A stretch of DNA of 64,000 bases from Methanomicrobiales archaeon (GTDB lineage Archaea; Halobacteriota; Methanomicrobia; Methanomicrobiales; JACTUA01), in contig JASEFH010000007.1 in assembly GCA_030019205.1 (NCBI GenBank), forward strand, positions 1 to 64,000, read 5' to 3'. Below the pieces are notes generated by a model. The model searched no databases. It was given only the letters and a program-made list of their open reading frames with translations, and had not been told where the DNA came from. This document shows, piece after piece, positions 1-64,000 of this stretch. Made by a program: the position numbers and the translations under genes. Numbering within the stretch: position 1 is the first letter of the stretch; every line of letters begins with the position of its first letter.

Positions 1-4
1 CGCG

Positions 5-922
5 ATGGAACTGGTGGACATGCCCCCCGAGCAGGATATCCACCAGTATATCGCCGATCGGCTCTCCGAACTTATCCCCAGGACACTCATCCAGGTTGTA
101 TCCCACGATGAAGTCCAGCAGCAGTTCGCCGTACAGGCAATCCGTGACAGGGAAATTCGAGATGCATTGACGCAGATACTGGGGATAGATCCGGTTGGAT
201 TGGCGTATCCGATGACGGATATCTTCTCGCATCCCTCCGGGGGAGGAGCCCTGACCATACGGGATTGGGGCATGCGGAAGTACACTTTCTGGCCGGAGAT
301 CGGGCCGGAGGGGATGTCGCTCTACGAGATCTGTTTCCGGCAGATCCCCGAGGAGCTCTGCGACGAGATCTGCCGCACGCTTCCTATCGGAAAGGCTTAC
401 TTCGTCTTTCTGGTCTGGGGCGAGCAGCTCTTCGGCAACGTCGGGATCTTCCTGCCGCCGGATCGGGAGCTCGAGGATACACAGGTGGTCGAGTCTTTCC
501 TGCGGCAGGCCTCGATAGCCCTCGCCCGGCGGCAGACTGCGGAGCGGCTCCGCCGCAGCGAGCGGCGGTTCACCGAGGTGATGGATGCGTCCCCGGTCCC
601 GGCGGCCCTGCTCGATCCCGGGGGGCGGCACCTCTACCTCAACCGGGCGTTCACCGAGCGCTTCGGGTACACGCTCGCGGATATCCCCACGGGCCGGGAC
701 TGGTTCGAGAAGGCCTTCCCGGATCCCGACCGCCGCCAGGAGGCGATCGCCGTCTGGAAGGCGGACCTGGGGCAGGCGAGCACGGGACCGCTGCCGCCCC
801 GCACCTGTCGGGTGCGGTGCAGGGACGGCGCGGAAAAGACGGTTCATTGCCACCCGGTCCGGCTCTCCGATGGAAACCAGTACGTCACGTACGACGAGAT
901 CGCCGCTGAAGCAATCCACTGA
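5..922 (+). CDS. GAF-PAS sensor protein without a kinase domain (5' end may lie outside the window)
   Basis: This is a soluble signalling protein of 305 residues from the first visible ATG. Residues about 15-175 look like a GAF-type domain ending in a helix rich in Arg and Ala. Residues about 185-295 form a PAS domain that opens with RRSERRFTEVMDASP and contains GRHLYLNRAFTERFGY. No HisKA, ATPase, receiver or output domain follows; the frame stops after the PAS fold. The frame is open to the left edge of the window (codon GCG precedes the ATG), so the true start may lie upstream and additional N-terminal domains are possible. The PAS style matches the histidine kinases elsewhere in the window. 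It may be a stand-alone sensor or the 3' end of a larger protein. The ligand cannot be inferred. Confidence 0.7.
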   Translation: MELVDMPPEQDIHQYIADRLSELIPRTLIQVVSHDEVQQQFAVQAIRDREIRDALTQILGIDPVGLAYPMTDIFSHPSGGGALTIRDWGMRKYTFWPEIGPEGMSLYEICFRQIPEELCDEICRTLPIGKAYFVFLVWGEQLFGNVGIFLPPDRELEDTQVVESFLRQASIALARRQTAERLRRSERRFTEVMDASPVPAALLDPGGRHLYLNRAFTERFGYTLADIPTGRDWFEKAFPDPDRRQEAIAVWKADLGQASTGPLPPRTCRVRCRDGAEKTVHCHPVRLSDGNQYVTYDEIAAEAIH

Positions 923-1261
923 CACTTAATAAGGGTCTCATGAGCTCTGTCGAAATCCTCCTCGAGGTTGACGGATTTCTGGTATTCTCGGGGGAGGCCG
1001 GGATCCATGTCGCACTCTCGAGCGATGGGGAGGATTCTGCGGTATCGGTATTCACAATCAAGACCGGCCTATCGCACATTTTCCCCTCACCACATGGTCG
1101 CCCGGGAACCGTCCCTCTGGTGCCGCCCTGCGTCCCCGGCGAGTGTCAAGACGCCTATCCTGTGACCGGGTCATGGTAAATCCAGCGCAGCGCCGCCTCC
1201 AGGGTACCGGGGCTGTCTATCGAAACGGCCTTCACGACGGACCGACAACCAAGCCTGCAGC
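923..1261. other. No supported gene
   Basis: This 339 bp stretch separates the GAF-PAS gene from the decayed kinase region. A 79-codon frame starts at an ATG at 940 behind AATAAGGGTCTC, but its second half is proline-rich and unlike any family I recognise. I see no RNA gene. Confidence 0.4.
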
Positions 1262-1380
1262 ATGGATTTCTTCGAGGAGGTCTACCACGGCACCCCGCCG
1301 TGGGATATCGGCAGGCCGCAGCGGGAGTTCGTGCGCCTGGAGGAGTCGGGACGGATCGGCGGCGCCGTGCTGGATCTCAG
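1262..1380 (+). pseudogene. 5' remnant of a SAM-dependent methyltransferase gene
   Basis: The frame from ATG 1262 encodes about 40 residues typical of the N-terminus of small class I SAM-dependent methyltransferases: FFEEVYHGTPPWDIGRP, then REFVRLEESG and GGAVLD. In intact family members VLD is followed directly by the glycine-rich SAM loop (usually DVGCGTGE). Here the reading changes to LRSGAARSG, so the cofactor-binding loop and the rest of the enzyme are missing. The sequence beyond about 1380 belongs, in another frame, to a histidine kinase remnant. This looks like a deletion or recombination junction between two unrelated genes. No function is expected. Confidence 0.6.
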
Positions 1381-2576
1381 AAGCGGAGCAGCTCGCTCCG
1401 GAACGGATATCGGCGCGGGAGGCAGAAAACGACGCGCTTCAGCGGGAGGTCGCGACGCTCAAACAGGCTGATGCTGATCGCAGGGGAATGGAGGGGGTTC
1501 TGCAGAAGAGCGAAGGGAAGTACCGGAAGCTCTTTGAGGAGGATCTAACCGGGGACTCCATCACCACACCGGATGGGCGGATCCTCGCCTGCAACCCGGC
1601 GTTCGTGAATTTATTCGGGTTTCCTCCATAGGAGAGGTGTTGCAGACCAATATTGACGAGACCTTTCCCTCTCCCGATGACCGGCGGCTGCTCCTGAAGC
1701 TCCTTAACGGGAGGGGGGAAGGTGGAGAATTGTGGCCGACTACGAAAACGCAGTGACGGGAGTCTCATTTACGTTGTGGAGAACGCAGTCGGGGAGTTCG
1801 ACGAAAGGGGGTTTGATCGAGATCCTCGGATACCTGTACGACGATTCAGCTCGGAACAGGAAGAGAGCGATCTGAAGAGCCTCTCGGGAGGCCCTCGAGC
1901 AGAGCAACGAGGATCTGGAGCGGTTCGCCCACGTCTCCAGCCACGGCCTCCAGGAACCCGTGCGGATGGTCACCAGTTATGCCCGGATGCTTGCGCGCCG
2001 GAACAGAGGAGAGCTCGACAGCGATGCCGATGAGTCCCCGGGATGCATCGAGCAGAGGGGAAAGCGGATGCACGAACTCATCAACGGTCTGCTGGAGTAC
2101 TCCCGCATCGCCACCCGCCAGCAGCCCCCGGGCCGACGGATACCGGGCCAGTCCTGGGGGAGGACCTGAAAGACATCGCGATCCCTGTCCAGGAGCAGGG
2201 AGCCGCTACCAGCCCCGATCCCCCCGATGGTTTCGGAGATCCCGTTCAGATCGGGCAGGTCTTCCAGAACCTGATCACGAATGCGATTGAGTTCCGAAGG
2301 GAAGACCCACCCTGCATCCCCGTATCCAGCGAGATGAAGGCCGGGATGTGGCAATTTTCCGTGCGGGACAACGGCATCGGGGATCGAACCCCAGTACAGC
2401 GATCGAATCTTTGCGATCTTCCAGCGGCTGCGCGCACGGGACCGGTACGAGGGAACCGGGACCGCCCTCGCCATCGTCAAGCGGGTCGTCGAATGTTATG
2501 GGGTGGGCGGATCCGGGTCGAGTCGGAGCCCGGTGAAGGTTCGACGTTCTCCCTCACGCTGCCCGCTGTGCCATAG
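1378..2576 (+). pseudogene. Decayed PAS sensor histidine kinase with several frameshifts
   Basis: Kinase segments are spread over all three plus frames. A coiled region and PAS start (SEGKYRKLFEEDL, DGRILACNPAFVNLFGF) end at a stop near 1630. A PAS tail (SDGSLIYVVENAVGEFDERG) follows at about 1745-1810. The H-box region ([20 protein letters not shown]) lies at about 1905-1965, followed by MHELINGLLEYSRIA near 2070-2110. The N-box (VFQNLITNAIEFRRED) lies near 2260-2310, G1 (SVRDNGIG) near 2360-2385, and the G2/C-terminus (GGRIRVESEPGEGSTF) near 2500-2555. The order matches the intact kinase at 39915-42125. Beyond the frameshifts, the Asp after the phospho-accepting His is Gly (SHG instead of SHD). 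At least four frame changes make a working protein very unlikely. The 5' part has been lost at the junction with the methyltransferase fragment. Confidence 0.8.
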
Positions 2577-2822
2577 GTTGCGAGACAATCTGAAAGGGCA
2601 TCGGTGCTTTATTACTCCCCGTCCTTCGCTCTCCTGCACGCCAATTGTCTTTTATGGGTAATCGGAACTCTTTTTCCGGCACAATAGTGTCCCCCGGGGA
2701 AATCCCATCCACTCTCGATCTGGGAGACCTCCAGAATCTTCTCCCGAATCTCCTCAGGATCCTGCCGCACAGTATCGCATCCAGGCCTGCGTCTTCTCTT
2801 CAACCTTCTACCCGCAGCTGAC

Positions 2823-3767
2823 CTATGTCCCCTGGAACGTGCAGGTCGTCCCCACCGTGTTCAGGATGAACCGTTCCGGAAAGGCCCCCGCAAACCGCGT
2901 GATTGCGTTCCAGCCCGTGCAGTGCATCGGCACGATCCAGGCGGGGCCGATCGCCCGTATCCCTGCGATCGTCTGCGGGATCACCGGCTCGAAGAGGGGA
3001 CCGGTGAGGTGAAAGCCCCCGAGAATCGCGTGGACCTGCTCTATCCCGCTCATCTGTTTTGCGTGCTCCACGGTGTTCACGATCCCGGCATGGGCGCAGC
3101 CGCTGATGACGACAAGACCCTTCCCTCGCAGGACCGCGACCAGGGCCTGGTCGTCCCGGAACGGATCGACGATCCACCTGCCGTCGATCTCGGCCTCCAT
3201 CCAGGGGAATCCCTTCTCGTATGGGGTCTTGCGCTCGATCTCTCCCGTGAGGGAGAGGAGACCGCCGGCGAGGAGCGATGCATCCTCTGAAGCCCGTATC
3301 TCCGCTCCTGCGCCCTCGAGGGCGCCGCCGTCCAGTCGCGGCATCGGAACCGCTCTCCCGACCATGGGGATGTTCACCTGCCGTTTGAGAAACGCATCCG
3401 GGTGGAGAAACAGGGGTATGCTGCCTCCCATTCCCTGAAGCATGGGGATGAGCCCGCCAAAGTGGTCGAAGTGACCGTGGCTCAATGCGATGGCCTCGAT
3501 ATCACCCGGATTGACATTCAGGACTTCGGCATTATGGATGAGGCATACTGGGGATATACCGCCGTCCAGAAGGACAGAGTGTTTCTCGGTCCCGGCATAC
3601 ATCGTCACAAGGCATGCCAGCCCGTGTTCGGCATAGAGGGTCGTGGGTGGAGGGATCATTGCCCGCCTCAGGGTATCCGTCTGCTCCATCAGGAGAATGT
3701 CGGCATAATTATCCACAAGGACCGTGACATCGAACCGATCCGCCTCTCGCTGCGAAATCCCGTTCAT
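2823..3767 (-). CDS. MBL-fold metallohydrolase, dihydropterin-synthase-like
   Basis: This is a metallo-beta-lactamase fold enzyme of 314 residues. The metal signature SHGHFDHFGG is followed by a second conserved block, SGCAHAGIVNTVEHA, and by LGGFHLTG. This arrangement is typical of the family that includes the archaeal 7,8-dihydropterin-6-methyl-4-(beta-D-ribofuranosyl)-aminobenzene-5'-phosphate synthase of the tetrahydromethanopterin pathway, and of related hydrolases annotated by similarity only. The frame is open up to 3935, but I place the start at 3767 (MNGISQREADRF, just before VTVLVDNYAD). A TATA-like element lies near 3800-3812 (minus strand TTATATC), which fits a short leader. The gene stands alone. 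The fold is certain; the substrate is an inference. Confidence 0.8.
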   Translation of the reverse strand: MNGISQREADRFDVTVLVDNYADILLMEQTDTLRRAMIPPPTTLYAEHGLACLVTMYAGTEKHSVLLDGGISPVCLIHNAEVLNVNPGDIEAIALSHGHFDHFGGLIPMLQGMGGSIPLFLHPDAFLKRQVNIPMVGRAVPMPRLDGGALEGAGAEIRASEDASLLAGGLLSLTGEIERKTPYEKGFPWMEAEIDGRWIVDPFRDDQALVAVLRGKGLVVISGCAHAGIVNTVEHAKQMSGIEQVHAILGGFHLTGPLFEPVIPQTIAGIRAIGPAWIVPMHCTGWNAITRFAGAFPERFILNTVGTTCTFQGT

Positions 3768-3935
3768 ATGGCACCAGGGCCGATCTCTATCCCGGAGATG
3801 ATATAACTTTACGGGGCCTTTTCGCCTTTGCCGGGGATCCTGAGCGGCGTGTTCAGAATACTGGCGGATACGATGGGCATGTTTAATCAAAAACAGGAGG
3901 CGGATGCTTTTTTTTGCAGTTCTGCCAGCCTGCAT

Positions 3936-4276
3936 GATTGAAAAGTCAGTTTTTCGGGGGCTATCGGTTTGTCTCGCGACGCAGGATTAGACCGCACTCG
4001 CCCTCATTGCTGACAACGATACTCCAGCACGCCATATATCCTCGGTCGCTGACAGTGCACGACTGGATCCCAAAAACCAGATCATGAAGTTTACCTACCA
4101 GGCTGCACTTTCATGGAGTTTTAGGTTCTTCCCCATACGCGTCCAGCGGCAGCAAGCCTGAAGATGCGGGCATGCTCTACACCTACCGTTCTGCCGGGTG
4201 TCTTCCGGGCGATGACTTTTTATGCTGCGGGAACACTGGCATCCCTGCACTCCGCATGGAACGGGAGGTGAGCGGC
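3936..4276. other. Intergenic, no gene seen
   Basis: This gap separates the divergently transcribed MBL gene and the small gene at 4277. It contains a T-rich run near 3907-3916 and no conserved reading frame. The strong ribosome binding site GGGAGGTGA at 4263-4271 belongs to the gene that follows. Confidence 0.4.
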
Positions 4277-4639
4277 ATGGCAACGCTGAGTCTGATGGTG
4301 CTGGATTTCCCCCCCGATGAAGTGGTCCGATTTCTGGAGGACCGGATCGGGGATGTCGGCATAAGGTTCCGTTCTACGGAAACGCCCCATGATGCGACCC
4401 TGGCAGGCAGGGTGCAGATCAGTGCCCCCGATGTCGAGGTCATCTACGAGACGGTACTCCCGGCGTTGCTCGCCTACCTGAAGACGAAAGAGAGCGGGCA
4501 GATGAGCATACTGGCCGAAGATGGAGCCTCATGCAACGTCGCCCGGGAAGCAGGCGATGAGGAGATCCGCACGGTCGTGGATATCGCCCGGAAGACCCTG
4601 GTCTGCTGCATCACCGTCCAGGCAAAGCCGGGAGTATGA
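4277..4639 (+). CDS. Conserved-looking hypothetical protein, 120 aa
   Basis: I do not recognise a family. The start is set at ATG 4277 because GGGAGGTGA at 4263-4271 is a near-perfect Shine-Dalgarno sequence about 6 nt upstream; the frame extends further upstream but without such a site. The protein is soluble with no signal peptide or membrane span. It begins MATLSLMVLDFPPDEVVRFLEDRIG and has an alternating alpha/beta pattern (strands LSLMVLDF, RVQISAP, CCITVQA; amphipathic helix VIYETVLPALLAYLKTK). Two adjacent Cys occur near the C-terminus (TLVCCITVQ), plus one in ASCNVA. The size and pattern suggest a small ferredoxin-like or regulatory domain, which is speculation. Confidence 0.65.
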   Translation: MATLSLMVLDFPPDEVVRFLEDRIGDVGIRFRSTETPHDATLAGRVQISAPDVEVIYETVLPALLAYLKTKESGQMSILAEDGASCNVAREAGDEEIRTVVDIARKTLVCCITVQAKPGV

Positions 4640-4817
4640 TGCCCTGTTCCTGCAGACAGATCTATCGCCCCGGGGGGCAGCTTCGGATCGTACAGCCCGC
4701 GTGCCGATGGCGACGGCATACACCAGTATCATTACCGCTCAACCCGTCCCATTCGTTAAGGTTATCAGGTGCGGAGGTTCAGATGACTCCGGGAAATATG
4801 CGTGAGGGTGACTGTGC

Positions 4818-5354
4818 ATGAGAGCGATCGTCGTCTATGCGAGCAGATACGGTTCCACGAAGGAGATTGCGGAGTTCATCGCCGGGAAGCTCCGGGGGCA
4901 GGGAGTGGAGGCGGAGGCTTTCAGCGCCGATGCGGCCCCGAATCCCGGAAACTACGACGCCGTCGTGATCGGGAGTGCGGTCTACATGGAGCACTGGATG
5001 GGGGAGGCAACAGAGTACGTGCGGCGGAACCGCACCGCCCTTTCCGGCCGCCCGGTCTGGCTGTTCAGCAGCGGACCGCTGGAGCTCGGGACAGATACCT
5101 CGATCGAGGATCCGAAACTGGAGCCCAAAGAGATCGCCGGGTTCCGGGAGACGATCCACCCCCGGGGCCACCGGGTCTTCTTCGGGGCGCTGGATCCCGG
5201 CAAACTCGGGTTCATGCACCGCTCGCTGCGGAAACTGCCGGCCGCCCGGGCAATCCTCCCCGAGGGGGACTTCCGCAACTGGAGCGACATCGAGGCCTGG
5301 GCCAACGGCATCGCCCGGGAGCTGGCAGGTCATCAAGCCACGCCGCCCGCATGA
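4818..5354 (+). CDS. Flavodoxin-domain protein (HemG/flavodoxin_5 type)
   Basis: This is a 178-residue flavodoxin-fold protein expected to bind FMN and act as an electron carrier or quinone- or porphyrinogen-type oxidoreductase. The N-terminus IVVYASRYGSTKEIAEFIA is the classic phosphate-binding loop (S-R-Y-G-S-T). DAVVIGSAVYMEHW and VWLFSSGPLELG are the other FMN-contacting strands and loops, as in flavodoxin_5 and protoporphyrinogen oxidase HemG relatives. GAGGGTGACT a few bases before the ATG is a good ribosome binding site. The C-terminal half (FRNWSDIEAWANGIARELAG) is also as in this family. The gene is monocistronic as far as can be seen, and the redox partner is unknown. Confidence 0.85.
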   Translation: MRAIVVYASRYGSTKEIAEFIAGKLRGQGVEAEAFSADAAPNPGNYDAVVIGSAVYMEHWMGEATEYVRRNRTALSGRPVWLFSSGPLELGTDTSIEDPKLEPKEIAGFRETIHPRGHRVFFGALDPGKLGFMHRSLRKLPAARAILPEGDFRNWSDIEAWANGIARELAGHQATPPA

Positions 5355-5447
5355 CCTCCTCCCGAAGGTGAGCAGCGCTGCCGCCCATTCCGGGCCTGCC
5401 AGAGATCGCGTCGATCCACATGTTTGACATGGACCAATTTATTGCGC

Positions 5448-5653
5448 AAGACGACGGTATCGAGCCCCGATACTTCGTAAAATATTCGTGATCTTCCAGC
5501 GGCTGCATGGCAGGGGCAGCGGTGCAGGAACAGGCATCGGCCTGGCCGTCGTCAACCGCATCCGTGACCGCCACGGAAGGGATCTGGGTAGAGTCCGAAC
5601 CGTGGAGGGGCATCGACTTTTACTTCACCCTGCCGGAGGCGATTGCCCCCTGA
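5448..5653 (+). pseudogene. Histidine kinase C-terminal remnant
   Basis: This is a fragment of the HATPase_c domain of a kinase like those at 24.8, 39.9 and 55 kb. IEPRYF in one frame changes to [12 protein letters not shown] and [12 protein letters not shown] (G2 box) in another, then back to [21 protein letters not shown] before the TGA at 5651. Two frame changes lie within 200 bp, and no N-terminal part is present upstream. It resembles the tail of an intact kinase whose body has been deleted. Confidence 0.7.
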
Positions 5654-5663
5654 ACCCTGCCGC

Positions 5664-5834
5664 TCAGCGGATGCTGCAGGACTCCTCGTAGGACTGCCGG
5701 CAGCCCGGGCATAAGGTCCTGGCCTTCCGCAGTTCGGGATAATTCTCCTCGTCGATCTCCTCGCAGGCGGCCCCGCAGATCTCGCACCAGTACTCCTTTG
5801 TCTCCCGTTTATCTTCGCCTTTGATCGTCTTCAT
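5664..5834 (-). CDS. Small zinc-ribbon protein
   Basis: This is a 56-residue protein with two cysteine pairs, CEIC and CPGC, separated by about 27 residues (with a further Cys in GAAC), a typical rubredoxin- or zinc-ribbon-type metal site. It is rich in Glu and Lys. The start at 5834 ([20 protein letters not shown]) has GGGAGATGG immediately upstream; the longer frame to 5861 has no better site. It ends with a Cys-containing tail, YEESCSIR. Such small ribbons in methanogens are usually of unknown function, and I cannot assign one. The stop lies 10 bp from the kinase remnant that converges on it. Confidence 0.65.
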
Positions 5835-5955
5835 GGTCCATCTCCCGCCTGGTGCCGGCATCCAGGGTCAACGCTGCCGGTCTCGGCCGGCACCGTTCAT
5901 CCCGCATGCCAGATATACCTTCGCCCGGAGAGACCCGGCATGACGGCTTCGTCCC

Positions 5956-6390
5956 CTAGACGGGGTAGCCTGCCCTTCGGGCCTCCTCGAAGCACTCGTC
6001 CGCCTTCGGGCCGTCTCCCAGCCTGCGGTAGATGGCGCCCATGCTGTACCAGGCATCTCCGTCCTGCGGATCGAGCCGGGTGACCTCCTCGTAGCAGGCG
6101 ATCGCATCCTGATACCTTCCCAAGTAGTTCAATGCCAGGGCCTTGTTCCTCCAGGCATCGACATACCCGGGGTCCGCCGCGATGGCCCGATCGAAGTGCT
6201 CGATCGCCTCCTGGTACCGCCCCATGTTCGCCAGGGCCACGCCCCGGCTGGTGTTCGTCACCGCATCGTCGGGGGGAGGCGCGACCGCTGCCATCAGGCT
6301 CGGCGCTGACGGCACCCCCGGCACGAACCCGAACAGGTACAGCCCGCCGGCGACCAGAAGGATCAAAACAGCAAACCAGAGAATCCGCAT
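5956..6390 (-). CDS. Membrane-anchored TPR protein
   Basis: The protein has 144 residues. An N-terminal hydrophobic segment (ILWFAVLILLVAGGLYLFGF) anchors it or serves as a signal peptide, followed by a short Pro/Ala linker. Three tetratricopeptide repeats then follow: GVALANMGRYQEAIEHFDRAIAADP, ALALNYLGRYQDAIACYEEVTRLDP and a final one around YSMGAIYRRLGDGPKADECFEEA. It is expected to face the outside of the membrane and mediate protein contacts. The start at 6390 (MRILWF) lies about 24 bp from the TATA-like TTTAATATATGG, suggesting a leaderless transcript; the frame extends to 6432 but that would lie upstream of the promoter. Confidence 0.8.
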   Translation of the reverse strand: MRILWFAVLILLVAGGLYLFGFVPGVPSAPSLMAAVAPPPDDAVTNTSRGVALANMGRYQEAIEHFDRAIAADPGYVDAWRNKALALNYLGRYQDAIACYEEVTRLDPQDGDAWYSMGAIYRRLGDGPKADECFEEARRAGYPV

Positions 6391-6406
6391 ACTAGATAAT
6401 CTATTG

Positions 6407-6420
6407 CCATATATTAAACT
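6407..6420 (-). promoter_or_regulatory. TATA-like promoter of the TPR gene
   Basis: On the minus strand this reads AGTTTAATATATGG. Its centre is about 24 nt from the ATG at 6390, the spacing expected for a leaderless archaeal transcript. The flanking 6410-6480 segment is strikingly AT-rich compared with the surrounding GC-rich DNA. Confidence 0.5.
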
Positions 6421-6480
6421 ATGTATATCCAAAAATTTAATTTAAATTTAGATATTTAAATTTCCAGATAATTGAATCGT

Positions 6481-6957
6481 TCAGTACATGGATAACCGAA
6501 GAACTGAGTGTTCCACGGATGCTTCTGCCACAGCTTCTATGCTCCACGACCTGATCTTCAAAGCGGGCTCTCCGCCCGGAACGCTGAGCAGCATCGAGTT
6601 CGATTCCCTTGCATCCGATTTCGGTCTTCGTGCCAGAAATGAAACAGGGATCGGAAGATTGCAGGAGACCTTCCCGGGGAAGAGTTGCAGGAGATCCCTG
6701 TTCCAATGGACTCTCCGCAACCGAGATGCAGTTCAAAGATACCAGGATCCAATGTCGGGGTAGGGGTGCATCGGATGTTGTCTACAGAGAAAGGCAGTCC
6801 TGCAACGATCGGGATCAGCTCTTCACGGGTCCCTGCGGCCATGCCCCGTTCTGGGATCTCAGGTCCCCCTATCCTCCAGGATCCGGCTGTTATAAGGTAT
6901 CAGAACAGAGCTGGCGAAGATTCACGTAGCCCGGCAGCGAAACAGTTTAATGTATAC
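6481..6957. other. Intergenic, no supported gene
   Basis: There are open frames on both strands, but none has family features or a good start. The palindrome TGTATACA at 6951-6958 overlaps the start of the MarR-type gene and could be part of an autoregulatory operator. Confidence 0.35.
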
Positions 6958-7485
6958 ATGCTAAACCATCACGGACCCCCCGAGGCAGATCCGGCCACCA
7001 CCGAGATCCTGGACCGCATCATCCGCATCCTGAACCGGGCAGCCCGTATCGAGGCCGAACCCATCGACATCGGCCATGGCATCCTGCTCCACGCCTCCGA
7101 GGTGCACCTGATCGACATGGCGGGGCGCTACCCCGGGGAGAACGTGACCCGGATCGCCGCCCGCCTCGGCGTCACCAAGGGGGCGGTATCCCAGCTGGCC
7201 AGAAGGCTTGAGGAGAAGGGGTACCTGCAGCGGCTCAACCGGGAGGGAGACCAGAAGACCGTGCTGCTGTGCCTGACGGAGCGCGGGCGGGAGGCCTTCG
7301 AGTGGCACCGCAGCTACCACGCCCGGGTGAACCAGAGCATCGCCCGCGAGATCGCCCGCCTTCCTGCGGGAGAAGCGGAGAGCCTCGGGCGGGTCCTCGA
7401 ACAGATCGAGGCCGTCCTGGAGAAATCCCCCCGCGTCCGTCAGGAACATACACGGGAGTTTGCAGAAGCACTCCGGCGCAGATAA
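6958..7485 (+). CDS. MarR-family transcriptional regulator
   Basis: This is a winged-helix DNA-binding protein of 175 residues. The helix-turn-helix reads NVTRIAARLGVTKGAVSQLARRLEEKGYL, followed by the wing RLNREGDQKTVLLCLTERGREAF, the classic MarR layout with dimerisation helices at both ends (residues about 10-45 and 120-165). The first in-frame ATG with a complete N-terminal helix is at 6958, overlapping the palindrome TGTATACA. TTTAATG just upstream could be a TATA element, but it is too close to the start for the usual spacing, so the promoter may lie further up. No obvious target gene is adjacent on the same strand. The ligand is unknown. Confidence 0.8.
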   Translation: MLNHHGPPEADPATTEILDRIIRILNRAARIEAEPIDIGHGILLHASEVHLIDMAGRYPGENVTRIAARLGVTKGAVSQLARRLEEKGYLQRLNREGDQKTVLLCLTERGREAFEWHRSYHARVNQSIAREIARLPAGEAESLGRVLEQIEAVLEKSPRVRQEHTREFAEALRRR

Positions 7486-8138
7486 CTGCAACGGCATCGG
7501 TTTGAAGTTTTTGCGGAAGGGAGGAGGCAGGTACAACCCGGGACAGTTGTCGGCGTTCTTACGCTCCCCTACCATGAAGAATTGGCATACAAGGAGTATA
7601 CGATCCCTGCACCATACGCTGCCGGCTACCGGAGCGCCCGGGAACGGGGATCTCCAAGCCCAATGGGTGCGTAGTATCGGGCTTGGAGAGAAGCAGGCAG
7701 AAGTCCTGGGTGAACGTACCCGGATCGGGTTGAGTCTCTCGCCGAGGGATAGGTTACAGGTCTCTCGGGTATCCCGTTGCCAGGCCTGTCACGCGGGGGT
7801 GAGGGGGGGGACGCACCACCCTCCCCCTGGTGCGATAGGGTTTAGAGAGGGGAAACGAAGATTGGCATCGTCCACGGCCCTGGCGGCCCTTTCGTGGTCG
7901 ATGGGAAGGGATCTTTCGCGGAAACTGAAGCTCTCATGCAGGATAGATGAACCCGTGCACGTCACTGCCACCGTCCTCCTATCGCGCCTATCCCGCATGC
8001 GGTGGGGGAAGCCGGGGATACGGACGAACATCGGCTCTATTGCGTCCGAGGGTCGAGAACGGCAGCGATCCAGATCGCAGAACATTTTTATCTGGAGATG
8101 GTATAGATACTAAACAATATTCCGTATTGGAGGCTGCC
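7486..8138. other. Intergenic region carrying one GC-rich inverted repeat
   Basis: There is no convincing coding frame in about 650 bp. It contains the repeat element at 7785-7839. TATA-like sequence (TTTTTATC, GTATAGATAC) near 8086-8110 probably drives the acetyltransferase at 8139. Confidence 0.4.
7785..7839. repeat. GC-rich intergenic inverted repeat, copy A
   Basis: The element runs from CCTGTCACGC to TGGTGCGATAGG, with a G run (GGGGGTGAGGGGGGGG) facing a C run (CCACCCTCCCCC). The right end GTGCGATAGG is identical to that of copy B, and the left end is a degenerate form of CCTATCGCAC. It lies outside genes, like the other copies at 15001, 52454 and 58020. Confidence 0.6.
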
Positions 8139-8633
8139 ATGCCCGATTACACCTGCACCCCGATCACCCCCGAAGACCGCACCGCCGTCATCGACATCTT
8201 CAACTACTACGTCGAGAACTCTTTTGCCGCCTTTCCCGAGCAGAAGGTCCCCTACGCGTTCTTCGATCTCTTCCTGCAGCAGGCGCACGACTATCCCACC
8301 GTCGCCGTGCGGGATGCAGAAGGCCGTCTGCTCGGCTTCGGGCTCCTCCACGCCCATAACCCGATGCCCGCGTTCGCCCACACGGCGGAGATCTCCTATT
8401 TCGTCCGCCCGGATCGGACGGGTATGGGCGTCGGGAGCCGCATGCTGGAGTATCTCGAGAAAGAAGGGCAGAGACGGGGCATCTCCTGTATCCTCGCCGC
8501 CATCTCCTCCAGGAACGAGGGCAGCATCCGATTCCACGCCCGGCACGGTTTCTCCGAGTGCGGCAGGTTCCGCAGCGTCGGGACGAAGAGAGGGGAGTTC
8601 TTCGATACCATCTGGATGCAGAAGTTCGTCTGA
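8139..8633 (+). CDS. GNAT-family N-acetyltransferase
   Basis: This is a 164-residue acetyl-CoA-dependent acetyltransferase. It has a GNAT fold with VAVRDAEGRLLGFGLL, then AHTAEISYFVRPDRTGMGVGSRMLEYLEKEGQ, whose R-T-G-M-G-V-G-S is the pyrophosphate-binding loop (Q/R-x-x-G-x-G/A). ILAAISSRNEGSIRFHARHGFSECGRF follows, the hallmark of the phosphinothricin/RimI-like branch. The start at 8139 has TTGGAGG at about 8126-8132. The C-terminus (TIWMQKF) is also typical. The amino substrate is unknown; assignments such as phosphinothricin acetyltransferase would be by similarity only. Upstream is a long intergenic region, and downstream is a decayed gene. Confidence 0.85.
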   Translation: MPDYTCTPITPEDRTAVIDIFNYYVENSFAAFPEQKVPYAFFDLFLQQAHDYPTVAVRDAEGRLLGFGLLHAHNPMPAFAHTAEISYFVRPDRTGMGVGSRMLEYLEKEGQRRGISCILAAISSRNEGSIRFHARHGFSECGRFRSVGTKRGEFFDTIWMQKFV

Positions 8634-8693
8634 TCTCCCGGGCAGCGTCACCTTCGTATGCCTCGGGTGCTCCTAGCCGCCCGGTGCATACGG

Positions 8694-9376
8694 ATGAACT
8701 ACGAGATCCTCTACCGCCCCTCCTATCCCATGCTCGTTGCAAACCTCAAGGCGAGAGCATCACGGCCGAGGGCGGGGCGCTGGCCTACATGACCGCGAAC
8801 TTCGACGTGAAGACCCGGATGCGGGAAATGGGACTCCTCGGGACTCTGATGATCTTCGAGGAGCAGTCGTTGTGAACGACTATATCGCGCGGGACAGGCT
8901 GGGAAAGATCGCGTTTCCGCTCCTATCGGGGATGTATACGAACTGCAGCTATCCCCCGACCACGGCTACATCATCCAGAAGGGCGGCTACATCGCCTCGA
9001 CCCCCGGTCTCGACCTGGACGTGCATGGGAAGGGTTCACAAAAGGGCTCTTCGGCCAGGGGCTCTTCACGATCCGGGTGCGGGGCGAGGGCACGCTGTTC
9101 ATCAACGCCTTCGGGGCGACCGACAGGCACATCCTGGAGAAGGGGGAGTCCCTGATTGTGGACAACTACCACCTGGTGGCCTTCAGCGACACCTGCAGCT
9201 ACCGTGTGCAGGAGTTCGGCCGCCGCAAGGGAACGGTGCTGAGCGGCGAGGATCTGGTTACAGAGATCAGCGGACCGGGAGACATCTACATCCAGACCAA
9301 AAACCTGCGGGAGTTCGTCGACTGGCTCCGGCCGCTCCTGGAGCCCCGCATTCAGGTGCGTTCGCAGGCCCGCTGA
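8694..9376 (+). pseudogene. AIM24/TIGR00266-family gene disrupted by about four frameshifts
   Basis: The segments join to a typical TIGR00266 (AIM24-like) protein. MNYEILYRPSYPMLVANL starts at 8694. After a frame change near 8743, ITAEGGALAYMTANFDVKTRM and GLLGTLM follow. After another near 8870 comes VVNDYIARD; a third frame from about 8931 gives DVYELQLSPDHGYIIQKGGYIASTPGLDLDVHGKG. After about 9035, GLFGQGLFTIRVRGEGTLFINAFGA runs to the stop at 9376, with VDNYHLVAFSDT and DIYIQTKNLREFVDWL. Family members are about 220-230 residues, matching the total length. The residues are well conserved, so decay is recent or the indels are sequencing errors. The family is of poorly known function. Confidence 0.75.
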
Positions 9377-9377
9377 A
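9341..9377. repeat. 37-bp sequence repeated at 14022-14059
   Basis: The 3' end of the AIM24-like gene (GAGCCCCGCATTCAGGTGCG and onward) recurs at 14022-14059 with about four substitutions and one insertion. The second copy overlaps the 3' end of an unrelated minus-strand gene. Confidence 0.5.
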
Positions 9378-9545
9378 CGCCGGAGTGGGTGCGGGAGGCC
9401 CGGCTCTCACCTCTCCTAACAAGAATGCCCGGGGGAGTATCGGAATTCTGCCCGGGCTGCGTGCACGGTCAACTGGCCGGTTCCAGGCGACTCCGGAATC
9501 CCGCCAGACTACCGGTTCATCGACCAAAAATGATCCGGGGAACGC

Positions 9546-10124
9546 TCAGAATCCCAGGTACTCGATCCCCCAGAGCACGGCGACGATCAGGGCGACCATC
9601 GGAACAATCACCGCCCAGGGACGGACATTGAGCAGCTCGGGGATGGTCGCGTCGGGAAACGCACCCTTCTGCAGGAGCGATGCGTCCAGGCGCGGGTACA
9701 GCGCCGCAAAGATTCCGGCGCCGATGGTGATACCCACCGCTCCGCCGAACAGCGCGTCGAGCGCTCCGGAGCCGACAGCGCCGGCGACCGTTCCCGGACA
9801 GTAGCCGAGCACGGCAAATCCGCACCCGAACAGGATCCCGCCGAGCACCGTGGAGCCGACCGAACCGGATTTGGTGTGCAGGCTCGCCAGGCCCCGCCCT
9901 TTCAGGAAATAGACGCCCACCATGCCGACGGCCACGGCAGAGAGCATCACCTTAAGGACGGTGAAGTCGGTGAGGAGAAGCTGCCCGATGATGACGTCGT
10001 AGCGGGTGACGCCCCCCAGCTGCAGGAAGATGCCAAAAGCAATCCCCATCAGCAGCCCCAGGACCAGCTGCCGGGATCGTTTCCGGTGCAGGGCCTGCAG
10101 GGACCCGCTTCCCGTCCTTTTCAT
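9546..10124 (-). CDS. YeeE/YedE-family sulfur transport protein, second subunit
   Basis: This is a membrane protein of 192 residues with about four or five spans (LVLGLLMGIAFGIFLQLGG, VMLSAVAVGMVGVYFL, LGGILFGCGFAVLGYCPGT, GITIGAGIFAALY, IVPMVALIVAVLWGIEYL). The conserved GFAVLGYCPGTVAGAVGSG carries the Cys that in this family (DUF395, TsuA/YeeE) passes thiosulfate or another sulfur species through the membrane. The start at 10124 overlaps the stop of the upstream YeeE gene by four bases (ATGA), so the two are translationally coupled. Two half-length YeeE genes side by side are a common arrangement. The substrate (thiosulfate or other reduced sulfur) is inferred. Confidence 0.85.
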   Translation of the reverse strand: MKRTGSGSLQALHRKRSRQLVLGLLMGIAFGIFLQLGGVTRYDVIIGQLLLTDFTVLKVMLSAVAVGMVGVYFLKGRGLASLHTKSGSVGSTVLGGILFGCGFAVLGYCPGTVAGAVGSGALDALFGGAVGITIGAGIFAALYPRLDASLLQKGAFPDATIPELLNVRPWAVIVPMVALIVAVLWGIEYLGF

Positions 10125-10624
10125 AGGCCGATCACCCCGTAGAGGAGAAAGGCGGTTAGGATCCCGCTGACGAAGAAGACGATCACGGCAACCCAGCTGG
10201 ACACCGCCAGCTGGAGCGTCCCGGAGATCCCGTGCCCGCTGGTGCAGCCACCGGCCCAGCGCGCCCCGATGCCCATCAGGACGCCCCCGATGAGGGCGAC
10301 CGCCAGCCGGAGCGCAACGCTCGACCCGAATGCCGCCTCGAAGGTGGAAGGGACCCAGACGATGGCGAACTCGCCCAGGAGAACCGCTGCGATAAAGGCC
10401 CCGATGACGATACCCAGCACCAGCATCCACTCCCAGTCGACCTGCGGGACGAACTTTCTGTAGTAGGGCTTATCCAGAACGGCATCCCCGCGGACCGCCC
10501 TCTCCAGCATGCCGCTCGTCCGCGCGTAGGCCGTCGAGCAGCCGAGAGGGCGGTCCGAGAGGAGGAATGCAAACCAGCTGAGGATGCCGATTCCCGCGCC
10601 GGCGATATAGGGCATCCAGTCCAT
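10121..10624 (-). CDS. YeeE/YedE-family sulfur transport protein, first subunit
   Basis: This is a 167-residue membrane protein. It has an N-terminal span (YIAGAGIGILSWFAFLLS), the motif DRPLGCSTAYAR with a conserved Cys, a span after WEWMLVLGIVIGAFIAAVLL, and GGVLMGIGARWAGGCTSGHGISG, the signature of YeeE/YedE proteins. A last span is VAVIVFFVSGILTAFLL. The start at 10624 (MDWMPYI) follows AAGGGGGAT and lies 13 bp after the stop of the rhodanese/MBL gene, so it is cotranscribed with it. Together with the overlapping gene downstream it should make one sulfur-compound channel or importer, supplying or clearing substrate for the neighbouring sulfur enzyme. Confidence 0.85.
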   Translation of the reverse strand: MDWMPYIAGAGIGILSWFAFLLSDRPLGCSTAYARTSGMLERAVRGDAVLDKPYYRKFVPQVDWEWMLVLGIVIGAFIAAVLLGEFAIVWVPSTFEAAFGSSVALRLAVALIGGVLMGIGARWAGGCTSGHGISGTLQLAVSSWVAVIVFFVSGILTAFLLYGVIGL

Positions 10625-10637
10625 GCGCGATCCCCCT

Positions 10638-11999
10638 TCAGGAGTATCCTGCGGCGAGGTATCCCGTGATGCCGCCTGCCGCGTTGTAGACCTCGGCAAA
10701 TCCTTTCTGCTTGAGGATGCTGCAGCCCAGACTCGAGCGGTGCCCTGTGCGGCACATCAGGATGACCGGCTGCGCGGGATCCAGCTCGACATACCGCGTC
10801 CTGAGATCCGGGGCCATGATATGGATCGCCCCCGGGATGTGCTGCTCAGCATACTCCTCCGCTGACCGCACGTCGACGAGGGCCGTCTTCCCCTCGCGGA
10901 GCCGGGCGTGCGTCTCCTCGGGCGAGAGCTGGCAGACGTGATCGAGGGGGAAGCCCGCCATGGCCCAGGCATGGGTCCCCCCTTCGAGGTATCCGACGAC
11001 GCGATCCAGCCCGACCCGGCGGAGCTGGACGACTGCATCCCGCACCTCCGCGGGATTGTCCGAGACGAGCAGGATATCCCTATCGGGGGGAAGCACCCAG
11101 CCTGCAAACGTGGCGAAGTTCCCGGCAATATCGATCTGGTAGCTGCCCGGGATGTGCTGCCCACCGAAGGCGGCGTAGTTCTGGATGGAGAGCACGATGG
11201 TGTCGCCATCTCCTCCCCTTGCCCGGATCTCGTCCGGCTGCATGGGGCGGGCCTCCGGCAGGCTGCGAACGAGGGGGGGACCCTGGCGGTTGATCTCGCT
11301 GCAGCGGCTGAAGTGGTCCGGTGCCGGGGGCATATTCTCGGTGAGCGAGCGGATGAACTCCTCGCGGCCGAGGTTCAGAGCCGGATTGAACCTCCGTTCG
11401 TAGCCGATGGTGGAGAACCGCATCGCACCCATCGCCCTGCCGCAGAGGGAGCCGGCGCCGTGAGCAGGGAAGAGCAGGCAGGAGTCGGGAAGGAGGAGGA
11501 TCTTGCCATGCAGGCTCTCGTAGAGGCTTCCCGCCAGCTCGCGGGCTCTTCCGGGGAAGAGATCGGGCCTTCCTACGTCGCCGACGAACAGGGCGTCTCC
11601 CGTGAACACGGCGGCCGGTTCCTCGCCGCGGACGAGATCGGTCACGACATAGGTCACGCCGTCCGGCGTATGCCCGGGCGTATCAAAGACTTCGACGCCG
11701 ATATTCTCGATGGCGAACCGCGTTCCATCTGAAACCGCCACGTGGTCGAAGGCAAGCCTTCCGGATGCCGGCCCGTATATTCTGGCGCCGGAGACCTCGG
11801 CAAGGTCTCGGTGTCCGGAGACGAAGTCTGCGTGCAGGTGCGTCTCCAGGATGTGCGTGATCTCGAGACCCAGGCTCCGGGCCGCATCGATGTAGCGATC
11901 GATGTCCCGCGCCGGGTCGACGATGGCGCACGTGCTGCCGGCGCCGATCAGATAGGAGCTGTGCGCGATCCCCGGGATGAAAAACTGCTGGACGAACAT
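10638..11999 (-). CDS. MBL-fold protein with two rhodanese domains (CstB/persulfide dioxygenase-like)
   Basis: This is a 453-residue cytoplasmic enzyme. Residues 1-240 are an ETHE1-like metallo-beta-lactamase domain (QQFFIPGIAHSSYLIG; ETHLHADFVSGH with metal ligands H54, H56, D58; FDTPGHTPDGVTY; FTGDALFVGDVGRPDL). Residues about 255-355 form a rhodanese-like domain lacking the catalytic Cys (VSDNPAEVRD where the loop should be). Residues about 358-453 form an active-looking rhodanese with C416 in MCRTGHRS. This MBL plus inactive plus active rhodanese order is that of CstB-type persulfide dioxygenase/sulfurtransferases, which turn persulfide into thiosulfate or sulfite. Here it heads two YeeE genes. 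A TATA-like TTTATCTAGTAT lies near 12042-12053. In a strict anaerobe the dioxygenase step is doubtful, and sulfur transfer is more likely. Confidence 0.85.
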   Translation of the reverse strand: MFVQQFFIPGIAHSSYLIGAGSTCAIVDPARDIDRYIDAARSLGLEITHILETHLHADFVSGHRDLAEVSGARIYGPASGRLAFDHVAVSDGTRFAIENIGVEVFDTPGHTPDGVTYVVTDLVRGEEPAAVFTGDALFVGDVGRPDLFPGRARELAGSLYESLHGKILLLPDSCLLFPAHGAGSLCGRAMGAMRFSTIGYERRFNPALNLGREEFIRSLTENMPPAPDHFSRCSEINRQGPPLVRSLPEARPMQPDEIRARGGDGDTIVLSIQNYAAFGGQHIPGSYQIDIAGNFATFAGWVLPPDRDILLVSDNPAEVRDAVVQLRRVGLDRVVGYLEGGTHAWAMAGFPLDHVCQLSPEETHARLREGKTALVDVRSAEEYAEQHIPGAIHIMAPDLRTRYVELDPAQPVILMCRTGHRSSLGCSILKQKGFAEVYNAAGGITGYLAAGYS

Positions 12000-12033
12000 A
12001 CTCGAGTCCCCCGGATCTTCGGTATGCTGATGA

Positions 12034-13824
12034 TTACGCGAATACTAGATAAATCCATCCTGTAACAAGGAGAAGGAAGATGACCGTAAGGATGCTGCCG
12101 GCCCGCAGGTAGTCCGCATTGCGGTAGCCTCCGGACGACATGAGAAAGGCATTCACATGGTGTGTCGGCAGTATAAACGAGTTCGAGGCGGACAGCCCCA
12201 CCAGGAGGGCGAGGCCTCGGGGATCGATGCCGCTCTGTGCCCCGACCAGGAGGGCGACGGGGACGAGGATGACGACGGCACCCACGTTGGACATGAAAAG
12301 GGTGAAAAAGGTCGTGAGCCCGCCGATGATCAGGATCAGCAGGAGGGGGTGCGCCCCCTCCAGGAACCGCAGCAGCCCATCGGCGATCAGCGCCGCCGTC
12401 CCCGTGTTGACCATCGCCGTGCCGAGCGGGATGAGCCCTGCAAGCAGGAAGACGACCTTCCAGTCGATCGAACGGTAGGCCTCGTCGATCTCCAGCACCC
12501 CGCCCAGGACCATGACGAGCGCCCCGGTAAAAAGCCCGATGGAGATCGGCACGCCTGTCAGGGTCAGCGCGATCCCGCCGATAAAGCAGAGGAGGGCAAG
12601 AGGCGCCTTCTCCTTTCGCACCGCCGCCTCGTCGACGGGAGTGTTGAGGGTGAAGTTCGGGTCGGCGGCCAGGGCGCGCACCCGCTCCCAGGGCCCGAAG
12701 CCGACGATGATGTCGGCGGTGGAGAGCGGGACGTCGGCATAGTCCTTCTGCATCTCGACTCCCCGCGAGACGAGCACGATGGGCTCGATGCCGTACTTTT
12801 TGCGGAATGCTATCTCGCGGAAGGTCTTGCCGATCACCTCGGCCCGCGGGCGAACCATGATCTCCGCAAAACCGGCACGCTCGCCGCCCACCTCGGCGGA
12901 GAACCGCTCCGGATCGGCAATCCGCTCGAGGGAGTAGTCCGCTGCGAACCGTTCCGCGTCGTCCTCTTCCCCGAGGAGCGTGATCACCTGGCCGGCACGG
13001 AAGGGCGTATGGCGCCAGGGCGCGTACAGGACGTCTCCGTTCTCCGTGATCGCCAGGAGATGGAGGGCGTACCGGGTCTTCATGTCCGCTTCGTTCCGCT
13101 CCAGCCCTGCGAGGGGGCTCGTGCCGGGGATGCGGTAGTGGTGCATGGCGGTGGGAAGCCGCCAGGCATCGGCCAGTATCTCCTGGGCTCCCGGCTTATA
13201 CGCATCCGGCTTGGCCCTGGGGAGGACGTAGTTGCCCAGGACGATGAAGTAGGCAATGCCCGCCCCGAGGAGGAGAATGCCCAGCGGCGTCACGGCAAAG
13301 ATGCCGAACGGCTCGAGATCGTTCGTCGCGATGAGGTCGTTGAGGACGATGAGGGCCCCCGACCCGATCATGGTGAGGGTGCCTCCCAGGATGGCGGCAA
13401 ATCCAAGGGGCATGACGAGCCGCGGCGGGGGGATTCTCGTCTGCCGGGATACCCTCAACAGCGCCGGAAGGAAGAGGGCAACGGTCCCGATGTTCTGCAT
13501 GAATGCGGAAAGAAAACCGACGATAGCGGAGAATGTTGCAAGGAGCCGCTTCTCGTTTTTCCCGGCAAACCCTACAATGGAGCGCGAGAGCCGGGCGGTG
13601 ACCCCCGTCCGATCGATACCGGCGCCAAGGATCATGAGCGAGATGATCGCCAGCACCGCATTGCTGGCAAAGCCCGAGAACGCCTCCGCCGCGCTGACGA
13701 GACCGAACCAGAAGAGCAGGACGATGACGAGGAGGGCAACCACATCGGCCCGGAGCAGCTCCGTGACCAGGAGGACGATCGTGATCGCGAGAACCAGCAG
13801 CATCAGAATGATCTGAGTCTCCAT
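12034..13824 (-). CDS. SLC13/DASS-family permease with TrkA-C domains
   Basis: This is a 596-residue ion transporter. N-terminal spans (residues about 5-180) include LLFWFGLVSAAEAFSGFASNAVLAIISLMILGAGI and FLSAFMQNIGTVALFLPAL. A long cytoplasmic region (about 200-400) contains two TrkA-C/RCK-type modules (LAGLERNEADMKTRYALHLLAITENG; VRPRAEVIGKTFREIAFRKKYG). A second membrane half includes GIALTLTGVPISIGL, LAGLIPLGTAMVNTG, FMSNVGAVVILVPVA and ALLVGLSASNSFILPTHHVNAFL. Proteins of this build transport sulfate, thiosulfate, dicarboxylates or other anions. The start at 13824 follows GGTGGAGGG; a TATA-like TTTAAA lies about 55 bp upstream. It precedes the sulfur genes on the same strand with a 34-bp gap, so a sulfur oxyanion is a reasonable but unproven substrate. 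Confidence 0.85.
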   Translation of the reverse strand: METQIILMLLVLAITIVLLVTELLRADVVALLVIVLLFWFGLVSAAEAFSGFASNAVLAIISLMILGAGIDRTGVTARLSRSIVGFAGKNEKRLLATFSAIVGFLSAFMQNIGTVALFLPALLRVSRQTRIPPPRLVMPLGFAAILGGTLTMIGSGALIVLNDLIATNDLEPFGIFAVTPLGILLLGAGIAYFIVLGNYVLPRAKPDAYKPGAQEILADAWRLPTAMHHYRIPGTSPLAGLERNEADMKTRYALHLLAITENGDVLYAPWRHTPFRAGQVITLLGEEDDAERFAADYSLERIADPERFSAEVGGERAGFAEIMVRPRAEVIGKTFREIAFRKKYGIEPIVLVSRGVEMQKDYADVPLSTADIIVGFGPWERVRALAADPNFTLNTPVDEAAVRKEKAPLALLCFIGGIALTLTGVPISIGLFTGALVMVLGGVLEIDEAYRSIDWKVVFLLAGLIPLGTAMVNTGTAALIADGLLRFLEGAHPLLLILIIGGLTTFFTLFMSNVGAVVILVPVALLVGAQSGIDPRGLALLVGLSASNSFILPTHHVNAFLMSSGGYRNADYLRAGSILTVIFLLLVTGWIYLVFA

Positions 13825-14021
13825 CCCTCCACCCAGCGGCGCAGTGTCCCTATAGAATACCAATATCTGCACGTCCCCTTTAAATTGATGCATGCTGGAC
13901 GGCAGAGATGCGGAGACCGCGGTCCCTGACGCTCCGCCAATACCCCGCCAGGAGTGCTGCCCGGTACAGGAGGGATCGGCCGCCCCGGTCGGGGGACCGC
14001 AGCAATACGTCGGCGGGCCTC

Positions 14022-14059
14022 GAGCCCTGCATTCAGGTGCGGTCCCGGGCCCGCTGGAA
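14022..14059. repeat. Second copy of the 37-bp sequence at 9341-9377
   Basis: GAGCCCTGCATTCAGGTGCG and the following 18 bases match the 3' end of the AIM24-like gene. The stop codon of the minus-strand gene that begins near 14620 lies inside this copy (14033-14035). Confidence 0.5.
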
Positions 14060-14620
14060 ACCGGGCAGGGCCGACAGGGGAGGGAAGGAGACCGCGACGG
14101 CCGCATCCAGGTCCAGGGTCGTCTGCCCCGTCCTCTGCCGCAGGGGCGTATACCCCAAAAAGCAGTACACCCGGTCCGCCCTCCTCGCGATCCGGCGGAG
14201 GGAGCAGGTGATCCCGGGCGCGTAGAGGATGACGGCCGCGTTCCGGGCCGCCTCCCGCATCGCCATGGAGGCCGGAAAGATCAGCCGCCGCCCCTCCTCG
14301 CCCTCGTACAGGCCGGGATCGTGCTCGATGAAGAGGATGGTGTGGGGGGCCTCCTGGAGGATGGTCAGGAGCTGGTATCCCGTGAAGCCCCGCTGGACGT
14401 CCAGGTTCTGGCGGGTGCGGTGGATGCCCGAGAGGAGCTGGGAGTAGTTGCCGCTGATGTAGAGGGTGGCGTACTGCTGCAGGGCGTCGCACCCGTTCAG
14501 GGCCTCGAGCATCATGGGGAGCGGGGCCATGATCAGCGTGAACGTGCCCGTCTCGACGGCGATCCTGGGGTGCAGCTCGAACTCCATAACGGCATCCGGT
14601 AGATGGAGCGGGGGCGGCAT
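14033..14620 (-). CDS. RecA/KaiC-fold-like hypothetical protein without a Walker A motif
   Basis: The protein has about 195 residues. The alternating strand and helix pattern (TFTLIMAPLPMMLEALNG, YATLYISGNYSQLLSGIHRT, LQEAPHTILFIEHDPGLY, AAVILYAPGITCSLRRIARRADRVYCFLG) resembles a RecA-superfamily core, and TILFIEHDP could be a Walker B strand. No GxxxxGKT loop is present where it would be expected, so ATP binding is doubtful. Similar stand-alone proteins occur in methanogens and halophiles without known function. The start is uncertain: ATG 14620 lies close to TTTTGTATC, and ATG 14587 (MEFELHP) is an alternative. The 3' end reads into a repeated sequence, so the last ten or so residues may not be original. 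Confidence 0.5.
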   Translation of the reverse strand: MPPPLHLPDAVMEFELHPRIAVETGTFTLIMAPLPMMLEALNGCDALQQYATLYISGNYSQLLSGIHRTRQNLDVQRGFTGYQLLTILQEAPHTILFIEHDPGLYEGEEGRRLIFPASMAMREAARNAAVILYAPGITCSLRRIARRADRVYCFLGYTPLRQRTGQTTLDLDAAVAVSFPPLSALPGFQRARDRT

Positions 14621-15000
14621 ATGAAGATACAAAATGGTGGCGCGAAAGTGCCGCTGTATCGCGGCCTGGCAACCCGATCAAAGGGGAGATAGGGCTCCGA
14701 GCGTCCATCTCTCCTGGCTCTCCCCTCTGGTATCGTGCTGCAGCAATAGAGGCATGAGGGAGTATAACCAGAGCAGGCCATCCTCACCCCGTTATTGTAC
14801 GTTGTGGCTTGTCACGGGATCGCACAGACCATCCCCCGTATCATAAGGCTGCATGCAGTACCTCCTCGTGACCCCCTCCCTGAATTGCGATGCGGCCTGT
14901 CATAGGGGAATCGAGAGTTCGGGTTGGCATCCCCGCCCGGAGCAAACCGCCCTGACGCTACCGGCGGCGAGGAGATTCTCTTCGGCTAACCCCTGCAGGA

Positions 15001-15063
15001 CCTATCATACTGGCGGGGTGGGGGTACGGGGGGAGGGGGCCCCCTCCCCCTTCGTGCGATAGG
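15001..15063. repeat. GC-rich intergenic inverted repeat, copy B
   Basis: This is a 63-bp element bounded by CCTATCATAC and GTGCGATAGG. The ends are inverted repeats of each other apart from two positions. The core is a long hairpin: GGGGGAGGGGG meets CCCCCTCCCCC with no spacer. It is the clearest complete copy of the family. Confidence 0.65.
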
Positions 15064-15240
15064 GACGTACGCAGATCGAATGCGGCTCTTCGTATCCCGT
15101 CCCGGCGATCAGGAGACGGGGCCCTCCGTGCCTCCCGCCAGCGCCAATATCCTGAAGCTGGAGGATGTGCCGTTCTGCAGAGTCGGATCCTTTAATCCCT
15201 CCGGCGGCTTTATTCACGTCGGCGGCGTCACTGTACCCCC

Positions 15241-15332
15241 CTGTCCGGCATCCGCTGAATGATCCCTTTGACCGGCTCGGGGGCATTGTTCCTGCCACCT
15301 TGAGGAGCTCCTGCCTGTCGGCGGGCTACTCC
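15241..15332 (-). pseudogene. Decayed copy of the small gene at 24588-24740
   Basis: The DNA from CTGTCCGGCATCC to CTACTCC aligns with 24631-24740. Read on the minus strand it gives DRQELLKVA and, after a frame change, NNAPEPVKGIIQRMPDR. The intact protein has DRKKLLEMAERNKAPEAIKEMIRRMPDR. The start codon is lost (a stop stands near it) and the frame is broken. Confidence 0.55.
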
Positions 15333-15619
15333 ACCCCCTGGATCGAGTGCTGCAGTGAGGCGCCGTGACCGTTTGGGGCTCGTTGTTCATGCCTTTCTCG
15401 CCTGCTTCTTTTCGGTACGCCACCGTTTCTCCCCCTTGCCGTAATGGCAGCCCGCACCCGCTATATTCGATTTATCGCTTGGCATCCTGGAGAAAATCCG
15501 GACAACAAGGCGCTGAGGAGATGTCGGCAAGGGGTAAGAACCCTGCCAAAAAACCGGGTTCGATCGGGACGGCAACCTTAATGCACCTGCAGGGAGCCCG
15601 TCTCCCCGGGTGACCACGA

Positions 15620-16169
15620 ATGCACCGCAGACATCTTCTCCTCCTGATCCTCGCCGCCCTCCTGCTGATCGCCGCCGATGCCTCCGCGGCGATCGAGATC
15701 GAACCGGAGGGCGGAAAAGTCGCCGGCGATCGGATCGTCATCAACGGCACGACCAACTTCGCGCCGGGCAACCGCGTCCTCGTGGAGGTGACTGCACTCT
15801 CCTTTGCCCCCGCCAACAAGACCGCGGCGACAGGAACTTCGGGAGCCTCCGGGATCGCGACCGTAGAGGCAGGGGAACCACGGAACACCTGGACGTTTGC
15901 GGTCGACACCACGGGCTTTGCGCCGGGGGAGTACCCGGTGCGGGCGGAGGTGCTCGATCGAAACGTGACGGAGACGGCGACCTTCAGCCTGCAGGAACCG
16001 GGAAATGGGACAGCCACGCCGGCACCGCAGACGACGACCGCGACAATCGCCCCCACCGCCAGCCCGACAACGACGGCTCCCGCCCCCACCCAGACACCGC
16101 AGGCGGGGATCGGCGCTGCCCGCCGCCGCGATTGTCGGGCTAATCATTCTCTGGGCGATTCGGCGGTGA
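15620..16169 (+). CDS. Secreted or anchored envelope protein, C-terminal anchor shifted out of frame
   Basis: The N-terminal signal peptide is MHRRHLLLLILAALLLIAADASA. A beta-rich domain follows (residues about 25-130: VAGDRIVINGTTNFAPGNRVLVEVTALSF, TWTFAVDTTGFAPGEYPVRAEV), then a Thr/Pro/Ala linker, as in many methanogen surface proteins that end in a membrane anchor. In the annotated frame the end is GIGAARRRDCRANHSL, running to a stop at 16207. In the frame one base over, from about 16116, the DNA reads LPAAAIVGLIILWAIRR and stops at 16169, exactly the expected anchor. I therefore believe there is one indel near 16110-16116. Several N-x-T/S sites (NGTTNF, NKT, NVTET, NGT) suggest glycosylation. 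Confidence 0.75.
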
Positions 16170-16233
16170 TGCGGGGGATCGAGGGGGCTCTCTCCCGCTC
16201 TTCTTAAAAAGGGATTATCCCCACCGCAAGGCG

Positions 16234-16626
16234 TTATGCCGCGCGTTCCGCCGCGTACTGCAGGCTGTAGCCCACCGCCAGGCTCATGAAGAGGATCATA
16301 AAGTAGCGGAGTCCGATCTGGACGACGTAATCGCCCGTTGCCTGCCGAGAGAGCGGGAGGAGGAGGACGAGGTCGAGCAGCCAGTTGATCGCCATCCAGC
16401 CGATCCCGGCGATCCATGCCTCGCGTACGTGCCGCTCCCGGATCACACGGAAGTACATGTACAGCAGTATGGCGCCGGTGCCGGATCCTACCACGACCAT
16501 CAGGGTTTTAAAGAGGTCGTAGTCGATCAGCAGCACTCCCCCGGGGCCGTAGAAGATGAAGCTCACCAGGAACTGGGCGAGCCAGGAGAGGATGCCGTAG
16601 CCAATCAGCCTTATTTTGTCGGCCAT
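16234..16626 (-). CDS. Small four-helix membrane protein
   Basis: This is a 130-residue integral membrane protein with four spans: LIGYGILSWLAQFLVSFIFYG, TLMVVVGSGTGAILLYMYF, AWIAGIGWMAINWLLDLVLLLPL and YFMILFMSLAVGYSLQYA. The pattern, including a GxGWMAxNxxLDxxxL segment in the third helix, is shared with small archaeal membrane proteins of unknown function. The start is the ATG at 16626. No partner gene is obvious; the gene upstream on the same strand (16847-17014) is more than 200 bp away. A function cannot be given. Confidence 0.7.
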   Translation of the reverse strand: MADKIRLIGYGILSWLAQFLVSFIFYGPGGVLLIDYDLFKTLMVVVGSGTGAILLYMYFRVIRERHVREAWIAGIGWMAINWLLDLVLLLPLSRQATGDYVVQIGLRYFMILFMSLAVGYSLQYAAERAA

Positions 16627-16846
16627 CTGCTATTCCCTCCCTTCGCCGGAACCCGGCGGCATAGCGCTCCCGTGCCGGGACCCCGGCAGTGCATCGCCTG
16701 TCATCCGATACAGGGTTTTGTCTCCGCAGATATTAAGGATCGGAGCTTTCTCCGGGGGACGGCATCGCTTGAAGAGGGATCCCCGAAGATCCCCGGACAG
16801 AGGGGAGTCCCGCCGTTGCGATCTGCCTGGCATCCTCCGTCCTGTA

Positions 16847-17014
16847 CTAGAGCGCCTCCAGCATCCTCTTGAGCATCGCCTCCTGGCTCTTGAGCTGTTC
16901 GCGGAAGTCCATGCGGTCGGTATTGGAGATCTCCATGCGCAGATCCCCGATATAATCTTCGAGCACACTCCGAAGCAGCGTCGCTTCCGCATCCGTGAGA
17001 TTCAGCTGGGGCAT
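16847..17014 (-). CDS. Small conserved helical protein, 55 aa
   Basis: The sequence MPQLNLTDAEATLLRSVLEDYIGDLRMEISNTDRMDFREQLKSQEAMLKRMLEAL (quoted here only as its motifs: LTDAEATLLRSVLEDY, DLRMEISNTDR and REQLKSQEAMLKRML) resembles small helical proteins widespread in bacteria and archaea. In these, L-T-x-x-E-x-x-x-L-x-x-x-L is followed by an E-I-x-x-T-D-R turn. It is probably an antiparallel helical hairpin. The start at 17014 is chosen because AAGGAACG precedes it; the frame runs to 17059 without a better site. The function is unknown. Confidence 0.6.
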   Translation of the reverse strand: MPQLNLTDAEATLLRSVLEDYIGDLRMEISNTDRMDFREQLKSQEAMLKRMLEAL

Positions 17015-17775
17015 CGTTCCTTCCTGCCGCTTGCGATCGGCAGGTTTCCATGCTTTCACAGGCTAATTAAACTTATCTCAGACGGCGATATCCGGCAGCG
17101 CCGTCATTCCTCCGATTACGGGTGTCTGCACCGCCTGCCAATGGTATGGGCTATTTATCAGTATGCCGGTCGAAAGCCCTGCGATATCGAGGAGAACGCG
17201 GCGTGCAGGACCGCTTCGACGGTCCAATGCCCTTAAGATAACGCACCCTTTGTATCCTGGAGGTATCGGCATGGCAGCGCAGGAGAAAGCGAGAATGGTT
17301 GTGATGCATATCCGGATCCCGGAAATTTTTCGTTGGGAATTGGCGGTGGATCCGATCGCATGCCGGGCATCTCTGGATGGCAGACGTAGGATCCGTTCCT
17401 GCTGGGCATCGCGGTAAGCCTGAGGCATTCGGTCTGCTCCCGAGGGCTGTCTCTCGCCTCTGCCGTTCGTTCCAATTCCCTGCTGCAGCTCGAGTGAAGG
17501 CACCATCGGCACGTCGCGGTCCGCTCCCCGCACTAATCGCCGGCATGGTGCCGGTACACGGGTGGGCCAGGAGGTATCCGGGTCCCGGCGATTGCGTGGC
17601 AATCCCGTTCCATTCTATCATGGGAAGGGGAGTTCGGCCGGGTGACACCCATTCGCCCCCTTTAACAGACGATCTCCTGCCACTGAAGCGCCTCCGTGCT
17701 CGTCTCCTGCTGCAGGCTGCAGAAGAAGTATTTTATCTCGAACAAAATGTACACTTATCCATACACGGGTTCCCG
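17015..17775. other. Mostly non-coding, one possible small gene
   Basis: Apart from the low-confidence small frame at 17271-17417, nothing supported is seen. TATTTTATC at about 17729-17737 is a good TATA candidate for the DUF2178 gene at 17776. Confidence 0.4.
17271..17417 (+). CDS. Possible 48-aa protein
   Basis: ATG 17271 is preceded by TGGAGGT (about 17259-17265), a strong ribosome binding site at normal spacing, and by CTTAAGATAAC as a possible promoter element. The product starts MAAQEKARMVVMHIRIPEIF and ends in an Arg-rich tail. No family is recognised. It is listed only because of the translation signal. Confidence 0.3.
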   Translation: MAAQEKARMVVMHIRIPEIFRWELAVDPIACRASLDGRRRIRSCWASR

Positions 17776-18252
17776 ATGAAGCGAAACACGTTCTATATTC
17801 TCCTCGGCATCGTCGCGCTCCTCGAGGTCGTTGCCTTCTGGGTCGCGGTGCAGCTGGCGCGGCCGATCGTCATCCAGGTGGCCTTTATCCTCGGCGTTCT
17901 CCTGCTCTACGCGGCACGCAGGATGGTGGAAGAGCGGCTGGAAGATGAGCGGACGAACCTGATCACGCAGAAGGCCGCCCTCCGCACCCTCGAGGTCTTC
18001 TGGGTGATCTTCTTCGCCGTCAGCCTCGGGAGTGCGGTGCTCGGGTTCAGCCGCCCCCTCGGGCTCCGCGGTCCCCCTCCCCCTGATGGCCAGGTCGTCA
18101 TCCGCGTGATCCAGGGCGACCCCGCCCTTCCCCACATCGGCTGGTTCGGGATCGGCCAGATGGCGCTGCTCGGGCTGATGATCCTCCTCTATGTCGGATT
18201 TCGGATCTACTATGGCCGTAAGTACGGCGGATGGGACTCCGATGAAGAATAG
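17776..18252 (+). CDS. DUF2178 membrane protein
   Basis: This 158-residue protein has four hydrophobic segments (TFYILLGIVALLEVVAFWVAVQL, IVIQVAFILGVLLLYA, FWVIFFAVSLGSAVLGF, GQMALLGLMILLYVGFRIYYG). The conserved DERTNLITQKAALRTLEVFW after the second span is characteristic of DUF2178, a family common in methanogens and halophiles. It overlaps the XRE regulator gene downstream by 11 bp, the usual genetic partner, which suggests membrane protein and repressor act together. TATTTTATC about 40 bp upstream is the likely promoter; there is no clear ribosome binding site. The molecular function is unknown. Confidence 0.85.
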   Translation: MKRNTFYILLGIVALLEVVAFWVAVQLARPIVIQVAFILGVLLLYAARRMVEERLEDERTNLITQKAALRTLEVFWVIFFAVSLGSAVLGFSRPLGLRGPPPPDGQVVIRVIQGDPALPHIGWFGIGQMALLGLMILLYVGFRIYYGRKYGGWDSDEE

Positions 18253-18451
18253 GATCAAGGTCTTTCGGGCGATGCAGGACATGACCCAGGAGGATCTGGC
18301 AAACGCCATCGGTGTCACCCGGCAGACGATCCTCGCCATCGAGAAGGGCAAGTACGATCCCTCGCTGGAACTGGCCTTCAAGATCGCCCGCTACTTCAAC
18401 GTCAATATCGAGGAGATCTTCTTTTACGAGGGGAATGCCCGCCCAAAATAG
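18242..18451 (+). CDS. XRE-family helix-turn-helix regulator
   Basis: This is a 69-residue compact DNA-binding protein: NRIKVFRAMQDMTQEDLANAIGVTRQTILAIEKGKYDPSLELAFKIARYFNVNIEEIF in outline, with the recognition helix around GVTRQTILAIEKGK. This short type (YozG/PlcR-like, the Cro/C1 family) is usually found beside DUF2178 proteins, as here, where its ATG lies inside the last codons of that gene. It probably autoregulates the pair. The palindrome at 18603-18620, about 150 bp downstream and in front of the next gene, is a candidate site, but this is not shown. Confidence 0.85.
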   Translation: MKNRIKVFRAMQDMTQEDLANAIGVTRQTILAIEKGKYDPSLELAFKIARYFNVNIEEIFFYEGNARPK

Positions 18452-18587
18452 GGTTCTGAACGCCAGGATTCGGTTCTGCGGCCTCCCCTCTCGCAGCAGG
18501 GCATAGACATCCCCCTGCCACGTCGGTATTGACAGTGAAGTGATGGCCAGCTGCCCCATATGTAAATGTGTTGCGACTATTAGAGAA

Positions 18588-18595
18588 TTTTAAAT
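18588..18595 (+). promoter_or_regulatory. TATA box of the repeat-protein gene
   Basis: TTTAAATA lies in an AT-rich island (18570-18620). The expected transcription start about 25 bp downstream falls at the end of the palindrome 18603-18620, leaving a leader of about 65 nt before ATG 18684. Confidence 0.5.
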
Positions 18596-18602
18596 AACAA
18601 AA

Positions 18603-18620
18603 TGTAAAATAAATTTTACA
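18603..18620. promoter_or_regulatory. Perfect palindrome, candidate operator
   Basis: TGTAAAATAAATTTTACA consists of perfect 8-bp arms TGTAAAAT and ATTTTACA around AA. It sits between the TATA box and the probable transcription start, where a bound repressor would block transcription. TGTAAAT near 18561-18567 is a possible half-site. Confidence 0.5.
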
Positions 18621-18683
18621 TGGTCGTCCCGTATGCCCGTCGGGATCGCGGATGACCATGTGGATTTGAGAGGGCTTGGAACC

Positions 18684-19388
18684 ATGAGACCACACAGAAT
18701 CGCCTTCGGAATCGCAGCAGCGCTCTGCGTTGCAGTATTCCTGGCAGGCCCTGTCAGCGCCGTCTTCGAGGAGCGGAGCTCCAGCGTCCGCGGTCCTGTT
18801 GACGGGGGCAGGATGACGGGGCTTCTCGACCGGCTCGAGGAGAAGGGCTATGACGTCAGCGCGGTCCGTGCTGCCATAGAGAACGGAGACAATGAGACCG
18901 CTCGTGCCCTGCTGCGGGAGTTCCTGGGGACAAATGAGCTTCCGATGCCCCCCGAGAGAGACCACAGCAGGATGCATGCATCCAGGCTGCTGGAGCGGCT
19001 CGAAGAGCAGGGCTTCGACGTGAGCGCGATCCGGGCCGCTGTCGAGAGCGGCGATCGGGAGACTGCCAGGACGCTCCTGCAGCAGTTCCTGGAAGAGCAC
19101 AAAGACGCGCTCCCGGGGCCTTCGAGGCAAGGAGACCGCACGAGCAACATGACCGTGCTCCTGGACCGCCTGGAGGAACGTGGGCTGGATGTGAGCGAGA
19201 TCCGCTCTGCCGTCGAGGGCGGCGATGCGGAGACCGCACGAACGCTCCTGCAGCAGGTCATGGAGGAGCGCCAGGTTAAGCCACCAGAGAGATTGCAGAA
19301 CGGCTGCCGCGATCCGATCGGGAACCAGAGCATGAAGCGGATCGGGGAACGGCATGTCAGAGTTGGAGACCCGCAAAGACCTCGATGA
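18684..19388 (+). CDS. Secreted protein with three internal repeats
   Basis: The protein has 234 residues. The signal peptide is HRIAFGIAAALCVAVFLAGPVSA. Three helical repeats follow, each with the pattern LL-x-RLEE-x-G-x-DVS-x-(I/V)R-x-A-(V/I)E-x-GD-x-ETAR-x-LL and then a Phe- or Met-x-E end. They start near residues 38, 93 and 150 and are joined by polar linkers. Each repeat looks like a helical hairpin. No catalytic motif is visible. ATG 18684 is chosen because the signal peptide follows directly; the frame also opens at 18633. The last 30 residues lose the pattern. The gene sits behind a palindromic operator candidate and is followed after about 260 bp by a COG1361 protein. The function is unknown. 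Confidence 0.7.
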   Translation: MRPHRIAFGIAAALCVAVFLAGPVSAVFEERSSSVRGPVDGGRMTGLLDRLEEKGYDVSAVRAAIENGDNETARALLREFLGTNELPMPPERDHSRMHASRLLERLEEQGFDVSAIRAAVESGDRETARTLLQQFLEEHKDALPGPSRQGDRTSNMTVLLDRLEERGLDVSEIRSAVEGGDAETARTLLQQVMEERQVKPPERLQNGCRDPIGNQSMKRIGERHVRVGDPQRPR

Positions 19389-19650
19389 CACCCCACCTGC
19401 AGCATCCATGGGGAGGACCCCGCCCGGATTGCGGGCGGGATTCATGTCCGGGGCAGGGGCCGATGGCGGGTCTTTTCGCCAGCCAGGACTGCATGCCCCC
19501 ACCTCACCGCATTCAACGCTGGGCAATGAGAGCCCCTTGCAGGCAAGAGACGAGGAACGAACATTCTACCGGACGGGCCAGGTGTTTTTCGGGAAAATGG
19601 CGGAGCGCCGCCCGATCACCCGCGTGTCCGGCCGTACAGCACCGATAACC

Positions 19651-20907
19651 ATGAAACCAAGACTGGCGATTCTCATACTTCTCCTGGCCGCCCTGGGGGG
19701 CATCGCTGCTGCCGCGGACACGGCTGCGGCGGCGCAGGCGTCCCCGGACGGCCAGATCACCGTCACCGACTCCTCGGTGAGCCCCGAGGTGCTCATGCGC
19801 GGGGATACGGGCACGGTGACCGTCAGGATCATGAACAGCGGGACGGACAACGTGGTGATCAGCCGGGCCCGGCTATACTCGAACGATCTCGCCGTCCTGA
19901 ACGCCCACACCTACGATGCGGTGGGGACCATCGGTCCGGGAAACACCCTGCAGTTCACCTTTGCTGTAAAAGCCAACAGCCCGGACGGCATCTACTACCC
20001 GATGTTCTACCTGGACTTCCGTGACGGCGGGTCGCTGCGCTACTATCTGCCCGTCAAAGTCGAGAGCACCGATCTCCGCATCTCCGTCGTCGACGCCCCG
20101 GACACCTTCCCGGCGAACTCGAAGGATACGGTCACGCTCTCGATCGGCAACCCCCGCGAGAACAGCGTGAACGGCGTCACCATCACGCCCCGGGGCGCCG
20201 GGATCACGTCGACCCAGTCGAGCATCTTTGTGGGCACCCTCGAGCCGGACGCGCAGAAGAACGTCTCGTTCGATATCGCCGCATCGCAGAATACGGAGCT
20301 CGAGTTCGACGTCAGCTACAGGAACGGCATCAACGAGCACCATATCACCCTGACCCTGCCCGTCGAGGTCGGGAAGCGGACGGTGGCGCCGGAGCCGGTG
20401 GTGAACAACATCGAGGTGACCCAGAGCGGGGGCGTCTACACGATAGAAGGGGACATCACGAACGCCGGCCTGAAAGAGGCGTATTCGATCCTGGTCAGCG
20501 TGGGCAGCCCGGCGAGGGGGGTCGATCCCTACCCGGTCTACGTGGTGGGGGCGCTCGAGCCCGACGACTTCTCCAGCTTCGAGGTCACCTGCACCGCCCC
20601 GGGAGCATCCTCGGTGCCGCTTCTCATCCGGTACAAGGACGAGAACGGGAAGGCATTTGAGGAGACCGTGACCGTATCGCTCTCGAACCCCGGATCCTTC
20701 GCCGGTAACGTCAGCGGGACTGCGATGATGCGATCCGGCTCGGCGAACCAGGGCATGCGATCGCCCGGCATGTTCGGCTCCTTCGGCAGCGGATTCTCGC
20801 GGATCCCGCTGCTGGAGATCGCGATCGTCGCCATCGGCGTTGTCGCGGTTGTCGTCGCCTGGCGTACGGGAGCGGTCGGAAGGATCCAGAAGCGGCTGAG
20901 GAGATGA
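19651..20907 (+). CDS. COG1361-type secreted or membrane-anchored protein, partner of a MacB-like exporter
   Basis: This is a 418-residue envelope protein. It has a signal peptide (RLAILILLLAALGGIAAAADTAAA) and a series of Ig-like beta domains (DSSVSPEVLMRGDTGTVTVRIMN; TFPANSKDTVTLSIGNPRENSVNGVTITP; a third around ITNAGLKEAYSILVSVGSPARG). A Gly/Ser/Met-rich linker leads to a C-terminal span (LLEIAIVAIGVVAVVVAWRTG) ending in basic residues. COG1361 proteins are S-layer-related. It is followed after 16 bp by an ABC ATPase and its permease, where other organisms have a MacA-like membrane fusion protein. A structural or substrate-guiding role for the exporter is an inference. The start at 19651 is set by the signal peptide. 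Confidence 0.8.
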   Translation: MKPRLAILILLLAALGGIAAAADTAAAAQASPDGQITVTDSSVSPEVLMRGDTGTVTVRIMNSGTDNVVISRARLYSNDLAVLNAHTYDAVGTIGPGNTLQFTFAVKANSPDGIYYPMFYLDFRDGGSLRYYLPVKVESTDLRISVVDAPDTFPANSKDTVTLSIGNPRENSVNGVTITPRGAGITSTQSSIFVGTLEPDAQKNVSFDIAASQNTELEFDVSYRNGINEHHITLTLPVEVGKRTVAPEPVVNNIEVTQSGGVYTIEGDITNAGLKEAYSILVSVGSPARGVDPYPVYVVGALEPDDFSSFEVTCTAPGASSVPLLIRYKDENGKAFEETVTVSLSNPGSFAGNVSGTAMMRSGSANQGMRSPGMFGSFGSGFSRIPLLEIAIVAIGVVAVVVAWRTGAVGRIQKRLRR

Positions 20908-20923
20908 AGCGGAGGCCGGATTC

Positions 20924-21595
20924 GTGAGCGGCCCGATAATCGAACTGGACGGTGTCAGCAAGATCTACCCCCTGGCGGCAGGGGATGTCGTGGCGCTGGA
21001 CGCCGTATCCCTGACCATCGAGGAGGGGGAGTTCGTTGCCGTCATGGGAAAATCCGGATCGGGGAAGTCCACCCTGCTGAACCAGATCGGCTGCCTGGAT
21101 CGCTCGACGGGCGGGAACCTCTACATCATGGGAAGGAACACCAAGGAGATGACGGATGTGGAGCTGACCAATCTGCGGCTCAACGCCATCGGCTACATCT
21201 TCCAGAGGTTCAACCTGATCCCCCTCCTGACCGCCTACGAGAACGTCGAGTACCCCTTCATCATGAAGCACCGCCGGAACGATGACACCGGAAGGGTCCG
21301 CGACCTCCTCCTCCAGGTGGGGATCGACGAGGCGATGGCCACCCACCGCCCGAACGAGCTCTCCGGCGGGCAGCAGCAGCGGGTGGCGATCGCACGGGCG
21401 CTGGTGAACGATCCGGCGATCCTGCTCTGCGACGAGCCGACGGGCAACCTGGACTCCCAGACCGGTGTCCAGATCATGGAGGTGCTCGCCGATCTGAACC
21501 GCCGGGGGCGCACGATCATCATGGTGACCCACGAACCGGAGATCGCCCGGTATGCGGAGCGGATCATCACCATCCGGGACGGGAAGGTGGCCTGA
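20924..21595 (+). CDS. ABC transporter ATP-binding protein, LolD/MacB type
   Basis: This is a 223-residue cytoplasmic ATPase with all motifs intact: Walker A GKSGSGKST, Q-loop QRFNLIPLLTAYENVEYP, signature LSGGQQQRVAIARAL, Walker B ILLCDEPTGNLD and switch His in MVTHEPE. DEPTGNLDSQTG and the overall length are those of the LolD/MacB/FtsE group. The start is GTG at 20924, preceded by GGAGG (20911-20915). The permease gene starts two bases after its stop, so they form one unit with the COG1361 gene. It probably powers mechanotransmission or export of an envelope component rather than classical uptake. Confidence 0.9.
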   Translation: MSGPIIELDGVSKIYPLAAGDVVALDAVSLTIEEGEFVAVMGKSGSGKSTLLNQIGCLDRSTGGNLYIMGRNTKEMTDVELTNLRLNAIGYIFQRFNLIPLLTAYENVEYPFIMKHRRNDDTGRVRDLLLQVGIDEAMATHRPNELSGGQQQRVAIARALVNDPAILLCDEPTGNLDSQTGVQIMEVLADLNRRGRTIIMVTHEPEIARYAERIITIRDGKVA

Positions 21596-21596
21596 T

Positions 21597-22820
21597 ATGG
21601 GAAACATCACCTTCCAGCTCTCGCTGCGGAGCGTGCGGCTTCATTTCCTCCGCTCCGTCCTCGCCGCCCTCGGCATCGTGATCGGGGTCGTTGCCATCGC
21701 CGCGATGGGCATGATGGGCGCGAACATGACCCTCTCGGTCACCGACGAGCTCTCCGACATGGCGAACATCCTGGTCGTCCAGGCCTATACCGGCGGCGGC
21801 ATGGGAGGCGGCTTCGGGGGGGGCGGCATCCGGATCGCTGGAAGCGCCTCCAGCAGCGACGATGAGAAATTGACCGACAAGCAGTTCCGCAGCATCGAGA
21901 AGGTCGTCGGGTCGTCCGGTACGGCGTACCCCGTCTACCGCAAGACCGACACCATCGAGATCGGGGACCGCCGGGGGAGAGCGACGGTGTACGGCCTCCC
22001 GACTGACGTGATGCCCCAGATCCTTCCCCTGGCGGACGGGGCCTACCCGAAGAGCACGACCTCGGTCGTCGTCGGGCCGAGACTCGCAGAACGCTTCGGC
22101 CTGAAGATAGGGAGCAAACTCGACATCGGGGACCCCGACGAGGGAACCACCACGACGGTGCGGGTCGTCGGCATCCTGGAGGAGCGGGGCATGTCGATGG
22201 ACCTGAGCACGGACTCGGCGATCGTCGGGGGCGAGAAGCTCTACACGGGCATGTACGGCGGCGAAGGGCAGTACGACCAGGTCAACGTCGTGGTGAAGGA
22301 TATCGCTGCCGTGGCGACGGTCAAGGGGGCGATCGAGGAGGAGCTGAACAGGAAGGCCGAGGCGGTCACCGTCCAGGACAGCAGCCGCATGCTGGAGTCC
22401 ATCACGTCGACGCTCTCCACGATGACCGCGTTCGTGATGGCGATCGCCGGCATCTCGCTCGTGGTCGCGGCAGTCTCGATCTTCAACGTGATGATGATGT
22501 CCGTTACAGAACGGATCCGGGAGATCGGGATCCTGCGGAGCATCGGCACCCAGAAAAGGGAGATCCTGCTGATGTTCGTCTACGAGGCGGGCATCCTGGG
22601 GATCGTCGGGGCAGGCATCGGGGCGGCGCTCAGCCTGGCCATCGGCTATATCGTGGTGCTCGGCATGGTCGGGACGACGGAGTACTTCTTCACGGCAGAC
22701 AGCCTGGCCTACGTGATCACCGCGATGCTCATCGGAATTGTCGTCTGTGTCGTCACCGGTGTGTATCCGGCCTGGCGAGCATCCAACCTGGATCCGATCG
22801 AAGCGCTGCGGGCGGAGTAG
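21597..22820 (+). CDS. ABC transporter permease, MacB/FtsX type
   Basis: The protein has 407 residues. An N-terminal span (FLRSVLAALGIVIGVVAIAAMGMMG) precedes an extracytoplasmic MacB_PCD domain (residues about 45-270), which contains a Gly-rich stretch (GGGMGGGFGGGGI). Three C-terminal FtsX spans follow (FVMAIAGISLVVAAVSIFNVMMMSV with the coupling segment ERIREIGILRSIGTQKREI, then AGILGIVGAGIGAALSLAIGYIVVL and VITAMLIGIVVCVVTGVYPAWRASNLDPIEALR). The last motif is the standard MacB C-terminus. ATG 21597 is separated from the ATPase stop by one base (TGATATG). It pairs with the preceding ATPase. Confidence 0.9.
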   Translation: MGNITFQLSLRSVRLHFLRSVLAALGIVIGVVAIAAMGMMGANMTLSVTDELSDMANILVVQAYTGGGMGGGFGGGGIRIAGSASSSDDEKLTDKQFRSIEKVVGSSGTAYPVYRKTDTIEIGDRRGRATVYGLPTDVMPQILPLADGAYPKSTTSVVVGPRLAERFGLKIGSKLDIGDPDEGTTTTVRVVGILEERGMSMDLSTDSAIVGGEKLYTGMYGGEGQYDQVNVVVKDIAAVATVKGAIEEELNRKAEAVTVQDSSRMLESITSTLSTMTAFVMAIAGISLVVAAVSIFNVMMMSVTERIREIGILRSIGTQKREILLMFVYEAGILGIVGAGIGAALSLAIGYIVVLGMVGTTEYFFTADSLAYVITAMLIGIVVCVVTGVYPAWRASNLDPIEALRAE

Positions 22821-22850
22821 GAGGCAACCACTTTTTAAAGGAGCATACAT

Positions 22851-23137
22851 ATGGCAGGATCTGTCCGGCGCGGTGCGTCCAGCTCGGCACCACCATTGCC
22901 ATCGTCATCCTCGCACTCACCGTCCCCTGCAGCTGCGCAGGTGCCCCATCGGGTGCGCCCGCGCCGGGATCGCCTCGGGACAGGAGAGGGCCCGAATCTG
23001 CCGCCGGCAGTTACTTCGCCGGGAGCGATCGAGGACGACCCCCCGCGCAGCCCGGCGTCTCTGGAGAGGCGCTGGTGGCTGGCTCAGGCATCCCACATCA
23101 CGGCATGGCGGCACCAGGGCAACAGCAAGTACCTTAA
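22851..23137 (+). pseudogene. Small lipoprotein-like gene with a frameshift near its start
   Basis: ATG 22851 has an excellent ribosome binding site (AAAGGAGCA) and a TTTTTAAA promoter element, and starts MAGSVRRGAS. In that frame the continuation is low-complexity Pro/Ser. In the frame entered near 22889 the DNA encodes a clear signal-peptide core ending in a lipobox-like Cys (TTIAIVILALTVPCSCAGAPSG). A polar Gly/Pro-rich region follows to a stop at 23135-23137. A single base change near 22885 would join start and signal peptide. The frame break could be a real mutation or a sequence error. No family is recognised. Confidence 0.45.
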
Positions 23138-23284
23138 GACGGAGAAGAACGATGAACATAACACGTCATTCCCGCGGGTTTGGGATTGTGCATGATACCG
23201 CCATATCGTGTTTCCCGTGCACCGGGCTGGTCGTTTAGGCCTCGGGATACGGGGTGCGGGCGCTGAGGCGCAGGAAGGGTTGTG

Positions 23285-24145
23285 ATGCAGATGATGGACA
23301 GAAGAACCACCAGCACGATCGTTCTGGCAGTACTCCTGATCGCCTCCCTGACCGGCAATGTCTACCAGGCATTTCTGCAGCCGTCCTCTGAAGAGCAGAC
23401 GATCGCGGACCTCCAGCGGAAGATCGACTCTCTGGACGCCCGTGTGCTCACTCTCCAGAATGCTGCGAACGGATCGCCGGCATCGCGTTCGGCCACCCTG
23501 CAGGGACCGGCGGTGCTGCAGAGCATCCAGGCGGACGAGCGCTACCCTTACTGGATGGGGGAAGTCGTCACCCGCGGCGCCATGCTGGACATCTCCGTCG
23601 AGATCCAGCCGGGCCAGGGAAGAGTGCTCGTCGAGACCGAGCCCCTCATGGGTATCGTCTTCCAGGACGCGGCCAACACCGCCGTGCGGGTGGCGGAGAA
23701 CGTGACGGACCGATCGCTGTCTGCAAGCGACGTAATCTTCAGCATCCGCGCTGATGCGGAGGTGCCGGCCGTCGACGGGCCGAGCGCCGGCGCCCTCATG
23801 GCAGCGCTCGCTATCGCGGCTCTGAACGGGGAGACGCCGGACTCCTCCGTCACGCTGACGGGGACCATCGATGCGGGCGGGCACGTCGGGGCCATCGGGG
23901 GGGTGCTGGAGAAGTCGCAGGCGGCAAAGGAGAGCGGAAAAAGGATCATTCTGCTGCCGCGGGAGAACGCGGAACTGGTGCAGCTTGTGGAGACCACGCA
24001 ACGGTTCGGGAGGTTCACCCGCGTCTACCAGCAGCCCGTCGTGGTAGACGCAAAGGAGTACATCGAGAGCGAGGTCGGCATCCAGGTCGGTTACGTGGAT
24101 ACGATCGAGGATGTAGGAAGAGCCCTGGGAATACTGTCCGCGTGA
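23285..24145 (+). CDS. Membrane-anchored Lon-type (S16) protease domain protein
   Basis: The protein has 286 residues. An N-terminal anchor (TSTIVLAVLLIASLTGNVYQAFL) is followed by a short coiled coil (EEQTIADLQRKIDSLDARVLTLQ). A peptidase S16 domain then begins around residue 95. The catalytic Ser lies in EVPAVDGPSAGALMAALAIAAL (about S167). The catalytic Lys lies in DAGGHVGAIGGVLEKSQAAK (about K210). Both match the Ser-Lys dyad of Lon. There is no AAA+ ATPase domain, as in archaeal LonC-like and PDZ-Lon relatives, so unfolding by ATP is not expected. The protease domain faces the outside if the anchor is N-in. ATG 23285 follows GGAAGGG; GTG 23282 or ATG 23291/23294 are alternatives. Confidence 0.85.
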   Translation: MQMMDRRTTSTIVLAVLLIASLTGNVYQAFLQPSSEEQTIADLQRKIDSLDARVLTLQNAANGSPASRSATLQGPAVLQSIQADERYPYWMGEVVTRGAMLDISVEIQPGQGRVLVETEPLMGIVFQDAANTAVRVAENVTDRSLSASDVIFSIRADAEVPAVDGPSAGALMAALAIAALNGETPDSSVTLTGTIDAGGHVGAIGGVLEKSQAAKESGKRIILLPRENAELVQLVETTQRFGRFTRVYQQPVVVDAKEYIESEVGIQVGYVDTIEDVGRALGILSA

Positions 24146-24168
24146 CGGGCATTCCAGGGAAATATGCT

Positions 24169-24504
24169 TTAGATCGGCACGATGCAGGTGACGTCGAAGC
24201 GGTAGACCTCGCTCCCGTGCTCCCGGAAGAGCCCCCGGGCGACGGTCGAACTCGAGCAGAAGCCGGTGATCGGCCTCTCTTTTCGTTCGACGACCCGCAC
24301 CGCCGCGATCTGGTTCCTCTCGTAGAGATCTTTATAGATATCGCAGGATTGCGATAACGCTGCCCGCAGCCTGTCGTCTTTTTTGGCGCAGGCGCCGCCG
24401 GGCGGGGCTGCCCCGATGGAGCAGTCTGCATCCGCGTCGAGGATGGCATCGACGTCGAACCCGTTGAAGGCCTTCCCGTACCGGGCAAAAAATGTCCCCA
24501 GCAT
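24169..24504 (-). CDS. Hypothetical protein, 111 aa
   Basis: I do not recognise this family. The protein is soluble and mixed alpha/beta: MLGTFFARYGKAFNGFDVDAILDADADCSIG, a loop with PPGGACAKKDD, a helix (DRLRAALSQSCDIYKDLYERNQ), then strands AAVRVVERKERPITGFCSSS and a C-terminal strand EVYRFDVTCIVPI. Five Cys are scattered without a CxxC pair. The start at 24504 follows AGAGGAGCTCAGAGGAT, a fair ribosome binding site. It may be cotranscribed with the small gene upstream at 24588-24740. Its C-terminus converges on the Lon-type protease gene with a 23-bp gap. Confidence 0.55.
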   Translation of the reverse strand: MLGTFFARYGKAFNGFDVDAILDADADCSIGAAPPGGACAKKDDRLRAALSQSCDIYKDLYERNQIAAVRVVERKERPITGFCSSSTVARGLFREHGSEVYRFDVTCIVPI

Positions 24505-24587
24505 ATCCTCTGAGCTCCTCTCGCAGTATTGCCCCCCGGAAGGGAGGCCGTTTTGCATTCGTCCGCGGGAAAAAAGAGGTGGATGCC

Positions 24588-24740
24588 CTACGTCTTCTCG
24601 CCAGCGCTCGCAGCGGCATCCTCGGATTCTCTGTCCGGCATCCGGCGGATCATCTCCTTGATCGCCTCGGGCGCCTTGTTCCTCTCTGCCATCTCGAGGA
24701 GCTTCTTCCTGTCTTTCGGGACGTCGCTTGGATACTCCAT
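24588..24740 (-). CDS. Small helical protein, DUF2795-like
   Basis: This is a 50-residue protein, MEYPSDVPKDRKKLLEMAERN followed by KAPEAIKEMIRRMPDRESED and a short acidic tail. The pattern of a helix, an xAPxE turn, a second helix, and then MPDRE resembles the small DUF2795 fold found in many bacteria and archaea, where it is of unknown function. The start at 24740 follows GGGGGAGAGT; the frame continues upstream to 24800 without a better site. A decayed copy of this gene lies at 15241-15332, so the family has moved or been duplicated in this genome. Confidence 0.6.
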   Translation of the reverse strand: MEYPSDVPKDRKKLLEMAERNKAPEAIKEMIRRMPDRESEDAAASAGEKT

Positions 24741-24835
24741 ACTCTCCCCCCATGGAATCGTGCGCTGCAATCCCGCCCGGGCAGCCCTTACGCGGTGCAT
24801 CCGACTTAATAGTTTTGGCAGCGGGATTGCAGGCC

Positions 24836-27409
24836 CTATCGCTCCGCCGCCGGCAGGGTGAAGTGGAACGTCGAGCCTTTTCCCGGCTCGGACTCGACCC
24901 AGATCCTTCCTGCGTGCCGCTCCACGATCCGCTTCACGATGGCCAGCCCGATGCCCGTGCCGGGGTACTGCTCCATGGTGTGCAGGCGCTGGAAGACGAC
25001 AAAGATCCGATCCCTGTACTCCGGCTCGATCCCGATGCCGTTGTCCGAGACCGAGAAACGCACCATGCCGTTCAAGGGCTGTGCCGAGATGCGAATCTCC
25101 GGTCGAATCCCCGGCCTGCGGAACTTGATCGCATTGGTGATCAGGTTCTGGAACACCTGCCGCAGCTGGACCGGATCGGCCACTACTGCCGGGAGAGGAT
25201 CGTGCGTGATCGCGGCCCCCGTCTCCTCGATCTCGAGGTGCAGGAGGTCCAGGATCTCCTGGATCAGCGTATCTGGAGTCACGGGCTGGAATGCTCTCCC
25301 CTGCGTCGTGATCCGGGAGTACTCCAGCAGGTCGTTGATCAGGGCCTGCATCCGCTTTCCGGACGATACGATAAATTCGATGTACTCGGTTGCAGCGGCG
25401 TCCAGCTTCTCCCGATACCGCCTCTCCAGCAGCTGGGTAAAAGAGACGATCGTGCGGAGCGGCTCCTGGAGGTCGTGCGAGGCCACGTAGGCGAAGCGTT
25501 CCAGATCCTCGTTGCTCTGCTTCAGCCTCCTGGCATACTGCTGGGTCTCCTCCTCCGCCTGCTTGAGCTCGGTGATATCCATCAGCGTGACGATCACGCA
25601 GGACCAGGTATTCTCGTATCCGGGGACCATCGCCACTTTCAGCAGCCCGCGGCGGATCTCCCCCGCTGGCGTGCGATACGGCGTCTCGCTCTCGAAGGTC
25701 TTCTTCCCCTCCGCAAACGCGGCCAGCTCCCTGCGGAATACGCCATGCGACCCCGGGGCGAAGTGGGCATCGATGCTCCTCCAGAGGTCGGTCGTGCTCC
25801 TCATTCCCACCAGACTCTGGGAGATCTTGTTGGCATGCAGCATCCTCACCATGCCGGCGCAGCGGTCCACGTCCTCCGGGTGGTCCTCGAAGTAGCCGGA
25901 GATGTCCTGCACCCCGTCACGGCGAAGCGCGTCGATGAAGCCTTTTACCGCGGATAGGTCCTCGTGCCACTGGGGAAGGGGGGCTTCCTCGAAGAGCGTG
26001 CGGTAGCGCTCCTCGCTCTCCTGCAGCGCCTCCTCCATCTGTTTCCTCTGCGTGATGTCGCGCCCGTTGATGACGATGCCCCGCACGTCCGGGTCCTGCA
26101 GGAGGTTGGTCACATTGGTGTGGATCCAGTGCATCCCGCGGGGGCCGAGGAACCGCGCCTCGAACGTGGCGCTCATGCCGGGGTGCTGCATCAGGTCTTT
26201 GAAGAACTCTATCGCCCGGGGGATATCCTCGGGGTAGATCATCTCAAAGGCGCTCCGCCCGACCAGGACTTCGGGCGGGAAACCGTCGATCCACTCGATC
26301 GGAGGGCTGATGAATACCATCCTGCCCTGCGCATCCAGGATCATGATGAAGTCCGAGGTCTTCTCGATCAGGGCGCGGAAGCGGTGCTCGCTGGTGCGGA
26401 GAGCTGTCTCCGTCTGCTTGTGCACCAGGGCGCAGGAGATGATCTCGCCCACGAGCTTGAGGAGGAGTGCGTCCTCCTCGGTCCAGTCCCGCCGCTGCCG
26501 TACGGCGTCGAACCCGATGAACCCCAGTAGACCCTCCCGGGAGACAAACGGCGCCGCCACCAGCGACTGGATCCCCTGGGCCTCCAGGATCTCCCGCTCG
26601 CTTGCGGCCTCATCGGGCAGCGCGTGGACCGCGGGGATGCGGATGGTCTCGCCCCGCTCCAGACGCTCCATCCACCAGGGAAACCCGGCGGTGGGCAGAT
26701 CCTGCAGGCTCGCCTGCTCGGGCTCGACTCCAGAAGCGCACCACTCGGTGGTGTTGCTCATCGTGGCCCTGTCCTCGGAGAAGAGGAAGATGTAGCTCCG
26801 GTCCGCCCCCGTGAAGGTGCCGATCGCAGCCATCGTCCTGGCGATCTCAGCATCGATGCTCTCGCAGCTGGCCTGCATGAACCACGCGGTGATATTGGAG
26901 ATCAGCCGCACCAGATCGAACCGCTCCTGTACGCCCACCTGGCGGTAGAGCCCGTCCGCGACCCCGCTGACCGCATCGGCACGCTTCCGCTTGGTGATGT
27001 CCCGCAGCGTGACCAGATTGGCGCTTCTGCCCTGCACGTCGATTCGCGTGCCGAGCCCCTCGATCCAGCGGTCCTCGCCCGAGAGGGTGCGGATGTGGTA
27101 CTCGTTCAAAAAACCGCCCCGCCCCTGGCGCACCTGCTCCAGGTCCGCCACTGCGGCTGCCACCGAATCCGGGAACAGGTAGTCCCTGACATTCCTGCCG
27201 ATGGCCTTCCTGGGATCCTCCAGCCCGACCATGGCGGCACCCGCCCGGTTGGTGAACAGGACCGTGCCGTCCCAGTCCAGGATGACCGTCGCGTCGAGGA
27301 CGTGGTTCATCAGGAACCGGAGGAGATCTGCAGGCCCTGTGCAGGTCTCGCCTGCCGTCCGGTCGTGCGTCTCCATCGCCGCCCAGAATGCATCGATATG
27401 CCTCTCCAT
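24836..27409 (-). CDS. PAS/GAF sensor histidine kinase
   Basis: This is an 857-residue soluble kinase. Domains in order: PAS (about 30-145, ILDWDGTVLFTNRAGAAMVG), GAF (about 165-330, GADRSYIFLFSEDRA and LVAAPFVSREGLLGFIGFD), PAS (about 338-455, TSDFIMILDAQGRMVFISP), PAS (about 460-615), HisKA (about 630-700) with the phospho-accepting H645 in YVASHDLQEPLR, and HATPase_c (about 735-855). The ATPase domain contains N-box QNLITNAIKFR, G1 [11 protein letters not shown] and G2 [12 protein letters not shown]. There is no transmembrane segment, so it senses inside the cell; GAF and PAS ligands are unknown. No response regulator gene is adjacent, as is usual for these archaeal kinases. TATA-like GAATATAAAAATTC lies near 27465-27478. 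Confidence 0.9.
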   Translation of the reverse strand: MERHIDAFWAAMETHDRTAGETCTGPADLLRFLMNHVLDATVILDWDGTVLFTNRAGAAMVGLEDPRKAIGRNVRDYLFPDSVAAAVADLEQVRQGRGGFLNEYHIRTLSGEDRWIEGLGTRIDVQGRSANLVTLRDITKRKRADAVSGVADGLYRQVGVQERFDLVRLISNITAWFMQASCESIDAEIARTMAAIGTFTGADRSYIFLFSEDRATMSNTTEWCASGVEPEQASLQDLPTAGFPWWMERLERGETIRIPAVHALPDEAASEREILEAQGIQSLVAAPFVSREGLLGFIGFDAVRQRRDWTEEDALLLKLVGEIISCALVHKQTETALRTSEHRFRALIEKTSDFIMILDAQGRMVFISPPIEWIDGFPPEVLVGRSAFEMIYPEDIPRAIEFFKDLMQHPGMSATFEARFLGPRGMHWIHTNVTNLLQDPDVRGIVINGRDITQRKQMEEALQESEERYRTLFEEAPLPQWHEDLSAVKGFIDALRRDGVQDISGYFEDHPEDVDRCAGMVRMLHANKISQSLVGMRSTTDLWRSIDAHFAPGSHGVFRRELAAFAEGKKTFESETPYRTPAGEIRRGLLKVAMVPGYENTWSCVIVTLMDITELKQAEEETQQYARRLKQSNEDLERFAYVASHDLQEPLRTIVSFTQLLERRYREKLDAAATEYIEFIVSSGKRMQALINDLLEYSRITTQGRAFQPVTPDTLIQEILDLLHLEIEETGAAITHDPLPAVVADPVQLRQVFQNLITNAIKFRRPGIRPEIRISAQPLNGMVRFSVSDNGIGIEPEYRDRIFVVFQRLHTMEQYPGTGIGLAIVKRIVERHAGRIWVESEPGKGSTFHFTLPAAER

Positions 27410-27493
27410 GCCCGTATGCGTCCGATTGCGCGATTGTACGACTATTTAGGTTATCTGCTCGTTCTGGCGTGAATTTTTATATTCAGAAATTTA
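27410..27493. promoter_or_regulatory. AT-rich promoter region of the kinase gene
   Basis: On the minus strand TATAAAAATTC near 27465-27475 is the best TATA candidate, about 60 bp from the kinase ATG at 27409. The surrounding 27470-27515 is AT-rich and also covers the stop of the small gene at 27494. Confidence 0.4.
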
Positions 27494-27715
27494 TTAACCA
27501 ACAGCAATAATAGTATCTGACACCGCAAAAGGAAAAAGCAATTGCATCCAGACCCTTTCGTGAATCCTGGGCACGGCAGCAGGAGCTGGGGCCTCTCCGG
27601 CAGACGGATTCCCGAGCGGGGCGACGGAGGAGATCCTATCCCCTGCACGGGAGGGGCTTTCGTAACGGGCCGCGAGAATGCCAAGGAGGATTATCAACAG
27701 CGAGGGCAGCAGCAC
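27494..27715 (-). CDS. Possible small membrane protein
   Basis: The frame starts with GTG at 27715 behind AAGGAATCGGC, with TCTTTAAGA as a possible promoter element. It encodes 73 residues. The N-terminus LLPSLLIILLGILAARY is a membrane span, followed by a Pro/Ala/Ser-rich region and a second hydrophobic stretch (MQLLFPFAVSDTIIAV). No homologous family comes to mind. It lies just upstream of, and on the same strand as, the large kinase. Confidence 0.4.
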   Translation of the reverse strand: MLLPSLLIILLGILAARYESPSRAGDRISSVAPLGNPSAGEAPAPAAVPRIHERVWMQLLFPFAVSDTIIAVG

Positions 27716-27816
27716 GCCGATTCCTTCTTAAAGATCCGCCCCTAAAAGCCAGGCAAGAATGGCTGCCGCGCCATCTCCGGGTCGGCTGCAGTTCCCGCCG
27801 CAACCGGCAAGCGAAG

Positions 27817-28535
27817 TTACTCTTTCGTTCCAGCAGGAACTGCAACGCATCCAATAGTTATTGCAATATTTATACCTTCGCTGCCCCTGCCGTCTCCCCG
27901 CGCTCCCCAACTCCTCTGCCTGTTCCGCCCCGCAGAGCTCGCCGGATAGGGTCGCGCCGGCCAGCTCTGCCGGACCGGATAGTTCCGGGCCCGGAGTTTA
28001 ACCGGCGAGCGGACCGGCTGCACCCTCTCCATCAGCCGCAGGAGCCCGTCGCGGTCCACCAGATCACCCGGTTGGAGCGGGCCAGATGGCAGGCCGGTTT
28101 TGTGAAGTAGCTGTTGGTGACCACCCGGGCCCGTTCGACCCCATAGTGGCTCCGTGCGGCGGCGACCTCCTGGACGGCAGCCACCCCCGCGCTGGTGATG
28201 TAGCGCCTGGCCTGGACGGCGATGATCTCCCTGCCCTTCCGGAGGATCAGGTCCGCCCCGAAGTCGCCTCTGTTCGGGGTGCGCTCAACCGCGTAGCCGC
28301 AGCGCTGGAAGAGCAGCCCCGGATAGGCCTCGAACCCGGCGCCCCGCATCCTGTCGATGGTGTCGATGCCGCACCGGAGGCGGCGATCGTCGCACCCCGG
28401 CGGATCCTCTCGCACCCGGAGGGCGCCCGGGATGAGCCAGGGGAGGATGGACGGCGGAAAGAGGATGGCTGTCAGGATGGCTCTGATGGGGATCCAGCGG
28501 GATCGTTCTTTTGGTCTATCGGGGAAGGGCGGCAT
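27817..28535 (-). pseudogene. Mrr-like restriction endonuclease domain protein with one frameshift
   Basis: The start is MPPFPDRPKERSRW, followed by a hydrophobic segment (AILTAILFPPSILPWLIPGAL), so the protein seems membrane-anchored. From about residue 60 an Mrr_cat nuclease domain follows: AYPGLLFQRCGYAVERTPNRGDFGADLILRKGREIIAVQARRY, with the catalytic D-x(n)-Q-x-K-type motif present as GADL and VQARR (the usual Lys is Arg). Then come VAAVQEVAAARSHYGVERARVVTNSYFT and KPACHLARSNRV. In the main frame it ends abruptly as WWTATGSCG at 28032. One base over, VDRDGLLRLMERVQ continues, as in intact relatives. ATCTGGTGG near 28058 probably lost one C. The end at 27817 is only the next stop in that frame. 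Confidence 0.65.
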
Positions 28536-29369
28536 TGGCGGCTCCGTTCTGCATGCGAAGGCGCCCTGCCCGCGGCGTGCCGGAATCGGACACCGGTGCG
28601 GGCATCCCTGATGTGCAGGATGTATTGCCGTAGTTATGTGGCATCGAATTTATTTAACTATTTTAATAAAAATCCGGTGTTGAACTCGAGGAGAACGCGG
28701 AGGAGGCGGATAGGGCTACTCGCATCCCCCGAAGCCGATGCCCTGGCTGTACCAGGGCGGAGGCTGCCTGCTCTCCAGCCTTTTTCAGCACGAAAAGCAT
28801 GCCAGCACCATGAGGGCGTTGTCCAGTTTTTCTCGAGCCTCGGGTTCCGCCGGGTCTCGTGCTCCCCCGAAGGGCCGGCTCGGCCTTCAGGATATCCGCA
28901 GACTGCGGATCAGGCCATAGAGAACGCCCCGGGCTCCGCATAGACCGCCCTGGCGCGGCATGCCGGATGGATCCTGTATACCGAGCGGGCGTGTACCGGA
29001 ACACCCGCCTGCGCTGAAGAGCGGTCTGATCCGCGGTAGGCCCATCCGCTCGATTTGCCTCGTTTCCCGTTCTTCTGGCCTCCGGAGATCCCGCAATCGC
29101 GCAAACGGCACCCGGAGAGGGGGGATGCCGGATGGGTGCCCGCTACAGCTTCGGAGTCTGAACTGAAAGGAGGTATTGGTTTTTTCCTGGATTCCCTCCC
29201 TTTTTTTCGTCAATTGCGATATTCACGCCACTGATAGGGTGGATACGTTGGCCTCCCGATCCGAAGATCACCCCGGAGTCCTCCTGATGCAGATTACAGC
29301 CGCATATTGTCAATATAATAGTCAATCTATACTAAAGTTCAAATAGAATGTTCAGCGCTTAACTCCACC
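28536..29369. other. Long region without a supported gene
   Basis: About 830 bp. A strongly AT-rich island (28645-28680) could be the promoter of the Mrr-like gene. TATA-like TATAATAG and TATACTAAAG near 29313-29335 precede the PKD gene. Frames on the minus strand between 28660 and 29215 show no recognisable family. Confidence 0.45.
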
Positions 29370-30770
29370 ATGAGCTCCAAGAAACTAGAGTATGCCCTGC
29401 TGGCTGCCATGCTGGTGATCATACCGATTGTCCTGATCGCCCCGGCCGTTTCGGCCCCTGCAGAGGGAACATTCACGACGGGAGAACCGGGGATCCCCGG
29501 ACAGACCGTTTCCCTGGAGATCTTTCCCGACACGGCCGTCCATGCGGACATCTTCGGCCACCGGATTGTCTACCAGGACCGGCGCGAGGGGGATGACTGG
29601 GAGATCTTCCTGTACAACCTCACGTCCGGGAGGGAGTACCAGCTGACGAACGACACCATCGACCAGATCGCTCCCGCCATCTCCTGCGACTACGTGATCT
29701 ACTACGAAGAGACAGATGAAGGATGGGGCCTCGTCCTCTACAGGATCAACGGAGACGAGGCATGCACGGCGATATGCCCCGACTGCGCCGAGATCTACGG
29801 CCCGCCCTGTCCTCCGGGAGCCGTCTGCCCGCCGCAGCGGAACTGTCCCGCGGGATTCACCTGCCCGCCGTCCGGCAGACCGTGCGGCTGTACCGCGAAC
29901 TTCACCTGGACTCCGGACAGCCCCATGGCGAACGGGAGCGTGAACTTCAGCGGAACCTACGACCTCACGGGCACCTGTGCTGATACCGTCACGGTGCGGA
30001 ACTGGACCTGGGACTTCGGGGATGAGAGCAACGCCACCTTCGGGCAGAACGCCACGCATGCCTTCGAGGAGAGCGGTGTCTACGCCGTCTCCCTGATGGT
30101 CACCCTCGGCAACGGCAACACCTGCAACGTTACGAGAAACGTCACCATCGGCGTGGTGCCCTGCAACTGCACGGCCGATTTCACCTGGATGCCGCAGCCG
30201 GGGATAGTCAACGAATCGCTCGACTTCAGCGCAGTCGTGAACACCACGGGAACCTGCAACCTGAGCGGGCGCATCCTGAACTGGACCTTCGGCGACAACA
30301 GCAGCGGCACGGGAGAGGAGGTCAGCCACACCTACGCGACCGTTGGCAACTATACCGTCGAGCTGGACGTGACCTTCGACAACGAGACCGTCTGCATGGC
30401 AACGCATGAGGTCCCGGTGGTCGCGGAAGCCCCCACGGTGTGCAACTGTAGTGTGAACCTCACCTGGAGCCCCGAGACGCCGCAGATCGATAGCGATGTC
30501 ATGTTCCAGGGCGAGGTGAGCATATCGGAGGGCTGCAACGCCACCGCGGATACGTGGTTGTGGACCTTCGGCGACGGGAATACCAGTGCGGAGCAGAATC
30601 CGCTCTATGCCTACAACGCAGCAGGAACCTTCCCGGTCACGCTGGACGTCACCCTCACGGATGGCACGTTCTGCACGGATACGGGAGACATCACGGTCAT
30701 CGCCGCCCCGCCCGTAGAGACCATGCAAGTTCCCGCCCCGGAGAACGAGACAGGAACGAACACCACGTAA
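29370..30770 (+). CDS. Secreted PKD-domain surface protein
   Basis: The protein has 466 residues. A signal peptide or anchor (YALLAAMLVIIPIVLIAPAVSA) is followed by a propeller-like segment (HADIFGHRIVYQDRREGDDWEIFLYNLTSGREYQLTND, as in TolB/periplasmic surface proteins). A Cys/Pro-rich patch (about residues 130-175) follows, then three PKD beta-sandwich domains (about 178-262, 265-350, 355-450). Each contains the (T/N)W-x-FGD-x-(S/N) core, namely WTWDFGDESN, NWTFGDNSSG and LWTFGDGNT. Two Cys per domain (CNC at the start, C in strand B) may form disulfides. More than 15 N-x-S/T sites indicate N-glycosylation. It ends ENETGTNTT with no membrane anchor, so it may be secreted or held by the S-layer. 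Confidence 0.85.
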   Translation: MSSKKLEYALLAAMLVIIPIVLIAPAVSAPAEGTFTTGEPGIPGQTVSLEIFPDTAVHADIFGHRIVYQDRREGDDWEIFLYNLTSGREYQLTNDTIDQIAPAISCDYVIYYEETDEGWGLVLYRINGDEACTAICPDCAEIYGPPCPPGAVCPPQRNCPAGFTCPPSGRPCGCTANFTWTPDSPMANGSVNFSGTYDLTGTCADTVTVRNWTWDFGDESNATFGQNATHAFEESGVYAVSLMVTLGNGNTCNVTRNVTIGVVPCNCTADFTWMPQPGIVNESLDFSAVVNTTGTCNLSGRILNWTFGDNSSGTGEEVSHTYATVGNYTVELDVTFDNETVCMATHEVPVVAEAPTVCNCSVNLTWSPETPQIDSDVMFQGEVSISEGCNATADTWLWTFGDGNTSAEQNPLYAYNAAGTFPVTLDVTLTDGTFCTDTGDITVIAAPPVETMQVPAPENETGTNTT

Positions 30771-30793
30771 TCCCCCACCCTTTTTCAGGGGGA
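30771..30793 (+). terminator. Possible terminator of the PKD gene
   Basis: TCCCCC and GGGGGA form a 6-bp stem around a loop that contains TTTTT, directly after the stop codon. Archaeal termination mainly needs the T run. Confidence 0.4.
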
Positions 30794-31245
30794 TCCAGCT
30801 GCAACCGCAGCAGGGGGAGATAGCGGAAGAGGCGGTGCACGATCCGCAGCGGAGGCTGCACGCGGGCCGTCTGCCAGGCGCTCCTGCGGCCAGGCACCCG
30901 CAGGATTGCAGCCGCTGCCACGGCGGACGACCGTTCCCTTCGATCCCGATCCTGCACTCCCGGGATCCCTCGCAGTCCCCGCCTTCTGGCCGGAAGGGCA
31001 TCCCCGGGTCTGCATCGCTGCCCAGCCGGGATCGCCACCCTCCCACCCATGTTCATGCCGACAGTGAGCCCGGAAGCCCATCCACGCCGCCGTTCTGCCC
31101 GATAGGATCCGTGGCTGCACCCCGCTCACGTATCGGGACGACCGACGGGAAATTCCTGCATGCCGCCCGTCTCCTATCCAGGATTCGGTCCCGTCACCAG
31201 AATGAATCAGGCCGCCTTTTTACCTCCCGCTGCCCACGCTCAGGC
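30794..31245. other. Intergenic, no gene seen
   Basis: About 450 bp with only unsupported frames. CCTTTTTACC near 31215-31224 is a candidate TATA element for the DUF6498 gene at 31246. Confidence 0.4.
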
Positions 31246-31956
31246 ATGCCCGCAACCCCCGGGACATTCGCCGGCAGGGAGAGGATGGAGGGGCTGTCCC
31301 GGGTCGTCCACACCGTGGACGCCTCCACCGCGGCCCTGATCGTCACCAACATCGGCGTGCTCGCCCTGGCCCTCTACCAGCAGGGGGAGATCGGGACCGT
31401 GCTCTGGATCAACTGGTCGCAGAGCGTCATCATCGGCTTCTTCCAGTTCTTCAAGATTCTCTCGCTGCGGCAGTTCACCACCGATGGCATGACCTCGAAC
31501 GGCATGCCGGTAGCCCCGACGAGACAGTCGCTGCGGAGCCTTGCGGGGTTCTTCGCAGTCCACTACTACGGATTCTTTCACCTGGGCTACATGGCCTTCC
31601 TCTGGACCGAGGTCCCGCTGACCGCGGATGTCGCCCCCCTCGTCCTCCCGGGGGGCGCTCCTCTTCTTCTTCAACCACGCCCTCTCCTTCGCCCTGAACT
31701 ACCGGGCCGACTCCCTCCGCCGGCAGCACCTGGGCCGCGTCCTGCTCGTCCCCTGCGCCCGGATCGTCCCGATGCACCTCGCCATCGTCTTCTCGTTCAT
31801 CTTCCTGAGCGGGTTCGGGCCCGTCCTCTACATGCTCCTGAAGACGGCAGCCGATACGGCCATGCACCTCTTCGAGCACGCGGGCGGGGAGCAGGAGACA
31901 CCGGCAGCCTGCCGCGGATCGGTGCGGGTATACCGCCGGTGGCGTTCGAGTCCTGA
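31246..31956 (+). pseudogene. DUF6498 membrane protein interrupted by a frameshift
   Basis: The N-terminal two thirds read as a DUF6498 protein: ALIVTNIGVLALALYQQGEIGTVLWINWSQSVIIGFFQFFKILSLRQFTTDGM, then FAVHYYGFFHLGYMAFLW. Near 31650, in the run GGGGGG, the family sequence jumps one frame: ALLFFFNHALSFALNYRADSLRRQHLG, MHLAIVFSFIFLSGFGPVLYMLLKTAADTAMHLFEH. In the new frame there is no stop until the end of the next gene at 33727, so a second change must exist near 31880-31930, or the true end is shifted. About six spans are expected. The start could be 31246 (leaderless from TTTTTA) or 31285 (behind GGGAGAGG). The function is unknown. Confidence 0.65.
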
Positions 31957-32242
31957 TGCGTGCAGGCCCTGGGCATCTTCGCTGCCCGGATCGCTGCATC
32001 TCTGCACCCCCTGCCAAGCACCTTCGGAGGCGAGAGGCGCCAGGCTCCCCGGCGGCCGGGGGAGGTCGGCGTGCGGGGTGCCGCCTGGGGCAGGAGACGC
32101 GCCCCCCCCCCGCGGGTCCCTGACACCGCTGCCCGCGCGGCAGCGATCGCCGCCCGGGCGATCCCCGCCCATCCTGCGGCCGGATCCCGGTTCAAGTAAT
32201 CACATTTTTTCAGGCAATAGAATCCACAGTGATCGGACCAAG
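31957..32242. other. Intergenic, open but non-coding-looking
   Basis: The frame of the downstream synthase is open across this stretch, but the translation is Pro/Arg/Gly-rich and resembles no family. It contains the C run CCCCCCCCCCG near 32104. CACATTTTTT near 32202-32211 may be part of a promoter. Confidence 0.35.
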
Positions 32243-32284
32243 ATGCAGATTCCATTCCCAACGGTTCGATCCCAGGGGATATCG

Positions 32285-33727
32285 ATGGAATTCAAGTGCC
32301 CTGTCCTGATCATCGGCTATGGTGCAGTTGCCAGGTGCGTGCTGCCCCTTCTGCTCAAGCACATCGCAGTACCGTTCGAGAACATCACGATCCTGGACAC
32401 TCTCGACAAGTCGCAGGAGCTCGGGCCCTGGACCAAGAGGGGCATCCGCTTCTTCCAGCGGGAGATCACGCCGCAGAACCTGGACACCGTCCTCTCCGAG
32501 TACCTGGCTCCGGGCGGACTCCTGATCGATCTGGCCTGGAACATTGACTGCGGCGATATCCTCCGGTGGTGCCACGATCACGAGGTGCTCTACGTGAATG
32601 CCTCCGTCGAGGTCTGGGATTCCTACAGCGAGCGATTCACTGCCAGCCCCTACGAGAAGTCCCTCTACTGCCGCCACATGCGCCTGCGCGAGATAGCGCG
32701 GGAATGGCAGGGCGCCACCACCTGCGTCGTGGACCACGGGGCCAACCCGGGGCTGATCTCCCACTTCGCCCGGCAGGGGCTGATCGACATCGCCCGCAGG
32801 ATGATCGCCGACGGGATCGCCCGCGATCCCGCATTGCTCGAGGCCTTCATCGAGCAGCGGCGGTTTGCCGAGCTGGCGATGGAGGTCGGGATCAAGGTGA
32901 TCCACTGCTCCGAACGGGACACCCAGATCTCTCACAGGCCCAAACGGGTGGACGAGTTCGTCGGCACCTGGAGCATCGAGGGGTTGCGCGAGGAGGGCAC
33001 GGCGCCTGCAGAGTTGGGGTGGGGGACGCACGAGAAGGAGCTCCCGCCCCTGGCGCACGTGCCGCCCGTCGGGCCGAAGAACCAGATCATGCTCGCCCAG
33101 ATGGGCATGAACACCTGGGTGCGTTCATGGGTTCCGGACTGCGAGATCGTGGGCATGCTCATCCGCCACGGCGAGGCTTTCGGCATCTCCGACCGCTGGA
33201 CGGTCTGGAACAATGGCACGGCGCTCTACCGCCCGACGGTGTACTACGCCTACATGCCCTCCGATGCCACGATCGTCTCGCTGCACGAGCTGCGCTGCCG
33301 CAATTATGAACTGCAGGGCAGCGGGCGGATCATGGACGACACCGAGATCGTCTCCGGCGCCGACATCCTGGGCGCCCTGCTGATGGGGCACCCCTACGGC
33401 TCCTGGTGGACGGGAAGCATCCTCACGATCGAGGAGGCGAGGAGGCTCCTCCCCGCGCAGAACGCGACCACGATCCAGACGGCGATCGGTGTGGTCGCTG
33501 CGGTGATGTGGATGATCGAGAATCCCCGCTGCGGATTCTGCCTGCCGGACGATCTGCCGCACGAATACGTGCTGAACATCGCCCGCCCCTACCTGGGGGA
33601 GTTCAGGAGCGGCCCGTCGGACTGGACGCCGCTGAAGAATCGGGCCGTTTATTTCAGAGAGAATCCTGCAAACAACCCGGATTGCAGAGATATCTGGCAA
33701 TTCAAAAACTTCATATTCGTGCAGTAA
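32285..33727 (+). CDS. hss: Homospermidine synthase
   Basis: This 480-residue, NAD-dependent, cytoplasmic enzyme should convert putrescine to sym-homospermidine with release of ammonia (or use spermidine as aminobutyl donor). It has a Rossmann start (VLIIGYGAVARCVLPLLLKHI), LIDLAWNIDCGDILRWCHDHEVLYVNASVE, VVDHGANPGLISHFARQGL, and a C-terminal catalytic half with HGEAFGISDRWTVW, YRPTVYYAYMPSDATI, GADILGALLMGHPYGSWWTGS and NATTIQTAIGVVAAV. The length and motifs fit the bacterial-type enzyme (about 475-480 residues). The start at 32285 follows AGGGGAT; ATG 32243 in the same frame is an alternative. The frame is open far upstream, but that part is not conserved-looking. A decarboxylase follows after 22 bp, which should supply putrescine. 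Confidence 0.9.
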   Translation: MEFKCPVLIIGYGAVARCVLPLLLKHIAVPFENITILDTLDKSQELGPWTKRGIRFFQREITPQNLDTVLSEYLAPGGLLIDLAWNIDCGDILRWCHDHEVLYVNASVEVWDSYSERFTASPYEKSLYCRHMRLREIAREWQGATTCVVDHGANPGLISHFARQGLIDIARRMIADGIARDPALLEAFIEQRRFAELAMEVGIKVIHCSERDTQISHRPKRVDEFVGTWSIEGLREEGTAPAELGWGTHEKELPPLAHVPPVGPKNQIMLAQMGMNTWVRSWVPDCEIVGMLIRHGEAFGISDRWTVWNNGTALYRPTVYYAYMPSDATIVSLHELRCRNYELQGSGRIMDDTEIVSGADILGALLMGHPYGSWWTGSILTIEEARRLLPAQNATTIQTAIGVVAAVMWMIENPRCGFCLPDDLPHEYVLNIARPYLGEFRSGPSDWTPLKNRAVYFRENPANNPDCRDIWQFKNFIFVQ

Positions 33728-33749
33728 ACCACGTTAGAAGGGATCCCCC

Positions 33750-34952
33750 ATGGCTGCAGCCATAAAATCACCCCACAAAGGCGGGCATACCAACGGCGTG
33801 CCGCATATCAGCGACGAGCAGAAGGAGCTTCTGCACGATCTGGCCAGAGAATACGGCACGCCGATCTTCGTCATCGACCACGAGAAGATCCGCGAGAACT
33901 ACCGCGAGTTCAGAGAGCACCTGCCCAATGTCCAGGCCTACTACGCGGTGAAGGCCAACTCCAATCCCGGCATCGTCAAGACCCTCTTTGACATGGGCTG
34001 CAGTTTCGATGTGGCGTCCATGCCCGAGTTCATGATAGTCTACGATAACATCAAGAACATGCCCGCCCGGGAGCGCCAGGAGTGGATCTGGAACAGGATC
34101 ATCTACGCCAATACCATCAAGCCGATCGAGACCCTGAAGGTGCTGGACCAGTACAGGCCGCTCGTCACCTTCGACAACTGCGAAGAGCTCAGAAAAATCC
34201 AGCGCTATGCCCCCCATGCCGGGCTGGTGCTGCGGATCCGCGTCCCGAACACCGGCTCCATGGTGGAGCTCTCCTCCAAGTTCGGCGCCCATCCCGGGGA
34301 GGCGGTCGACCTGATCCTGGAGGCCTTCAATAGCGGTCTTGTCGTTGAAGGATTGAGCTTCCACGTCGGCAGCCAGTGTATCAATTTCGAGAACTACATC
34401 CAGGCCCTGCAGATCTCAAAGGGCATCCTGAAAGAAGCGGAGACCCGTGCTGGTCAGCGGATCAGGATCCTGGATATCGGCGGGGGGTTCCCGGTGAAGT
34501 ACAACCCGTCGGTGAAGTCGTTCCGCACGCTGGCGCGGAAACTGAATGCCGAGATGAAGCGCCTCTTCGCCCCCGATATGGAGTTCCTGGCAGAGCCCGG
34601 TCGGTTCATGGTGGCGAATGCATGCACACTCGTCGCCAAGGTGATCGGCAAGGCGGTCCGCGACGGGAAGCCCTGCTACTACATAAACGACGGGGTCTAC
34701 CACACCTACTCGGGGCAGATCTTCGACCACTGCCTCTATCCCGTCCGGGCCTTCAAGGATGGCGAAACCAGAATATCCGCCGTCTTCGGACCGACCTGCG
34801 ACGCCTTCGACACGATCACGCAGAGCGCCGAGCTCCCCGACCTGGAGATCAACGACCTGGTCTTTTCGGAGAACATCGGAGCCTACTCCCACGCCTCCTC
34901 GACCTGCTTCAACGGCTTCCCGCCGGCCAAAGTGGTGCACATCAACCAGTAG
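33750..34952 (+). CDS. Ornithine decarboxylase (fold-type III PLP enzyme)
   Basis: The 400-residue protein belongs to the alanine-racemase-fold ornithine/lysine/diaminopimelate decarboxylase family. The PLP lysine is K68 in AYYAVKANSNP. FHVGSQC and DIGGGFPVKY bind the phosphate, and EPGRFMVANACTLVAKV is conserved. C350 in FGPTCDAFD is the catalytic Cys of the partner subunit. YYINDGVYHTYSGQIFDH is typical of ornithine decarboxylases of the eukaryote-like group. The GPTCD form argues against diaminopimelate and carboxynorspermidine decarboxylases, though lysine as a substrate cannot be excluded. A ribosome binding site (GAAGGGAT) lies before ATG 33750. With the synthase just upstream it makes a two-step route from ornithine through putrescine to homospermidine. 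A hairpin at 34988-35022 follows. Confidence 0.88.
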   Translation: MAAAIKSPHKGGHTNGVPHISDEQKELLHDLAREYGTPIFVIDHEKIRENYREFREHLPNVQAYYAVKANSNPGIVKTLFDMGCSFDVASMPEFMIVYDNIKNMPARERQEWIWNRIIYANTIKPIETLKVLDQYRPLVTFDNCEELRKIQRYAPHAGLVLRIRVPNTGSMVELSSKFGAHPGEAVDLILEAFNSGLVVEGLSFHVGSQCINFENYIQALQISKGILKEAETRAGQRIRILDIGGGFPVKYNPSVKSFRTLARKLNAEMKRLFAPDMEFLAEPGRFMVANACTLVAKVIGKAVRDGKPCYYINDGVYHTYSGQIFDHCLYPVRAFKDGETRISAVFGPTCDAFDTITQSAELPDLEINDLVFSENIGAYSHASSTCFNGFPPAKVVHINQ

Positions 34953-34987
34953 TTACTACCCGATCGCTGAGACCCGCGCGCCGAAGA

Positions 34988-35022
34988 GCAGGGCGGTTCG
35001 AACCATCCTCTCTCCGCCCTGC
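34988..35022 (+). terminator. Hairpin after the polyamine operon
   Basis: A perfect 9-bp stem, GCAGGGCGG with CCGCCCTGC, encloses a 17-nt loop, 36 bp after the decarboxylase stop. It has no long T run, so it may be a 3' stabilising hairpin rather than a terminator. Confidence 0.4.
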
Positions 35023-35121
35023 CCCTATCGCCGCGGTCGAGCGGTGGTCCTGACGCCGGGGAAGGCAGGACGGATCTTCTCCAGAACCCAAGATTCTTTT
35101 AATCCTGCATCGGATACTCAT

Positions 35122-35919
35122 ATGGGAATGGGAGACCTTTTACAGATCGTCACATCCTCGGAGAAGCGCAAAGGGCTCCTCCTTCTTCTCCGGTCCGGTC
35201 CGAAAACTTGGGAGGAGATAAAGACCTCCCTTGCGGTCACTGCCACCGGTATGCTGCCCCAGATCAAAATCCTCGCAGAGAATCATCTGGTGCAACAGGA
35301 TGGGAAACGGTACCGGCTCACCGATCGGGGCGAGATCGTCGCCGCGCATCTGGAGCCCCTGATAAAAACCCTGAACGTCCTCGAAAGACTGGGTGCGTTC
35401 TGGAATGAGCACGATCACAGTGCCATCCCCCCTCGCCTGCTGGCGCGGATAGGAGAGCTCGGGGATATCAAGATCGTCGAGGGCAATCCCGAAGAGATCT
35501 ATGAACCCCACCGGGAGTTCCTGGACAACATCCTGCGATCGAGGAGACTTGTCGGGATCGCTCCGTTCGTCCATCCCATTTACCCGGAGTTCTTCCTGCG
35601 GCTGGCCGAGAGGGGCATGGAGATCTCCCTTCTGCTCACGGAAGGTGCGTATTCCAAGATCGAGAAAGACTACAGCGATAAACTGATGCGGGGACTGCAG
35701 TACGAGAATGCGCACCTCTATGTATTCCCCGATGATATCAGACTGGCATTTGTCGTGACCGACATCTTCTTCTCGGTATCGTTCTTCTTCAGGAACGGCG
35801 TCTTTGATCCCAAGCGGGACATCGTCAGCTTCGACCCATCCGCCCGCGCCTGGGGGGAGGAACTCTTCGAGCACTACAGGAGTCTCTCCCGGGAAGTAAC
35901 GAAAAAGATGCTGTCCTAA
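35122..35919 (+). CDS. Winged-helix transcriptional regulator, DUF1724 type
   Basis: The protein has 265 residues. The N-terminal winged helix (residues about 1-75) reads LLQIVTSSEKRKGLLLLLRSGPKTWEEIKTSLAVTATGMLPQIKILAENHLVQQDGKRYRLTDRGEIVAAHLEPL. The C-terminal DUF1724 domain (about 120-260) includes PHREFLDNILRSRRLVGIAPFVHPIYPEFFLRLAERGMEISLLLTEGAY and LAFVVTDIFFSVSFFFRNGVFDPKRDIVSFD. This pairing is widespread and often multicopy in Methanomicrobia and Methanosarcina, with unknown ligands. TTCTTTTAATCC at 35094-35105 is about 23 bp from ATG 35122, pointing to a leaderless transcript. A second ATG two codons on is possible. Confidence 0.85.
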   Translation: MGMGDLLQIVTSSEKRKGLLLLLRSGPKTWEEIKTSLAVTATGMLPQIKILAENHLVQQDGKRYRLTDRGEIVAAHLEPLIKTLNVLERLGAFWNEHDHSAIPPRLLARIGELGDIKIVEGNPEEIYEPHREFLDNILRSRRLVGIAPFVHPIYPEFFLRLAERGMEISLLLTEGAYSKIEKDYSDKLMRGLQYENAHLYVFPDDIRLAFVVTDIFFSVSFFFRNGVFDPKRDIVSFDPSARAWGEELFEHYRSLSREVTKKMLS

Positions 35920-36208
35920 CGGCGGGATCGCCTTGCCTGGAAATCCGGGTTCTCGATGCAGTGTGCCGGGAGCGGTTCGGGGGCAAACGGTGATCCTATC
36001 CTGAATATCTCCGGATCCATAAAATCGCGTTAAAATTTTCAATCTCGTTGTAATTCAACCACCGGATTGTATTAAATCCCGGCACACGATTAAATACTTT
36101 TAAAGGATGATATGGGGATCAGCCCCGATGGCTGGAGGTTGCTGTCTCCGCATCAGGGTGCGGTGGGGATGAGGGTCATCGGAAACCCGGAAGCGGGGAC
36201 GAGAGACG
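35920..36208. promoter_or_regulatory. AT-rich upstream region of the PAS kinase
   Basis: 36020-36110 is AT-rich with several TATA-like motifs (GTTAAAATTTT, GTATTAAAT, GATTAAATACTTTTAAAGG). The last one, near 36088-36106, would give a leader of about 80 nt before ATG 36209. Confidence 0.4.
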
Positions 36209-37427
36209 ATGAACCGCAACGGGAATAACCTGCATATACTCTGCTCTTTCATGGAGAGGGTAAAGGACGTCTTTATCGCCATCGATAGGCAGGGCTACAT
36301 CACCTACATCAGCCCCCAGGTCAGGCGATACGGCTACACCCCGGAGGAGATCGTGAACCGCCACATCGGGGAGTTCATTCTTGAGGAAGACCGTGAGAGG
36401 GTCCTGGCCGATTTCGAACGGACAATGCTCACCGCCGAAGAGTTCCCCACCCAGTTCCGGTTCCGCGACCGATCGGGGGCGGTCTGGTGGATTGAGGAAT
36501 ACAGTTCGGTCTGCACCGATGAGTCGGGTGCTGTCACCGGCATCAAGGGCGTACTGCGCGATATCACCGATCGCAAAATAGCGGAGGAGGAGCTGCAGCA
36601 GATCCGGGTCTACCTGGAAAACCTTGTCCAGGAGCGAACCGCCGGCCTCGTTGCCGCGAACGAGAGGCTTTCGAGGGAGATCGTCGAGCGGAAGGAGCAG
36701 GAGAGAAGGCTGGAAGAGATCGCTGCTGCGCTGCGCCAGAGCAACCAGGAGCTGGAGCGGTTTGCCTACGTGGCCTCCCACGACCTGCAGGAGCCGATCC
36801 GGGCCATTACCAGCTATGCTCAGCTCATCGCACGGCGGTACCAGGGGAGGCTCGATCCGGACGCCGACGAGTTCCTGCAGTTCATCGTCGACGGCGGGAT
36901 GCGGATGCAGGCGCTGGTGAACGACCTCCTGGAGTACTCGCGGGTGTCCACGCAGGGAAAACCCCTCGAACCCACGGAGAGCGAGAGTGCCCTGCGGCAC
37001 GCGCTTGACAACCTGAACCAGACCATCGAGGATCAGGGGGCCTGCATCACGCACGATCCGCTCCCGAGGGTGATGGCAGACAACTCCCAGCTGGTGCGTC
37101 TCTTCCAGAACCTGATCGACAATGCCATCAAGTTCCGGAGGGAGGACGAACGGCCGGAGATCCACATCTCCGTGCGACCCTCCGGGGGCGATGGTTCAGT
37201 TTTCCGTGCGGGACAACGGCATCGGGATCGATCCCGGATACAGGGATAAGATCTTTGTCATGTTCCAGCGGCTGCACACCATGGAGCAGTACCCCGGCAC
37301 CGGCATCGGGCTCGCCATCTGCAAGCGGATCGTGGAGCGGCACGGCGGACGGATCTGGGTGGAATCGGAGCCGGGGAAGGGATCGGTCTTCCACCTCACC
37401 CTGCCCGCAGTGACGCACCAGCGCTGA
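36209..37427 (+). pseudogene. PAS sensor histidine kinase with one frameshift
   Basis: The reading frame from 36209 gives a PAS domain (about 15-125, AIDRQGYITYISPQVRRYGYTPEEIV), a coiled coil (125-180), HisKA with H191 in YVASHDLQEPIR, and the N-box [14 protein letters not shown] near residue 300. It then runs out of frame after [10 protein letters not shown] and stops at 37249. In the frame one base over, from about 37190, [43 protein letters not shown] and [16 protein letters not shown] complete the ATPase domain to a stop at 37427. The break lies at CCGGGGGCG. All catalytic boxes are otherwise intact, so one base corrects the gene to about 405 residues. It precedes the KaiC gene on the same strand by about 110 bp and may belong to the same signalling locus. 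Confidence 0.8.
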
Positions 37428-37535
37428 AAGGGAGTATGGCAGGGAAACGGCGTTCCGTGCTCCCATGCTGCAGTCCTGCGGGTGTGGGTACTTTTATGCC
37501 ATCCGGGCGACCATGCATGAATATCGCTGATAACC

Positions 37536-39203
37536 ATGCTCCAGAGAAGAAAGATCGGTCAGTCCCTGCATGCAGAGCTGCAAAAAAGCCCGAGCGGGAT
37601 CCAGGGCCTGGACGAGATCACGGATGGAGGGCTCCCGAAAGGGCGGGTCTCCCTCGTCGTCGGGAAGGCCGGGTCCGGCAAGACCCTGCTCGGGATGGAA
37701 TTTCTGCTGCGCGGCGCTCTGGAGTACCATGAGCCGGGCGTCTTTATCTCCTTCGAGGAGACGGAGAGGGACCTCGTCCAGAATTTCGCGTCGCTCGGCT
37801 ACGATCTGACGGCGCTCATGGAGAAGAACCAGATTGCCATCGATCATATGGACGTGACCCGAAACGACATCATCGAGACCGGCGAGTTCGATCTGGAAGG
37901 CCTGTTCATCCGCCTCAACCACGCCATCGACAGCATCGGGGCAAAGCGCGTGGTGCTGGACACCATCGAGTCGCTCTTCTCCGGCCTCACCAATGCCGGC
38001 ATCCTGCGGGCGGAGCTCCGCCGCCTGTTCTTCTGGTTGAAAGAGAAGGGTGTCACCGCGATCGTCACCGGCGAGAGCGGCGAGGGGGCCCTGACCCGCC
38101 ACGGCCTCGAGGAGTACATCTCCGACTGCGTCATTGTGCTCGACCACCGCGTCGAGGATCAGATCTCCACGCGCCGCCTGCGGGTGGTGAAGTACCGGGG
38201 CTCGACTCACGGCACCAACGAATACCCGTTCCTGATCGACGAGGGCGGGATCTCGGTGCTGCCCATCACCTCCGTCGGGCTCGCCTACACGGTCACGAAG
38301 GATAGGGTATCGAGCGGCATCGAGCGCCTCGATACGATGCTCGAAGGACGGGGGTTCTACCGAGGGTCCACCATCCTGCTCGCAGGAACCCCCGGCACCG
38401 GCAAGACCAGTTTTGCGGCTGCCTTCGCCGACGCCGCCTGCCGGCGGGGGGAGCGGTGCCTGTTCTTCTCTTTCGAGGAGTCGCCCGACCAGATCATACG
38501 CAATGTGCAGTCCATCGGGATCGACCTGACGCCGCACCTGGAGAGCGGTCTCCTGCGGATCCACTCGTCCCGCCCGACGCTGTTCGGCCTGGAGATGCAC
38601 CTGGTGCTGATGCTCAAGGAGATCCGGGAGGTGCGGCCGCAGGCGGTGATCGTGGATCCGCTCTCCGACCTCATCGCTGTCGGTTCCACGAAGGACGTCA
38701 AGATGATGCTCGTACGCCTGGTCGACTACCTGAAGATGCAGCAGATCACCGCGTTCTTCACGCACCTGATCCACACCCGCGAAGCGCTGCAGCCGAGCGA
38801 TCTCGCCGTCTCCTCCATCATCGACACCCTGATCCATCTCCGGGACATCGAGTGCGGGGGGGAGCACAACCGCGGGATGTTCATCCTGAAGTCGCGGGGG
38901 ATGGCCCACTCGAACCAGATCCGGGAGTACCGGATCACGGACGGCGGCATCGTCATCGAGGATACCTGCCCCGGCGGCCCGGGCGGAACAGTCCTGGACC
39001 GCGCCCGCCACGAGCCGGTTGTGCGGAGGGAGAGGATCGGGACCCGGGAGCGGGAGTCGATGGGGACGCCAATCGCCCCCCGCGAGGCGGGCGTGCAACG
39101 GCAGATCCTGCCGGATCGGCGCATCGGCTCGACAGGGAAGACCGATGCCGGAGATGACAGAAACGCACATACGGGCGGAGATGTCATGGAGAAGGACCGA
39201 TGA
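37536..39203 (+). CDS. kaiC: KaiC-family ATPase with two RecA-like domains
   Basis: The protein has 555 residues. Domain CI (about 15-245) has Walker [10 protein letters not shown] (43-50), catalytic Glu pair SFEE (E74, E75) and Walker [12 protein letters not shown]. Domain CII (about 255-470) has Walker [10 protein letters not shown] (284-291), SFEE (E314, E315) and Walker [11 protein letters not shown]. The pair S426-S427 in [13 protein letters not shown] aligns with the S431/T432 autophosphorylation sites of cyanobacterial Kai[11 protein letters not shown] marks the end of CII. A polar, Arg-rich tail of about 85 residues follows, the position of the A-loop/tail. The stop overlaps the ATG of a kaiB gene (ATGA), and a second kaiB and a PAS kinase follow. 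It is likely a hexameric timing or signalling ATPase; rhythmic function is not shown. TACTTTTATGCC near 37488 may be the promoter. Confidence 0.9.
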
Positions 39204-39514
39204 CAGATGCCATGAGCCGCGAGGCGGATGAGACGGGGGAAATCTGGGTCCTGCGGCTCTATGTCGCTGGCCAGACGCCGAAGTCGCTCGCTGCCTTTGC
39301 CAACCTGAAGAAGATCTGCGAGGAGCACCTCGCCGGGCGCTACCGCATCGAGGTGGTCGATCTGCTGGAGCACCCCCAGCTCGCCCGGGGCGACCAGATC
39401 CTGGCTGTTCCCACGCTGGTGCGCCAGCTCCCGCCGCCCCTGCGCAAGATCATCGGCGACCTCTCGAATACGGAGAAGGTTCTCGTGGGCCTGGACATCA
39501 AGCCGGCGCGGTGA
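39200..39514 (+). CDS. kaiB: KaiB-domain protein 1
   Basis: The 104-residue protein is a full KaiB domain: [74 protein letters not shown] in its order of motifs. It includes the hallmark [19 protein letters not shown] and the closing EKVLVGLDI. KaiB has a thioredoxin-like fold-switch form that binds KaiC. The start overlaps the KaiC stop by four bases, so the two are translationally coupled and made in a fixed order. The first 14 residues are extra and acidic. A second KaiB begins 18 bp after its stop. Confidence 0.9.
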
Positions 39515-39532
39515 GCACAGGAGCGTGCCAGC

Positions 39533-39889
39533 ATGGACAGGAGAGACGAACCAGATCCTGCGCAGCCATCGATCGCCGATGCCTTCGATCAGGCGGTGCA
39601 GAGCCGAACGGGCACGCGGTACATCCTGCGGCTCTACGTCACCGGCATGACCCCCCGCTCGCGTGCCGCCATCGAGAACATCAAGCGGATCTGCGAGGAG
39701 CACCTTGAGGGCTGCTACGACCTCGAGGTGATCGACATCTACCAGCAGCCCGAGCGGGCGCGGGAAGCCCAGGTGCTGGCGGCGCCCACACTGATCCGCC
39801 AGCTCCCCCTGCCGCTCCGCAGGCTGATCGGGGACATGTCGGATACGGAACGGGTCCTTCTCGGGCTGGACCTGCGGGTGAAGGAGTGA
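39533..39889 (+). CDS. kaiB: KaiB-domain protein 2
   Basis: This is a second KaiB of 118 residues with a longer N-terminal extension (about 27 residues, MDRRDEPDPAQPSIADAFDQ and on). The domain proper starts at TRYILRLYVTGMTPRSRAAIENIKRICEEHLEG, followed by LEVIDIYQQPERAREAQVLAAPTLIRQLPLPLRRLIGDMSDTERVLLGLDL. It is clearly diverged from the first copy (for example LPLPLRR versus [13 protein letters not shown] versus LLEHPQ), so the duplication is not recent and the two may have different partners or fold-switch behaviour. It sits between kaiB 1 and the PAS kinase in a tight plus-strand cluster. Confidence 0.9.
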   Translation: MDRRDEPDPAQPSIADAFDQAVQSRTGTRYILRLYVTGMTPRSRAAIENIKRICEEHLEGCYDLEVIDIYQQPERAREAQVLAAPTLIRQLPLPLRRLIGDMSDTERVLLGLDLRVKE

Positions 39890-39914
39890 CACTGCACAGA
39901 TTTCGGATGGGACG

Positions 39915-42125
39915 ATGGTGAAAGAGACCCCCTTTGACGCGCGGGAGAAGGAGCTCCTCTTCACGATCGAGAATCTCTCATCCCGCCTCCGCGAAGCCGA
40001 AGAACTCTTGGGTGCGATACGGCGCGGTGAGGTCGACGCGTTCGTCATCTCCACCGATACGGGAGCGAAGACCTACACGCTCGAGGGCGCCGATCGGGCT
40101 TACCGCCAGATCATCGAGCAGATGCGCGAAGGATCGGCGCTCCTCTCCGAAGACGGGACGATTTTCTACGGCAACGCCAGCCTCGCCGGCTTGCTCCAGA
40201 TCCCGCTGGAGCACCTGATCGGGCATTCCATCCGGTCGTTCATCTCGCCCGCGGATCGCGAACGGTTCGATGAGCTGCTGATGCAGGACGGCGGGAGCGA
40301 TGCCGAAATCCATCTCCAGGTGCGCGACGGGTGCCGGATTCCCGTATACATCTCCATCAACCGCCTGCAGGGTGACGAAACGACGGTCTTCTCCGCCGTC
40401 ATGCTGGATCTGACCGCGCAGAAGCGGGCGGAGGCGGCACTGCGGAAGGCCCGCGACGAACTCGAAGACCGCGTGAGAGCGCGGACCGCCGAACTGGCAC
40501 AGGCCAATGCCCGGCTCCAGGCGACGACCGGGGAACTGGCGACGGTGAATGAGGAGCTCAGGATCGCAAACGACGAGTTGCTGCAGATCAATGCCACATT
40601 AGACCGGCAGAACGCCAAGCTGAACGCCGCGCGGAAAGCGGCTGAAGAGGAGCGGCGGCGCTACTACGACCTCTTCGATGCCGCCCCGGAGGGTTACCTG
40701 GTGACGGACCGCAGCGGCACGATCCTGGAGGCGAACAACGCGGCGGCAGCACTCTTCTCGCTCCATAAGGAGAGCCTGGATGGCCGCAACCTCATCCAAT
40801 TCGTCGCAGAGGAGAGCAGAGAGGAGTTCAAGGCCCGGTTGGGCAGTGCTCTGATCGGAGAACGCCAGCAGGACTTCGAACTGGATCTCCGCCCGCTCCA
40901 GAGAGAGAGTGTCTGCGTATCCGCGAGCGTATCCCCGATATTCGGGGAGGAACTCGCCGTCCAATCCCTCCGCTGGATGCTGCGGGACATCACCGATCGC
41001 AAGCGGGCAGAAGAGTCGCTGCGGAGGAGCGAGGCGAAGTACCGCAGCCTCTTCGACGACGACATCACCGCGGACTTCATCTGCGACCTCGACGGGCGGA
41101 TCCTGGACTGCAACCCTGTATTTGCGAAGATGTTTGGATTTGGCTCTGTTGAGGAGGCTGCGTCTGCCAATATCCTGGAGACCTACATCTACCCCCGGGA
41201 GCGCGAGGAGATCCTGGGGCGCCTGCGGCGGGAAAAAAGGCTCGAGAATGTCGAACGGTTCCGTAAGCGGCACGACGGGACCCGCATCCATGTCGTCGAG
41301 AACATCGTCGGGATCTTCGATGAGGGCGGGAGCCTGGTCCAGACCAAGGGCTACATCATCGAGGACACCGAGCGCCTGCGGGCGGAAGAGGCCCTGAAGC
41401 AGTACGCGGTGCGCCTGAAGCGGTCCAACGAGGACCTGGAGCGGTTCGCCTACGTCTCCAGCCACGATCTGCAGGAGCCCCTGCGGACGATCGTGACCTT
41501 CACCCAGCTGCTGGAGCGGCGCTACCGCGACCGTCTGGATACCGACGCGAGCGAGTATATCGACTACATCGTGGACGCCGGCAAACGGATGCAGGCCCTG
41601 ATCACCGATCTGCTCAACTACTCCCGGGTGAGCAGCCAGGTGCACGCCCCGCTGCCCATCCGCCCCGAAGTGGTGCTCGCGCAGGCCCTGCTCGCCCTCG
41701 ACGGCATCCTGGAGGAGGCGGGGGCGACGGTCACGTACGATCCCCTTCCCATGGTGGAGGCGGACGCCCAGCAGCTGGTGCAGGTCTTCCAGAACCTGAT
41801 CAGCAACGCGGTGAAGTACCGCCGCGAGGACGAGCCGCCGAAGGTCCATGTCTCGGCGGAGCGCCGCAACGGCTACGTGCAGTTCTCCGTCGCCGACAAC
41901 GGGATCGGGATCGAGCCGCAGTACTTCGACCGCATCTTCGTCATCTTCCAGCGTCTCCACGGGCGGGAGAAGTACTCGGGGACGGGGATCGGGCTCGCCA
42001 TCGTGAAGCGGATCGTGGAGCGGCACGGCGGGCGGATCTGGGTCGAGTCCGAGCCGGGGAAGGGCTCCACCTTCCACTTCACCCTGCCGGCACCTCCAGA
42101 GTTCTCCTCGGGAGGGGAGGAATGA
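39915..42125 (+). CDS. PAS sensor histidine kinase of the KaiC/KaiB cluster
   Basis: The 736-residue kinase starts 25 bp after kaiB 2. An N-terminal helix and linker (LSSRLREAEELLGAIRRGEVDAFVIS) are followed by PAS 1 (about 60-170). A long coiled coil (about 165-245, with repeated ELATVNEELRIANDELLQINATL) leads to PAS 2 (about 248-362) and PAS 3 (about 370-485). HisKA follows with H517 in YVSSHDLQEPLR, then HATPase_c with N-box QNLISNAVKYRRED, G1 [12 protein letters not shown] and G2 [12 protein letters not shown]. It is soluble and has no receiver domain. In cyanobacteria the output kinase SasA carries a KaiB-like domain; this protein does not, so coupling to KaiC would have to be different. 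The gene order suggests it is the output or input kinase of the Kai module. Confidence 0.9.
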   Translation: MVKETPFDAREKELLFTIENLSSRLREAEELLGAIRRGEVDAFVISTDTGAKTYTLEGADRAYRQIIEQMREGSALLSEDGTIFYGNASLAGLLQIPLEHLIGHSIRSFISPADRERFDELLMQDGGSDAEIHLQVRDGCRIPVYISINRLQGDETTVFSAVMLDLTAQKRAEAALRKARDELEDRVRARTAELAQANARLQATTGELATVNEELRIANDELLQINATLDRQNAKLNAARKAAEEERRRYYDLFDAAPEGYLVTDRSGTILEANNAAAALFSLHKESLDGRNLIQFVAEESREEFKARLGSALIGERQQDFELDLRPLQRESVCVSASVSPIFGEELAVQSLRWMLRDITDRKRAEESLRRSEAKYRSLFDDDITADFICDLDGRILDCNPVFAKMFGFGSVEEAASANILETYIYPREREEILGRLRREKRLENVERFRKRHDGTRIHVVENIVGIFDEGGSLVQTKGYIIEDTERLRAEEALKQYAVRLKRSNEDLERFAYVSSHDLQEPLRTIVTFTQLLERRYRDRLDTDASEYIDYIVDAGKRMQALITDLLNYSRVSSQVHAPLPIRPEVVLAQALLALDGILEEAGATVTYDPLPMVEADAQQLVQVFQNLISNAVKYRREDEPPKVHVSAERRNGYVQFSVADNGIGIEPQYFDRIFVIFQRLHGREKYSGTGIGLAIVKRIVERHGGRIWVESEPGKGSTFHFTLPAPPEFSSGGEE

Positions 42126-42488
42126 GAAAAGATGCTTTATCTGCCGATAATTTCGGCGGCGATTCCGTCTAACCGCCCGCAGAAGACCAAAACCATCGGG
42201 AGGATCGGCGCGCCGGGAGAGCCTTTCAGCCTTCTGACATGCTCGCGGAGATGCGGCTCCTGAGCCCGAGCAGGGAGCCCTCCGCATCGCGTCCTGTTCC
42301 TGGCGCACTCTCGATGGGACCGCCGGCGATCCTGTTCTCTTCCCGTGCGCACAGCGGTCCAGCAGGCTTCGATGTCGCCAGCAGCTCGCGGTCATGCCGT
42401 ATCGGTCCCGGATGCGTCTTCGCGGGCTCGTGCCGGCATACGGAGACGGCAGAACCCTCATATCCCGTTCCTCCCCATGTACATATAC
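42126..42488. other. Intergenic, no gene seen
   Basis: About 360 bp after the kinase. Nothing recognisable; the imperfect palindrome CATGTACATATACATG at 42476-42491 overlaps the start of the next gene. Confidence 0.4.
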
Positions 42489-43148
42489 ATGAGAGCGGTA
42501 CGGATCGCCATCATCGGAGTCCTGCTCCTCACCCTTGCAGGGACGATCCTCTCCTATCCATACGTCCCGGACCCCATCGTCTCCCACTGGAACGCGGCCG
42601 GGGAGGCGGATGGCACCATGCCAAGACTCTGGGGGCTCTTCCTGCTGCCCTTCCTGATGTTCGGGCTGACAGCACTCTTTGCGGTCATACCCCGCATCGA
42701 CCCCCTCAGGGAGAACTATGCCCGATTCCATGACTACTACGAGGGTTTCATCCTCGTCTTCGCCGGCTTCATGGCCGTCGTCCAGCTCCAGATCATTCTC
42801 TGGAACCTCGGGATCGCGATCAACCCGAACCGGGTGATACCGCTTCCCATCAGCATCCTCTTCGCCTACCTCAGCTACCTGATCGAGCACGCGGAGCAGA
42901 ACTGGTTCGTCGGGATCCGCACCCCCTGGACGCTCAGCAGCGAGGCGGTCTGGAAGAAGACACACCGCCTGGGGGCCAGGCTCTTCAGGGCTGCGGCACT
43001 CCTCGCCCTGGGCGGGCTCCTCTTTCCGGACCTCGCGATCTGGTTCATTCTGGTCCCTGTAGGGACGGTCGCCCTATGTACCGTCGTGTACTCGTACCGC
43101 GAGTTCCAGAGGCTGGGCGGGAAGCGGGGCACGGGCGGCGAGGGATGA
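42489..43148 (+). CDS. SdpI/DUF1648-type membrane protein
   Basis: The protein has 219 residues. Its layout is that of the SdpI immunity-protein family: an N-terminal span, then YPYVPDPIVSHWNAAGEADGTMPRLWGLFLLPFLMFGLTALFAVIPRIDPLREN (DUF1648-like, with the typical S-H-W-N-A-x-G), and two more spans. The C-terminal SdpI motif is NWFVGIRTPWTLSSEAVWKKTHRLGARLFRAAALLALGGLL. About seven spans in total. In Bacillus SdpI protects against a toxin and acts as a signal transducer; in archaea the role is unknown. ATG 42489 is used; ATG 42477 in the same frame is possible. No toxin-like partner is visible nearby. Confidence 0.85.
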   Translation: MRAVRIAIIGVLLLTLAGTILSYPYVPDPIVSHWNAAGEADGTMPRLWGLFLLPFLMFGLTALFAVIPRIDPLRENYARFHDYYEGFILVFAGFMAVVQLQIILWNLGIAINPNRVIPLPISILFAYLSYLIEHAEQNWFVGIRTPWTLSSEAVWKKTHRLGARLFRAAALLALGGLLFPDLAIWFILVPVGTVALCTVVYSYREFQRLGGKRGTGGEG

Positions 43149-43324
43149 TTGCCGTCCTGACGTTCCCCGGATCCCGCGGCGTCCGATGGGAGGGGCTGGA
43201 AGGGTATCACCGCCATCGCGATCGGGATGCATGGCCGGACAGAGGCGCTGGCGCCCCGGGGAAGCACGCCCGGGCGAGGGGGCACGTGGCAGCCCCGCTG
43301 TCCTTGGAAGAGAATGCGTGCTCT

Positions 43325-43834
43325 TTACACGATTCTCGACAGGGAGATCAGCAGTGTCACGAATCCCACGACCACCGCGAACAGCACCACGCCGGCGGAC
43401 CGTGCCAGGGAGATCCCCTGCAGCTCGCGGATCCCGATCGCCAGCAGCCCGAGCGACCAGAGCACGGGGATCGGCCCGACCATCGGGAACCAGCCGAACA
43501 GGAGCCAGGGCGTGGCGGCGTACATCGCCGCTTTACAGGTCGGGGCGAGGCCCCGCCGCCCGCCGAGGAGCATGACCCCGATCTGGAGCACCAGCCCCCC
43601 GAGGGCCAGGATGGCGAGCCCGCTCATGATGGGACCATAGAAGGCTCCCGAGAGGCCCGCATCCACCCTCCGCAGGGTCGCCATCACCAGGAGAAAGGAG
43701 GCAGCGGCGTGGAGGACGAGGAGGACGGCATAGTACAGGAAGGCCCGAGCGATGCTCGACTGCCTCGACGAGCGGAACGCGGCGACCGGCGAGAGGATGA
43801 AGTTCTGTATATCTTTTACAAAAGAGCTGGCCAT
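43325..43834 (-). CDS. Yip1-domain membrane protein
   Basis: The 169-residue protein has an amphipathic N-terminus (FVKDIQNFILSPVAAFR, the usual P-x-x-x-F entry of archaeal Yip1 proteins) and five spans: AFLYYAVLLVLHAAASFLLVM, GPIMSGLAILALGGLVLQIGVMLLGG, a region with YAATPWLLFGWFPMVGPIPVLWSLGLLAIGIRELQGIS, and AGVVLFAVVVGFVTLLISL. The YAATPxxLFGW signature is that of Yip1 (PF04893). The start is ATG 43834. No function is known in archaea. Confidence 0.8.
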   Translation of the reverse strand: MASSFVKDIQNFILSPVAAFRSSRQSSIARAFLYYAVLLVLHAAASFLLVMATLRRVDAGLSGAFYGPIMSGLAILALGGLVLQIGVMLLGGRRGLAPTCKAAMYAATPWLLFGWFPMVGPIPVLWSLGLLAIGIRELQGISLARSAGVVLFAVVVGFVTLLISLSRIV

Positions 43835-44081
43835 GCGATCGATACGATCTTCAGGCCGCTCTCATATACCCCTTGCGATTTTGCCGTCGGGATCCGTGAT
43901 ACGCCCTGCCATCCCTGCCAGACCGCGAACTATACGGGTGAGGGGCAGATCGGGCCCCGATCTCCCCAATCCCGCAATGCGAAGCGAGAGAATGCTCCGG
44001 AACCGCGGCTATCCCCGGGTCATAGGCATCTATATACGATAGCCCGCCGATTCCTGTACATTCCCCTTCGACGGTGAGAAT

Positions 44082-44246
44082 ATGGGTGCTCGAGAGAACC
44101 TGGCGGGCGGTTTCGCGTTCTTCATGACGATATTCCTCGGAGTTCTCAACGGCTTCAACCTGGTCTCGGTCGTCGTCGGGTTCCTGATCTGGTATATCAT
44201 CGGATACACCGGGCTCACGCTCCTTGGAATACCGGATGCAGCGTAG
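44082..44246 (+). CDS. Small two-span membrane protein, 54 aa
   Basis: ATG 44082 is preceded by GGTGAGAA. The product has two hydrophobic segments, GGFAFFMTIFLGVLNGFNLVSVVVGFLIWYIIGY in two parts, and ends LLGIPDAA. It has the look of a small integral membrane protein conserved in methanogens; I do not recognise a named family. It is too short for many gene finders, but composition and translation signal support it. Confidence 0.6.
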   Translation: MGARENLAGGFAFFMTIFLGVLNGFNLVSVVVGFLIWYIIGYTGLTLLGIPDAA

Positions 44247-44486
44247 AGATTGCAGAACGGAGCCCCGGCGTTTGAAGCGGATTCGAGGGGGGATACCCGA
44301 ACACTCCTCTCCGAGAGAGTGCAGGCCCGATCGTCCCGGGTCACAGCAGGAATGTGCCGCAGATCCCGGGATAGAATACCGCCGACCCCGGCTGACGCAC
44401 TCATACCGCTAACCGCCACGGCCTCTCACCGGGTGGCGGCCGTCCCGAGGGGTAAAAATATCCCTCGGCAGGATGTGCCCCGGGGA

Positions 44487-45788
44487 TCAGCTGCCCGGGT
44501 CTGCAACCCGCCCGATGAACAGGATGGCGCCGCTCTCGTTCTCCTGGATCAGGAACAGGAACGGATGGTCGGCGCGGAAGACCGGTATCTGCTCTTCGGG
44601 GGAGGGGGCCATCAGCACCCGCATGACCACGCCCGTCGCCGCCGCCGCCTCGGTGCCCTCCTCGTTCACGTCGACGAACGCCTTGTGCACGACGTCGCTG
44701 ATATACAGGTCCTTCGTGCCGTCCATCCCCGAGAAGTCCGCCGCGCCGGGGGCGAACGCCGTCGGCATCCCCATTGCCGCGAGCGTTCCGGGCAGGCGGT
44801 ACTCCGTCTCGAGCCGGAACTTCGGGAAGAAGACGTCGACGCGCCGCGATACGAGCGACTGCCGCAGTGCCGACAGATTCTCCGCGTCGAGCGCCGCCTC
44901 CGCCGCCGTCAGGTTATCCTCTCTCGGCAGGAGGACGAGCATGGACAGCGCCCGTCCTCCATCGCGGACATAGGGCATCTCGAGCACCTGCAGGGCGTCG
45001 GTCTCCGTGTAGTTGTAGATCGCCTCCTCGTCGGTCCTCTGCATCATCGGGATCCACACGGCAGCACCGGAGGCGGTACGGAACTCCTCCTCCCGGGTGC
45101 TGTTCGTGTCGAACTGCTTGACCCAGGTGCCCTCGAAGTAGATCGCGTTCGTGATGACGAGCCGCGTCAGCGGATCGATCGAGCCCGCCGGCAGCAGGTC
45201 CCGGATCCGCTCCTCGGTCTGCTCCTCCACCCAGGCGTTGATCGCGATGCGCGAGGGTTCGGGCGCGTTTATGAAGTCGAGGTTGGTGACGTTTGCCGCG
45301 TAGTAGCGACCGGCGATATCGATGTAGCCGGGCAGGAACGGATACGTCTCTTCCGCCCAGAGGGCGTTCGCCGTGCGCAGGGTGTAGTTGCGATCGCCGC
45401 TGTTGATACCTGCGTAGATCGCCGCGAAACCCTCCCTTCGAATAGTTTCATTCTCCGGAAAGCCAAACACCGCCCGGATCTCCTCCGCCGTCTCGCCGCG
45501 GGCGCCCTCGAGGGTGATCGCCAGGGCCGACGAGAGGCTGAAGGGCGAGAAGAAGATGTTGCCGTCCGCATACCGCGGATCGTCTGCCAGTTCCCGGTAG
45601 AGGTCGACGGCGAAGCGATTGTTCCCCGCCACCACGCCGCCGGCATCGGTCGGGGTGGCGTTCGCCTGCCCTCCGGATGATCCCGGCTGGACCGATGTCG
45701 TGTCCGTTGCACCCAGGCACCCCGCCAGGAGGATGCCGAGGGCGACGACGGACACCAGGACCAGAGTTCCACGGATCGTCTTCTGCAT
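44487..45788 (-). CDS. Lipoprotein serpin (serine protease inhibitor)
   Basis: The protein has 433 residues. A signal peptide with lipobox LLAGCLG (Cys about 24) and a Ser/Thr/Gly linker are followed by a full serpin domain: NRFAVDLYRELADDPRYADGNIFFSPFSLSSALAITLEGARGETAEEI, NALWAEETYPFLPGYIDIA, LVITNAIYFEGTWVKQFD, FFPKFRLETEYRLPGTLAAMGM, DVVHKAFVDVNEEGTEAAAATGVVM and FRADHPFLFLIQ. The hinge EEGTEAAAAT is that of inhibitory serpins. The scissile bond should fall near MRVLMAP, so a hydrophobic P1 suggests chymotrypsin-, subtilisin- or elastase-like targets. It is anchored outside the cell. A TATA element at 45811-45819 is about 25 bp from the ATG (leaderless). Confidence 0.92.
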   Translation of the reverse strand: MQKTIRGTLVLVSVVALGILLAGCLGATDTTSVQPGSSGGQANATPTDAGGVVAGNNRFAVDLYRELADDPRYADGNIFFSPFSLSSALAITLEGARGETAEEIRAVFGFPENETIRREGFAAIYAGINSGDRNYTLRTANALWAEETYPFLPGYIDIAGRYYAANVTNLDFINAPEPSRIAINAWVEEQTEERIRDLLPAGSIDPLTRLVITNAIYFEGTWVKQFDTNSTREEEFRTASGAAVWIPMMQRTDEEAIYNYTETDALQVLEMPYVRDGGRALSMLVLLPREDNLTAAEAALDAENLSALRQSLVSRRVDVFFPKFRLETEYRLPGTLAAMGMPTAFAPGAADFSGMDGTKDLYISDVVHKAFVDVNEEGTEAAAATGVVMRVLMAPSPEEQIPVFRADHPFLFLIQENESGAILFIGRVADPGS

Positions 45789-46603
45789 GGCCGGGTATTG
45801 GCACCCGGATAATTTAAAGCATTAACTCCGACTATTTTCGAACCTATCGGGCACGGGAGCAGGTGTTCGGCTCTGCGGGCCCCGGTCTCATACCCGTCGA
45901 TCCGGCCCGGATGCCTGCACGCCGGCAGGCCGCGTCCGCCGCGACGGAGGGGGGTGCCCGCGAGAACGCGAGTGCCTGAACGGGAAGAACGTGCGAGGCC
46001 CGGCAGAGAGGCTCTGTACAATGTGCGGCGGGACCCGGGAAATACGCCATAGGTACCGCCACCCCGGAGTTGGCAGAAGTTCTCCCCGTTGGTACGACGG
46101 CAAAATTCTGCCGCTCCCCGGATATCCCGTCCCTGCCGGCACATCGCCATCCTTTTCTTCCGGCATATCCTGCGCGGGATTGCCCCGGGCGCGATCCACA
46201 CTCGACGCCGCCGTGTGGAATCCTGCCGTTCGCCAGAACGGGAGCGGCGGGCACGCCCACGACGTGTATACGATTGCGACAGAAATGGTATATGCCATGG
46301 CGTTGACCGTTCACCTGCAGGGGGGCCGGCCGCATGCCCGCCCGCAGGCCCGATCGACGGAAAAATTGTCGCCTTCCAGCGGAACTCCGCCGTTCTTCGC
46401 CATCGGAGCGGTCGATCTCCGCGTAACTTCGAAAATATTCGAAGTCTAAAGAAGGTACTTAAGGATACCTGCCGAAATAACCGGTATCGCATCCCGCCTG
46501 CATCCTCCGGGATCTTCCCCGCGGTGCGGGTGCGCAGGCGGAGAGCGGACACTTCGCCGCTACGGCCGCTCTGCCGCGGGAATTCTATAAAAGGTGTGTT
46601 GAA
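45789..46603. other. Intergenic region, about 800 bp, with promoter elements
   Basis: The left end holds the serpin promoter (AATTTAAAG at 45811-45819), and the right end holds a palindrome (46426-46445) and CTATAAAAGG (46585-46594) before the ABC operon. No convincing gene lies between. Confidence 0.45.
46426..46445. promoter_or_regulatory. Palindrome, candidate operator
   Basis: ACTTCGAA and TTCGAAGT are perfect 8-bp arms separated by AATA. The site lies about 160 bp upstream of the ABC operon start. TTCGAA also occurs near 45837 beside the serpin promoter. Confidence 0.4.
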
Positions 46604-47515
46604 TTGATACAGACGCAGAATCTCACGAAGGTTTACAACGGGAAGAGAGCCGTCGACGCCCTGAACCTCGAGGTGGCGAAAGGCGAGATCTTCGGCTTCC
46701 TGGGCCCCAACGGGGCCGGGAAGAGCACGACGATCCTGATGCTCGTCGGCATGATCGAGCCCACCGAGGGGAGCTGCCACATCAACGGCATCGAGGTCGC
46801 CACAAATCCCATCCAGGTGAAGGAGATCGTCGGCTATCTGCCTGAGGACGTCGGGTTCTATGGCAACATGACCGCCGAGCAGAACCTGGACTACTTCGCC
46901 CGCTTCTACCGCATGGACGCCGGGGAGCGGAAGAAGCGGATCCGCGAACTTCTGGAGCTCGTCCACCTTGACGGCGTAACCCAGAAGGCCGGGGAGTACT
47001 CCCGCGGGATGAAGCAGCGGCTCGGTCTCGCCCAGGCGCTGCTCAACGACCCCCTGGTCCTCTTTTTAGACGAGCCGACGGCGAACCTCGACCCCGAGGC
47101 GATCGCGGAGTACCGCGACCTGGTCCACCGCCTCTCCCGCGAGGGGAAGACGATCTTCGTCTCCTCCCACATCCTCTCGGAGGTGACGCAGGTCTGCACC
47201 ACCATCGGGATCCTGCGGAAGGGGAGACTGATCGCGCAGGGCACGCTCGAGGAGGTCAAGACCGCGCTCGATCGCTCTGGCACCGAGAGCGTGAAGATCT
47301 ACGTCGAGACCGCCGGCCCGATCCCCGAGATCGCCCACGCGGACATCCTGAACGCGGAGTACGACGGGCACTGGGCCGTGATCGAGTCCCGCTCGGACAT
47401 CCGGGACGCCGTCGCCGCGTCGCTCCACGAGAGCGGCGCGCGGATCCGGGAGCTGAAACGGGTGCGGCCAAGTCTGGAAGAGGTCTTCCTGTCCGTCTAC
47501 CGGGGTGAATCATGA
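46604..47515 (+). CDS. ABC-2 type transporter ATP-binding protein
   Basis: This is a 303-residue ATPase with Walker A GPNGAGKSTT, Q-loop GYLPEDVGFYGNMTAEQNL, signature YSRGMKQRLGLAQAL, Walker B LVLFLDEPTANLDPEA and the switch His in VSSHILSEV. A C-terminal regulatory segment of about 85 residues ends RVRPSLEEVFLSVYRG, the common end of ABC-2 (CcmA/NatA/NosF-like) ATPases. The start is TTG 46604 behind AAGGTG; no ATG lies in a suitable position. CTATAAAAGG just upstream is the promoter or part of it. Its stop overlaps the permease start (ATGA). It exports an unknown substrate together with the two genes that follow. Confidence 0.88.
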   Translation: MIQTQNLTKVYNGKRAVDALNLEVAKGEIFGFLGPNGAGKSTTILMLVGMIEPTEGSCHINGIEVATNPIQVKEIVGYLPEDVGFYGNMTAEQNLDYFARFYRMDAGERKKRIRELLELVHLDGVTQKAGEYSRGMKQRLGLAQALLNDPLVLFLDEPTANLDPEAIAEYRDLVHRLSREGKTIFVSSHILSEVTQVCTTIGILRKGRLIAQGTLEEVKTALDRSGTESVKIYVETAGPIPEIAHADILNAEYDGHWAVIESRSDIRDAVAASLHESGARIRELKRVRPSLEEVFLSVYRGES

Positions 47516-48621
47516 CTGTCGCCGGTCTCTTCAACGTCGCGAGGAAAGAGTTCGCCGACCACCTGACCAGCCGCCGGTTCCTGGTCATCCTCGGCCTCTT
47601 TCTGATCATCTCCACGATGGGGCTCTACCAGGGCATCCAGAACTACAACCAGCAGCTGGAGTCCTACGCCGAGCAGATGGCCCGGCTGCCCGCCGGGGAG
47701 GATATCGGCTGGATGCCCGAGAGGCCGTCCGTCCTGAACGTCTTCATGTTCATGGCGAGCGAGATCGGGACCCTCGGGGCGATCCTGGGCATCGCGATGG
47801 GGTTCGATCTCATCTCGCGGGAGAAGGAGACGCGGTCGCTCAAATCCCTCCTCTCGCATCCGGTCTACCGCGACGAGATCGTCAACGGCAAGGCGCTCGG
47901 GGGAGTGCTCGCCCTGGCGTTCGCCATGGGCGCCGGGTTCCTCGTCTCCCTGGCGGTGCTGCTCATCTTCAGCATCGTCCCCGGCATCGGCGAACTCTCG
48001 GCGATCGCCCTACTGGGGGCGGTATCCGTCGTCTACCTCCTCTCGTTCTTCGCCGTGGCGCTGCTGATGTCCACGGTCTCGAGCGAGAGCGGGAACGCCC
48101 TGATCTACTCCCTGGTGATCTTCTTCACGCTCGCGGTCCTGATGAGCCTGGTCGGGGGCACCCTCACCACGGTGATCGTCGGAGACCCGCCAGAGCCGCC
48201 GGATACGCCCTATCCCATGCCAATCCCCATGGAGCGGGTCGTGTATGCCGGCCAGGGTGCGGCGAGTTCGACCGTCGTCGAGAAGGTGGAGACTATCATC
48301 GAAGACAAGGGCGAATGGCAGCGCTACGAGGAGGAGATGCGGGCCTACTGGGAGAAGCGGAGGGCGATCTCCGATGCGGTCAACCTGGTCTCACCCCAGG
48401 TGAACTACATGACGATCGCGATGGCGATCATGAACCCGCGCTACATCACCTACATGGACGGCGCCACCATCCTGCCCGCCCCCATGCCCGGCGGGGAGAG
48501 CGAACCTGACCTGATGGAGGTGCTCGGGAAACTGTGGAAGAACATCGCGGCGCTCTTCGTCTTCCCGGTCGTCTTCTTCGGCGTCGCCTACGTGAAGTTC
48601 ATGCGGATGGATGTACGATGA
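47512..48621 (+). CDS. ABC-2 type transporter permease
   Basis: The protein has 369 residues. A short cytoplasmic start (ARKEFADHLTSRRFLVILGLFLIIS) leads to the first span, then a large external loop (residues about 35-80). Further spans are GTLGAILGIAMGFDLISREKE, ALAFAMGAGFLVSLAVLLIF, AIALLGAVSVVYLLSFFAVALLM and YSLVIFFTLAVLMSLVGG. A second large external loop (about 220-335) precedes a final span (NIAALFVFPVVFFGVAYVKFM). REKETRSLKSLLSHPVYRDEIVNGKALGG is typical of the NosY/ABC-2 group. It is coupled at both ends by four-base overlaps, so its expression is tied to the ATPase and to the surface protein. Confidence 0.85.
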   Translation: MTVAGLFNVARKEFADHLTSRRFLVILGLFLIISTMGLYQGIQNYNQQLESYAEQMARLPAGEDIGWMPERPSVLNVFMFMASEIGTLGAILGIAMGFDLISREKETRSLKSLLSHPVYRDEIVNGKALGGVLALAFAMGAGFLVSLAVLLIFSIVPGIGELSAIALLGAVSVVYLLSFFAVALLMSTVSSESGNALIYSLVIFFTLAVLMSLVGGTLTTVIVGDPPEPPDTPYPMPIPMERVVYAGQGAASSTVVEKVETIIEDKGEWQRYEEEMRAYWEKRRAISDAVNLVSPQVNYMTIAMAIMNPRYITYMDGATILPAPMPGGESEPDLMEVLGKLWKNIAALFVFPVVFFGVAYVKFMRMDVR

Positions 48622-50045
48622 CGGCAGCACGCGTTTCCCGGGGCCTGCTGGCCCTCGTCCTCCTGACCGCCCTCCTCGCCGCACCGGCGCTCGCCCAGAC
48701 GATCGAGCAGCGGGTCGAACTGCGCTGCGACTTCCCCGGCCAGGTGGTGGACGCCGGGGATACCGCCACGTTCGAGATCACCATCTTAAACCGCGGCCCG
48801 ACCGCCACCTACAACCTGATCCACCAGGTCTACTCGAGGTCGACGGACTGGGAGTTCGCCTTCAAGGACGGCAGCCAGGAGGTCTACAAGGTGCTGCTGC
48901 CCGAGGGGGCGTCCCGCACCGTGACGCTGGAGGTCGGAACACCCGGGGATGCCGGGATCGGAGAGTACCGGGTGCTCGTGAAGGTGGGCGACGACAGCCT
49001 CTGGCTGTACGTGAAGATCGACGAGACCCACAGCGGCGAGAAGGGGACGCTCGCCTTCACGGTCGTGGACAAGGAGGGCGGAGCCGTCAAGGGTGCCATG
49101 GTCACCGCTTACCGCGGCACCACGATCGTGGACCAGATGCGGACGACGGCGGAGGGCAAGATCAGCATCGACCTGCCCAAGGGAGTCTACCGCGTGGCCA
49201 TCGAGCAGGCGGGCTACCGCAGCTGGGAGGATAAGGACGTCGAGATCCGCGTCGGCAAGACGACGGATCTCGGGCTGATCGCCCTCGATAGGGAGATGTA
49301 CGCCGCCGAGTTCGTGGCCAAGTCCCCCCTGAAGACCGTCATGGTCGGGAGCCGCCCGCTCTTCGAGTTCCGCATCCGCAACATCGGGAAGACCGACGAC
49401 ACCTACCGCCTGGGTGTCGAGGGGCTTCCCGACGGCTGGTATGCGGGCTACAAGGAGAGCGCCGGGGAGACCGGGGGGCTCTCCGAGATCTTCTTGAAGT
49501 CCGGCGAGGAGAAGACGCTCTACCTCGAGTTCATCCCGCCCTACGGCGTCGCAACCGGGGAGTACAACTTCACCGGCGTCGCGCACTCCTCCACGCAGGA
49601 CTACGGGCAGAACCTGACCCTGAAGGTGCGGGGGAGCCTGGAGATGCAGCTCTCCTCCCGCGGATACCGCTACGAGCTGGAGCGGGGAAGCACCGTCTCC
49701 TTCGACGTCACGGTCACGAACGCCGGGACGGGCGGCGCCCTGACAAACGTCAGCGCCGAGGTGAGCGCCCCGCAGGGGTGGCGGGCGAGCATCAGCCCGG
49801 AGTCCGTCGCCAGCCTCGAGCCGGACCAGCGGAGGACGTTCTCCATCCAGCTGGTGCCCCCGGCCGATATCGTTGCCGGCGAGTACAAGGTGGCCGTGAA
49901 GGTGAGGAGCGAGCAGGCGGAGAAGGCGGACGAGTTCCGGATCGTGGTGAAGGAGAACAGCAACATCGCGATCTACGGCATCCTGATCCTGGGTGCGGTG
50001 ATCGGGGGACTGTGGTACGTCTTCAAGAAGTACGGGCGGCGGTGA
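48618..50045 (+). CDS. NEW3-type secreted protein of the ABC operon
   Basis: The protein has 475 residues: a signal peptide (GLLALVLLTALLAAPALA), several Ig-like beta domains, and a C-terminal anchor (NIAIYGILILGAVIGGLWYVFKKYG). Recognisable parts are an N-terminal NEW3-like domain (PGQVVDAGDTATFEITILNRG), a carboxypeptidase-regulatory-like domain (residues about 145-220: GTLAFTVVDKEGGAVKGAMVTAYRG, KGVYRVAIEQAGYRSWEDKDVEI) and two more NEW3 repeats (PLFEFRIRNIGKTDDTYRLGVEGLPDGW; STVSFDVTVTNAGTGGALTNVSAEVSAPQGW). It overlaps the permease by four bases. As in the 19.6-22.8 kb locus, a surface beta-protein accompanies an ABC exporter. It may be the substrate-presenting or envelope-side part. Confidence 0.85.
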   Translation: MTAARVSRGLLALVLLTALLAAPALAQTIEQRVELRCDFPGQVVDAGDTATFEITILNRGPTATYNLIHQVYSRSTDWEFAFKDGSQEVYKVLLPEGASRTVTLEVGTPGDAGIGEYRVLVKVGDDSLWLYVKIDETHSGEKGTLAFTVVDKEGGAVKGAMVTAYRGTTIVDQMRTTAEGKISIDLPKGVYRVAIEQAGYRSWEDKDVEIRVGKTTDLGLIALDREMYAAEFVAKSPLKTVMVGSRPLFEFRIRNIGKTDDTYRLGVEGLPDGWYAGYKESAGETGGLSEIFLKSGEEKTLYLEFIPPYGVATGEYNFTGVAHSSTQDYGQNLTLKVRGSLEMQLSSRGYRYELERGSTVSFDVTVTNAGTGGALTNVSAEVSAPQGWRASISPESVASLEPDQRRTFSIQLVPPADIVAGEYKVAVKVRSEQAEKADEFRIVVKENSNIAIYGILILGAVIGGLWYVFKKYGRR

Positions 50046-50346
50046 GGGGAGCGCCAGAGGCCCCTGCCCGAGGATGCCGATACCACACCTCTTTCCCGGC
50101 CCGACCGGCGGGCGGCGGTTGCGATGCGCCCGTCCGGATCGGCAGTCTTGTGAGGGATGGGCGACAGATCCCATGGGGCAGGACCCTGGCACCCCGACCG
50201 CTGCAGGCCCCGTGTTCCGGCGGCAGTCGCCGTGCCGGGAATCATCGGCACGGGCCGGTCGAAAACGATCCCCCGAGAGAGACCCGTCGTAAGAGTTGAG
50301 ATGCCGGTGCGATCCTGCAGATTGGAGAGCAGTCCTGGAGCCAGAG
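50046..50346. other. Intergenic, no gene seen
   Basis: About 300 bp without a supported gene or clear structure. Confidence 0.4.
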
Positions 50347-51417
50347 ATGCAGCCGGATAGATCACGCGACCTCAACCGCAGTGCCCCGCTATCAGTTCTT
50401 CGGGAGGGCTGGAGCCGCCTGCAGGGGAAGAAGGCCGAGACGGCGGTCGTCTGCGGGACCTACGTCCTCGTCGCCGCCATTATCGCCTACCTGATCCTCA
50501 CCCTGCACCTCGCGGACAGCCCCTGGGCCTCGTTCGACGCGGCGCGGTTCCACTCCATGGCCGAGGCGATCATCGCGGGGCTCGCGCCCTACGTCGACTA
50601 CGTCGATCCCAAACCCCCTCTGCTCTACTTCGCCGTGGCGCTCATGGATCTCATAGCACCGGCGGGCTCCATCGACATCCCCGTCATGGCCGGTCTCAAC
50701 GTGGCGTCCGCCCTCCTGATCTGGCGGATCGGGAGGGAGGACTACGGATCCGCCGCGGGATACTTCTCCGGCCTGCTCTTCCTGGTGGCATCGGTCTTCG
50801 TCCAGGGCTACTTCCTCTTCGCCGAGCAGTTCGGCGTGCTCTTCCTGCTCTGCGCCTACATCTCGGCGCGTAAGTCTAACTACGCCCTCGCCGGCCTCTT
50901 CGTCGGGCTCGCCGTCGGGTTCAAGCAGTATGCCGCCCTCGCCCTGATCCCCCTCCTCTACCTGATGCATGCGCGGGGGGAGCGACGGTACCACCGCCTG
51001 GTGCTGCCGGCGGTCGCCGCCGTGGTCGGCACGTTCGGCATCCTCTACCTCGCCTACGGGATGGAGGCGACTGCCGCCGCCCTCCACTGGACGTTCTCGA
51101 TCGGGCCGGGCTACCTGCTGGACGACGGCGTCCCCGGAATCCCCAACTACCGCCCGACCGACCCGATCGGGTTTGCCGCCAACCTCGTCGGCAGCGTCGC
51201 GATGGTGCTGCCGACGCTCGTCTTCGCGGCGGGCAGCGCGGTGAAGAGCGGGTTCCGCTCTCCTGAAGAGCGGACGCTGGGGCTCTTCGTCCTCGCCTTC
51301 CTGGGCACGCTCCTCGTCCGCCAGTACCTCCACTACTGGCTCCTCCTGCTCCCCTTCCTGGCGCTCATCGCCTGCCGGGAGTTCGGGCGGACGCCCGATC
51401 GACGCCCCGGCTCGTGA
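50347..51417 (+). CDS. Membrane glycosyltransferase, PMT/ArnT-like (GT39/GT83)
   Basis: The 356-residue protein has about nine spans. After the first span (VVCGTYVLVAAIIAYLILTL) the external loop FDAARFHSMAEAIIAGLAPYVDYVDPKPPLLYF contains the acidic residue and K-P-P motif typical of dolichyl-phosphate-mannose-type and ArnT-type glycosyltransferases. These move a sugar from a polyprenyl-phosphate carrier to a protein or lipid outside the membrane. Spans include LMDLIAPAGSIDIPVMAGLNVASALLIW, GYFSGLLFLVASVFVQGYFLF, AGLFVGLAVGFKQYAALALI and LGLFVLAFLGTLLVRQYLHYWLLLLPFLAL. It is shorter than usual (about 500), lacking most of a C-terminal domain. ATG 50347 is the most likely start. Confidence 0.75.
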   Translation: MQPDRSRDLNRSAPLSVLREGWSRLQGKKAETAVVCGTYVLVAAIIAYLILTLHLADSPWASFDAARFHSMAEAIIAGLAPYVDYVDPKPPLLYFAVALMDLIAPAGSIDIPVMAGLNVASALLIWRIGREDYGSAAGYFSGLLFLVASVFVQGYFLFAEQFGVLFLLCAYISARKSNYALAGLFVGLAVGFKQYAALALIPLLYLMHARGERRYHRLVLPAVAAVVGTFGILYLAYGMEATAAALHWTFSIGPGYLLDDGVPGIPNYRPTDPIGFAANLVGSVAMVLPTLVFAAGSAVKSGFRSPEERTLGLFVLAFLGTLLVRQYLHYWLLLLPFLALIACREFGRTPDRRPGS

Positions 51418-51515
51418 ACGGATGAGAATACGGGGAAAAAATTGCCGATTGTAGTTTCGTAATAATAATCTGAGGTGGATTGGCCCTCTTCGGCAGCTCC
51501 GACCCCCGCTCGATG

Positions 51516-52205
51516 CTATCCGGAAATGAGTCCTGGCGCCCGGGCGATCAGGTCGGGGCCTTCGTTCGCGGGATTATTTACGGCTGGCGAGACCGGATAG
51601 GCCTCGAGTTCGTGAGAGGGATACGGCGCCAGCAGGCGCTCGAGTTCGTCCGGCTCGAGCGTCCCGCCCCGCATCCATGCGTCCTCGTTCTCCCGGGAGA
51701 GGATGACGGGCATCCGGTCGTGAATGGGTGCGATCAGGTCGTTTGCAGCCGTCGTGATGATGGTGAAGGTCTTTACCGGTTCTCCCCCGGCATCCCTCCA
51801 GATGTCGTACAGCCCGGCGAAGGCAAAGAGCGAGTGGTCTTTCCGGTCGATGTAGTAGGGGACTTTTCGGGACCCTGCCTGTTTCCATTCGTAGAATCCG
51901 GTCACCGGCACGAGGCAGCGGCGGCGTTTCAGCGGGGACCGGAACGCCGGTCTGTCGGCAAGCGTCTCGGCCCGGGCATTGATCATGCGGTAGCCGGCGC
52001 GGGCGTCCTTCGACCAGGAGGGGATGAGGCCCCACCGCATCGGGACGATCTCGCGCTCTGCGGGGTTCTCGGGGTCGCCGGCAACGACGGGGACGTCCTG
52101 GGAGGGGGCGATGTTGTAGCGGGGGCGGATCTCGAAGGGCGGTCTCTTCGCCCCGAACCGATCCTCGATGCCGACCGTGATCGCGATCGCGAACCTGCCG
52201 CACAT
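51516..52205 (-). CDS. SRAP/HMCES-type protein (abasic-site DNA-crosslinking)
   Basis: The 229-residue protein begins MCGRF; Cys2 becomes the N-terminal residue that crosslinks to abasic sites in single-stranded DNA. Other family motifs are RYNIAPSQDVPVV, MRWGLIPSW, INARAETLADRPAFRSPLKRRRCLVPVTGFYEWK, FAFAGLYDIW, TIITTAANDLIAPIHDRMPVIL. All conserved residues (Asn in NIAP, Glu in GFYEWK, His in IHDRMP) are present. It protects replication forks in bacteria (YedK) and eukaryotes (HMCES). Downstream of its stop is a repeat-free AT-rich stretch; it is a single gene. Confidence 0.92.
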   Translation of the reverse strand: MCGRFAIAITVGIEDRFGAKRPPFEIRPRYNIAPSQDVPVVAGDPENPAEREIVPMRWGLIPSWSKDARAGYRMINARAETLADRPAFRSPLKRRRCLVPVTGFYEWKQAGSRKVPYYIDRKDHSLFAFAGLYDIWRDAGGEPVKTFTIITTAANDLIAPIHDRMPVILSRENEDAWMRGGTLEPDELERLLAPYPSHELEAYPVSPAVNNPANEGPDLIARAPGLISG

Positions 52206-52912
52206 GCCGGTGCATTGGTGTGTACACGAATTTAATGGTTCCCGATTTCAAGAGTCTACCGAACACCGTCAACTCCTTATTCTGGATTCCACTCCCCGAT
52301 ATGTGATGGAGAGCAGGACATCCCGATTCGCCATCCTCACTCCTGTGTTATGACAGAGCCCCGGGGATGGTGCAAAGAACCCTTTTCTTCGGGGAAAGGG
52401 TTCAGGTCATGCCTCTTGCAGAAAATTTCGATCCCTGCTTCCCATATACAAGTCCTATCGCACTGATGGGGGGAGGGGGCGCACCCTCCCCCCAACCCCC
52501 CGCCATCACGATAGCCCGTTAAACTATGACGATCTGGATAGGATGACCTGCACGAGACGGACTCTCCCCCGATCGCCCCCACCCCTGCATGCGATAGGGC
52601 CTGTACCAGAGTGACGGGCATCCATTCCAGGAGAAGGGTTTCAGTTCGACCGGGGTCCGAATGCTCATGCATCCCCTCCGCCCTACCGTTTCTCTGACGA
52701 CACTGCTCCAAATATCCGGGCCCACCGTACGGGGAAAGAGCGGATCGAGAGGGATCCCCCTGCCGCCGGTTCCCTGCCGTGTTGGGGACCGTTATGCAAT
52801 CGCCCGCGATCCCCGCGGAATATCCTGTTCCACTCAAAGAGACTTCGAGGATCCCGTGGGCCGATGGGCGGCGGTATTTATGCCTGGAGACGAATCTCTA
52901 TGCAGTTGCAGA
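52206..52912. other. About 700 bp intergenic with repeat copy C and a partial copy
   Basis: The region holds inverted repeat copy C (52454-52515) and a second half-element ending GCATGCGATAGGGC near 52586-52599. No gene is supported. GGTATTTATG near 52873-52882 is a TATA candidate for the RNB gene. Confidence 0.5.
52454..52515. repeat. GC-rich intergenic inverted repeat, copy C
   Basis: CCTATCGCACTGATGGGGGG at the left and CCCCCCGCCATCACGATAG at the right pair as an imperfect inverted repeat. The core GGGGGGAGGGGGCGCACC meets CCCTCCCCCC. This is the copy with the best-preserved left end. Confidence 0.6.
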
Positions 52913-54385
52913 ATGCCTGCGAACGATATCGACCTGGAGGCCATCGCCCGGGACGCGATGGGCCGCTACGGCTTCCTGCCCGAGTTCCCCGAACCCGTCA
53001 TCCATGAGGTCGGCGCCCTCGATGCGCAGTTGCTGAACAGCCAGAACCACGGGCGGGACCTCCGCTCGCTCCTCTGGTCCTCGGTCGACAACATCGACTC
53101 CCTCGACCTCGACCAGCTGGAGTACTGCGAGCCGGGCCCGCACGGCGAGATCCTTGTCAGGGTCGCGATCGCCGATGTCGACCTCTTCATACCGAAGGGC
53201 TGCCCGACGGACCGCCATGCCGCCCACAACGGCACCTCGGTCTACACCGGCGTCCTGACCTTCCCCATGCTCCCCGACCGTCTCAGTAAAGGCATCTCCT
53301 CCCTCCTGCCCGCCCGGGACCGCAGTGCGGTCGTGATCGAGTACGCAGTCCTGCAGAACGGGGATGTCCGCAGCGGCGCCATCTACCGGGCGCTGGTGAA
53401 CAACAAGGCCAAGCTGGTCTACGAGGAGGTCGGGGCCTGGCTGGAAGGGTCCGGCCCGATGCCCGCCGCCGTTCGGGAGATCCCCGGGCTCGCAGAACAG
53501 CTCCTCCTCCAGGATACGGCCGCCCGCCGCATGCGGCGGCGACGCATGGAGCAGGGGGCCCTCGACCTCGAGACCATCGAGGCCGAACCGCGGATGGAGG
53601 ACGGTCGCGTGCGGGACCTCGTCATCCAGCGGGAGAACGCCGCCCGGCACCTGATCGAGGAGTTCATGATCGCCGCGAACGGCGTCATGGTCGCCCGCCT
53701 GGGGGCTGCCGGCGTCCCGATGATCCAGCGGGTCGTGCGCACCCCCAGGTACTGGGAGCGGATCGTGCAGAAGGCGGCGGAGTACGGCTGGACGCTTCCC
53801 GCGAGAGCGGACGTTCGGGCGCTCGCGAAGTTCCTCGACCACAGACGGGACGCCGATCCCGAACGGTTTCCGGATCTCTCCCTGACCATCGTCAAACTGC
53901 TGGGCCCCGGCGAGTACATGGCCCTCGGGCCCGACGAGGACCCGACGGGCCACTTCAGTCTCGCCGTCACCGACTACACCCACGCCACGGCCCCGAACCG
54001 CCGCTACGTGGACGTGATCAACCAGCGGCTGATCAAGGCGGTCCTGGACGATGCACCCCTCCCCTACACGGCCGGCGAACTGGCCGAACAGGCCGCCCGG
54101 CTCACCGGGCGGGAGAAGGCCTCCAAGAAGGTCGAGCGGTTCGTGCGCAAGGCGGCGGCCGCGGTGCTCCTCCGGGACCGCATCGGGGACGTCTTCGAGG
54201 GGCTGGTCACCGGCGCAGCCGAGAAGGGGACATACGTGCGCCTGATCGCGCCGCCCGTCGAAGGGAGGGTGGTGCGGGGCGAGCGCGGGCTGCAGGTGGG
54301 GGACAGGGTCCGCGTCCGCCTGCTCGGAACGGATCCCTGCAACGGCCACATCGACTTCGCCTGCGCCGGGAGGATGGCGGACTGA
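52913..54385 (+). CDS. RNB-domain (RNase II/R-like) ribonuclease
   Basis: The 490-residue protein has an RNB catalytic core. HGEILVRVAIADVDLFIPKGCPTDRHAAHNGTSVYTGVLTFPMLPDRLSKGISSLLPARDRSAVVIEYAVL matches the family's metal-binding and ISSLLP blocks. HLIEEFMIAANGVMVARLG and HFSLAVTDYTHATAPNRRYVDVINQRLIKAVL contain the conserved Y-x-H-x-T-(A/S)-P-(I/N)-R-R-Y-x-D segment. A C-terminal S1-like barrel (GDVFEGLVTGAAEKGTYVRLIAPPVEGRVVRG, VGDRVRVRLLG) binds RNA. N-terminal cold-shock domains are missing, so it is shorter than bacterial RNase II/R. ATG 52913 (MPANDIDLEAIARDAMG) follows a TATA-like GTATTTATG by about 35 bp; ATG 52880 is in frame. Such enzymes are unusual in archaea. Confidence 0.85.
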   Translation: MPANDIDLEAIARDAMGRYGFLPEFPEPVIHEVGALDAQLLNSQNHGRDLRSLLWSSVDNIDSLDLDQLEYCEPGPHGEILVRVAIADVDLFIPKGCPTDRHAAHNGTSVYTGVLTFPMLPDRLSKGISSLLPARDRSAVVIEYAVLQNGDVRSGAIYRALVNNKAKLVYEEVGAWLEGSGPMPAAVREIPGLAEQLLLQDTAARRMRRRRMEQGALDLETIEAEPRMEDGRVRDLVIQRENAARHLIEEFMIAANGVMVARLGAAGVPMIQRVVRTPRYWERIVQKAAEYGWTLPARADVRALAKFLDHRRDADPERFPDLSLTIVKLLGPGEYMALGPDEDPTGHFSLAVTDYTHATAPNRRYVDVINQRLIKAVLDDAPLPYTAGELAEQAARLTGREKASKKVERFVRKAAAAVLLRDRIGDVFEGLVTGAAEKGTYVRLIAPPVEGRVVRGERGLQVGDRVRVRLLGTDPCNGHIDFACAGRMAD

Positions 54386-55005
54386 CACTCATCGCGCGCT
54401 GGAGAAGGCAGGCAGGCCTTGCTGCAGGCTGCCAGACCGGAGCTACGCACCGTTTCCGGCGGACAATTCCCCCGGCGAACGGGCAGTGAGAAGCCGTCTG
54501 CCGCTGCTCCGGGCCGTCCCGACTCCGGAAACGCCCTTACCCCCAAGGGATGGCGATGCGGGAGCGTTCCTGCGATGCCCTGCAACTCCTTCTCGTTCAG
54601 ACTTCTGGCGATCGGTATGCCACTCCGTGATCAATCACACGGTTGCCCCCTGAGGAGCCGTTGCATGCAGGGCGGATCGCGGGGACGCGGACGATCCTGC
54701 AGCATCGCGGGCTGCAGGATCGGTGGCGGATGCATGCCCGCCTGACAGGGTTCCCCCCGCCGCTCGTGGAGCCGCGGAGGGGGGGTAGCGGGGGCGATGC
54801 AGACCTGCGAGAAGGGCTGGTTCCGCGAGGTCGAGATGACGCCGCAGGCGATGCGGGCGGAGTTTGCCTCCCGACGGGGAGACGATCCGTATCCACCTCG
54901 CGGGCCGCAGGCACCGGATACATGCCTGGTGACACTGCCGGGGAGCGCACGGACCGCTGATGCCGTTGCCCCGCCGGAGCCCGGCGGATCCCCTGCAGCC
55001 CTCGT
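54386..55005. other. Intergenic, possible gene remnant
   Basis: About 620 bp. Around 54797-54920 short peptide segments in different frames (WFREVEMTPQAMRAEFAS; then PDGETIRIHLAGRRHRIHAW one frame over) read like the end of a decayed gene, but I cannot name the family. Confidence 0.3.
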
Positions 55006-57594
55006 TCAGCGGAGGCAGTGCTGCTCCGCCGCCGGCAGCGTGAAGTGGAAGGTGGATCCCTTCCCGGGCTCGGACTCGACCCAGATCCGCCCGCCGTGCC
55101 GTTCGACGATCCGCCTGCAGAGAGCGAGCCCGATCCCGGTCCCCTCGTACCGATCCTGCCCGTGGAGCCGCTGGAAGACGACGAAGATGCGGTCGAAGTA
55201 CTGCGGCTCGATCCCGATCCCGTTGTCGGAAACCGAGAACCGCCACATCGTGCCCTCCCGCTCAGCCGCGATCCGCACCCGTGGCCGCTCCTCCGCTCTC
55301 CGGAACTTGATCGCGTTCTCGATCAGGTTCTGGAAGACCTGCCGCAGCTGGTGCGGATCGGCCAGCACAGTCGGGAGGGGGCTGCTGCTGATCTCCGCAC
55401 CGCTCTCCCCGATCGGGAATCGCAGATTCTCCAGGGCCTCCTCCAGCGGCTTCCCTGCGGGAATCGGCTCCAGAGGGCGGGCGCGGGTGCTCACCCGGGA
55501 GTACTCCAGCAGATCGGTGATCAGCGCCTGCATCCGCCGCCCGCCCTGCTCGATGAACCCGATGAACTCGTCGGCATCCGCATCCAGCTTCCCTCTGTAC
55601 CGCCGCGCCAGCAGGCGGGAGTAGCTCGTGATCGTCCGCAGGGGCTGCTGCAGGTCGTGGGAGGCGGCATACGCGAACCGCTCCAGGTCCTCGTTGGACC
55701 GGCGGAGCTCCGCCGCATACTGCTTCATCGCCTCTTCGGCCTGTTTGCGATCCCGCATGTCGATTCCGACCCCGATCTGGGTCTCGTCACGTAGGCGGAT
55801 GTTCGCCCAGGAGCTCGCCACGACGCTGCCGTCTTTTGCGGTCACCCGGAAGTCCCGCCACCCCGGTTCCAGGGACTGCATGAAGCGCGACACTTCCTGG
55901 CGGTACTCGGGATCGGGATAGCAGCACGCCATGAGCCCGCCATCGTCCGCATCCTCCTCGGACCAGCCCAGAACGCGCCGGAACTCCCGGTTGACCCGGA
56001 ACGACTGGAGGTGGGGATCGTAGATGGTGATCATCACGGGGATCGTGTCGATGATGCCCTGGAGGAGCTCGTGCCCTCGCATCAGCTCCTCCTCCGACCG
56101 CTTGCGGTCGGTCACGTCGGCGAGGGAGAGGACAAGTCCCCGCACCCGCCCGTCCGCCTCCCGGACGGGCACCAGGCTCCAGTCCCAGTAGGTCACGCCC
56201 CGTTCGGGCTGGTTCTCGTAGACGAACTGTCTGGCCCTGAACCGTACCGGCTCCCCCGATTCCCGCGCCCGCTCGAAGATCGCCTGGTTCTCGGCGTTCG
56301 GGAAGAGGTCGAAGTGGTTTTTCCCCAGCAGCTTCTCCTGCGAGTATCCGGAACCGGCGGCGTAGGCTGAGTTCACGCGGACGAACCGGAACTCTGGATC
56401 CAGGTAGGCCAGGTGGATCTCGGTGTTCTCCATGATCGTGTCGAGGAGGTCCCGTTCCTCTTTCAGAGACTGCACCAGGTCCCGGTTCGCCTCCAGAAGT
56501 TGCTGCAGCCGCTCTTCCGCCTCCTTCCTGTCGGTGATGTTGTGGGAGACGACGAGGGCGGAGGTGACGGTGCCGTCCGGGTTCCGGAACGGCACGAGGA
56601 TATGCTCCATCCAGCGGTCACCCGCGGCAGCGGGATACCGCACCTCCCGGCGGAGCGGCTCCCGTGTCGAGACAACCTTCTGCACGTCCTCCATGAAGGG
56701 CACCATCATCGCGGGATCGAGCCCGGCCTCCTGCCATGTCTTCCCGAGCACCTTCTCCGCCCGTACGCCGTGAGCAACTGCAGCCCGCCGGTTCATCCAG
56801 AGCCAGCGCCCGTCCTCGCTCCATATGCTGATGTGGTGGGGAAGGGTGGATACGACCGCGTCGATCAGCTCCTTCTGGTAGGCGAGTTCCTGGGTGAGAG
56901 TGGCAAGCGAGTCCGTATAGGCCTGGAGCTCTTCCGTCTGCCGCCGCAGCCGATCGTTCGCCGCGATCAGGCTGCGGTTGAACGCCTCCAGGTCGCGGCT
57001 GTTCTGCTGGACCTCCGCAAGCAGTCGATCGCGGGCGTGCTCCGCCTCACGCTGGGCGGTGACGTCCAGATTGATCCCGGCCCAGCGGACGATCCTTCCC
57101 CTGCTGTTCCGAATGGGGACGCCACGGCTCAGGATGGTGCGGTACTTGCCGTCTTTCCCAAGGATGCGGTACTCATAGTCCCAGAACTCCCCCTCCTGCA
57201 CGGTGCGGTTCCAGTCCCGCATGGTCGGCACCACGTCCTCCCAGGGAAGGCGGGCGGTCCAGCCGAACTGCCGCACATCCTCCAGGCTCATCCCGATCAG
57301 GTCCAGGAACGACGGGCTGACGTACTCCATTCCGCCGCTCTCGTCGGCTATCCAGATGCCGTAGGGTATCGACTCCCCAACCGCGCGGTAGATCGCCCCC
57401 TCGTCCCGCAGGGGGTGTCCACCCCTCTTTCCACGCTCTTTCGGGGAGGAGGGCTTACACCGCTCGTCCAGGGTATCGATCAGATCCTGCAATCGCGATC
57501 GCAATTCCGGATGGGCGTCGTCGGCTTTTTCGAGGATCTCGTGAAGCTGCTGTTTTACATCGGAAACCGTATGCTTCAGGTCTTCAGCATCCAT
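55006..57594 (-). CDS. Four-PAS sensor histidine kinase
   Basis: The 862-residue soluble kinase has an N-terminal helical region (1-60) followed by PAS 1 (about 65-185, [30 protein letters not shown]). A coiled coil (185-240) leads to PAS 2 (about 240-360, [20 protein letters not shown]), PAS 3 (about 385-495, [40 protein letters not shown]) and PAS 4 (about 510-615). HisKA follows with H646 in [12 protein letters not shown], then HATPase_c (750-860) with [27 protein letters not shown] and [18 protein letters not shown] instead of SHDLQE is a small variation in the H-box. No receiver domain or neighbouring regulator is present. The C-terminus EQHCLR extends slightly beyond the usual end. Confidence 0.9.
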
Positions 57595-58255
57595 GCGATC
57601 GCTCCGAGACCTCCGGCAATACGAGATAGTTCAGTTCACCGGTGCATCAAATTTGTGTTTGGGGGATCCGCCCGTACCCGGGTGCAGCAGTCAGGACGGC
57701 AGGGCGCCCCGTTCGCCCTGCCCGCAGGACATTCGCAGGAGACGAAGGCGACAGCGTCCCCGTCCCTCGTCACCATCTCCCCCCTCTTCGCGATGGGGCA
57801 ACCGGGAGAATCGATCTCTCGCCGGCCGGGCAGAGAAATCTGGATTGCAGAGGGATCTGCCGCGGGCATGGACGACAAGGATCCATAGCGGAGCCGGGGG
57901 ATCCACCGCTTCCTATGCCTTCGGCGCGATGGAACCGAGCAGGGAAGATGCGGATATTCGAAGAAGCCGGGAGAGGTTGTGCGCACCCGCTCGTCGGGAT
58001 GCGTCCCCGCGTCCGGGAAGCTATCGCAGGCGGGGGTGAGGGCAAGCCCTCACCCCCGCCCTCCCCTGCGGGTTGTCGCACTGCAGGAGGATACCCCAAG
58101 GTGCGATGGCCTGCGCTGTCCTCCCGTGCCCTGATGCGGATCGAACCGTCTGACACCCAGGGGTCCTGCCGATCCTGAGAAGGGCCTGCCTGACCGCGCC
58201 GTGTGCAGCGGGCTGACGACAGGAGCGGCAGCGCGGCTCCGAAAAATGGGCGAAG
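57595..58255. other. Intergenic region with repeat copy D
   Basis: About 660 bp without a supported gene; it contains the inverted repeat element at 58020-58109. Confidence 0.45.
58020..58109. repeat. GC-rich intergenic inverted repeat, copy D
   Basis: The left end GCTATCGCAG and the right end GGTGCGATGG match the family termini. Inside is a perfect 15-bp hairpin: GGCGGGGGTGAGGGC and GCCCTCACCCCCGCC around AA (58029-58060). The element is longer than copies B and C because about 25 bp of extra sequence lies before the right end. Confidence 0.55.
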
Positions 58256-59119
58256 TCAACGGCCCATCGCAGTCACGGTGCGGTTGCCAGGCAGAGCGAG
58301 GGGCAGGTAGTCGGTGTTGTTCGGGGCCAGCGAGAACGGGTCGTCGCAGATGAAGTCGGCGTCGGCGTCCGCACAGGTCTGCGAGAATCCCGTGCCGTTG
58401 GGCGTGGCCCAGTAGTTGCCCCCGAATGCCCCGGCGCCCATGATGTTGCTGGCGTTGCTGAAGGTGGAGTTCCAGGTGTTCTCGAAGAACAGCGGTTCCC
58501 TGCCGCTGCCCTCTTCCGACCAGATGAAGAAGTTGTTCGTGTTGGTGAAGTTGTTGTCATAGAAGACGCTCCCCCCGCCGCTGAGCGAGGGGCCGATCAC
58601 CACGCCGACGGTATTGTTGACGATCTGGTTGGAGACGGCGATGAGGGTCGCGTCGGCGATGTCGATCCCGGCACCGTTCCCCTCCAGCCGGGAGCCGCGG
58701 ATGACCACCTGATAGGCCTCGGCGACGAACAGCCCGGCATAGTTGTTCAGGAGAGTCACGGTGGAGATGTTCATGCCGTCACAACCGGCGTAGATGCCGT
58801 ATACGCCGTCCCGCACCGTCACGTTCCGGATCGCCACGTCGGTGGATTCATTCCCGGGGTCCGTCGTGACGATCTCCGGCACCCGGATCCCGACCGAGCC
58901 GGACCGCCCGCTGATCGTATGGTTCTGCCCGTCCAGCACCACGCCTCCCGACTGTATGTCGATGCAGATGTCGCTTGGCCCGTTGGAGATGTTCCGCTCG
59001 AGGACGTAGGTGCCCGGTGCGTCGATCACCCCGCACTCGGTGACGGCAGTCTGGGCCGAAGCGGAGACGGCAATTGCCAGAATCAGAAAAATGCATAAAA
59101 CGACCAGATTTGTTCGCAT
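58256..59119 (-). CDS. NosD-like right-handed beta-helix surface protein
   Basis: The protein has 287 residues, with a signal peptide (NLVVLCIFLILAIAVSASA). It then follows the NosD/PbH1 pattern of the periplasmic copper-binding family: ITECG-type opening (TECGVIDAPGTYVLERNISNGPSDICIDIQSGGVVLDGQNHTISG), parallel beta-helix rungs (ISTVTLLNNYAGLFVAEAYQVVIRGSRLEGNGAGIDIADATLIAVSNQIVNNTVGVVIG), and the C-terminal block FGGNYWATPNGTGFSQTCADADADFICDDPFSLAPNNTDYLPL. The tail is typical of methanogen surface beta-helix proteins. There is no C-terminal anchor. A ribosome binding site (AAGGGGTTACC) and a TATA element (GTTTATTAG) precede the gene. A decayed relative lies just upstream. Confidence 0.85.
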   Translation of the reverse strand: MRTNLVVLCIFLILAIAVSASAQTAVTECGVIDAPGTYVLERNISNGPSDICIDIQSGGVVLDGQNHTISGRSGSVGIRVPEIVTTDPGNESTDVAIRNVTVRDGVYGIYAGCDGMNISTVTLLNNYAGLFVAEAYQVVIRGSRLEGNGAGIDIADATLIAVSNQIVNNTVGVVIGPSLSGGGSVFYDNNFTNTNNFFIWSEEGSGREPLFFENTWNSTFSNASNIMGAGAFGGNYWATPNGTGFSQTCADADADFICDDPFSLAPNNTDYLPLALPGNRTVTAMGR

Positions 59120-59389
59120 GGTAACCCCTTACGGAACGGTGTAATGGCAACCCTGACTAATAAACGTATGCCGCCTGCATAAGAACGCGAATCCTCAGGG
59201 GAATGAGTCTGAAATGGCCGTATTTATGAAATTTTTTCCAACAAGAGGATATGCCCGCTCGCAGGGATCCGTCAGGATTCATAGAGCGCGAGCGCGGATG
59301 GCGCATCTCTTTTGCTTCCGCCCGGAAGATTTTAAAAAGAGCTGCGGAGATGCCGCAGGAACAATTCCTGATCCTTCCCTTCACGGGGC

Positions 59390-60195
59390 CCGCGAGCGTG
59401 AAGTTGTCCATGTACCCCTCCCAGGTCGTACGCCCGGACGCATATGCCGTCTTGATCGGCGTCGAGACAGATCTCCGAGTATCCATCGTCTCCGGGGGAT
59501 GCCAGTAGTTCCCGCCGCTCCTCCTGCCGCCGACGATGTTTCTCGTCCGCGTAAGCATGGTGTTGCATGGCGTGGACTCGGGGATGCCCCGGGCATCCCG
59601 GTCGCCCGCATTCCGGGGATAGTCGTTCGCGATCGTGCCGCTTGTAGAATCCCACATCAGGATTCCCGGGTCGTTGTCCTTGATCTGGCTGACAAAGACG
59701 CTGCAGCCGGACAAGGGTTCGCAGAAGATGCCGAATTCGCTCCCTCGACGGTGCTGTCCCGCACAGCGATACCGCCGTCAGCGGCGATGGCGAACCGATT
59801 GTCCTGAAGCCTGCAACCGCTGATATCGATGCTTACGCAGAAGTGATGCCGATACCGCTCTCCCGGTCGGTCAGCGCCAGGTTGCGGACAACGGATCCGT
59901 CGGGGGTGTCCATGCCGCTGATCGAGATGCCTGTTCCCGTGCCGACGCCGTCCAGCGCATGCCCCCGCCCGCCGATCGTCGCAGCCGTCCGGACATCGAT
60001 GCACGAACCGCCGGCGTCTGGATCCACGTTCCGGGGATCGCGTTTCAGAACATGCGTTCCGGGCTGGTCGACCACCCTGCAGCCCGTGATGGGGGTCGCC
60101 TGCCCGGGACATATCGCAGGCTTCGCCGCACCGGGGACGACGGGAACGAAGCACACGAGAGAATTCCCATGACCATTCCTGCTGTTTGCATTCAA
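59390..60195 (-). pseudogene. Decayed NosD-like beta-helix gene
   Basis: On the minus strand the pieces are: a signal-peptide-like start near 60195 (NANSRNGHGNSLVCFVPVVPGAAKP), then ITGCRVVDQPGTHVLKRDP, GGSCIDVRTAATIGGRGHALDGVGTGTGISI and NLALTDRESGIGI to a stop near 59833. Another frame gives SIDISGCRLQDNRFAIAADGGIAVRDSTVEG. A third gives CSVFVSQIKDNDPGILMWDSTSGTI, NTMLTRTRNIVGGRRSGGNYW and, after a further shift, GYSEICLDADQDGICVRAYDLG. The order and the GGNYW...DADxDGIC end match the intact neighbour at 58256-59119. Three or more frameshifts make it a pseudogene, probably an old tandem duplicate. Confidence 0.7.
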
Positions 60196-60438
60196 AATCC
60201 CCTCCCCACGTGGCAATGTGCCATGGCATTTTCCGTTAATGAACGTGCGCAACGCTCTGCTGATGACGCAAAGCCCCTTTAAACCAGTGAAGAATATGCA
60301 ATGAACCGAAACGCAGCAGGAGCCCGATCTGACATAAAAAACCTCCAGGAATCCGCAATTGGCCGCCGATCCCCCTCCGTGGTGCCGCACGAGCCGTGGA
60401 TCCGGCGGGTAGCACCTGTCCCGAGGGTATTCCCCCAC

Positions 60439-61125
60439 CTACCGCCGCGCGAGACCGATGTAATAGAGGAGCTGCAGGATCGCGACGGCCGCTGCGCCCA
60501 CGTAGGTGAGGGCAGCCGCGTTCAGCATCGAGCGGGCTCCGATGCGGTCCTGCTCGTCCACGATCAGGTTGGCCTCGTCCAGCATCCGCAGAGCCCGCCG
60601 GCTGGCGTCGAGCTCCACGGGGATGGTCAGGACAGAGAAGATCACCACCAGGAGGAAGAACCCGATCCCGATCCAGAGCAGCCCCGCCACGCCGGCGATG
60701 ATGCCGAAGAAGATGAACAGGTACGCGAGGGTCGGGCTGAACCGCAGCGCCGGCACCAGAAGGTTGCGCACCCGCATCAGCCCCGAGCCCGCCTGGTACT
60801 GCTGGACGTGCCCGAGTTCGTGCGCCGTGACCGCCATCGACGCAATGGAGGGCTGGGCGGCCACCGGCTCGGAGAGGCGGACCACGTTGGCCCGGGGATC
60901 GAAGTGGTCGGAGAGCGCTCCGGGTGTGCGCTGCAGGGGAATGGCTTTCAGGGCCGTGCGGCTGAAGATCCGCTGGCCCACCTGGGCGCCGTTCAGGTTG
61001 GACCCGTTGCGGACGGTGGACCATCTGGCGTAGGTTCTCCGCAGGTAGAGCTGGACCCCGGCGGAGATCAGCAGCGTGGGTATCAGCACGAACAGGAAGT
61101 AGAGGGGATCGAGCCAGAAGACCAT
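60439..61125 (-). CDS. Zinc metallopeptidase, DUF232 (Zn_peptidase_2)
   Basis: The 228-residue membrane protein has an N-terminal span (LYFLFVLIPTLLISAGVQLYL) and a metal site AHELGHVQQY (H102, E103, H106) in ASMAVTAHELGHVQQYQAGSG. Further spans are LAYLFIFFGIIAGVAGLLWIGIGFFLLVVIFSVL and ALTYVGAAAVAILQLLYYIGL. VELDASRRALRMLD contains the third metal ligand (Glu/Asp) typical of PF04298. This family (YugP-like) cleaves membrane or envelope substrates that are not known. The start at 61125 has AAGGAGAAATCC upstream and a TATA-like TTTAAAAGG about 40 bp before it. All catalytic residues are present. Confidence 0.9.
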   Translation of the reverse strand: MVFWLDPLYFLFVLIPTLLISAGVQLYLRRTYARWSTVRNGSNLNGAQVGQRIFSRTALKAIPLQRTPGALSDHFDPRANVVRLSEPVAAQPSIASMAVTAHELGHVQQYQAGSGLMRVRNLLVPALRFSPTLAYLFIFFGIIAGVAGLLWIGIGFFLLVVIFSVLTIPVELDASRRALRMLDEANLIVDEQDRIGARSMLNAAALTYVGAAAVAILQLLYYIGLARR

Positions 61126-61540
61126 CGGATTTCTCCTTGCTTTCTCTGTGAGGCGGTTTGGCCTTTTAAAGGTTATGCCGGCTCTTTGCCGATGGAGCGA
61201 GCGAGAACAGGGCGGGACGCTCCCGGCAGGAGGGGGCAGCTGCCTCCCGTAGCCTTCGCGGCGGGATGTATTGTGGGGCGTGGCTGGAGCACGAATGCAT
61301 GTCTAACATCCCCTTCTTCTGCACAGAAGCTCAAAATCCCCTGGATCGATGCACGGTCCGTCGTATCGAGGCACCGGTCCTTATATACACCTTTGCAATA
61401 ACGTTTTTTATATAAGCCTTCTCCCGCTCTGCTGGCTCCCGTGCAGCATCTGCCCCAGCCCGGCAAGAGCTCCGTTTGTCCCCGGGTCAAGACTTCGGTG
61501 CGAAGAGGGCGGACACGAATGCAGTACGAGAGGTGTAACG
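61126..61540. promoter_or_regulatory. Divergent intergenic region with promoters
   Basis: The left side has the peptidase promoter (TTTAAAAGG near 61162, read on the minus strand). TTTATATAAG at 61407-61416 is a strong TATA element for the aquaporin gene, with an expected leader of about 100 nt. GAGAGGTG before 61541 is its ribosome binding site. Confidence 0.5.
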
Positions 61541-62278
61541 ATGAGTGTACGTCTCAATCAGAAGTATACGGCCGAGATGTTCGGCACTTTTGCCCTGGTG
61601 CTCGTCGGCCTCGGAAGTGCGGTGCTGGGCGGCAGCCAGGTCGGAAATCTCGGCATCGCTCTGGCCTTTGGACTCACCCTGATGACGATGGTCTATGCCA
61701 TCGGGGATATCTCCGGCTGCCATGTCAACCCTGCCGTGACCGTCGGCGTGCTGGCCGCCGGGAAGATTCCCCTCAAGGAGGCTGTCGCCTATATCGTCAT
61801 GCAGTGTCTGGGTGCCCTCCTTGGTGCCGGAGCCCTCCTCGTTATCGCAATGGGAAATCCCGACTATTCGCTGGCCGTGGACGGTCTTGGCGCGAACGGA
61901 TACGGTGCGCTGTCGCCGGGAGGCTACTCGCTCCTCTCCGGGTTCCTGGTCGAGGTGCTGATGACAGGCCTGTTCGTCTTCGTGATCCTGTCGGTCACCT
62001 GCATCGACGAGTTGAAACGGTTTGCCGGCCTGGCGATCGGGATGGCGCTCACCATGGTGATTCTTGCGGCGCTGCAGGTGACGGGGGCGGCTATCAACCC
62101 GGCACGCAGCCTGGGGCCGGCGGTCTTTGTGGGGGGCGAGGCGCTGATGCAGCTCTGGCTCTTCTGGGTCGCACCCATCCTCGGGGCCGTCTTCGCCGTC
62201 GTTGTCTGGCGGTACCTCATGGCCGTGCGGGCAACGCGGCCGATCGCCGTCGCGACGGCTGCTCAATCGCGCACCTGA
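61541..62278 (+). CDS. aqpM: Aquaporin (MIP family, AqpM-like)
   Basis: The 245-residue channel protein has six spans and two pore half-helices with NPA motifs: SGCHVNPAVTVG (N63-P64-A65) and GAAINPARSLGPA (N186-P187-A188, with Arg189 of the selectivity filter). The layout is closest to archaeal AqpM, in which the residue before the first H-x-N-P-A is small (here Cys). It should conduct water and perhaps small neutral solutes or gases. The loop after span 3 is long and Gly-rich (LAVDGLGANGYGALSPGGYS), as in AqpM. ATG 61541 follows AGAGGTG; the C-terminal tail (RATRPIAVATAAQSRT) is variable. The gene is monocistronic. Confidence 0.9.
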   Translation: MSVRLNQKYTAEMFGTFALVLVGLGSAVLGGSQVGNLGIALAFGLTLMTMVYAIGDISGCHVNPAVTVGVLAAGKIPLKEAVAYIVMQCLGALLGAGALLVIAMGNPDYSLAVDGLGANGYGALSPGGYSLLSGFLVEVLMTGLFVFVILSVTCIDELKRFAGLAIGMALTMVILAALQVTGAAINPARSLGPAVFVGGEALMQLWLFWVAPILGAVFAVVVWRYLMAVRATRPIAVATAAQSRT

Positions 62279-62674
62279 CAGCCGGGCGGCTCCCGTCCAC
62301 CCCTTTTTGGGGATGACCGTCGATGCCCGGGCAGTGAAAACCGTCTGCCGAGCCGGAACGGTTTTCAGTCTCCCGCACCCATCCGATTTCTGCCGCACGC
62401 GGGCCGTCGGCAGCGGAACGCGGATATACTGGCCGCGTGAATGGCCAAGGGATTGCCATGCGGCTCTGGACGCTCCCGCCCTCTCCGGGAATCCCCGGGC
62501 TCGCGGAGATGGCCGGTGACGCCTTCCGCGGTCTTTAAACCCCGGTGAGGCATGCGGACCTGTGGAGGTCGGGATTCATGTCTCCGGGCCGGATTTTGCC
62601 GCCGGGGGCTCATCGCCCTCCTGGCGGGGATCGCACTCCGGCAGGCCCGGAACCGCTGGTTCGGGAGGGGAGAG
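62279..62674. other. Intergenic, no supported gene
   Basis: About 400 bp. CTTTAAACC near 62533-62541 may be a promoter element for a small frame that opens at 62552 or 62675. Confidence 0.35.
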
Positions 62675-63022
62675 ATGCGGTCCGCGAGGATAGTCGGCAG
62701 TACCCGTCTGGATCCCGATGCCCTCCGATCTCTGCTCTTCTCATGGCTTCTCTTCGCCGATCTCGGGGCGATCGGCATCCTGATCCTCGGGAGAACGGTC
62801 ACGGTGACGGCCCAGAAGGTCATGCAGACCGGTTGGCCTGAGGATATGCCCCGTTGTGCTGCTCCCCGATCCGGTGCAGGAGGGTGCGCGCAAAAGCGGA
62901 GGCATCCCCCGATGTGCCCTCCTCCGCAGGGGGAGCTGCCGGACCCGTACCGGCCGCATCGGCACGGTCTCCCGGGTTGCAGAGCGATCCCGCCCCGGAT
63001 AATCCAGAATACATTCGTATAA
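62675..63022 (+). CDS. Possible small membrane protein
   Basis: ATG 62675 lies directly behind GGGAGGGGAGAG, a strong ribosome binding site. The product would have 115 residues, with one hydrophobic stretch (RSLLFSWLLFADLGAIGILILG) followed by a Cys/Pro-rich tail that does not look folded. The conserved-looking part is the first 55 residues; the rest may be out of frame. No family is recognised. Confidence 0.3.
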   Translation: MRSARIVGSTRLDPDALRSLLFSWLLFADLGAIGILILGRTVTVTAQKVMQTGWPEDMPRCAAPRSGAGGCAQKRRHPPMCPPPQGELPDPYRPHRHGLPGCRAIPPRIIQNTFV

Positions 63023-63748
63023 GACAAATCATGCCATTCAAGATGCGAAGAGATGTCCGAATGACGTCAGGCCCATCCAGAAAATTTAATATAGAATCGG
63101 CCGATACAAGGGGTGTTCCGGGGATCACGGGACCGCAGCAGCACCCCCTACTGCACGCCCTGTATACGATGCTCATTGAAGCATGCGACACGATTCGCTC
63201 CCTGCGGACCCGCTTTATGACCCCCGGTTGCCATTTTGGACGTTAGGCCGGCATAAAAGTCTTCTCCTCTCGCGGCAGCGGTGCACAACTCTTATCAGGA
63301 AACCGGGGGAATCCACACTCTGCACCGCGATGCCTCCTCCCCGAACGAGAGCCGGCTTCCTGAAGGACTCTCCCGGCCCGGATTATCCGGCTACGAATCG
63401 GCCATCTGGGGAAAATAGCAGCGATTTCCAGTGTTTTTTACCGGAATGTCTCCCTCAGGGAGTTCGGGAGACGCCGCCCCGATGCTCCGCCATTCCCACA
63501 GGCTTCCATCCCGTCTGGATCCCTCAGGCGGTGCGATCCTGCACAGACCCCGGATCCGGCCCGATGCAAATGAAAACCTATTTGTGGTCAGCGAGCATTC
63601 TGCTATCATTCCGAGGGATTCTGACCGGGGCAACGATGCCTCCCGCCGCCGAACTGCACGTATGATCCGCTGGGATTGAAATGGGGGCACATGGGAGGAC
63701 GCGCTGTTCGGGGAGGAACGTCCTTCGGCTTTGACAGCTCTTCTGGCG
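63023..63748. other. Intergenic, no gene seen
   Basis: About 725 bp. A TTTAATATAG element near 63087-63096 is TATA-like, but no convincing gene follows it. Frames on both strands lack family features. Confidence 0.4.
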
Positions 63749-64000
63749 CTATCCCCGTTTCGGGTTCCACGCCACATAGCAGTAGTATGGCGGCTGCCCA
63801 TCGCTGCGGCCGCTCCGGGCTGGGGAGGTGTCGCAGAGATCCGTGAACTGGTCGCGCAGGCGCCGCTCTATCTCGCGGATATAGCCCGGTGAGCGTGTTC
63901 TGTAGAGAAGGGCGATCTCGCGGTAGCGCCCATCGCAGTCCCGTGCGGTTTCCCGCAGATCTCCGGTGATGCCGATCCGGCAGCGCCCCCGGGAGGCGGC
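63749..64000 (-). CDS. C-terminal part of a protein running in from the right edge
   Basis: The minus-strand frame is open from the window edge (64000) to a TAG at 63749-63751, giving 83 residues. It has RCRIGITGDLRETARDCDGRYREIALLYRTRSPGYIREIERRLRDQFTDLCD, then a Gly/Ser-rich link and PPYYCYVAWNPKRG at the end. The composition and amphipathic helix (YIREIERRLRDQFTDL) look like a real protein. The strand IALLYRTRSPGYIREIE resembles part of a GIY-YIG-like fold, which is only a guess. The start lies outside the window. Confidence 0.55.
   Translation of the reverse strand, partial: AASRGRCRIGITGDLRETARDCDGRYREIALLYRTRSPGYIREIERRLRDQFTDLCDTSPARSGRSDGQPPYYCYVAWNPKRG

Follow-up and report, generated by a model that had tools for sequence, protein, structure and literature searches.

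Dispersed intergenic G/C-tract palindromes in a Methanomicrobiales genome and an IS5-family MITE that carries halves of them

The DNA stretch analysed here, 64 kb long and referred to below as the window, contains several copies of a palindromic hairpin element (type A), together with part of a longer element (type B) that includes the same decamer, CCTATCGCAC. Type A copies were scored with a covariance model, R1, built from 17 aligned copies; the window scores come from a run with filters off and confined to the window. The features are listed below.

943–1091, plus strand: partial type B element, from the IS5-family MITE left end (AGCTCTGTCGAAATCCTC...) to an internal CCTATCGCAC at 1068–1077 (BLAST with the type B consensus, E=5.4e-28, query positions 2–148).
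7784–7839, minus strand: type A palindrome with a degenerate right side (GTGACAGGC); R1 35.3 bits, E=3.4e-6 in the window.
15000–15063, minus strand: type A palindrome; R1 62.4 bits, E=1e-12 in the window and 4.5e-11 genome-wide; part of the R1 training set.
15015–15050, plus strand: four-G-run motif followed by C5TC5 (GGGGT GGGGG TAC GGGGGGA GGGGG CCCCCTCCCCC), which fits the strict form of a published pattern, rPQS (PMC8044849).
52454–52516, plus strand: type A palindrome, CCTATCGCAC ... TCACGATAGCC; R1 59.9 bits, E=4e-12.
52560–52598, plus strand: second right half (C tracts and GCATGCGATAGG) in the same element array as the copy at 52454, with CCTATCGCAT at 52589–52598 on the minus strand.
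58019–58110, no strand assigned: weak divergent member, GCTATCGCAG ... GGTGCGATGGCC; R1 25.7 bits, E=7e-4, in the window only.

The original prediction had described a family of GC-rich inverted repeats with 10-bp inverted ends, represented in the window by four copies and a partial one. The family itself is borne out: the sequences are present where they had been placed, and they exceed chance in both the window and the genome. Three of the four copies (15001, 52454 and 7785) are members according to R1; the one at 58020, with ends GCTATCGCAG/GGTGCGATGG and an internal hairpin GGCGGGGGTGAGGG/CCCTCACCCCCGCC, is only a weak member and does not appear in the genome-wide R1 listing at E≤1. It is also the only independent copy in the window, because the other three (15000–15063, 52454–52516 and 7784–7839) were among the copies used to build the model. 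The inverted ends exist, but not with an exact 10-mer on each side. Read on the minus strand, the 15000–15063 copy runs from the left end CCTATCGCAC (15063–15054) through the G/C-tract core to the right end GTATGATAGG (15010–15001); in the forward reading, its left end is the inexact decamer CCTATCATAC. The copy at 7785 has the left end GCCTGTCACG, and the right end at 52506 is TCACGATAGC. The partial copy predicted near 52586–52599 turned out to be the second right half (near 52589). A joint R1 match covers 52453–52598 (E=4e-4 in the window), and an equivalent second right half is found after about nine further copies elsewhere in the genome. The exact decamer at 1068, which the original prediction overlooked, belongs to a different and longer element, the IS5-family MITE that begins at 943; the right end of this type B copy is lost or unrecognisable.

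The copy at 52454 adjoins a gene of the RNase II/R family (52661–54385, plus strand). Its closest homologues are found in Methanomicrobiales, and equally similar ones (~60%) in metagenome-assembled genomes of Omnitrophota, Elusimicrobia and Micrarchaeota; the sequence comparison suggests that gene transfer may have taken place. The coding density of the window appears low (~70% with a simple gene finder versus 88% published for M. marisnigri), and its intergenic stretches are long and rich in decayed repeats.

With at most one mismatch allowed, CCTATCGCAC matches the window 12 times versus 4.2 expected, a number reached by none of 100 dinucleotide shuffles of the window. A genome-wide pattern search found 47 exact matches in 2.73 Mb, compared with two for the reversed control. 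These comprise 20 sites within type A hairpins, 12 within type B elements and 15 of neither type, which are degenerate copies or chance matches. R1 located about 50 places in the genome at E below about 0.01. The R1 matches in this genome are partly circular, since the model was trained on its own copies; those in Methanoculleus and in controls are not. For the genome as a whole, our statements are based on searches by pattern, by BLAST and by model, with the stretches around copies inspected directly.

In its fullest form, type A reads CCTATCGCAC-CAN-G6AG5-ATTTGAA-G5AG5-CGCA-C5TC5-spacer-C5AC5-GC-GTRCGATAGCC. The first G tract is missing from many copies, and ATCG/CGAT in the ends is nearly invariant; selection by the model favours copies with good ends and is biased towards conserved ones. 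Some copies form arrays with a period of ~130 bp, in which a second right half follows the first.

None of 50 type A copies lies inside a gene predicted by our simple, home-made finder based on codon usage, although genes cover ~70% of the window. Among the 46 copies with a neighbour on both sides, 27 have tandem flanking genes, 14 convergent and 5 divergent ones; relative to tandem genes, 14 have the same and 13 the opposite orientation, that is, there is no strand bias. This placement bears on the earlier suggestion that the repeats are RNA hairpins. A transcribed hairpin acting as a riboswitch or intrinsic terminator would fit the computed stability of the G/C hairpins and their enrichment between convergent genes, but not the lack of orientation bias or the typical distance of ~300 bp from both neighbouring genes. 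Nor were compensatory changes found in the outer stem of type A, where a C.A mismatch is frequent, or any match to the element in Rfam. Because the ends are conserved in sequence while their changes are uncompensated and the C.A mismatch is common, a role as DNA rather than RNA is favoured, and we consider the transcribed hairpin very unlikely.

The G/C core resembles the repetitive potential G-quadruplex sequences (rPQS) described in Methanomicrobiaceae (Chashchina et al. 2021, PMC8044849). These consist of four G runs, separated by a single base, a loop of 3–5 nt and a single A, followed by a 3' C3TC3 tract, and they fold in vitro as a hairpin, triplex or quadruplex, with an antiparallel triplex among the folds. 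They are interspersed and intergenic, ~300 nt from genes, half of them tail-to-tail and 11% head-to-head, with no strand bias; the main text of the report makes no mention of palindromic ends, inverted repeats or transposons. Here, a canonical G-quadruplex motif on one or both strands is present in 27 of 50 copies from our genome and in all 20 Methanoculleus copies, and a purine-motif intrastrand triplex motif in 22 of 50 and again 20 of 20. None of the window's 704 other intergenic 80-mers contained either motif; of 500 composition-matched shuffles, 15 contained the quadruplex motif and none the triplex motif. The strict rPQS pattern, defined by 1-nt G-run spacers, a central loop allowed to span 3–7 nt and a single A, fits 19 of 20 Methanoculleus copies and 10 of 50 of our own, the other 40 failing the strict form; the only strict match in the window is 15015–15050. 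The C tract that follows the G runs belongs to the strict pattern and can be recognised in most copies. The original prediction knew of no such family. Judged by its sequence, the core is not new and is the rPQS repeat of Methanomicrobiaceae.

Within the order, R1 has matches in 36 of 150 genomes, for the most part Methanoculleus with ~10–23 matches per genome; in a phylum-wide run, 12 of 247 genomes matched, 11 of them Methanomicrobiales. The host genome and Methanoculleus belong to the same order and to different families of our genome set. The Methanoculleus form, GATATCGCC-G5AG4-CTGAC-G4AG6-AGCAT-C6TC4-TGT-C4AC6-GGCGATATCC, is flanked by two distinct arms (X and Y) and agrees with our copies in tract order, in the A opposite A of the outer tracts and in the TATCGC/GCGATA ends. 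In 7 of 20 Methanoculleus copies, the core has an inverted orientation with respect to the arms. Homology of our element to the Methanoculleus rPQS repeats, within a Methanomicrobiales family of dispersed intergenic repeats that form DNA structures, belongs to the explanation that we hold, as a whole, with moderate confidence.

Many species of one Methanoculleus clade carry the element downstream of thrS, where others lack it, and the same is true beside a gene for a RuBisCO-like protein. At nine more M. marisnigri sites, comparison with three relatives revealed shared copies and remodelled intergenic DNA, with no clean empty site. One relative, almost the same as M. marisnigri at the RuBisCO-like locus, has a 38-bp hairpin repeat inserted there in the G tract of an otherwise identical element. 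Since copies are shared at orthologous sites and are remodelled or interrupted there, and since no clean empty site was seen, the Methanoculleus copies appear old and locally unstable rather than visibly moving. Orthologous sites common to a clade could also indicate a vertically kept chromosomal site under selection, for nucleoid organisation, recombination or termination, with the TATCGC palindrome bound by a conserved protein. Such a site would account for ends that stay conserved (ATCG/CGAT nearly invariant) while their pairing is uncompensated, and for the depletion between divergent genes. However, many species of the order lack the element, as do basal Methanoculleus, its copies are often degenerate or broken by insertions, and selection by the model is biased towards conserved ends; we regard a selected site as unlikely, though not negligible.

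Several other repeats were encountered in the relatives. A second short palindromic repeat, TGCGAGTGAAGCGAGCTTGAGCACCGATAGGTGCGAAG (with variants GAGCACC..GGTGCGA), sits within the hairpin G tract downstream of the RuBisCO-like gene in only one of two near-identical genomes of Methanoculleus, as a comparison of locus L336 (genome G053) with L337 (G038) revealed; it also occurs at L297, L292 and L372, and larger composites are found at other sites. In another family of the order, two genomes, G047 (L070, L087–L091) and G037 (L095, L096), contain a multi-copy element that starts with CCTATCGCAC and G tracts (locus positions ~200–450) and ends with a hairpin of variable sequence, GTATGCTTGA..TCATGC, and then TTCTACAGAGC, the IS5-type end; two type B copies of our genome (L005, L025) have the right end in common with it. 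Most pattern matches in relatives are due to chance. The multi-copy CCTATCGCAC of G040 (L057, L077–L083, L086) lies within an IS605-like right end, GGCAAACCAACGACTTTAGTCGTTGGTAGTTGA, and appears unrelated to the hairpins. Carriage by viruses or plasmids was rejected as well: the pattern matched viral contigs exactly only twice, in unrelated sequence, and no plasmid or phage matched the Methanoculleus element.

The original prediction had envisaged REP- or MITE-like elements, possibly mobilised by a transposase. The repeats are indeed dispersed, intergenic, palindromic and multi-copy, and mobilisation holds for the longer, CCTATCGCAC-containing type B, which is a MITE; the hairpin itself has no target duplication. 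Genome BLAST with the type B consensus recovered ~30 copies of ~260 bp with ends GGCTCTGTCGAAATCC / TTCTNCAGAGC. Perfect 9-bp direct repeats flank three of them (GGAGAACTC, CCGGGATCC and CAGTATTTC), and near-perfect ones, with 7–8 of 9 positions identical, flank about seven more, while offset comparisons rarely exceed 5. The same genome harbours IS elements of ~1.0 kb that have GGCTCTGTAGARATCC-type ends and encode an IS5-family transposase scoring above the NCBIfam cut-off; the terminal inverted repeats of type B, GGCTCTGTCGAAATCCTC, compare with the GGCTCTGTAGAGATCCTC-type ends of these elements. The 9-bp duplications and the presence of an IS5-family IS with matching ends identify type B as an IS5-family MITE. 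IS903-group members of the IS5 family likewise generate 9-bp target duplications. Inside type B lie, ~40 bp apart, a type A right half (G tract, C tracts and GTGCGATAG) and a left arm with its end (CCATACAGG-CCTATCGCAC), which suggests that type B captured the segment between two elements of a type A array; its consensus also matches the window weakly at 15030–15065 (E=0.007). The mobilome of the genome is IS-rich and partly decayed: there are 27 matches to DDE_Tnp_1 (IS4/IS5-type) transposases, including loci L239, L240, L246 and L250, and several of the 27 have stops or are truncated on small contigs.

We considered whether the hairpin itself is a MITE, with its TATCGC ends or outer arms serving as transposon termini for a DDE transposase acting in trans. 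Several dispersed copies in our genome carry the flanks CCAATCCAGG / CCTCCAAGGGAGG, the Methanoculleus copies have their distinct X/Y arms, and IS5/IS4-type transposase genes are plentiful. Alignment of long type A flanks with MAFFT yielded noise, and flank conservation was assessed by a profile search and a scan for target duplications. Across 38 copies, the scan gave no signal of direct repeats at any constant type A boundary; no transposase gene lay between inverted CTATCGCAC ends in the loci inspected, and the nine M. marisnigri sites offered no clean empty counterpart in relatives, the insertion-site difference that the original prediction had proposed to look for. A transposing hairpin is an improbable, though not negligible, explanation.

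A further candidate was mobilisation of REP/BIME-type repeats by a RAYT (Y1, HUH) transposase, for which the original prediction had also proposed a search. Short, palindromic, dispersed intergenic repeats clustered in ~130-bp-period arrays would suit it, and the lack of target duplication is as expected of Y1 elements. Yet Y1_Tnp (PF01797) has no match in our genome, whereas control genomes were positive. Methanoculleus does possess Y1 genes, in G013, G018, G099, G154, G135, G151 and, weakly, G123, but the element was not found in those genomes, and the main carriers (G038, G023, G028, G033, G048, G053, G058, G087 and G111) have none. With no Y1 gene in our genome or in the main Methanoculleus carriers, we rejected RAYT mobilisation, which we rate as very improbable.

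The explanation that we favour, with moderate confidence, is an old structural repeat that acts at the level of DNA, has been dispersed partly as a MITE passenger and has its arms kept alike by template switching. It builds on established points, namely dispersal, intergenic placement, motif content and the MITE status of type B. The complete element would comprise an outer arm, a TATCGC-type end, a G tract, a linker, a second G tract, a loop, a C tract, a linker, a second C tract, a GCGATA-type end and an outer arm. Any action of the elements would be at the level of DNA rather than RNA; by analogy with Methanoculleus-type oligonucleotides, for which others demonstrated such folds, the G-rich strand may adopt hairpin pairing, an intrastrand triplex or a G-quadruplex, also in vivo. 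The type B MITE carries element halves and spreads by transposition, as its 9-bp duplications show, and the free hairpins would be mostly old, having probably been dispersed originally as passengers. That the G/C arms stay nearly complementary while the core flips is most likely due to polymerase template switching between inverted arms, which we infer from core inversion together with arm similarity; template switching is known to invert spacers and homogenise arms (PMC8604942). Weighing against this explanation are the strict rPQS pattern in only 10 of 50 own copies, the partial circularity of the own R1 matches, and the failure of any empty site or duplication to reveal spread of free hairpins.

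A bolder proposal, which we put forward as a long shot, is that the palindrome bounded by TATCGC forms an order-wide chromosomal module of its own with a dedicated archaeal binding protein, whose core is actively inverted between the arms and which several unrelated repeat families (hairpin arrays, IS5 MITEs) took up independently. Relative to the main text of PMC8044849, the ends and arms, the further lineage, the MITE link, core inversion, orthologous sharing and the exclusion of Y1 are new; for the conserved outer ends, the wider host range and the small-transposon link, no earlier description was found in the portions of the literature available to us. The rPQS, so far an isolated biophysical curiosity, would thereby become part of a defined genetic element that has ends, arms and relatives and a transposon to carry it. 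It also becomes testable whether the quadruplex/triplex repeats of archaea are sites under selection or by-products of mutation that maintain themselves, a question shared with their bacterial counterparts.

Compared with known systems, the hairpins share with REP/REPIN-RAYT repeats the clustered occurrence of dispersed intergenic palindromes but differ in that the carriers, our genome and the main Methanoculleus ones, have no Y1 transposase. The likeness to IS5-family MITEs, comprising GGCTCTGTCGAAATCC ends, 9-bp duplications and an IS5 transposase with similar ends, is limited to type B, whereas free hairpins have neither such ends nor such duplications. The TMECO intrastrand triplex motif of E. 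coli and its relatives, with C-stem, G-stem, G-stem order (Holder et al. 2015, PMC4666352), is likewise a G/C-rich purine-motif triplex of two G stems and one C stem, intergenic, without strand bias, in many copies and with no reported link to mobile genes. In contrast, our aligned copies have the order G-G-C-C on both strands, so the C-G-G order rule is not followed, and TMECO lacks TATCGC-type ends and has a bacterial host range. The closest counterpart is rPQS, with the same run and loop pattern, C3TC3 tract, intergenic position ~300 nt from genes, tail-to-tail enrichment and absence of strand bias; the Methanoculleus rPQS linkers CTGAC and ACA are those of the Methanoculleus copies analysed here. 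The repeats in our genome differ from rPQS in the TATCGC/GCGATA ends that bound the core, in a second C tract, in the frequent loss of one G tract, in their host, which represents another Methanomicrobiales lineage, and in the carriage of their halves by an IS5 MITE.

Follow-up and report, generated by a model that had tools for sequence, protein, structure and literature searches.

How the state of KaiC is read out by KaiBC systems outside cyanobacteria has been an open question, because the SasA homologues found there are without a KaiB-like domain and most of these systems have no RpaA (PMC5520375). The question is raised by a compact locus in a stretch of 64,000 nucleotides from a Methanomicrobiales archaeon (contig JASEFH010000007.1), called here the window. 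In this locus a kaiC is followed by two kaiB genes and a sensor histidine kinase:

36209..37427, + strand: upstream PAS histidine kinase with a broken frame, probably outside the four-gene module
37536..39203, + strand: kaiC (two-domain, 555 aa; PRK09302, 691 bits; two PF06745 domains)
38948..39203, + strand: KaiC C-terminal tail (about 84 aa past residue 471), Arg/Gly-rich
39200..39514, + strand: kaiB-alpha (KaiB1, 104 aa; PF07689, 96.6 bits), in the same class as R. sphaeroides KaiB
39533..39889, + strand: kaiB-beta (KaiB2, 118 aa; PF07689, 93.1 bits), of the second-position paralogue class
39915..42125, + strand: sensor histidine kinase (736 aa) with the N-terminal kai-locus module, three PAS, HisKA and HATPase_c
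39942..40133, + strand: 'GEVDA' module of the kinase N-terminus (helix 7-36, hairpin 42-55, helix 60-69, leading into PAS1)

Layout of the locus

The layout given in a preliminary description was confirmed. KaiC is a complete two-domain protein, its gene is coupled to that of KaiB1 by an ATGA overlap (39200-39203), KaiB1 and KaiB2 are separated by 18 bp, and 25 bp lie between KaiB2 and the three-PAS kinase. The two KaiB domains are the only ones in this 99.6%-complete genome. No kaiA was found among the genes of the four-gene locus, and kaiB sits beside kaiC as in KaiA-less KaiBC (KaiC2-like) systems; KaiA itself is reported from cyanobacteria only (PMC5520375). Purifying selection acts on KaiC, KaiB1 and KaiB2 (dN/dS about 0.1-0.25 in comparison with a relative). 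The PAS kinase that starts at 36209, ahead of the cluster, is not intact and does not qualify as a usable part: the open frame (36209-37249) is interrupted near 37190, within the ATPase domain, and the remainder of HATPase_c is encoded in a different frame between 37122 and 37427. It is therefore either a pseudogene or the product of a sequencing or assembly indel.

KaiC is of the two-serine type and its tail has no coiled coil

Walker A and the paired glutamates are intact in both CI and CII. The phosphosites, Ser426 and Ser427, are of the KaiC2-like SS type and not Ser-Thr, and a Ser occupies each of these positions in 94 of 95 aligned sequences. KaiC scored 581 bits against its R. sphaeroides relative and about 330 bits against that of S. 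elongatus; R. sphaeroides also supplied the closest solved KaiB (111 bits). The earlier remark that any oscillator here would be of the KaiA-less hourglass kind is supported at the level of sequence, the closest solved KaiC and KaiB both coming from the R. sphaeroides KaiBC 'hourglass'.

The KaiC tail gave no match to a tail profile built from relatives, and the coiled-coil extension is missing. This profile matched 89 of the 95 sequences, the window's KaiC being counted twice among the six that it did not match. As the C-terminal coiled coil is absent, we do not place this KaiC in the dodecameric coiled-coil KaiC-RS subtype. A frameshift was rejected as the origin of the tail: it is in frame, because GC3 stays high (0.77-0.90) in the annotated frame, and the other frames hold no coiled coil. 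In R. sphaeroides, the coiled coil of KaiC regulates dephosphorylation.

Gene order and two classes of KaiB

The order kaiC-kaiB-kaiB-output recurs in methanogens, ANME archaea, proteobacteria, cyanobacteria and Chloroflexi, and was repeated in most of more than 100 loci, whose hosts include many sediment or groundwater MAGs; one such locus (L033) belongs to the cultured Methanoculleus sediminis. We checked whether the order might be kept in no relative, which would have counted against the preliminary description; relatives do keep it. That the cluster is special to an archaeon was not supported, since bacteria have the same set and one such cluster, kaiC1-kaiB2-kaiB1-kaiR1 of Methylorubrum extorquens AM1, has been published (Iguchi 2018, as cited in PMC8069551).

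A single branch of the KaiB tree, with support of 96/86-93, splits first-position KaiBs (93/93) from second-position KaiBs (93/93). As judged from this tree, KaiB-alpha and KaiB-beta represent two ancient paralogues common to archaea and bacteria. In the window's locus the alpha-class KaiB comes first and the beta-class KaiB second, and in every tandem locus that the tree covers it is beta that stands nearer the output gene. KaiB-beta carries diagnostic residues of its own and a conserved N-terminal Phe-Glu stretch. KaiB2, earlier taken to be merely diverged, is instead a member of a distinct conserved class; the alpha/beta split rules out a recent local duplication, and the tandem kaiB pair reflects one ancient division. 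An AF2 model of KaiB-beta with its ten nearest relatives matched ground-state KaiB structures at low confidence (pLDDT 63) and lent no support to the idea that KaiB-beta is locked in the fold-switched state.

A module at the N-terminus of the output enzyme

As already described, the kinase has no KaiB-like domain (no PF07689), and it was accordingly rejected as a SasA homologue. It also lacks a receiver domain. The genome encodes 15 receivers, none of them on this contig, and by a crude pattern a receiver gene lies within 500 bp downstream in 4 of 71 loci. The lack of that domain does not leave the kinase without anything specific to Kai, however: its first ~75 residues form an unnamed module, helix plus beta-hairpin, which is nearly exclusive to kai loci. 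It was rejected as a known domain, given that a Pfam search with 32 members returned no convincing match (best single E 0.002, families inconsistent) and a PDB sequence search found nothing matching it.

In 105 of 111 loci, the gene that follows kaiB begins with the module. Within the order, it occurred in 30 of 31 kaiB-positive genomes versus 0 of 168 kaiB-negative genomes (Fisher 9e-35), and 6 of the 43 matches had no kaiB directly upstream. The corresponding numbers in Gammaproteobacteria were 6/19 and 0/255 (Fisher 5e-8), while all 14 cyanobacterial matches followed a beta-type KaiB. Copy number is low: one in the window's genome, one or two in each of 28 bacterial genomes. A single-sequence tblastn for the module on plasmids gave no match, a sensitivity limit, because with a profile the module was recovered from both Pararhizobium p3 and pRSKD131A.

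The module is joined to HisKA, HisKA_2, HisKA_3, GGDEF-EAL and HD_5 outputs, and only the module and the first PAS are shared across these enzymes. Its near-invariant residues outside the helix are D35, L50, G32, Y57 and R58 (own numbering). AF2 placed a long helix and a hairpin ahead of the PAS domain, and a fold search returned PAS/LOV proteins. In one archaeal protein (L117), a KaiB is fused to the module, PAS and kinase. In the tree this KaiB groups with the beta side, and it is only marginally beta by profile (115.5 versus 107.8 bits); the L117 module is diverged. Some loci (R. sphaeroides, Falsirhodobacter, L024, L095) combine alpha and module without beta, so beta cannot be obligatory for the proposed docking.

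Proposed working and alternatives

We lean slightly towards a model in which the locus is a KaiBC switch that does without KaiA, and in which the output enzyme uses the module for docking and KaiB-beta as its adaptor. KaiC would autophosphorylate alone, with the ATP/ADP ratio setting its state, on the pattern of R. sphaeroides, whose SS-type KaiC autophosphorylates without KaiA (PMC10076222). KaiB-alpha would bind the KaiC ring in one phosphorylation state, and KaiB-beta together with the helix-hairpin module would form the docking interface at which the kinase senses the state of KaiC. Once docked, the kinase may act differently on a response regulator whose gene lies elsewhere. The scheme would resemble KaiC-SasA, except that the KaiB-like part is a protein of its own and the output domain can be exchanged. 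The role of KaiB2 as adaptor on the kinase side, proposed at the outset, is favoured by the L117 fusion. We count several points against the switch model: the loci without beta and the module matches not directly behind a kaiB, the marginal class of the fused KaiB and its diverged module, a KaiC without coiled coil, and no response regulator near the kinase. To these we add that the KaiB of Legionella reportedly does not bind its KaiC.

Whether the locus keeps time as an hourglass or merely reports energy or stress is not decided by sequence, the anatomy being the same for both. A switch without timekeeping, with the kinase relaying an ATP/ADP or stress signal from KaiC, is given a little less than an even chance; it is compatible with the docking part of the main model and differs on timing. 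A role of this kind has already been proposed for non-cyanobacterial Kai sets. The M. extorquens KaiCs act in temperature-dependent UV resistance (PMC8069551), many hosts are sediment or groundwater MAGs and the window's KaiC lacks the regulatory coiled coil, all in its favour, whereas the closest solved relative is a day/night-driven hourglass (PMC10076222) and the identical anatomy does not single it out. Rather unlikely, in our view, is that KaiB-beta pairs or competes with KaiB-alpha, as a hetero-oligomer or a buffer, and tunes KaiC dephosphorylation while the kinase reads KaiC-KaiB-alpha directly via the module. Alpha-only loci do keep module and kinase, and beta was modelled, with low confidence, in the ordinary ground-state fold, but the constant position of beta beside the output gene and the natural fusion of a beta-side KaiB with module and kinase argue against it.

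It is also unlikely that the module is a mere dimerisation coiled coil with a PAS cap, restricted to kai loci through common descent of one operon-travelling kinase. The long helix and hairpin before PAS are a layout common in PAS kinases, and the PAS/LOV hits of the fold search fit it; against it, unrelated output domains are swapped behind the shared module and first PAS, near-invariant residues lie outside the helix, and other reading frames of the same genomes are unmatched beyond one or two copies. We regard it as very improbable that the locus of this genome is in decay and no longer functional. The broken upstream kinase and the missing KaiC coil could suggest decay, yet the dN/dS values on KaiC and both KaiBs, the intact catalytic residues and frames and the tight coupling of the genes all oppose it.

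Returning to the switch model, it is conceivable, though we hold it at somewhat less than even, that KaiB-beta and the module form a general unnamed interface passing the KaiC state to exchangeable outputs in archaea and bacteria. The outputs in this broader reading are histidine kinases, c-di-GMP enzymes and HD phosphodiesterases, with an alpha-only form in the crystallised R. sphaeroides clock. If this is true, clock readout would have two solutions, SasA/CikA and this interface. The module, found almost only behind kaiB, on varied outputs and in the R. sphaeroides operon, makes the readout question testable in a tractable organism with purified proteins.

Comparison with known systems

A survey had already recorded that kaiC/kaiB can be followed by a kinase or GGDEF/EAL gene (PMC3164672). 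Ramlibacter kaiC-kinase pairs with the Nt_HK domain likewise have a kaiC-dedicated kinase N-terminus, but no kaiB, and Nt_HK was compared with receiver, SasA and KaiB sequences (PMC3164672). Cyanobacterial KaiABC with SasA/CikA/RpaA shares the KaiC and KaiB families and, in principle, a kinase output; in contrast, the window's locus has no KaiA, its kinase has no KaiB-like domain, and it has a separate KaiB-beta and a different kinase N-terminal module.

Rhodobacter (Cereibacter) sphaeroides pRSKD131A resembles the locus in its kaiC-kaiB-kinase order and two-serine phosphosites (PDB 8DBA, 8FWI, 8FWJ; PMC10076222), and the HWE kinase beside its kaiB (WP_012643402.1) has the same N-terminal module (50.8 bits), in which the conserved motif reads GDVDA. 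It differs in its single, alpha-class KaiB, its HWE-type kinase and a KaiC with a coiled-coil dodecamer tail, absent from the window's KaiC. Its KaiBC is a day/night-driven hourglass (PMC10076222). The conjugative plasmid p3 of Pararhizobium qamdonense (NZ_CP119568.1) has the order kaiC-kaiB-kaiB-regulator, a 4-bp kaiC/kaiB overlap, a KaiB-alpha 79% identical over 87 aa and the module (94 bits), whereas it is bacterial and plasmid-borne, with an output gene annotated as a response regulator. Judged by its published order, the M. extorquens AM1 cluster is alike in having one kaiC, two kaiBs and a regulator in order, and two serine phosphosites; it is bacterial, and its KaiCs are reported in temperature-dependent UV resistance (PMC8069551). 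Two results reach further than the preliminary description: the alpha/beta split of KaiB and the kinase N-terminal module.

The kai locus and its surroundings

The compact KaiC-KaiB-KaiB-histidine kinase locus was confirmed, its four genes lying where the preliminary description had placed them. The region comprises:

36209-37427, + strand: PAS histidine kinase, broken, ATPase domain divided between two frames
37536-39203, + strand: KaiC, two KaiC domains (PRK09302, 691 bits)
39200-39514, + strand: KaiB1 (PF07689, well over cut-off)
39533-39889, + strand: KaiB2 (PF07689, well over cut-off)
39915-42125, + strand: histidine kinase with three PAS, HisKA and HATPase_c

The kaiC stop overlaps the KaiB1 start in an ATGA at 39200, and no further KaiB domain was found elsewhere in the window's genome. 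The catalytic residues of KaiC are in place, its phosphosite residues are Ser426 and Ser427, and selection is seen on KaiC and on both KaiBs. KaiC lacks the coiled-coil tail found in 89 of 95 aligned sequences and carries instead an unrelated, in-frame Arg/Gly-rich stretch. Because R. sphaeroides KaiC largely keeps autophosphorylation when its coil is deleted (PMC10076222), the window KaiC should still be a kinase; its dephosphorylation may differ, the coil being absent. The histidine kinase is an orphan, none of the 15 receiver domains of the window's genome being encoded on the locus contig.

The additional PAS kinase reported ahead of the cluster proved to be broken. Its frame stops at 37249, the other part of the ATPase domain lies in a different frame, and codon-position GC changes at ~37190, the frame break falling near there inside a G-rich run; a pseudogene or an assembly indel would each account for this. 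A FilR1-type regulator (PF08350, HVO_A0261_N; 35119-35919, +) lies upstream of the kai region, and a serpin-like lipoprotein frame (44487-45788, -) was recognised by eye.

Distribution of the gene order

Searching genomes of bacteria and archaea with KaiB1 as query yielded 80 loci, most of which have the order kaiC, kaiB, kaiB, PAS signalling gene. Hosts include Methanoculleus, Methanosarcina, Methanoperedens, Bathyarchaeota, Deltaproteobacteria, Chromatiales, Nostoc, Chloroflexi, Planctomycetes and Verrucomicrobia. Named loci closest to the window's belong to Methanoculleus and further Methanomicrobiales, so the host is probably a member of that order. The gene order recurs among relatives and, occurring in bacteria too, is no peculiarity of one archaeon. 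With a KaiB profile, two KaiBs were counted in 103 loci, three in 7 and one in 14, numbers biased by a locus set picked largely by KaiB1 similarity. Less biased is the sample of 199 genomes from the window's own order, where KaiB is matched in full at E below 1e-15 in 31 genomes, 26 of them with a tandem pair.

Published clusters are in keeping with this picture: a 2011 survey found non-cyanobacterial kaiC-kaiB almost always adjoined by a kinase or GGDEF/EAL gene (PMC3164672), and for M. extorquens the published order is kaiC1-kaiB2-kaiB1-kaiR1 (PMC8069551). A kai copy with the identical 4-bp overlap on the Pararhizobium qamdonense conjugative plasmid p3 points to one possible spreading route.

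Two classes of KaiB

A FastTree computed from 220 KaiB domains, no two of them identical, has a single branch that parts 93/93 first-position from 93/93 second-position KaiBs, position representing one change of state; IQ-TREE with 76 sequences recovered the same split (support 96/86 to 96/93). KaiB1 of the window is of the first class, alpha, and KaiB2 of the second, beta. Each of the five clusters with three KaiBs reads alpha, alpha, beta. Diagnostic residues (T. elongatus numbering) include Gln17/Phe25/Arg67 for alpha and Ile25/Tyr48-Gln49/Lys67 for beta, which also conserves an N-terminal Phe-Glu stretch absent from alpha. R. sphaeroides KaiB groups with alpha; S. elongatus KaiB is placed at the boundary and was assigned to neither class.

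An N-terminal module of the output gene

Pfam gave no match to the first ~75 residues of the window kinase. These share a motif, approximately L.EAEETLRAIRSGEVDALVV..GEQVFTL.GAD.PYR.L.E.M.EGA, with genes behind kaiB elsewhere. A profile made from 41 members of the locus set matches the beginning of the post-kaiB gene in 105/111 loci, a figure partly by construction since the profile derives from those same loci; most of the six others are on short or truncated contigs. The real test of restriction is whole-genome searching. The window's genome has one copy, in the kinase of the kai locus. The module occurs in 30/31 KaiB genomes of the order sample and 0/168 others (Fisher p = 9e-35, overstated because related genomes are not independent), and 37 of its 43 copies come after a same-strand KaiB domain at a distance of <400 bp (median 67 bp). 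Among 274 Gammaproteobacteria it is present in 6/19 KaiB genomes and 0/255 others; 28 bacterial genomes picked for KaiB, 1-8 Mb in size, have 1-2 copies each. In 292 cyanobacteria, 13 genomes hold 14 copies, all directly behind a beta-class KaiB, with alpha ahead of beta in 12. In the phylum sample all eight module genomes have KaiB, and three more have KaiB but no module. Two of these were mapped (L128 and L129, in phylum-level relatives G243 and G252) and differ in neighbourhood: kaiC-kaiB-kinase, with neither module nor tandem KaiB pair, so a second output arrangement exists. The module is therefore a marker of the kaiC-kaiB-kaiB-output locus type, not of KaiB generally.

Some module kinases have no kaiB directly upstream: G026:C44 (L122), G067:C1 (L124), G141:C8 (L125), G028:C1:6477 (L127) and G016:C8:405895 (L033 347-3706). 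Those of G028 and G016 lie divergently beside a kai locus and might read the Kai proteins of that locus as well. In a Methylococcaceae locus (L064 4897-8842; also G207:C199:11391-11585), the first set is followed downstream by another KaiB-beta and, beyond it, another module gene.

AF2, run on the window sequence with 52 relatives (mean pLDDT 90; hairpin and linker lower, 65-87), models residues 7-36 as a long helix, 42-55 as a hairpin and 60-69 as a helix, ahead of the PAS domain; a fold search returned PAS/LOV proteins. Behind module and PAS, ten examples carry HisKA, HisKA_2, HisKA_3, GGDEF plus EAL, or HD_5 (Pfam). Judged from this anatomy, a common entrance with swappable exits is how a dedicated input domain would be expected to look. 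In one archaeal genome, apart from its ordinary kai locus (L118), a single 676-aa frame (L117 4574-6601; G068:C1:1024574-1026601) encodes a KaiB that falls with beta in the tree, followed by a diverged module, PAS, HisKA and HATPase; its layout is like that of SasA.

Proposed mechanism and known systems

By analogy with R. sphaeroides, KaiC would autophosphorylate without KaiA and KaiB-alpha would bind its ring; the anatomy suggests that the module may be the Kai-sensing part of the kinase and KaiB-beta an adaptor. The genes, their order, the paralogue classes, the catalytic and phosphosite residues, selection on KaiC and the KaiBs, and restriction of the module are the observed parts of this scheme. 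Alpha-only loci that keep the module (R. sphaeroides, Falsirhodobacter, L024, L095) count against beta being essential. The earlier interpretation, in which any oscillator would be KaiA-less and KaiB2 may be an adaptor, is upheld in part. Strict timekeeping is an unproven proposal, and a switch responding to stress or energy state has about the same likelihood.

The locus is a variant of already known KaiBC signalling with a nameless module, which makes clock output outside cyanobacteria open to testing. Surveys in the literature called KaiC stimulation of SasA homologues there very unlikely because these have no KaiB-like domain (PMC5520375). The window KaiC scores 581 bits against R. sphaeroides KaiC versus ~330 against cyanobacterial KaiC. 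The R. sphaeroides Kai proteins form an hourglass that the ATP/ADP ratio drives, and autophosphorylation there needs no KaiA; the main text of that study does not contain the words 'histidine kinase' (PMC10076222). In strain KD131 the gene order is kaiC, kaiB, HWE kinase, and that kinase carries the module at its N-terminus (best domain 50.8 bits).
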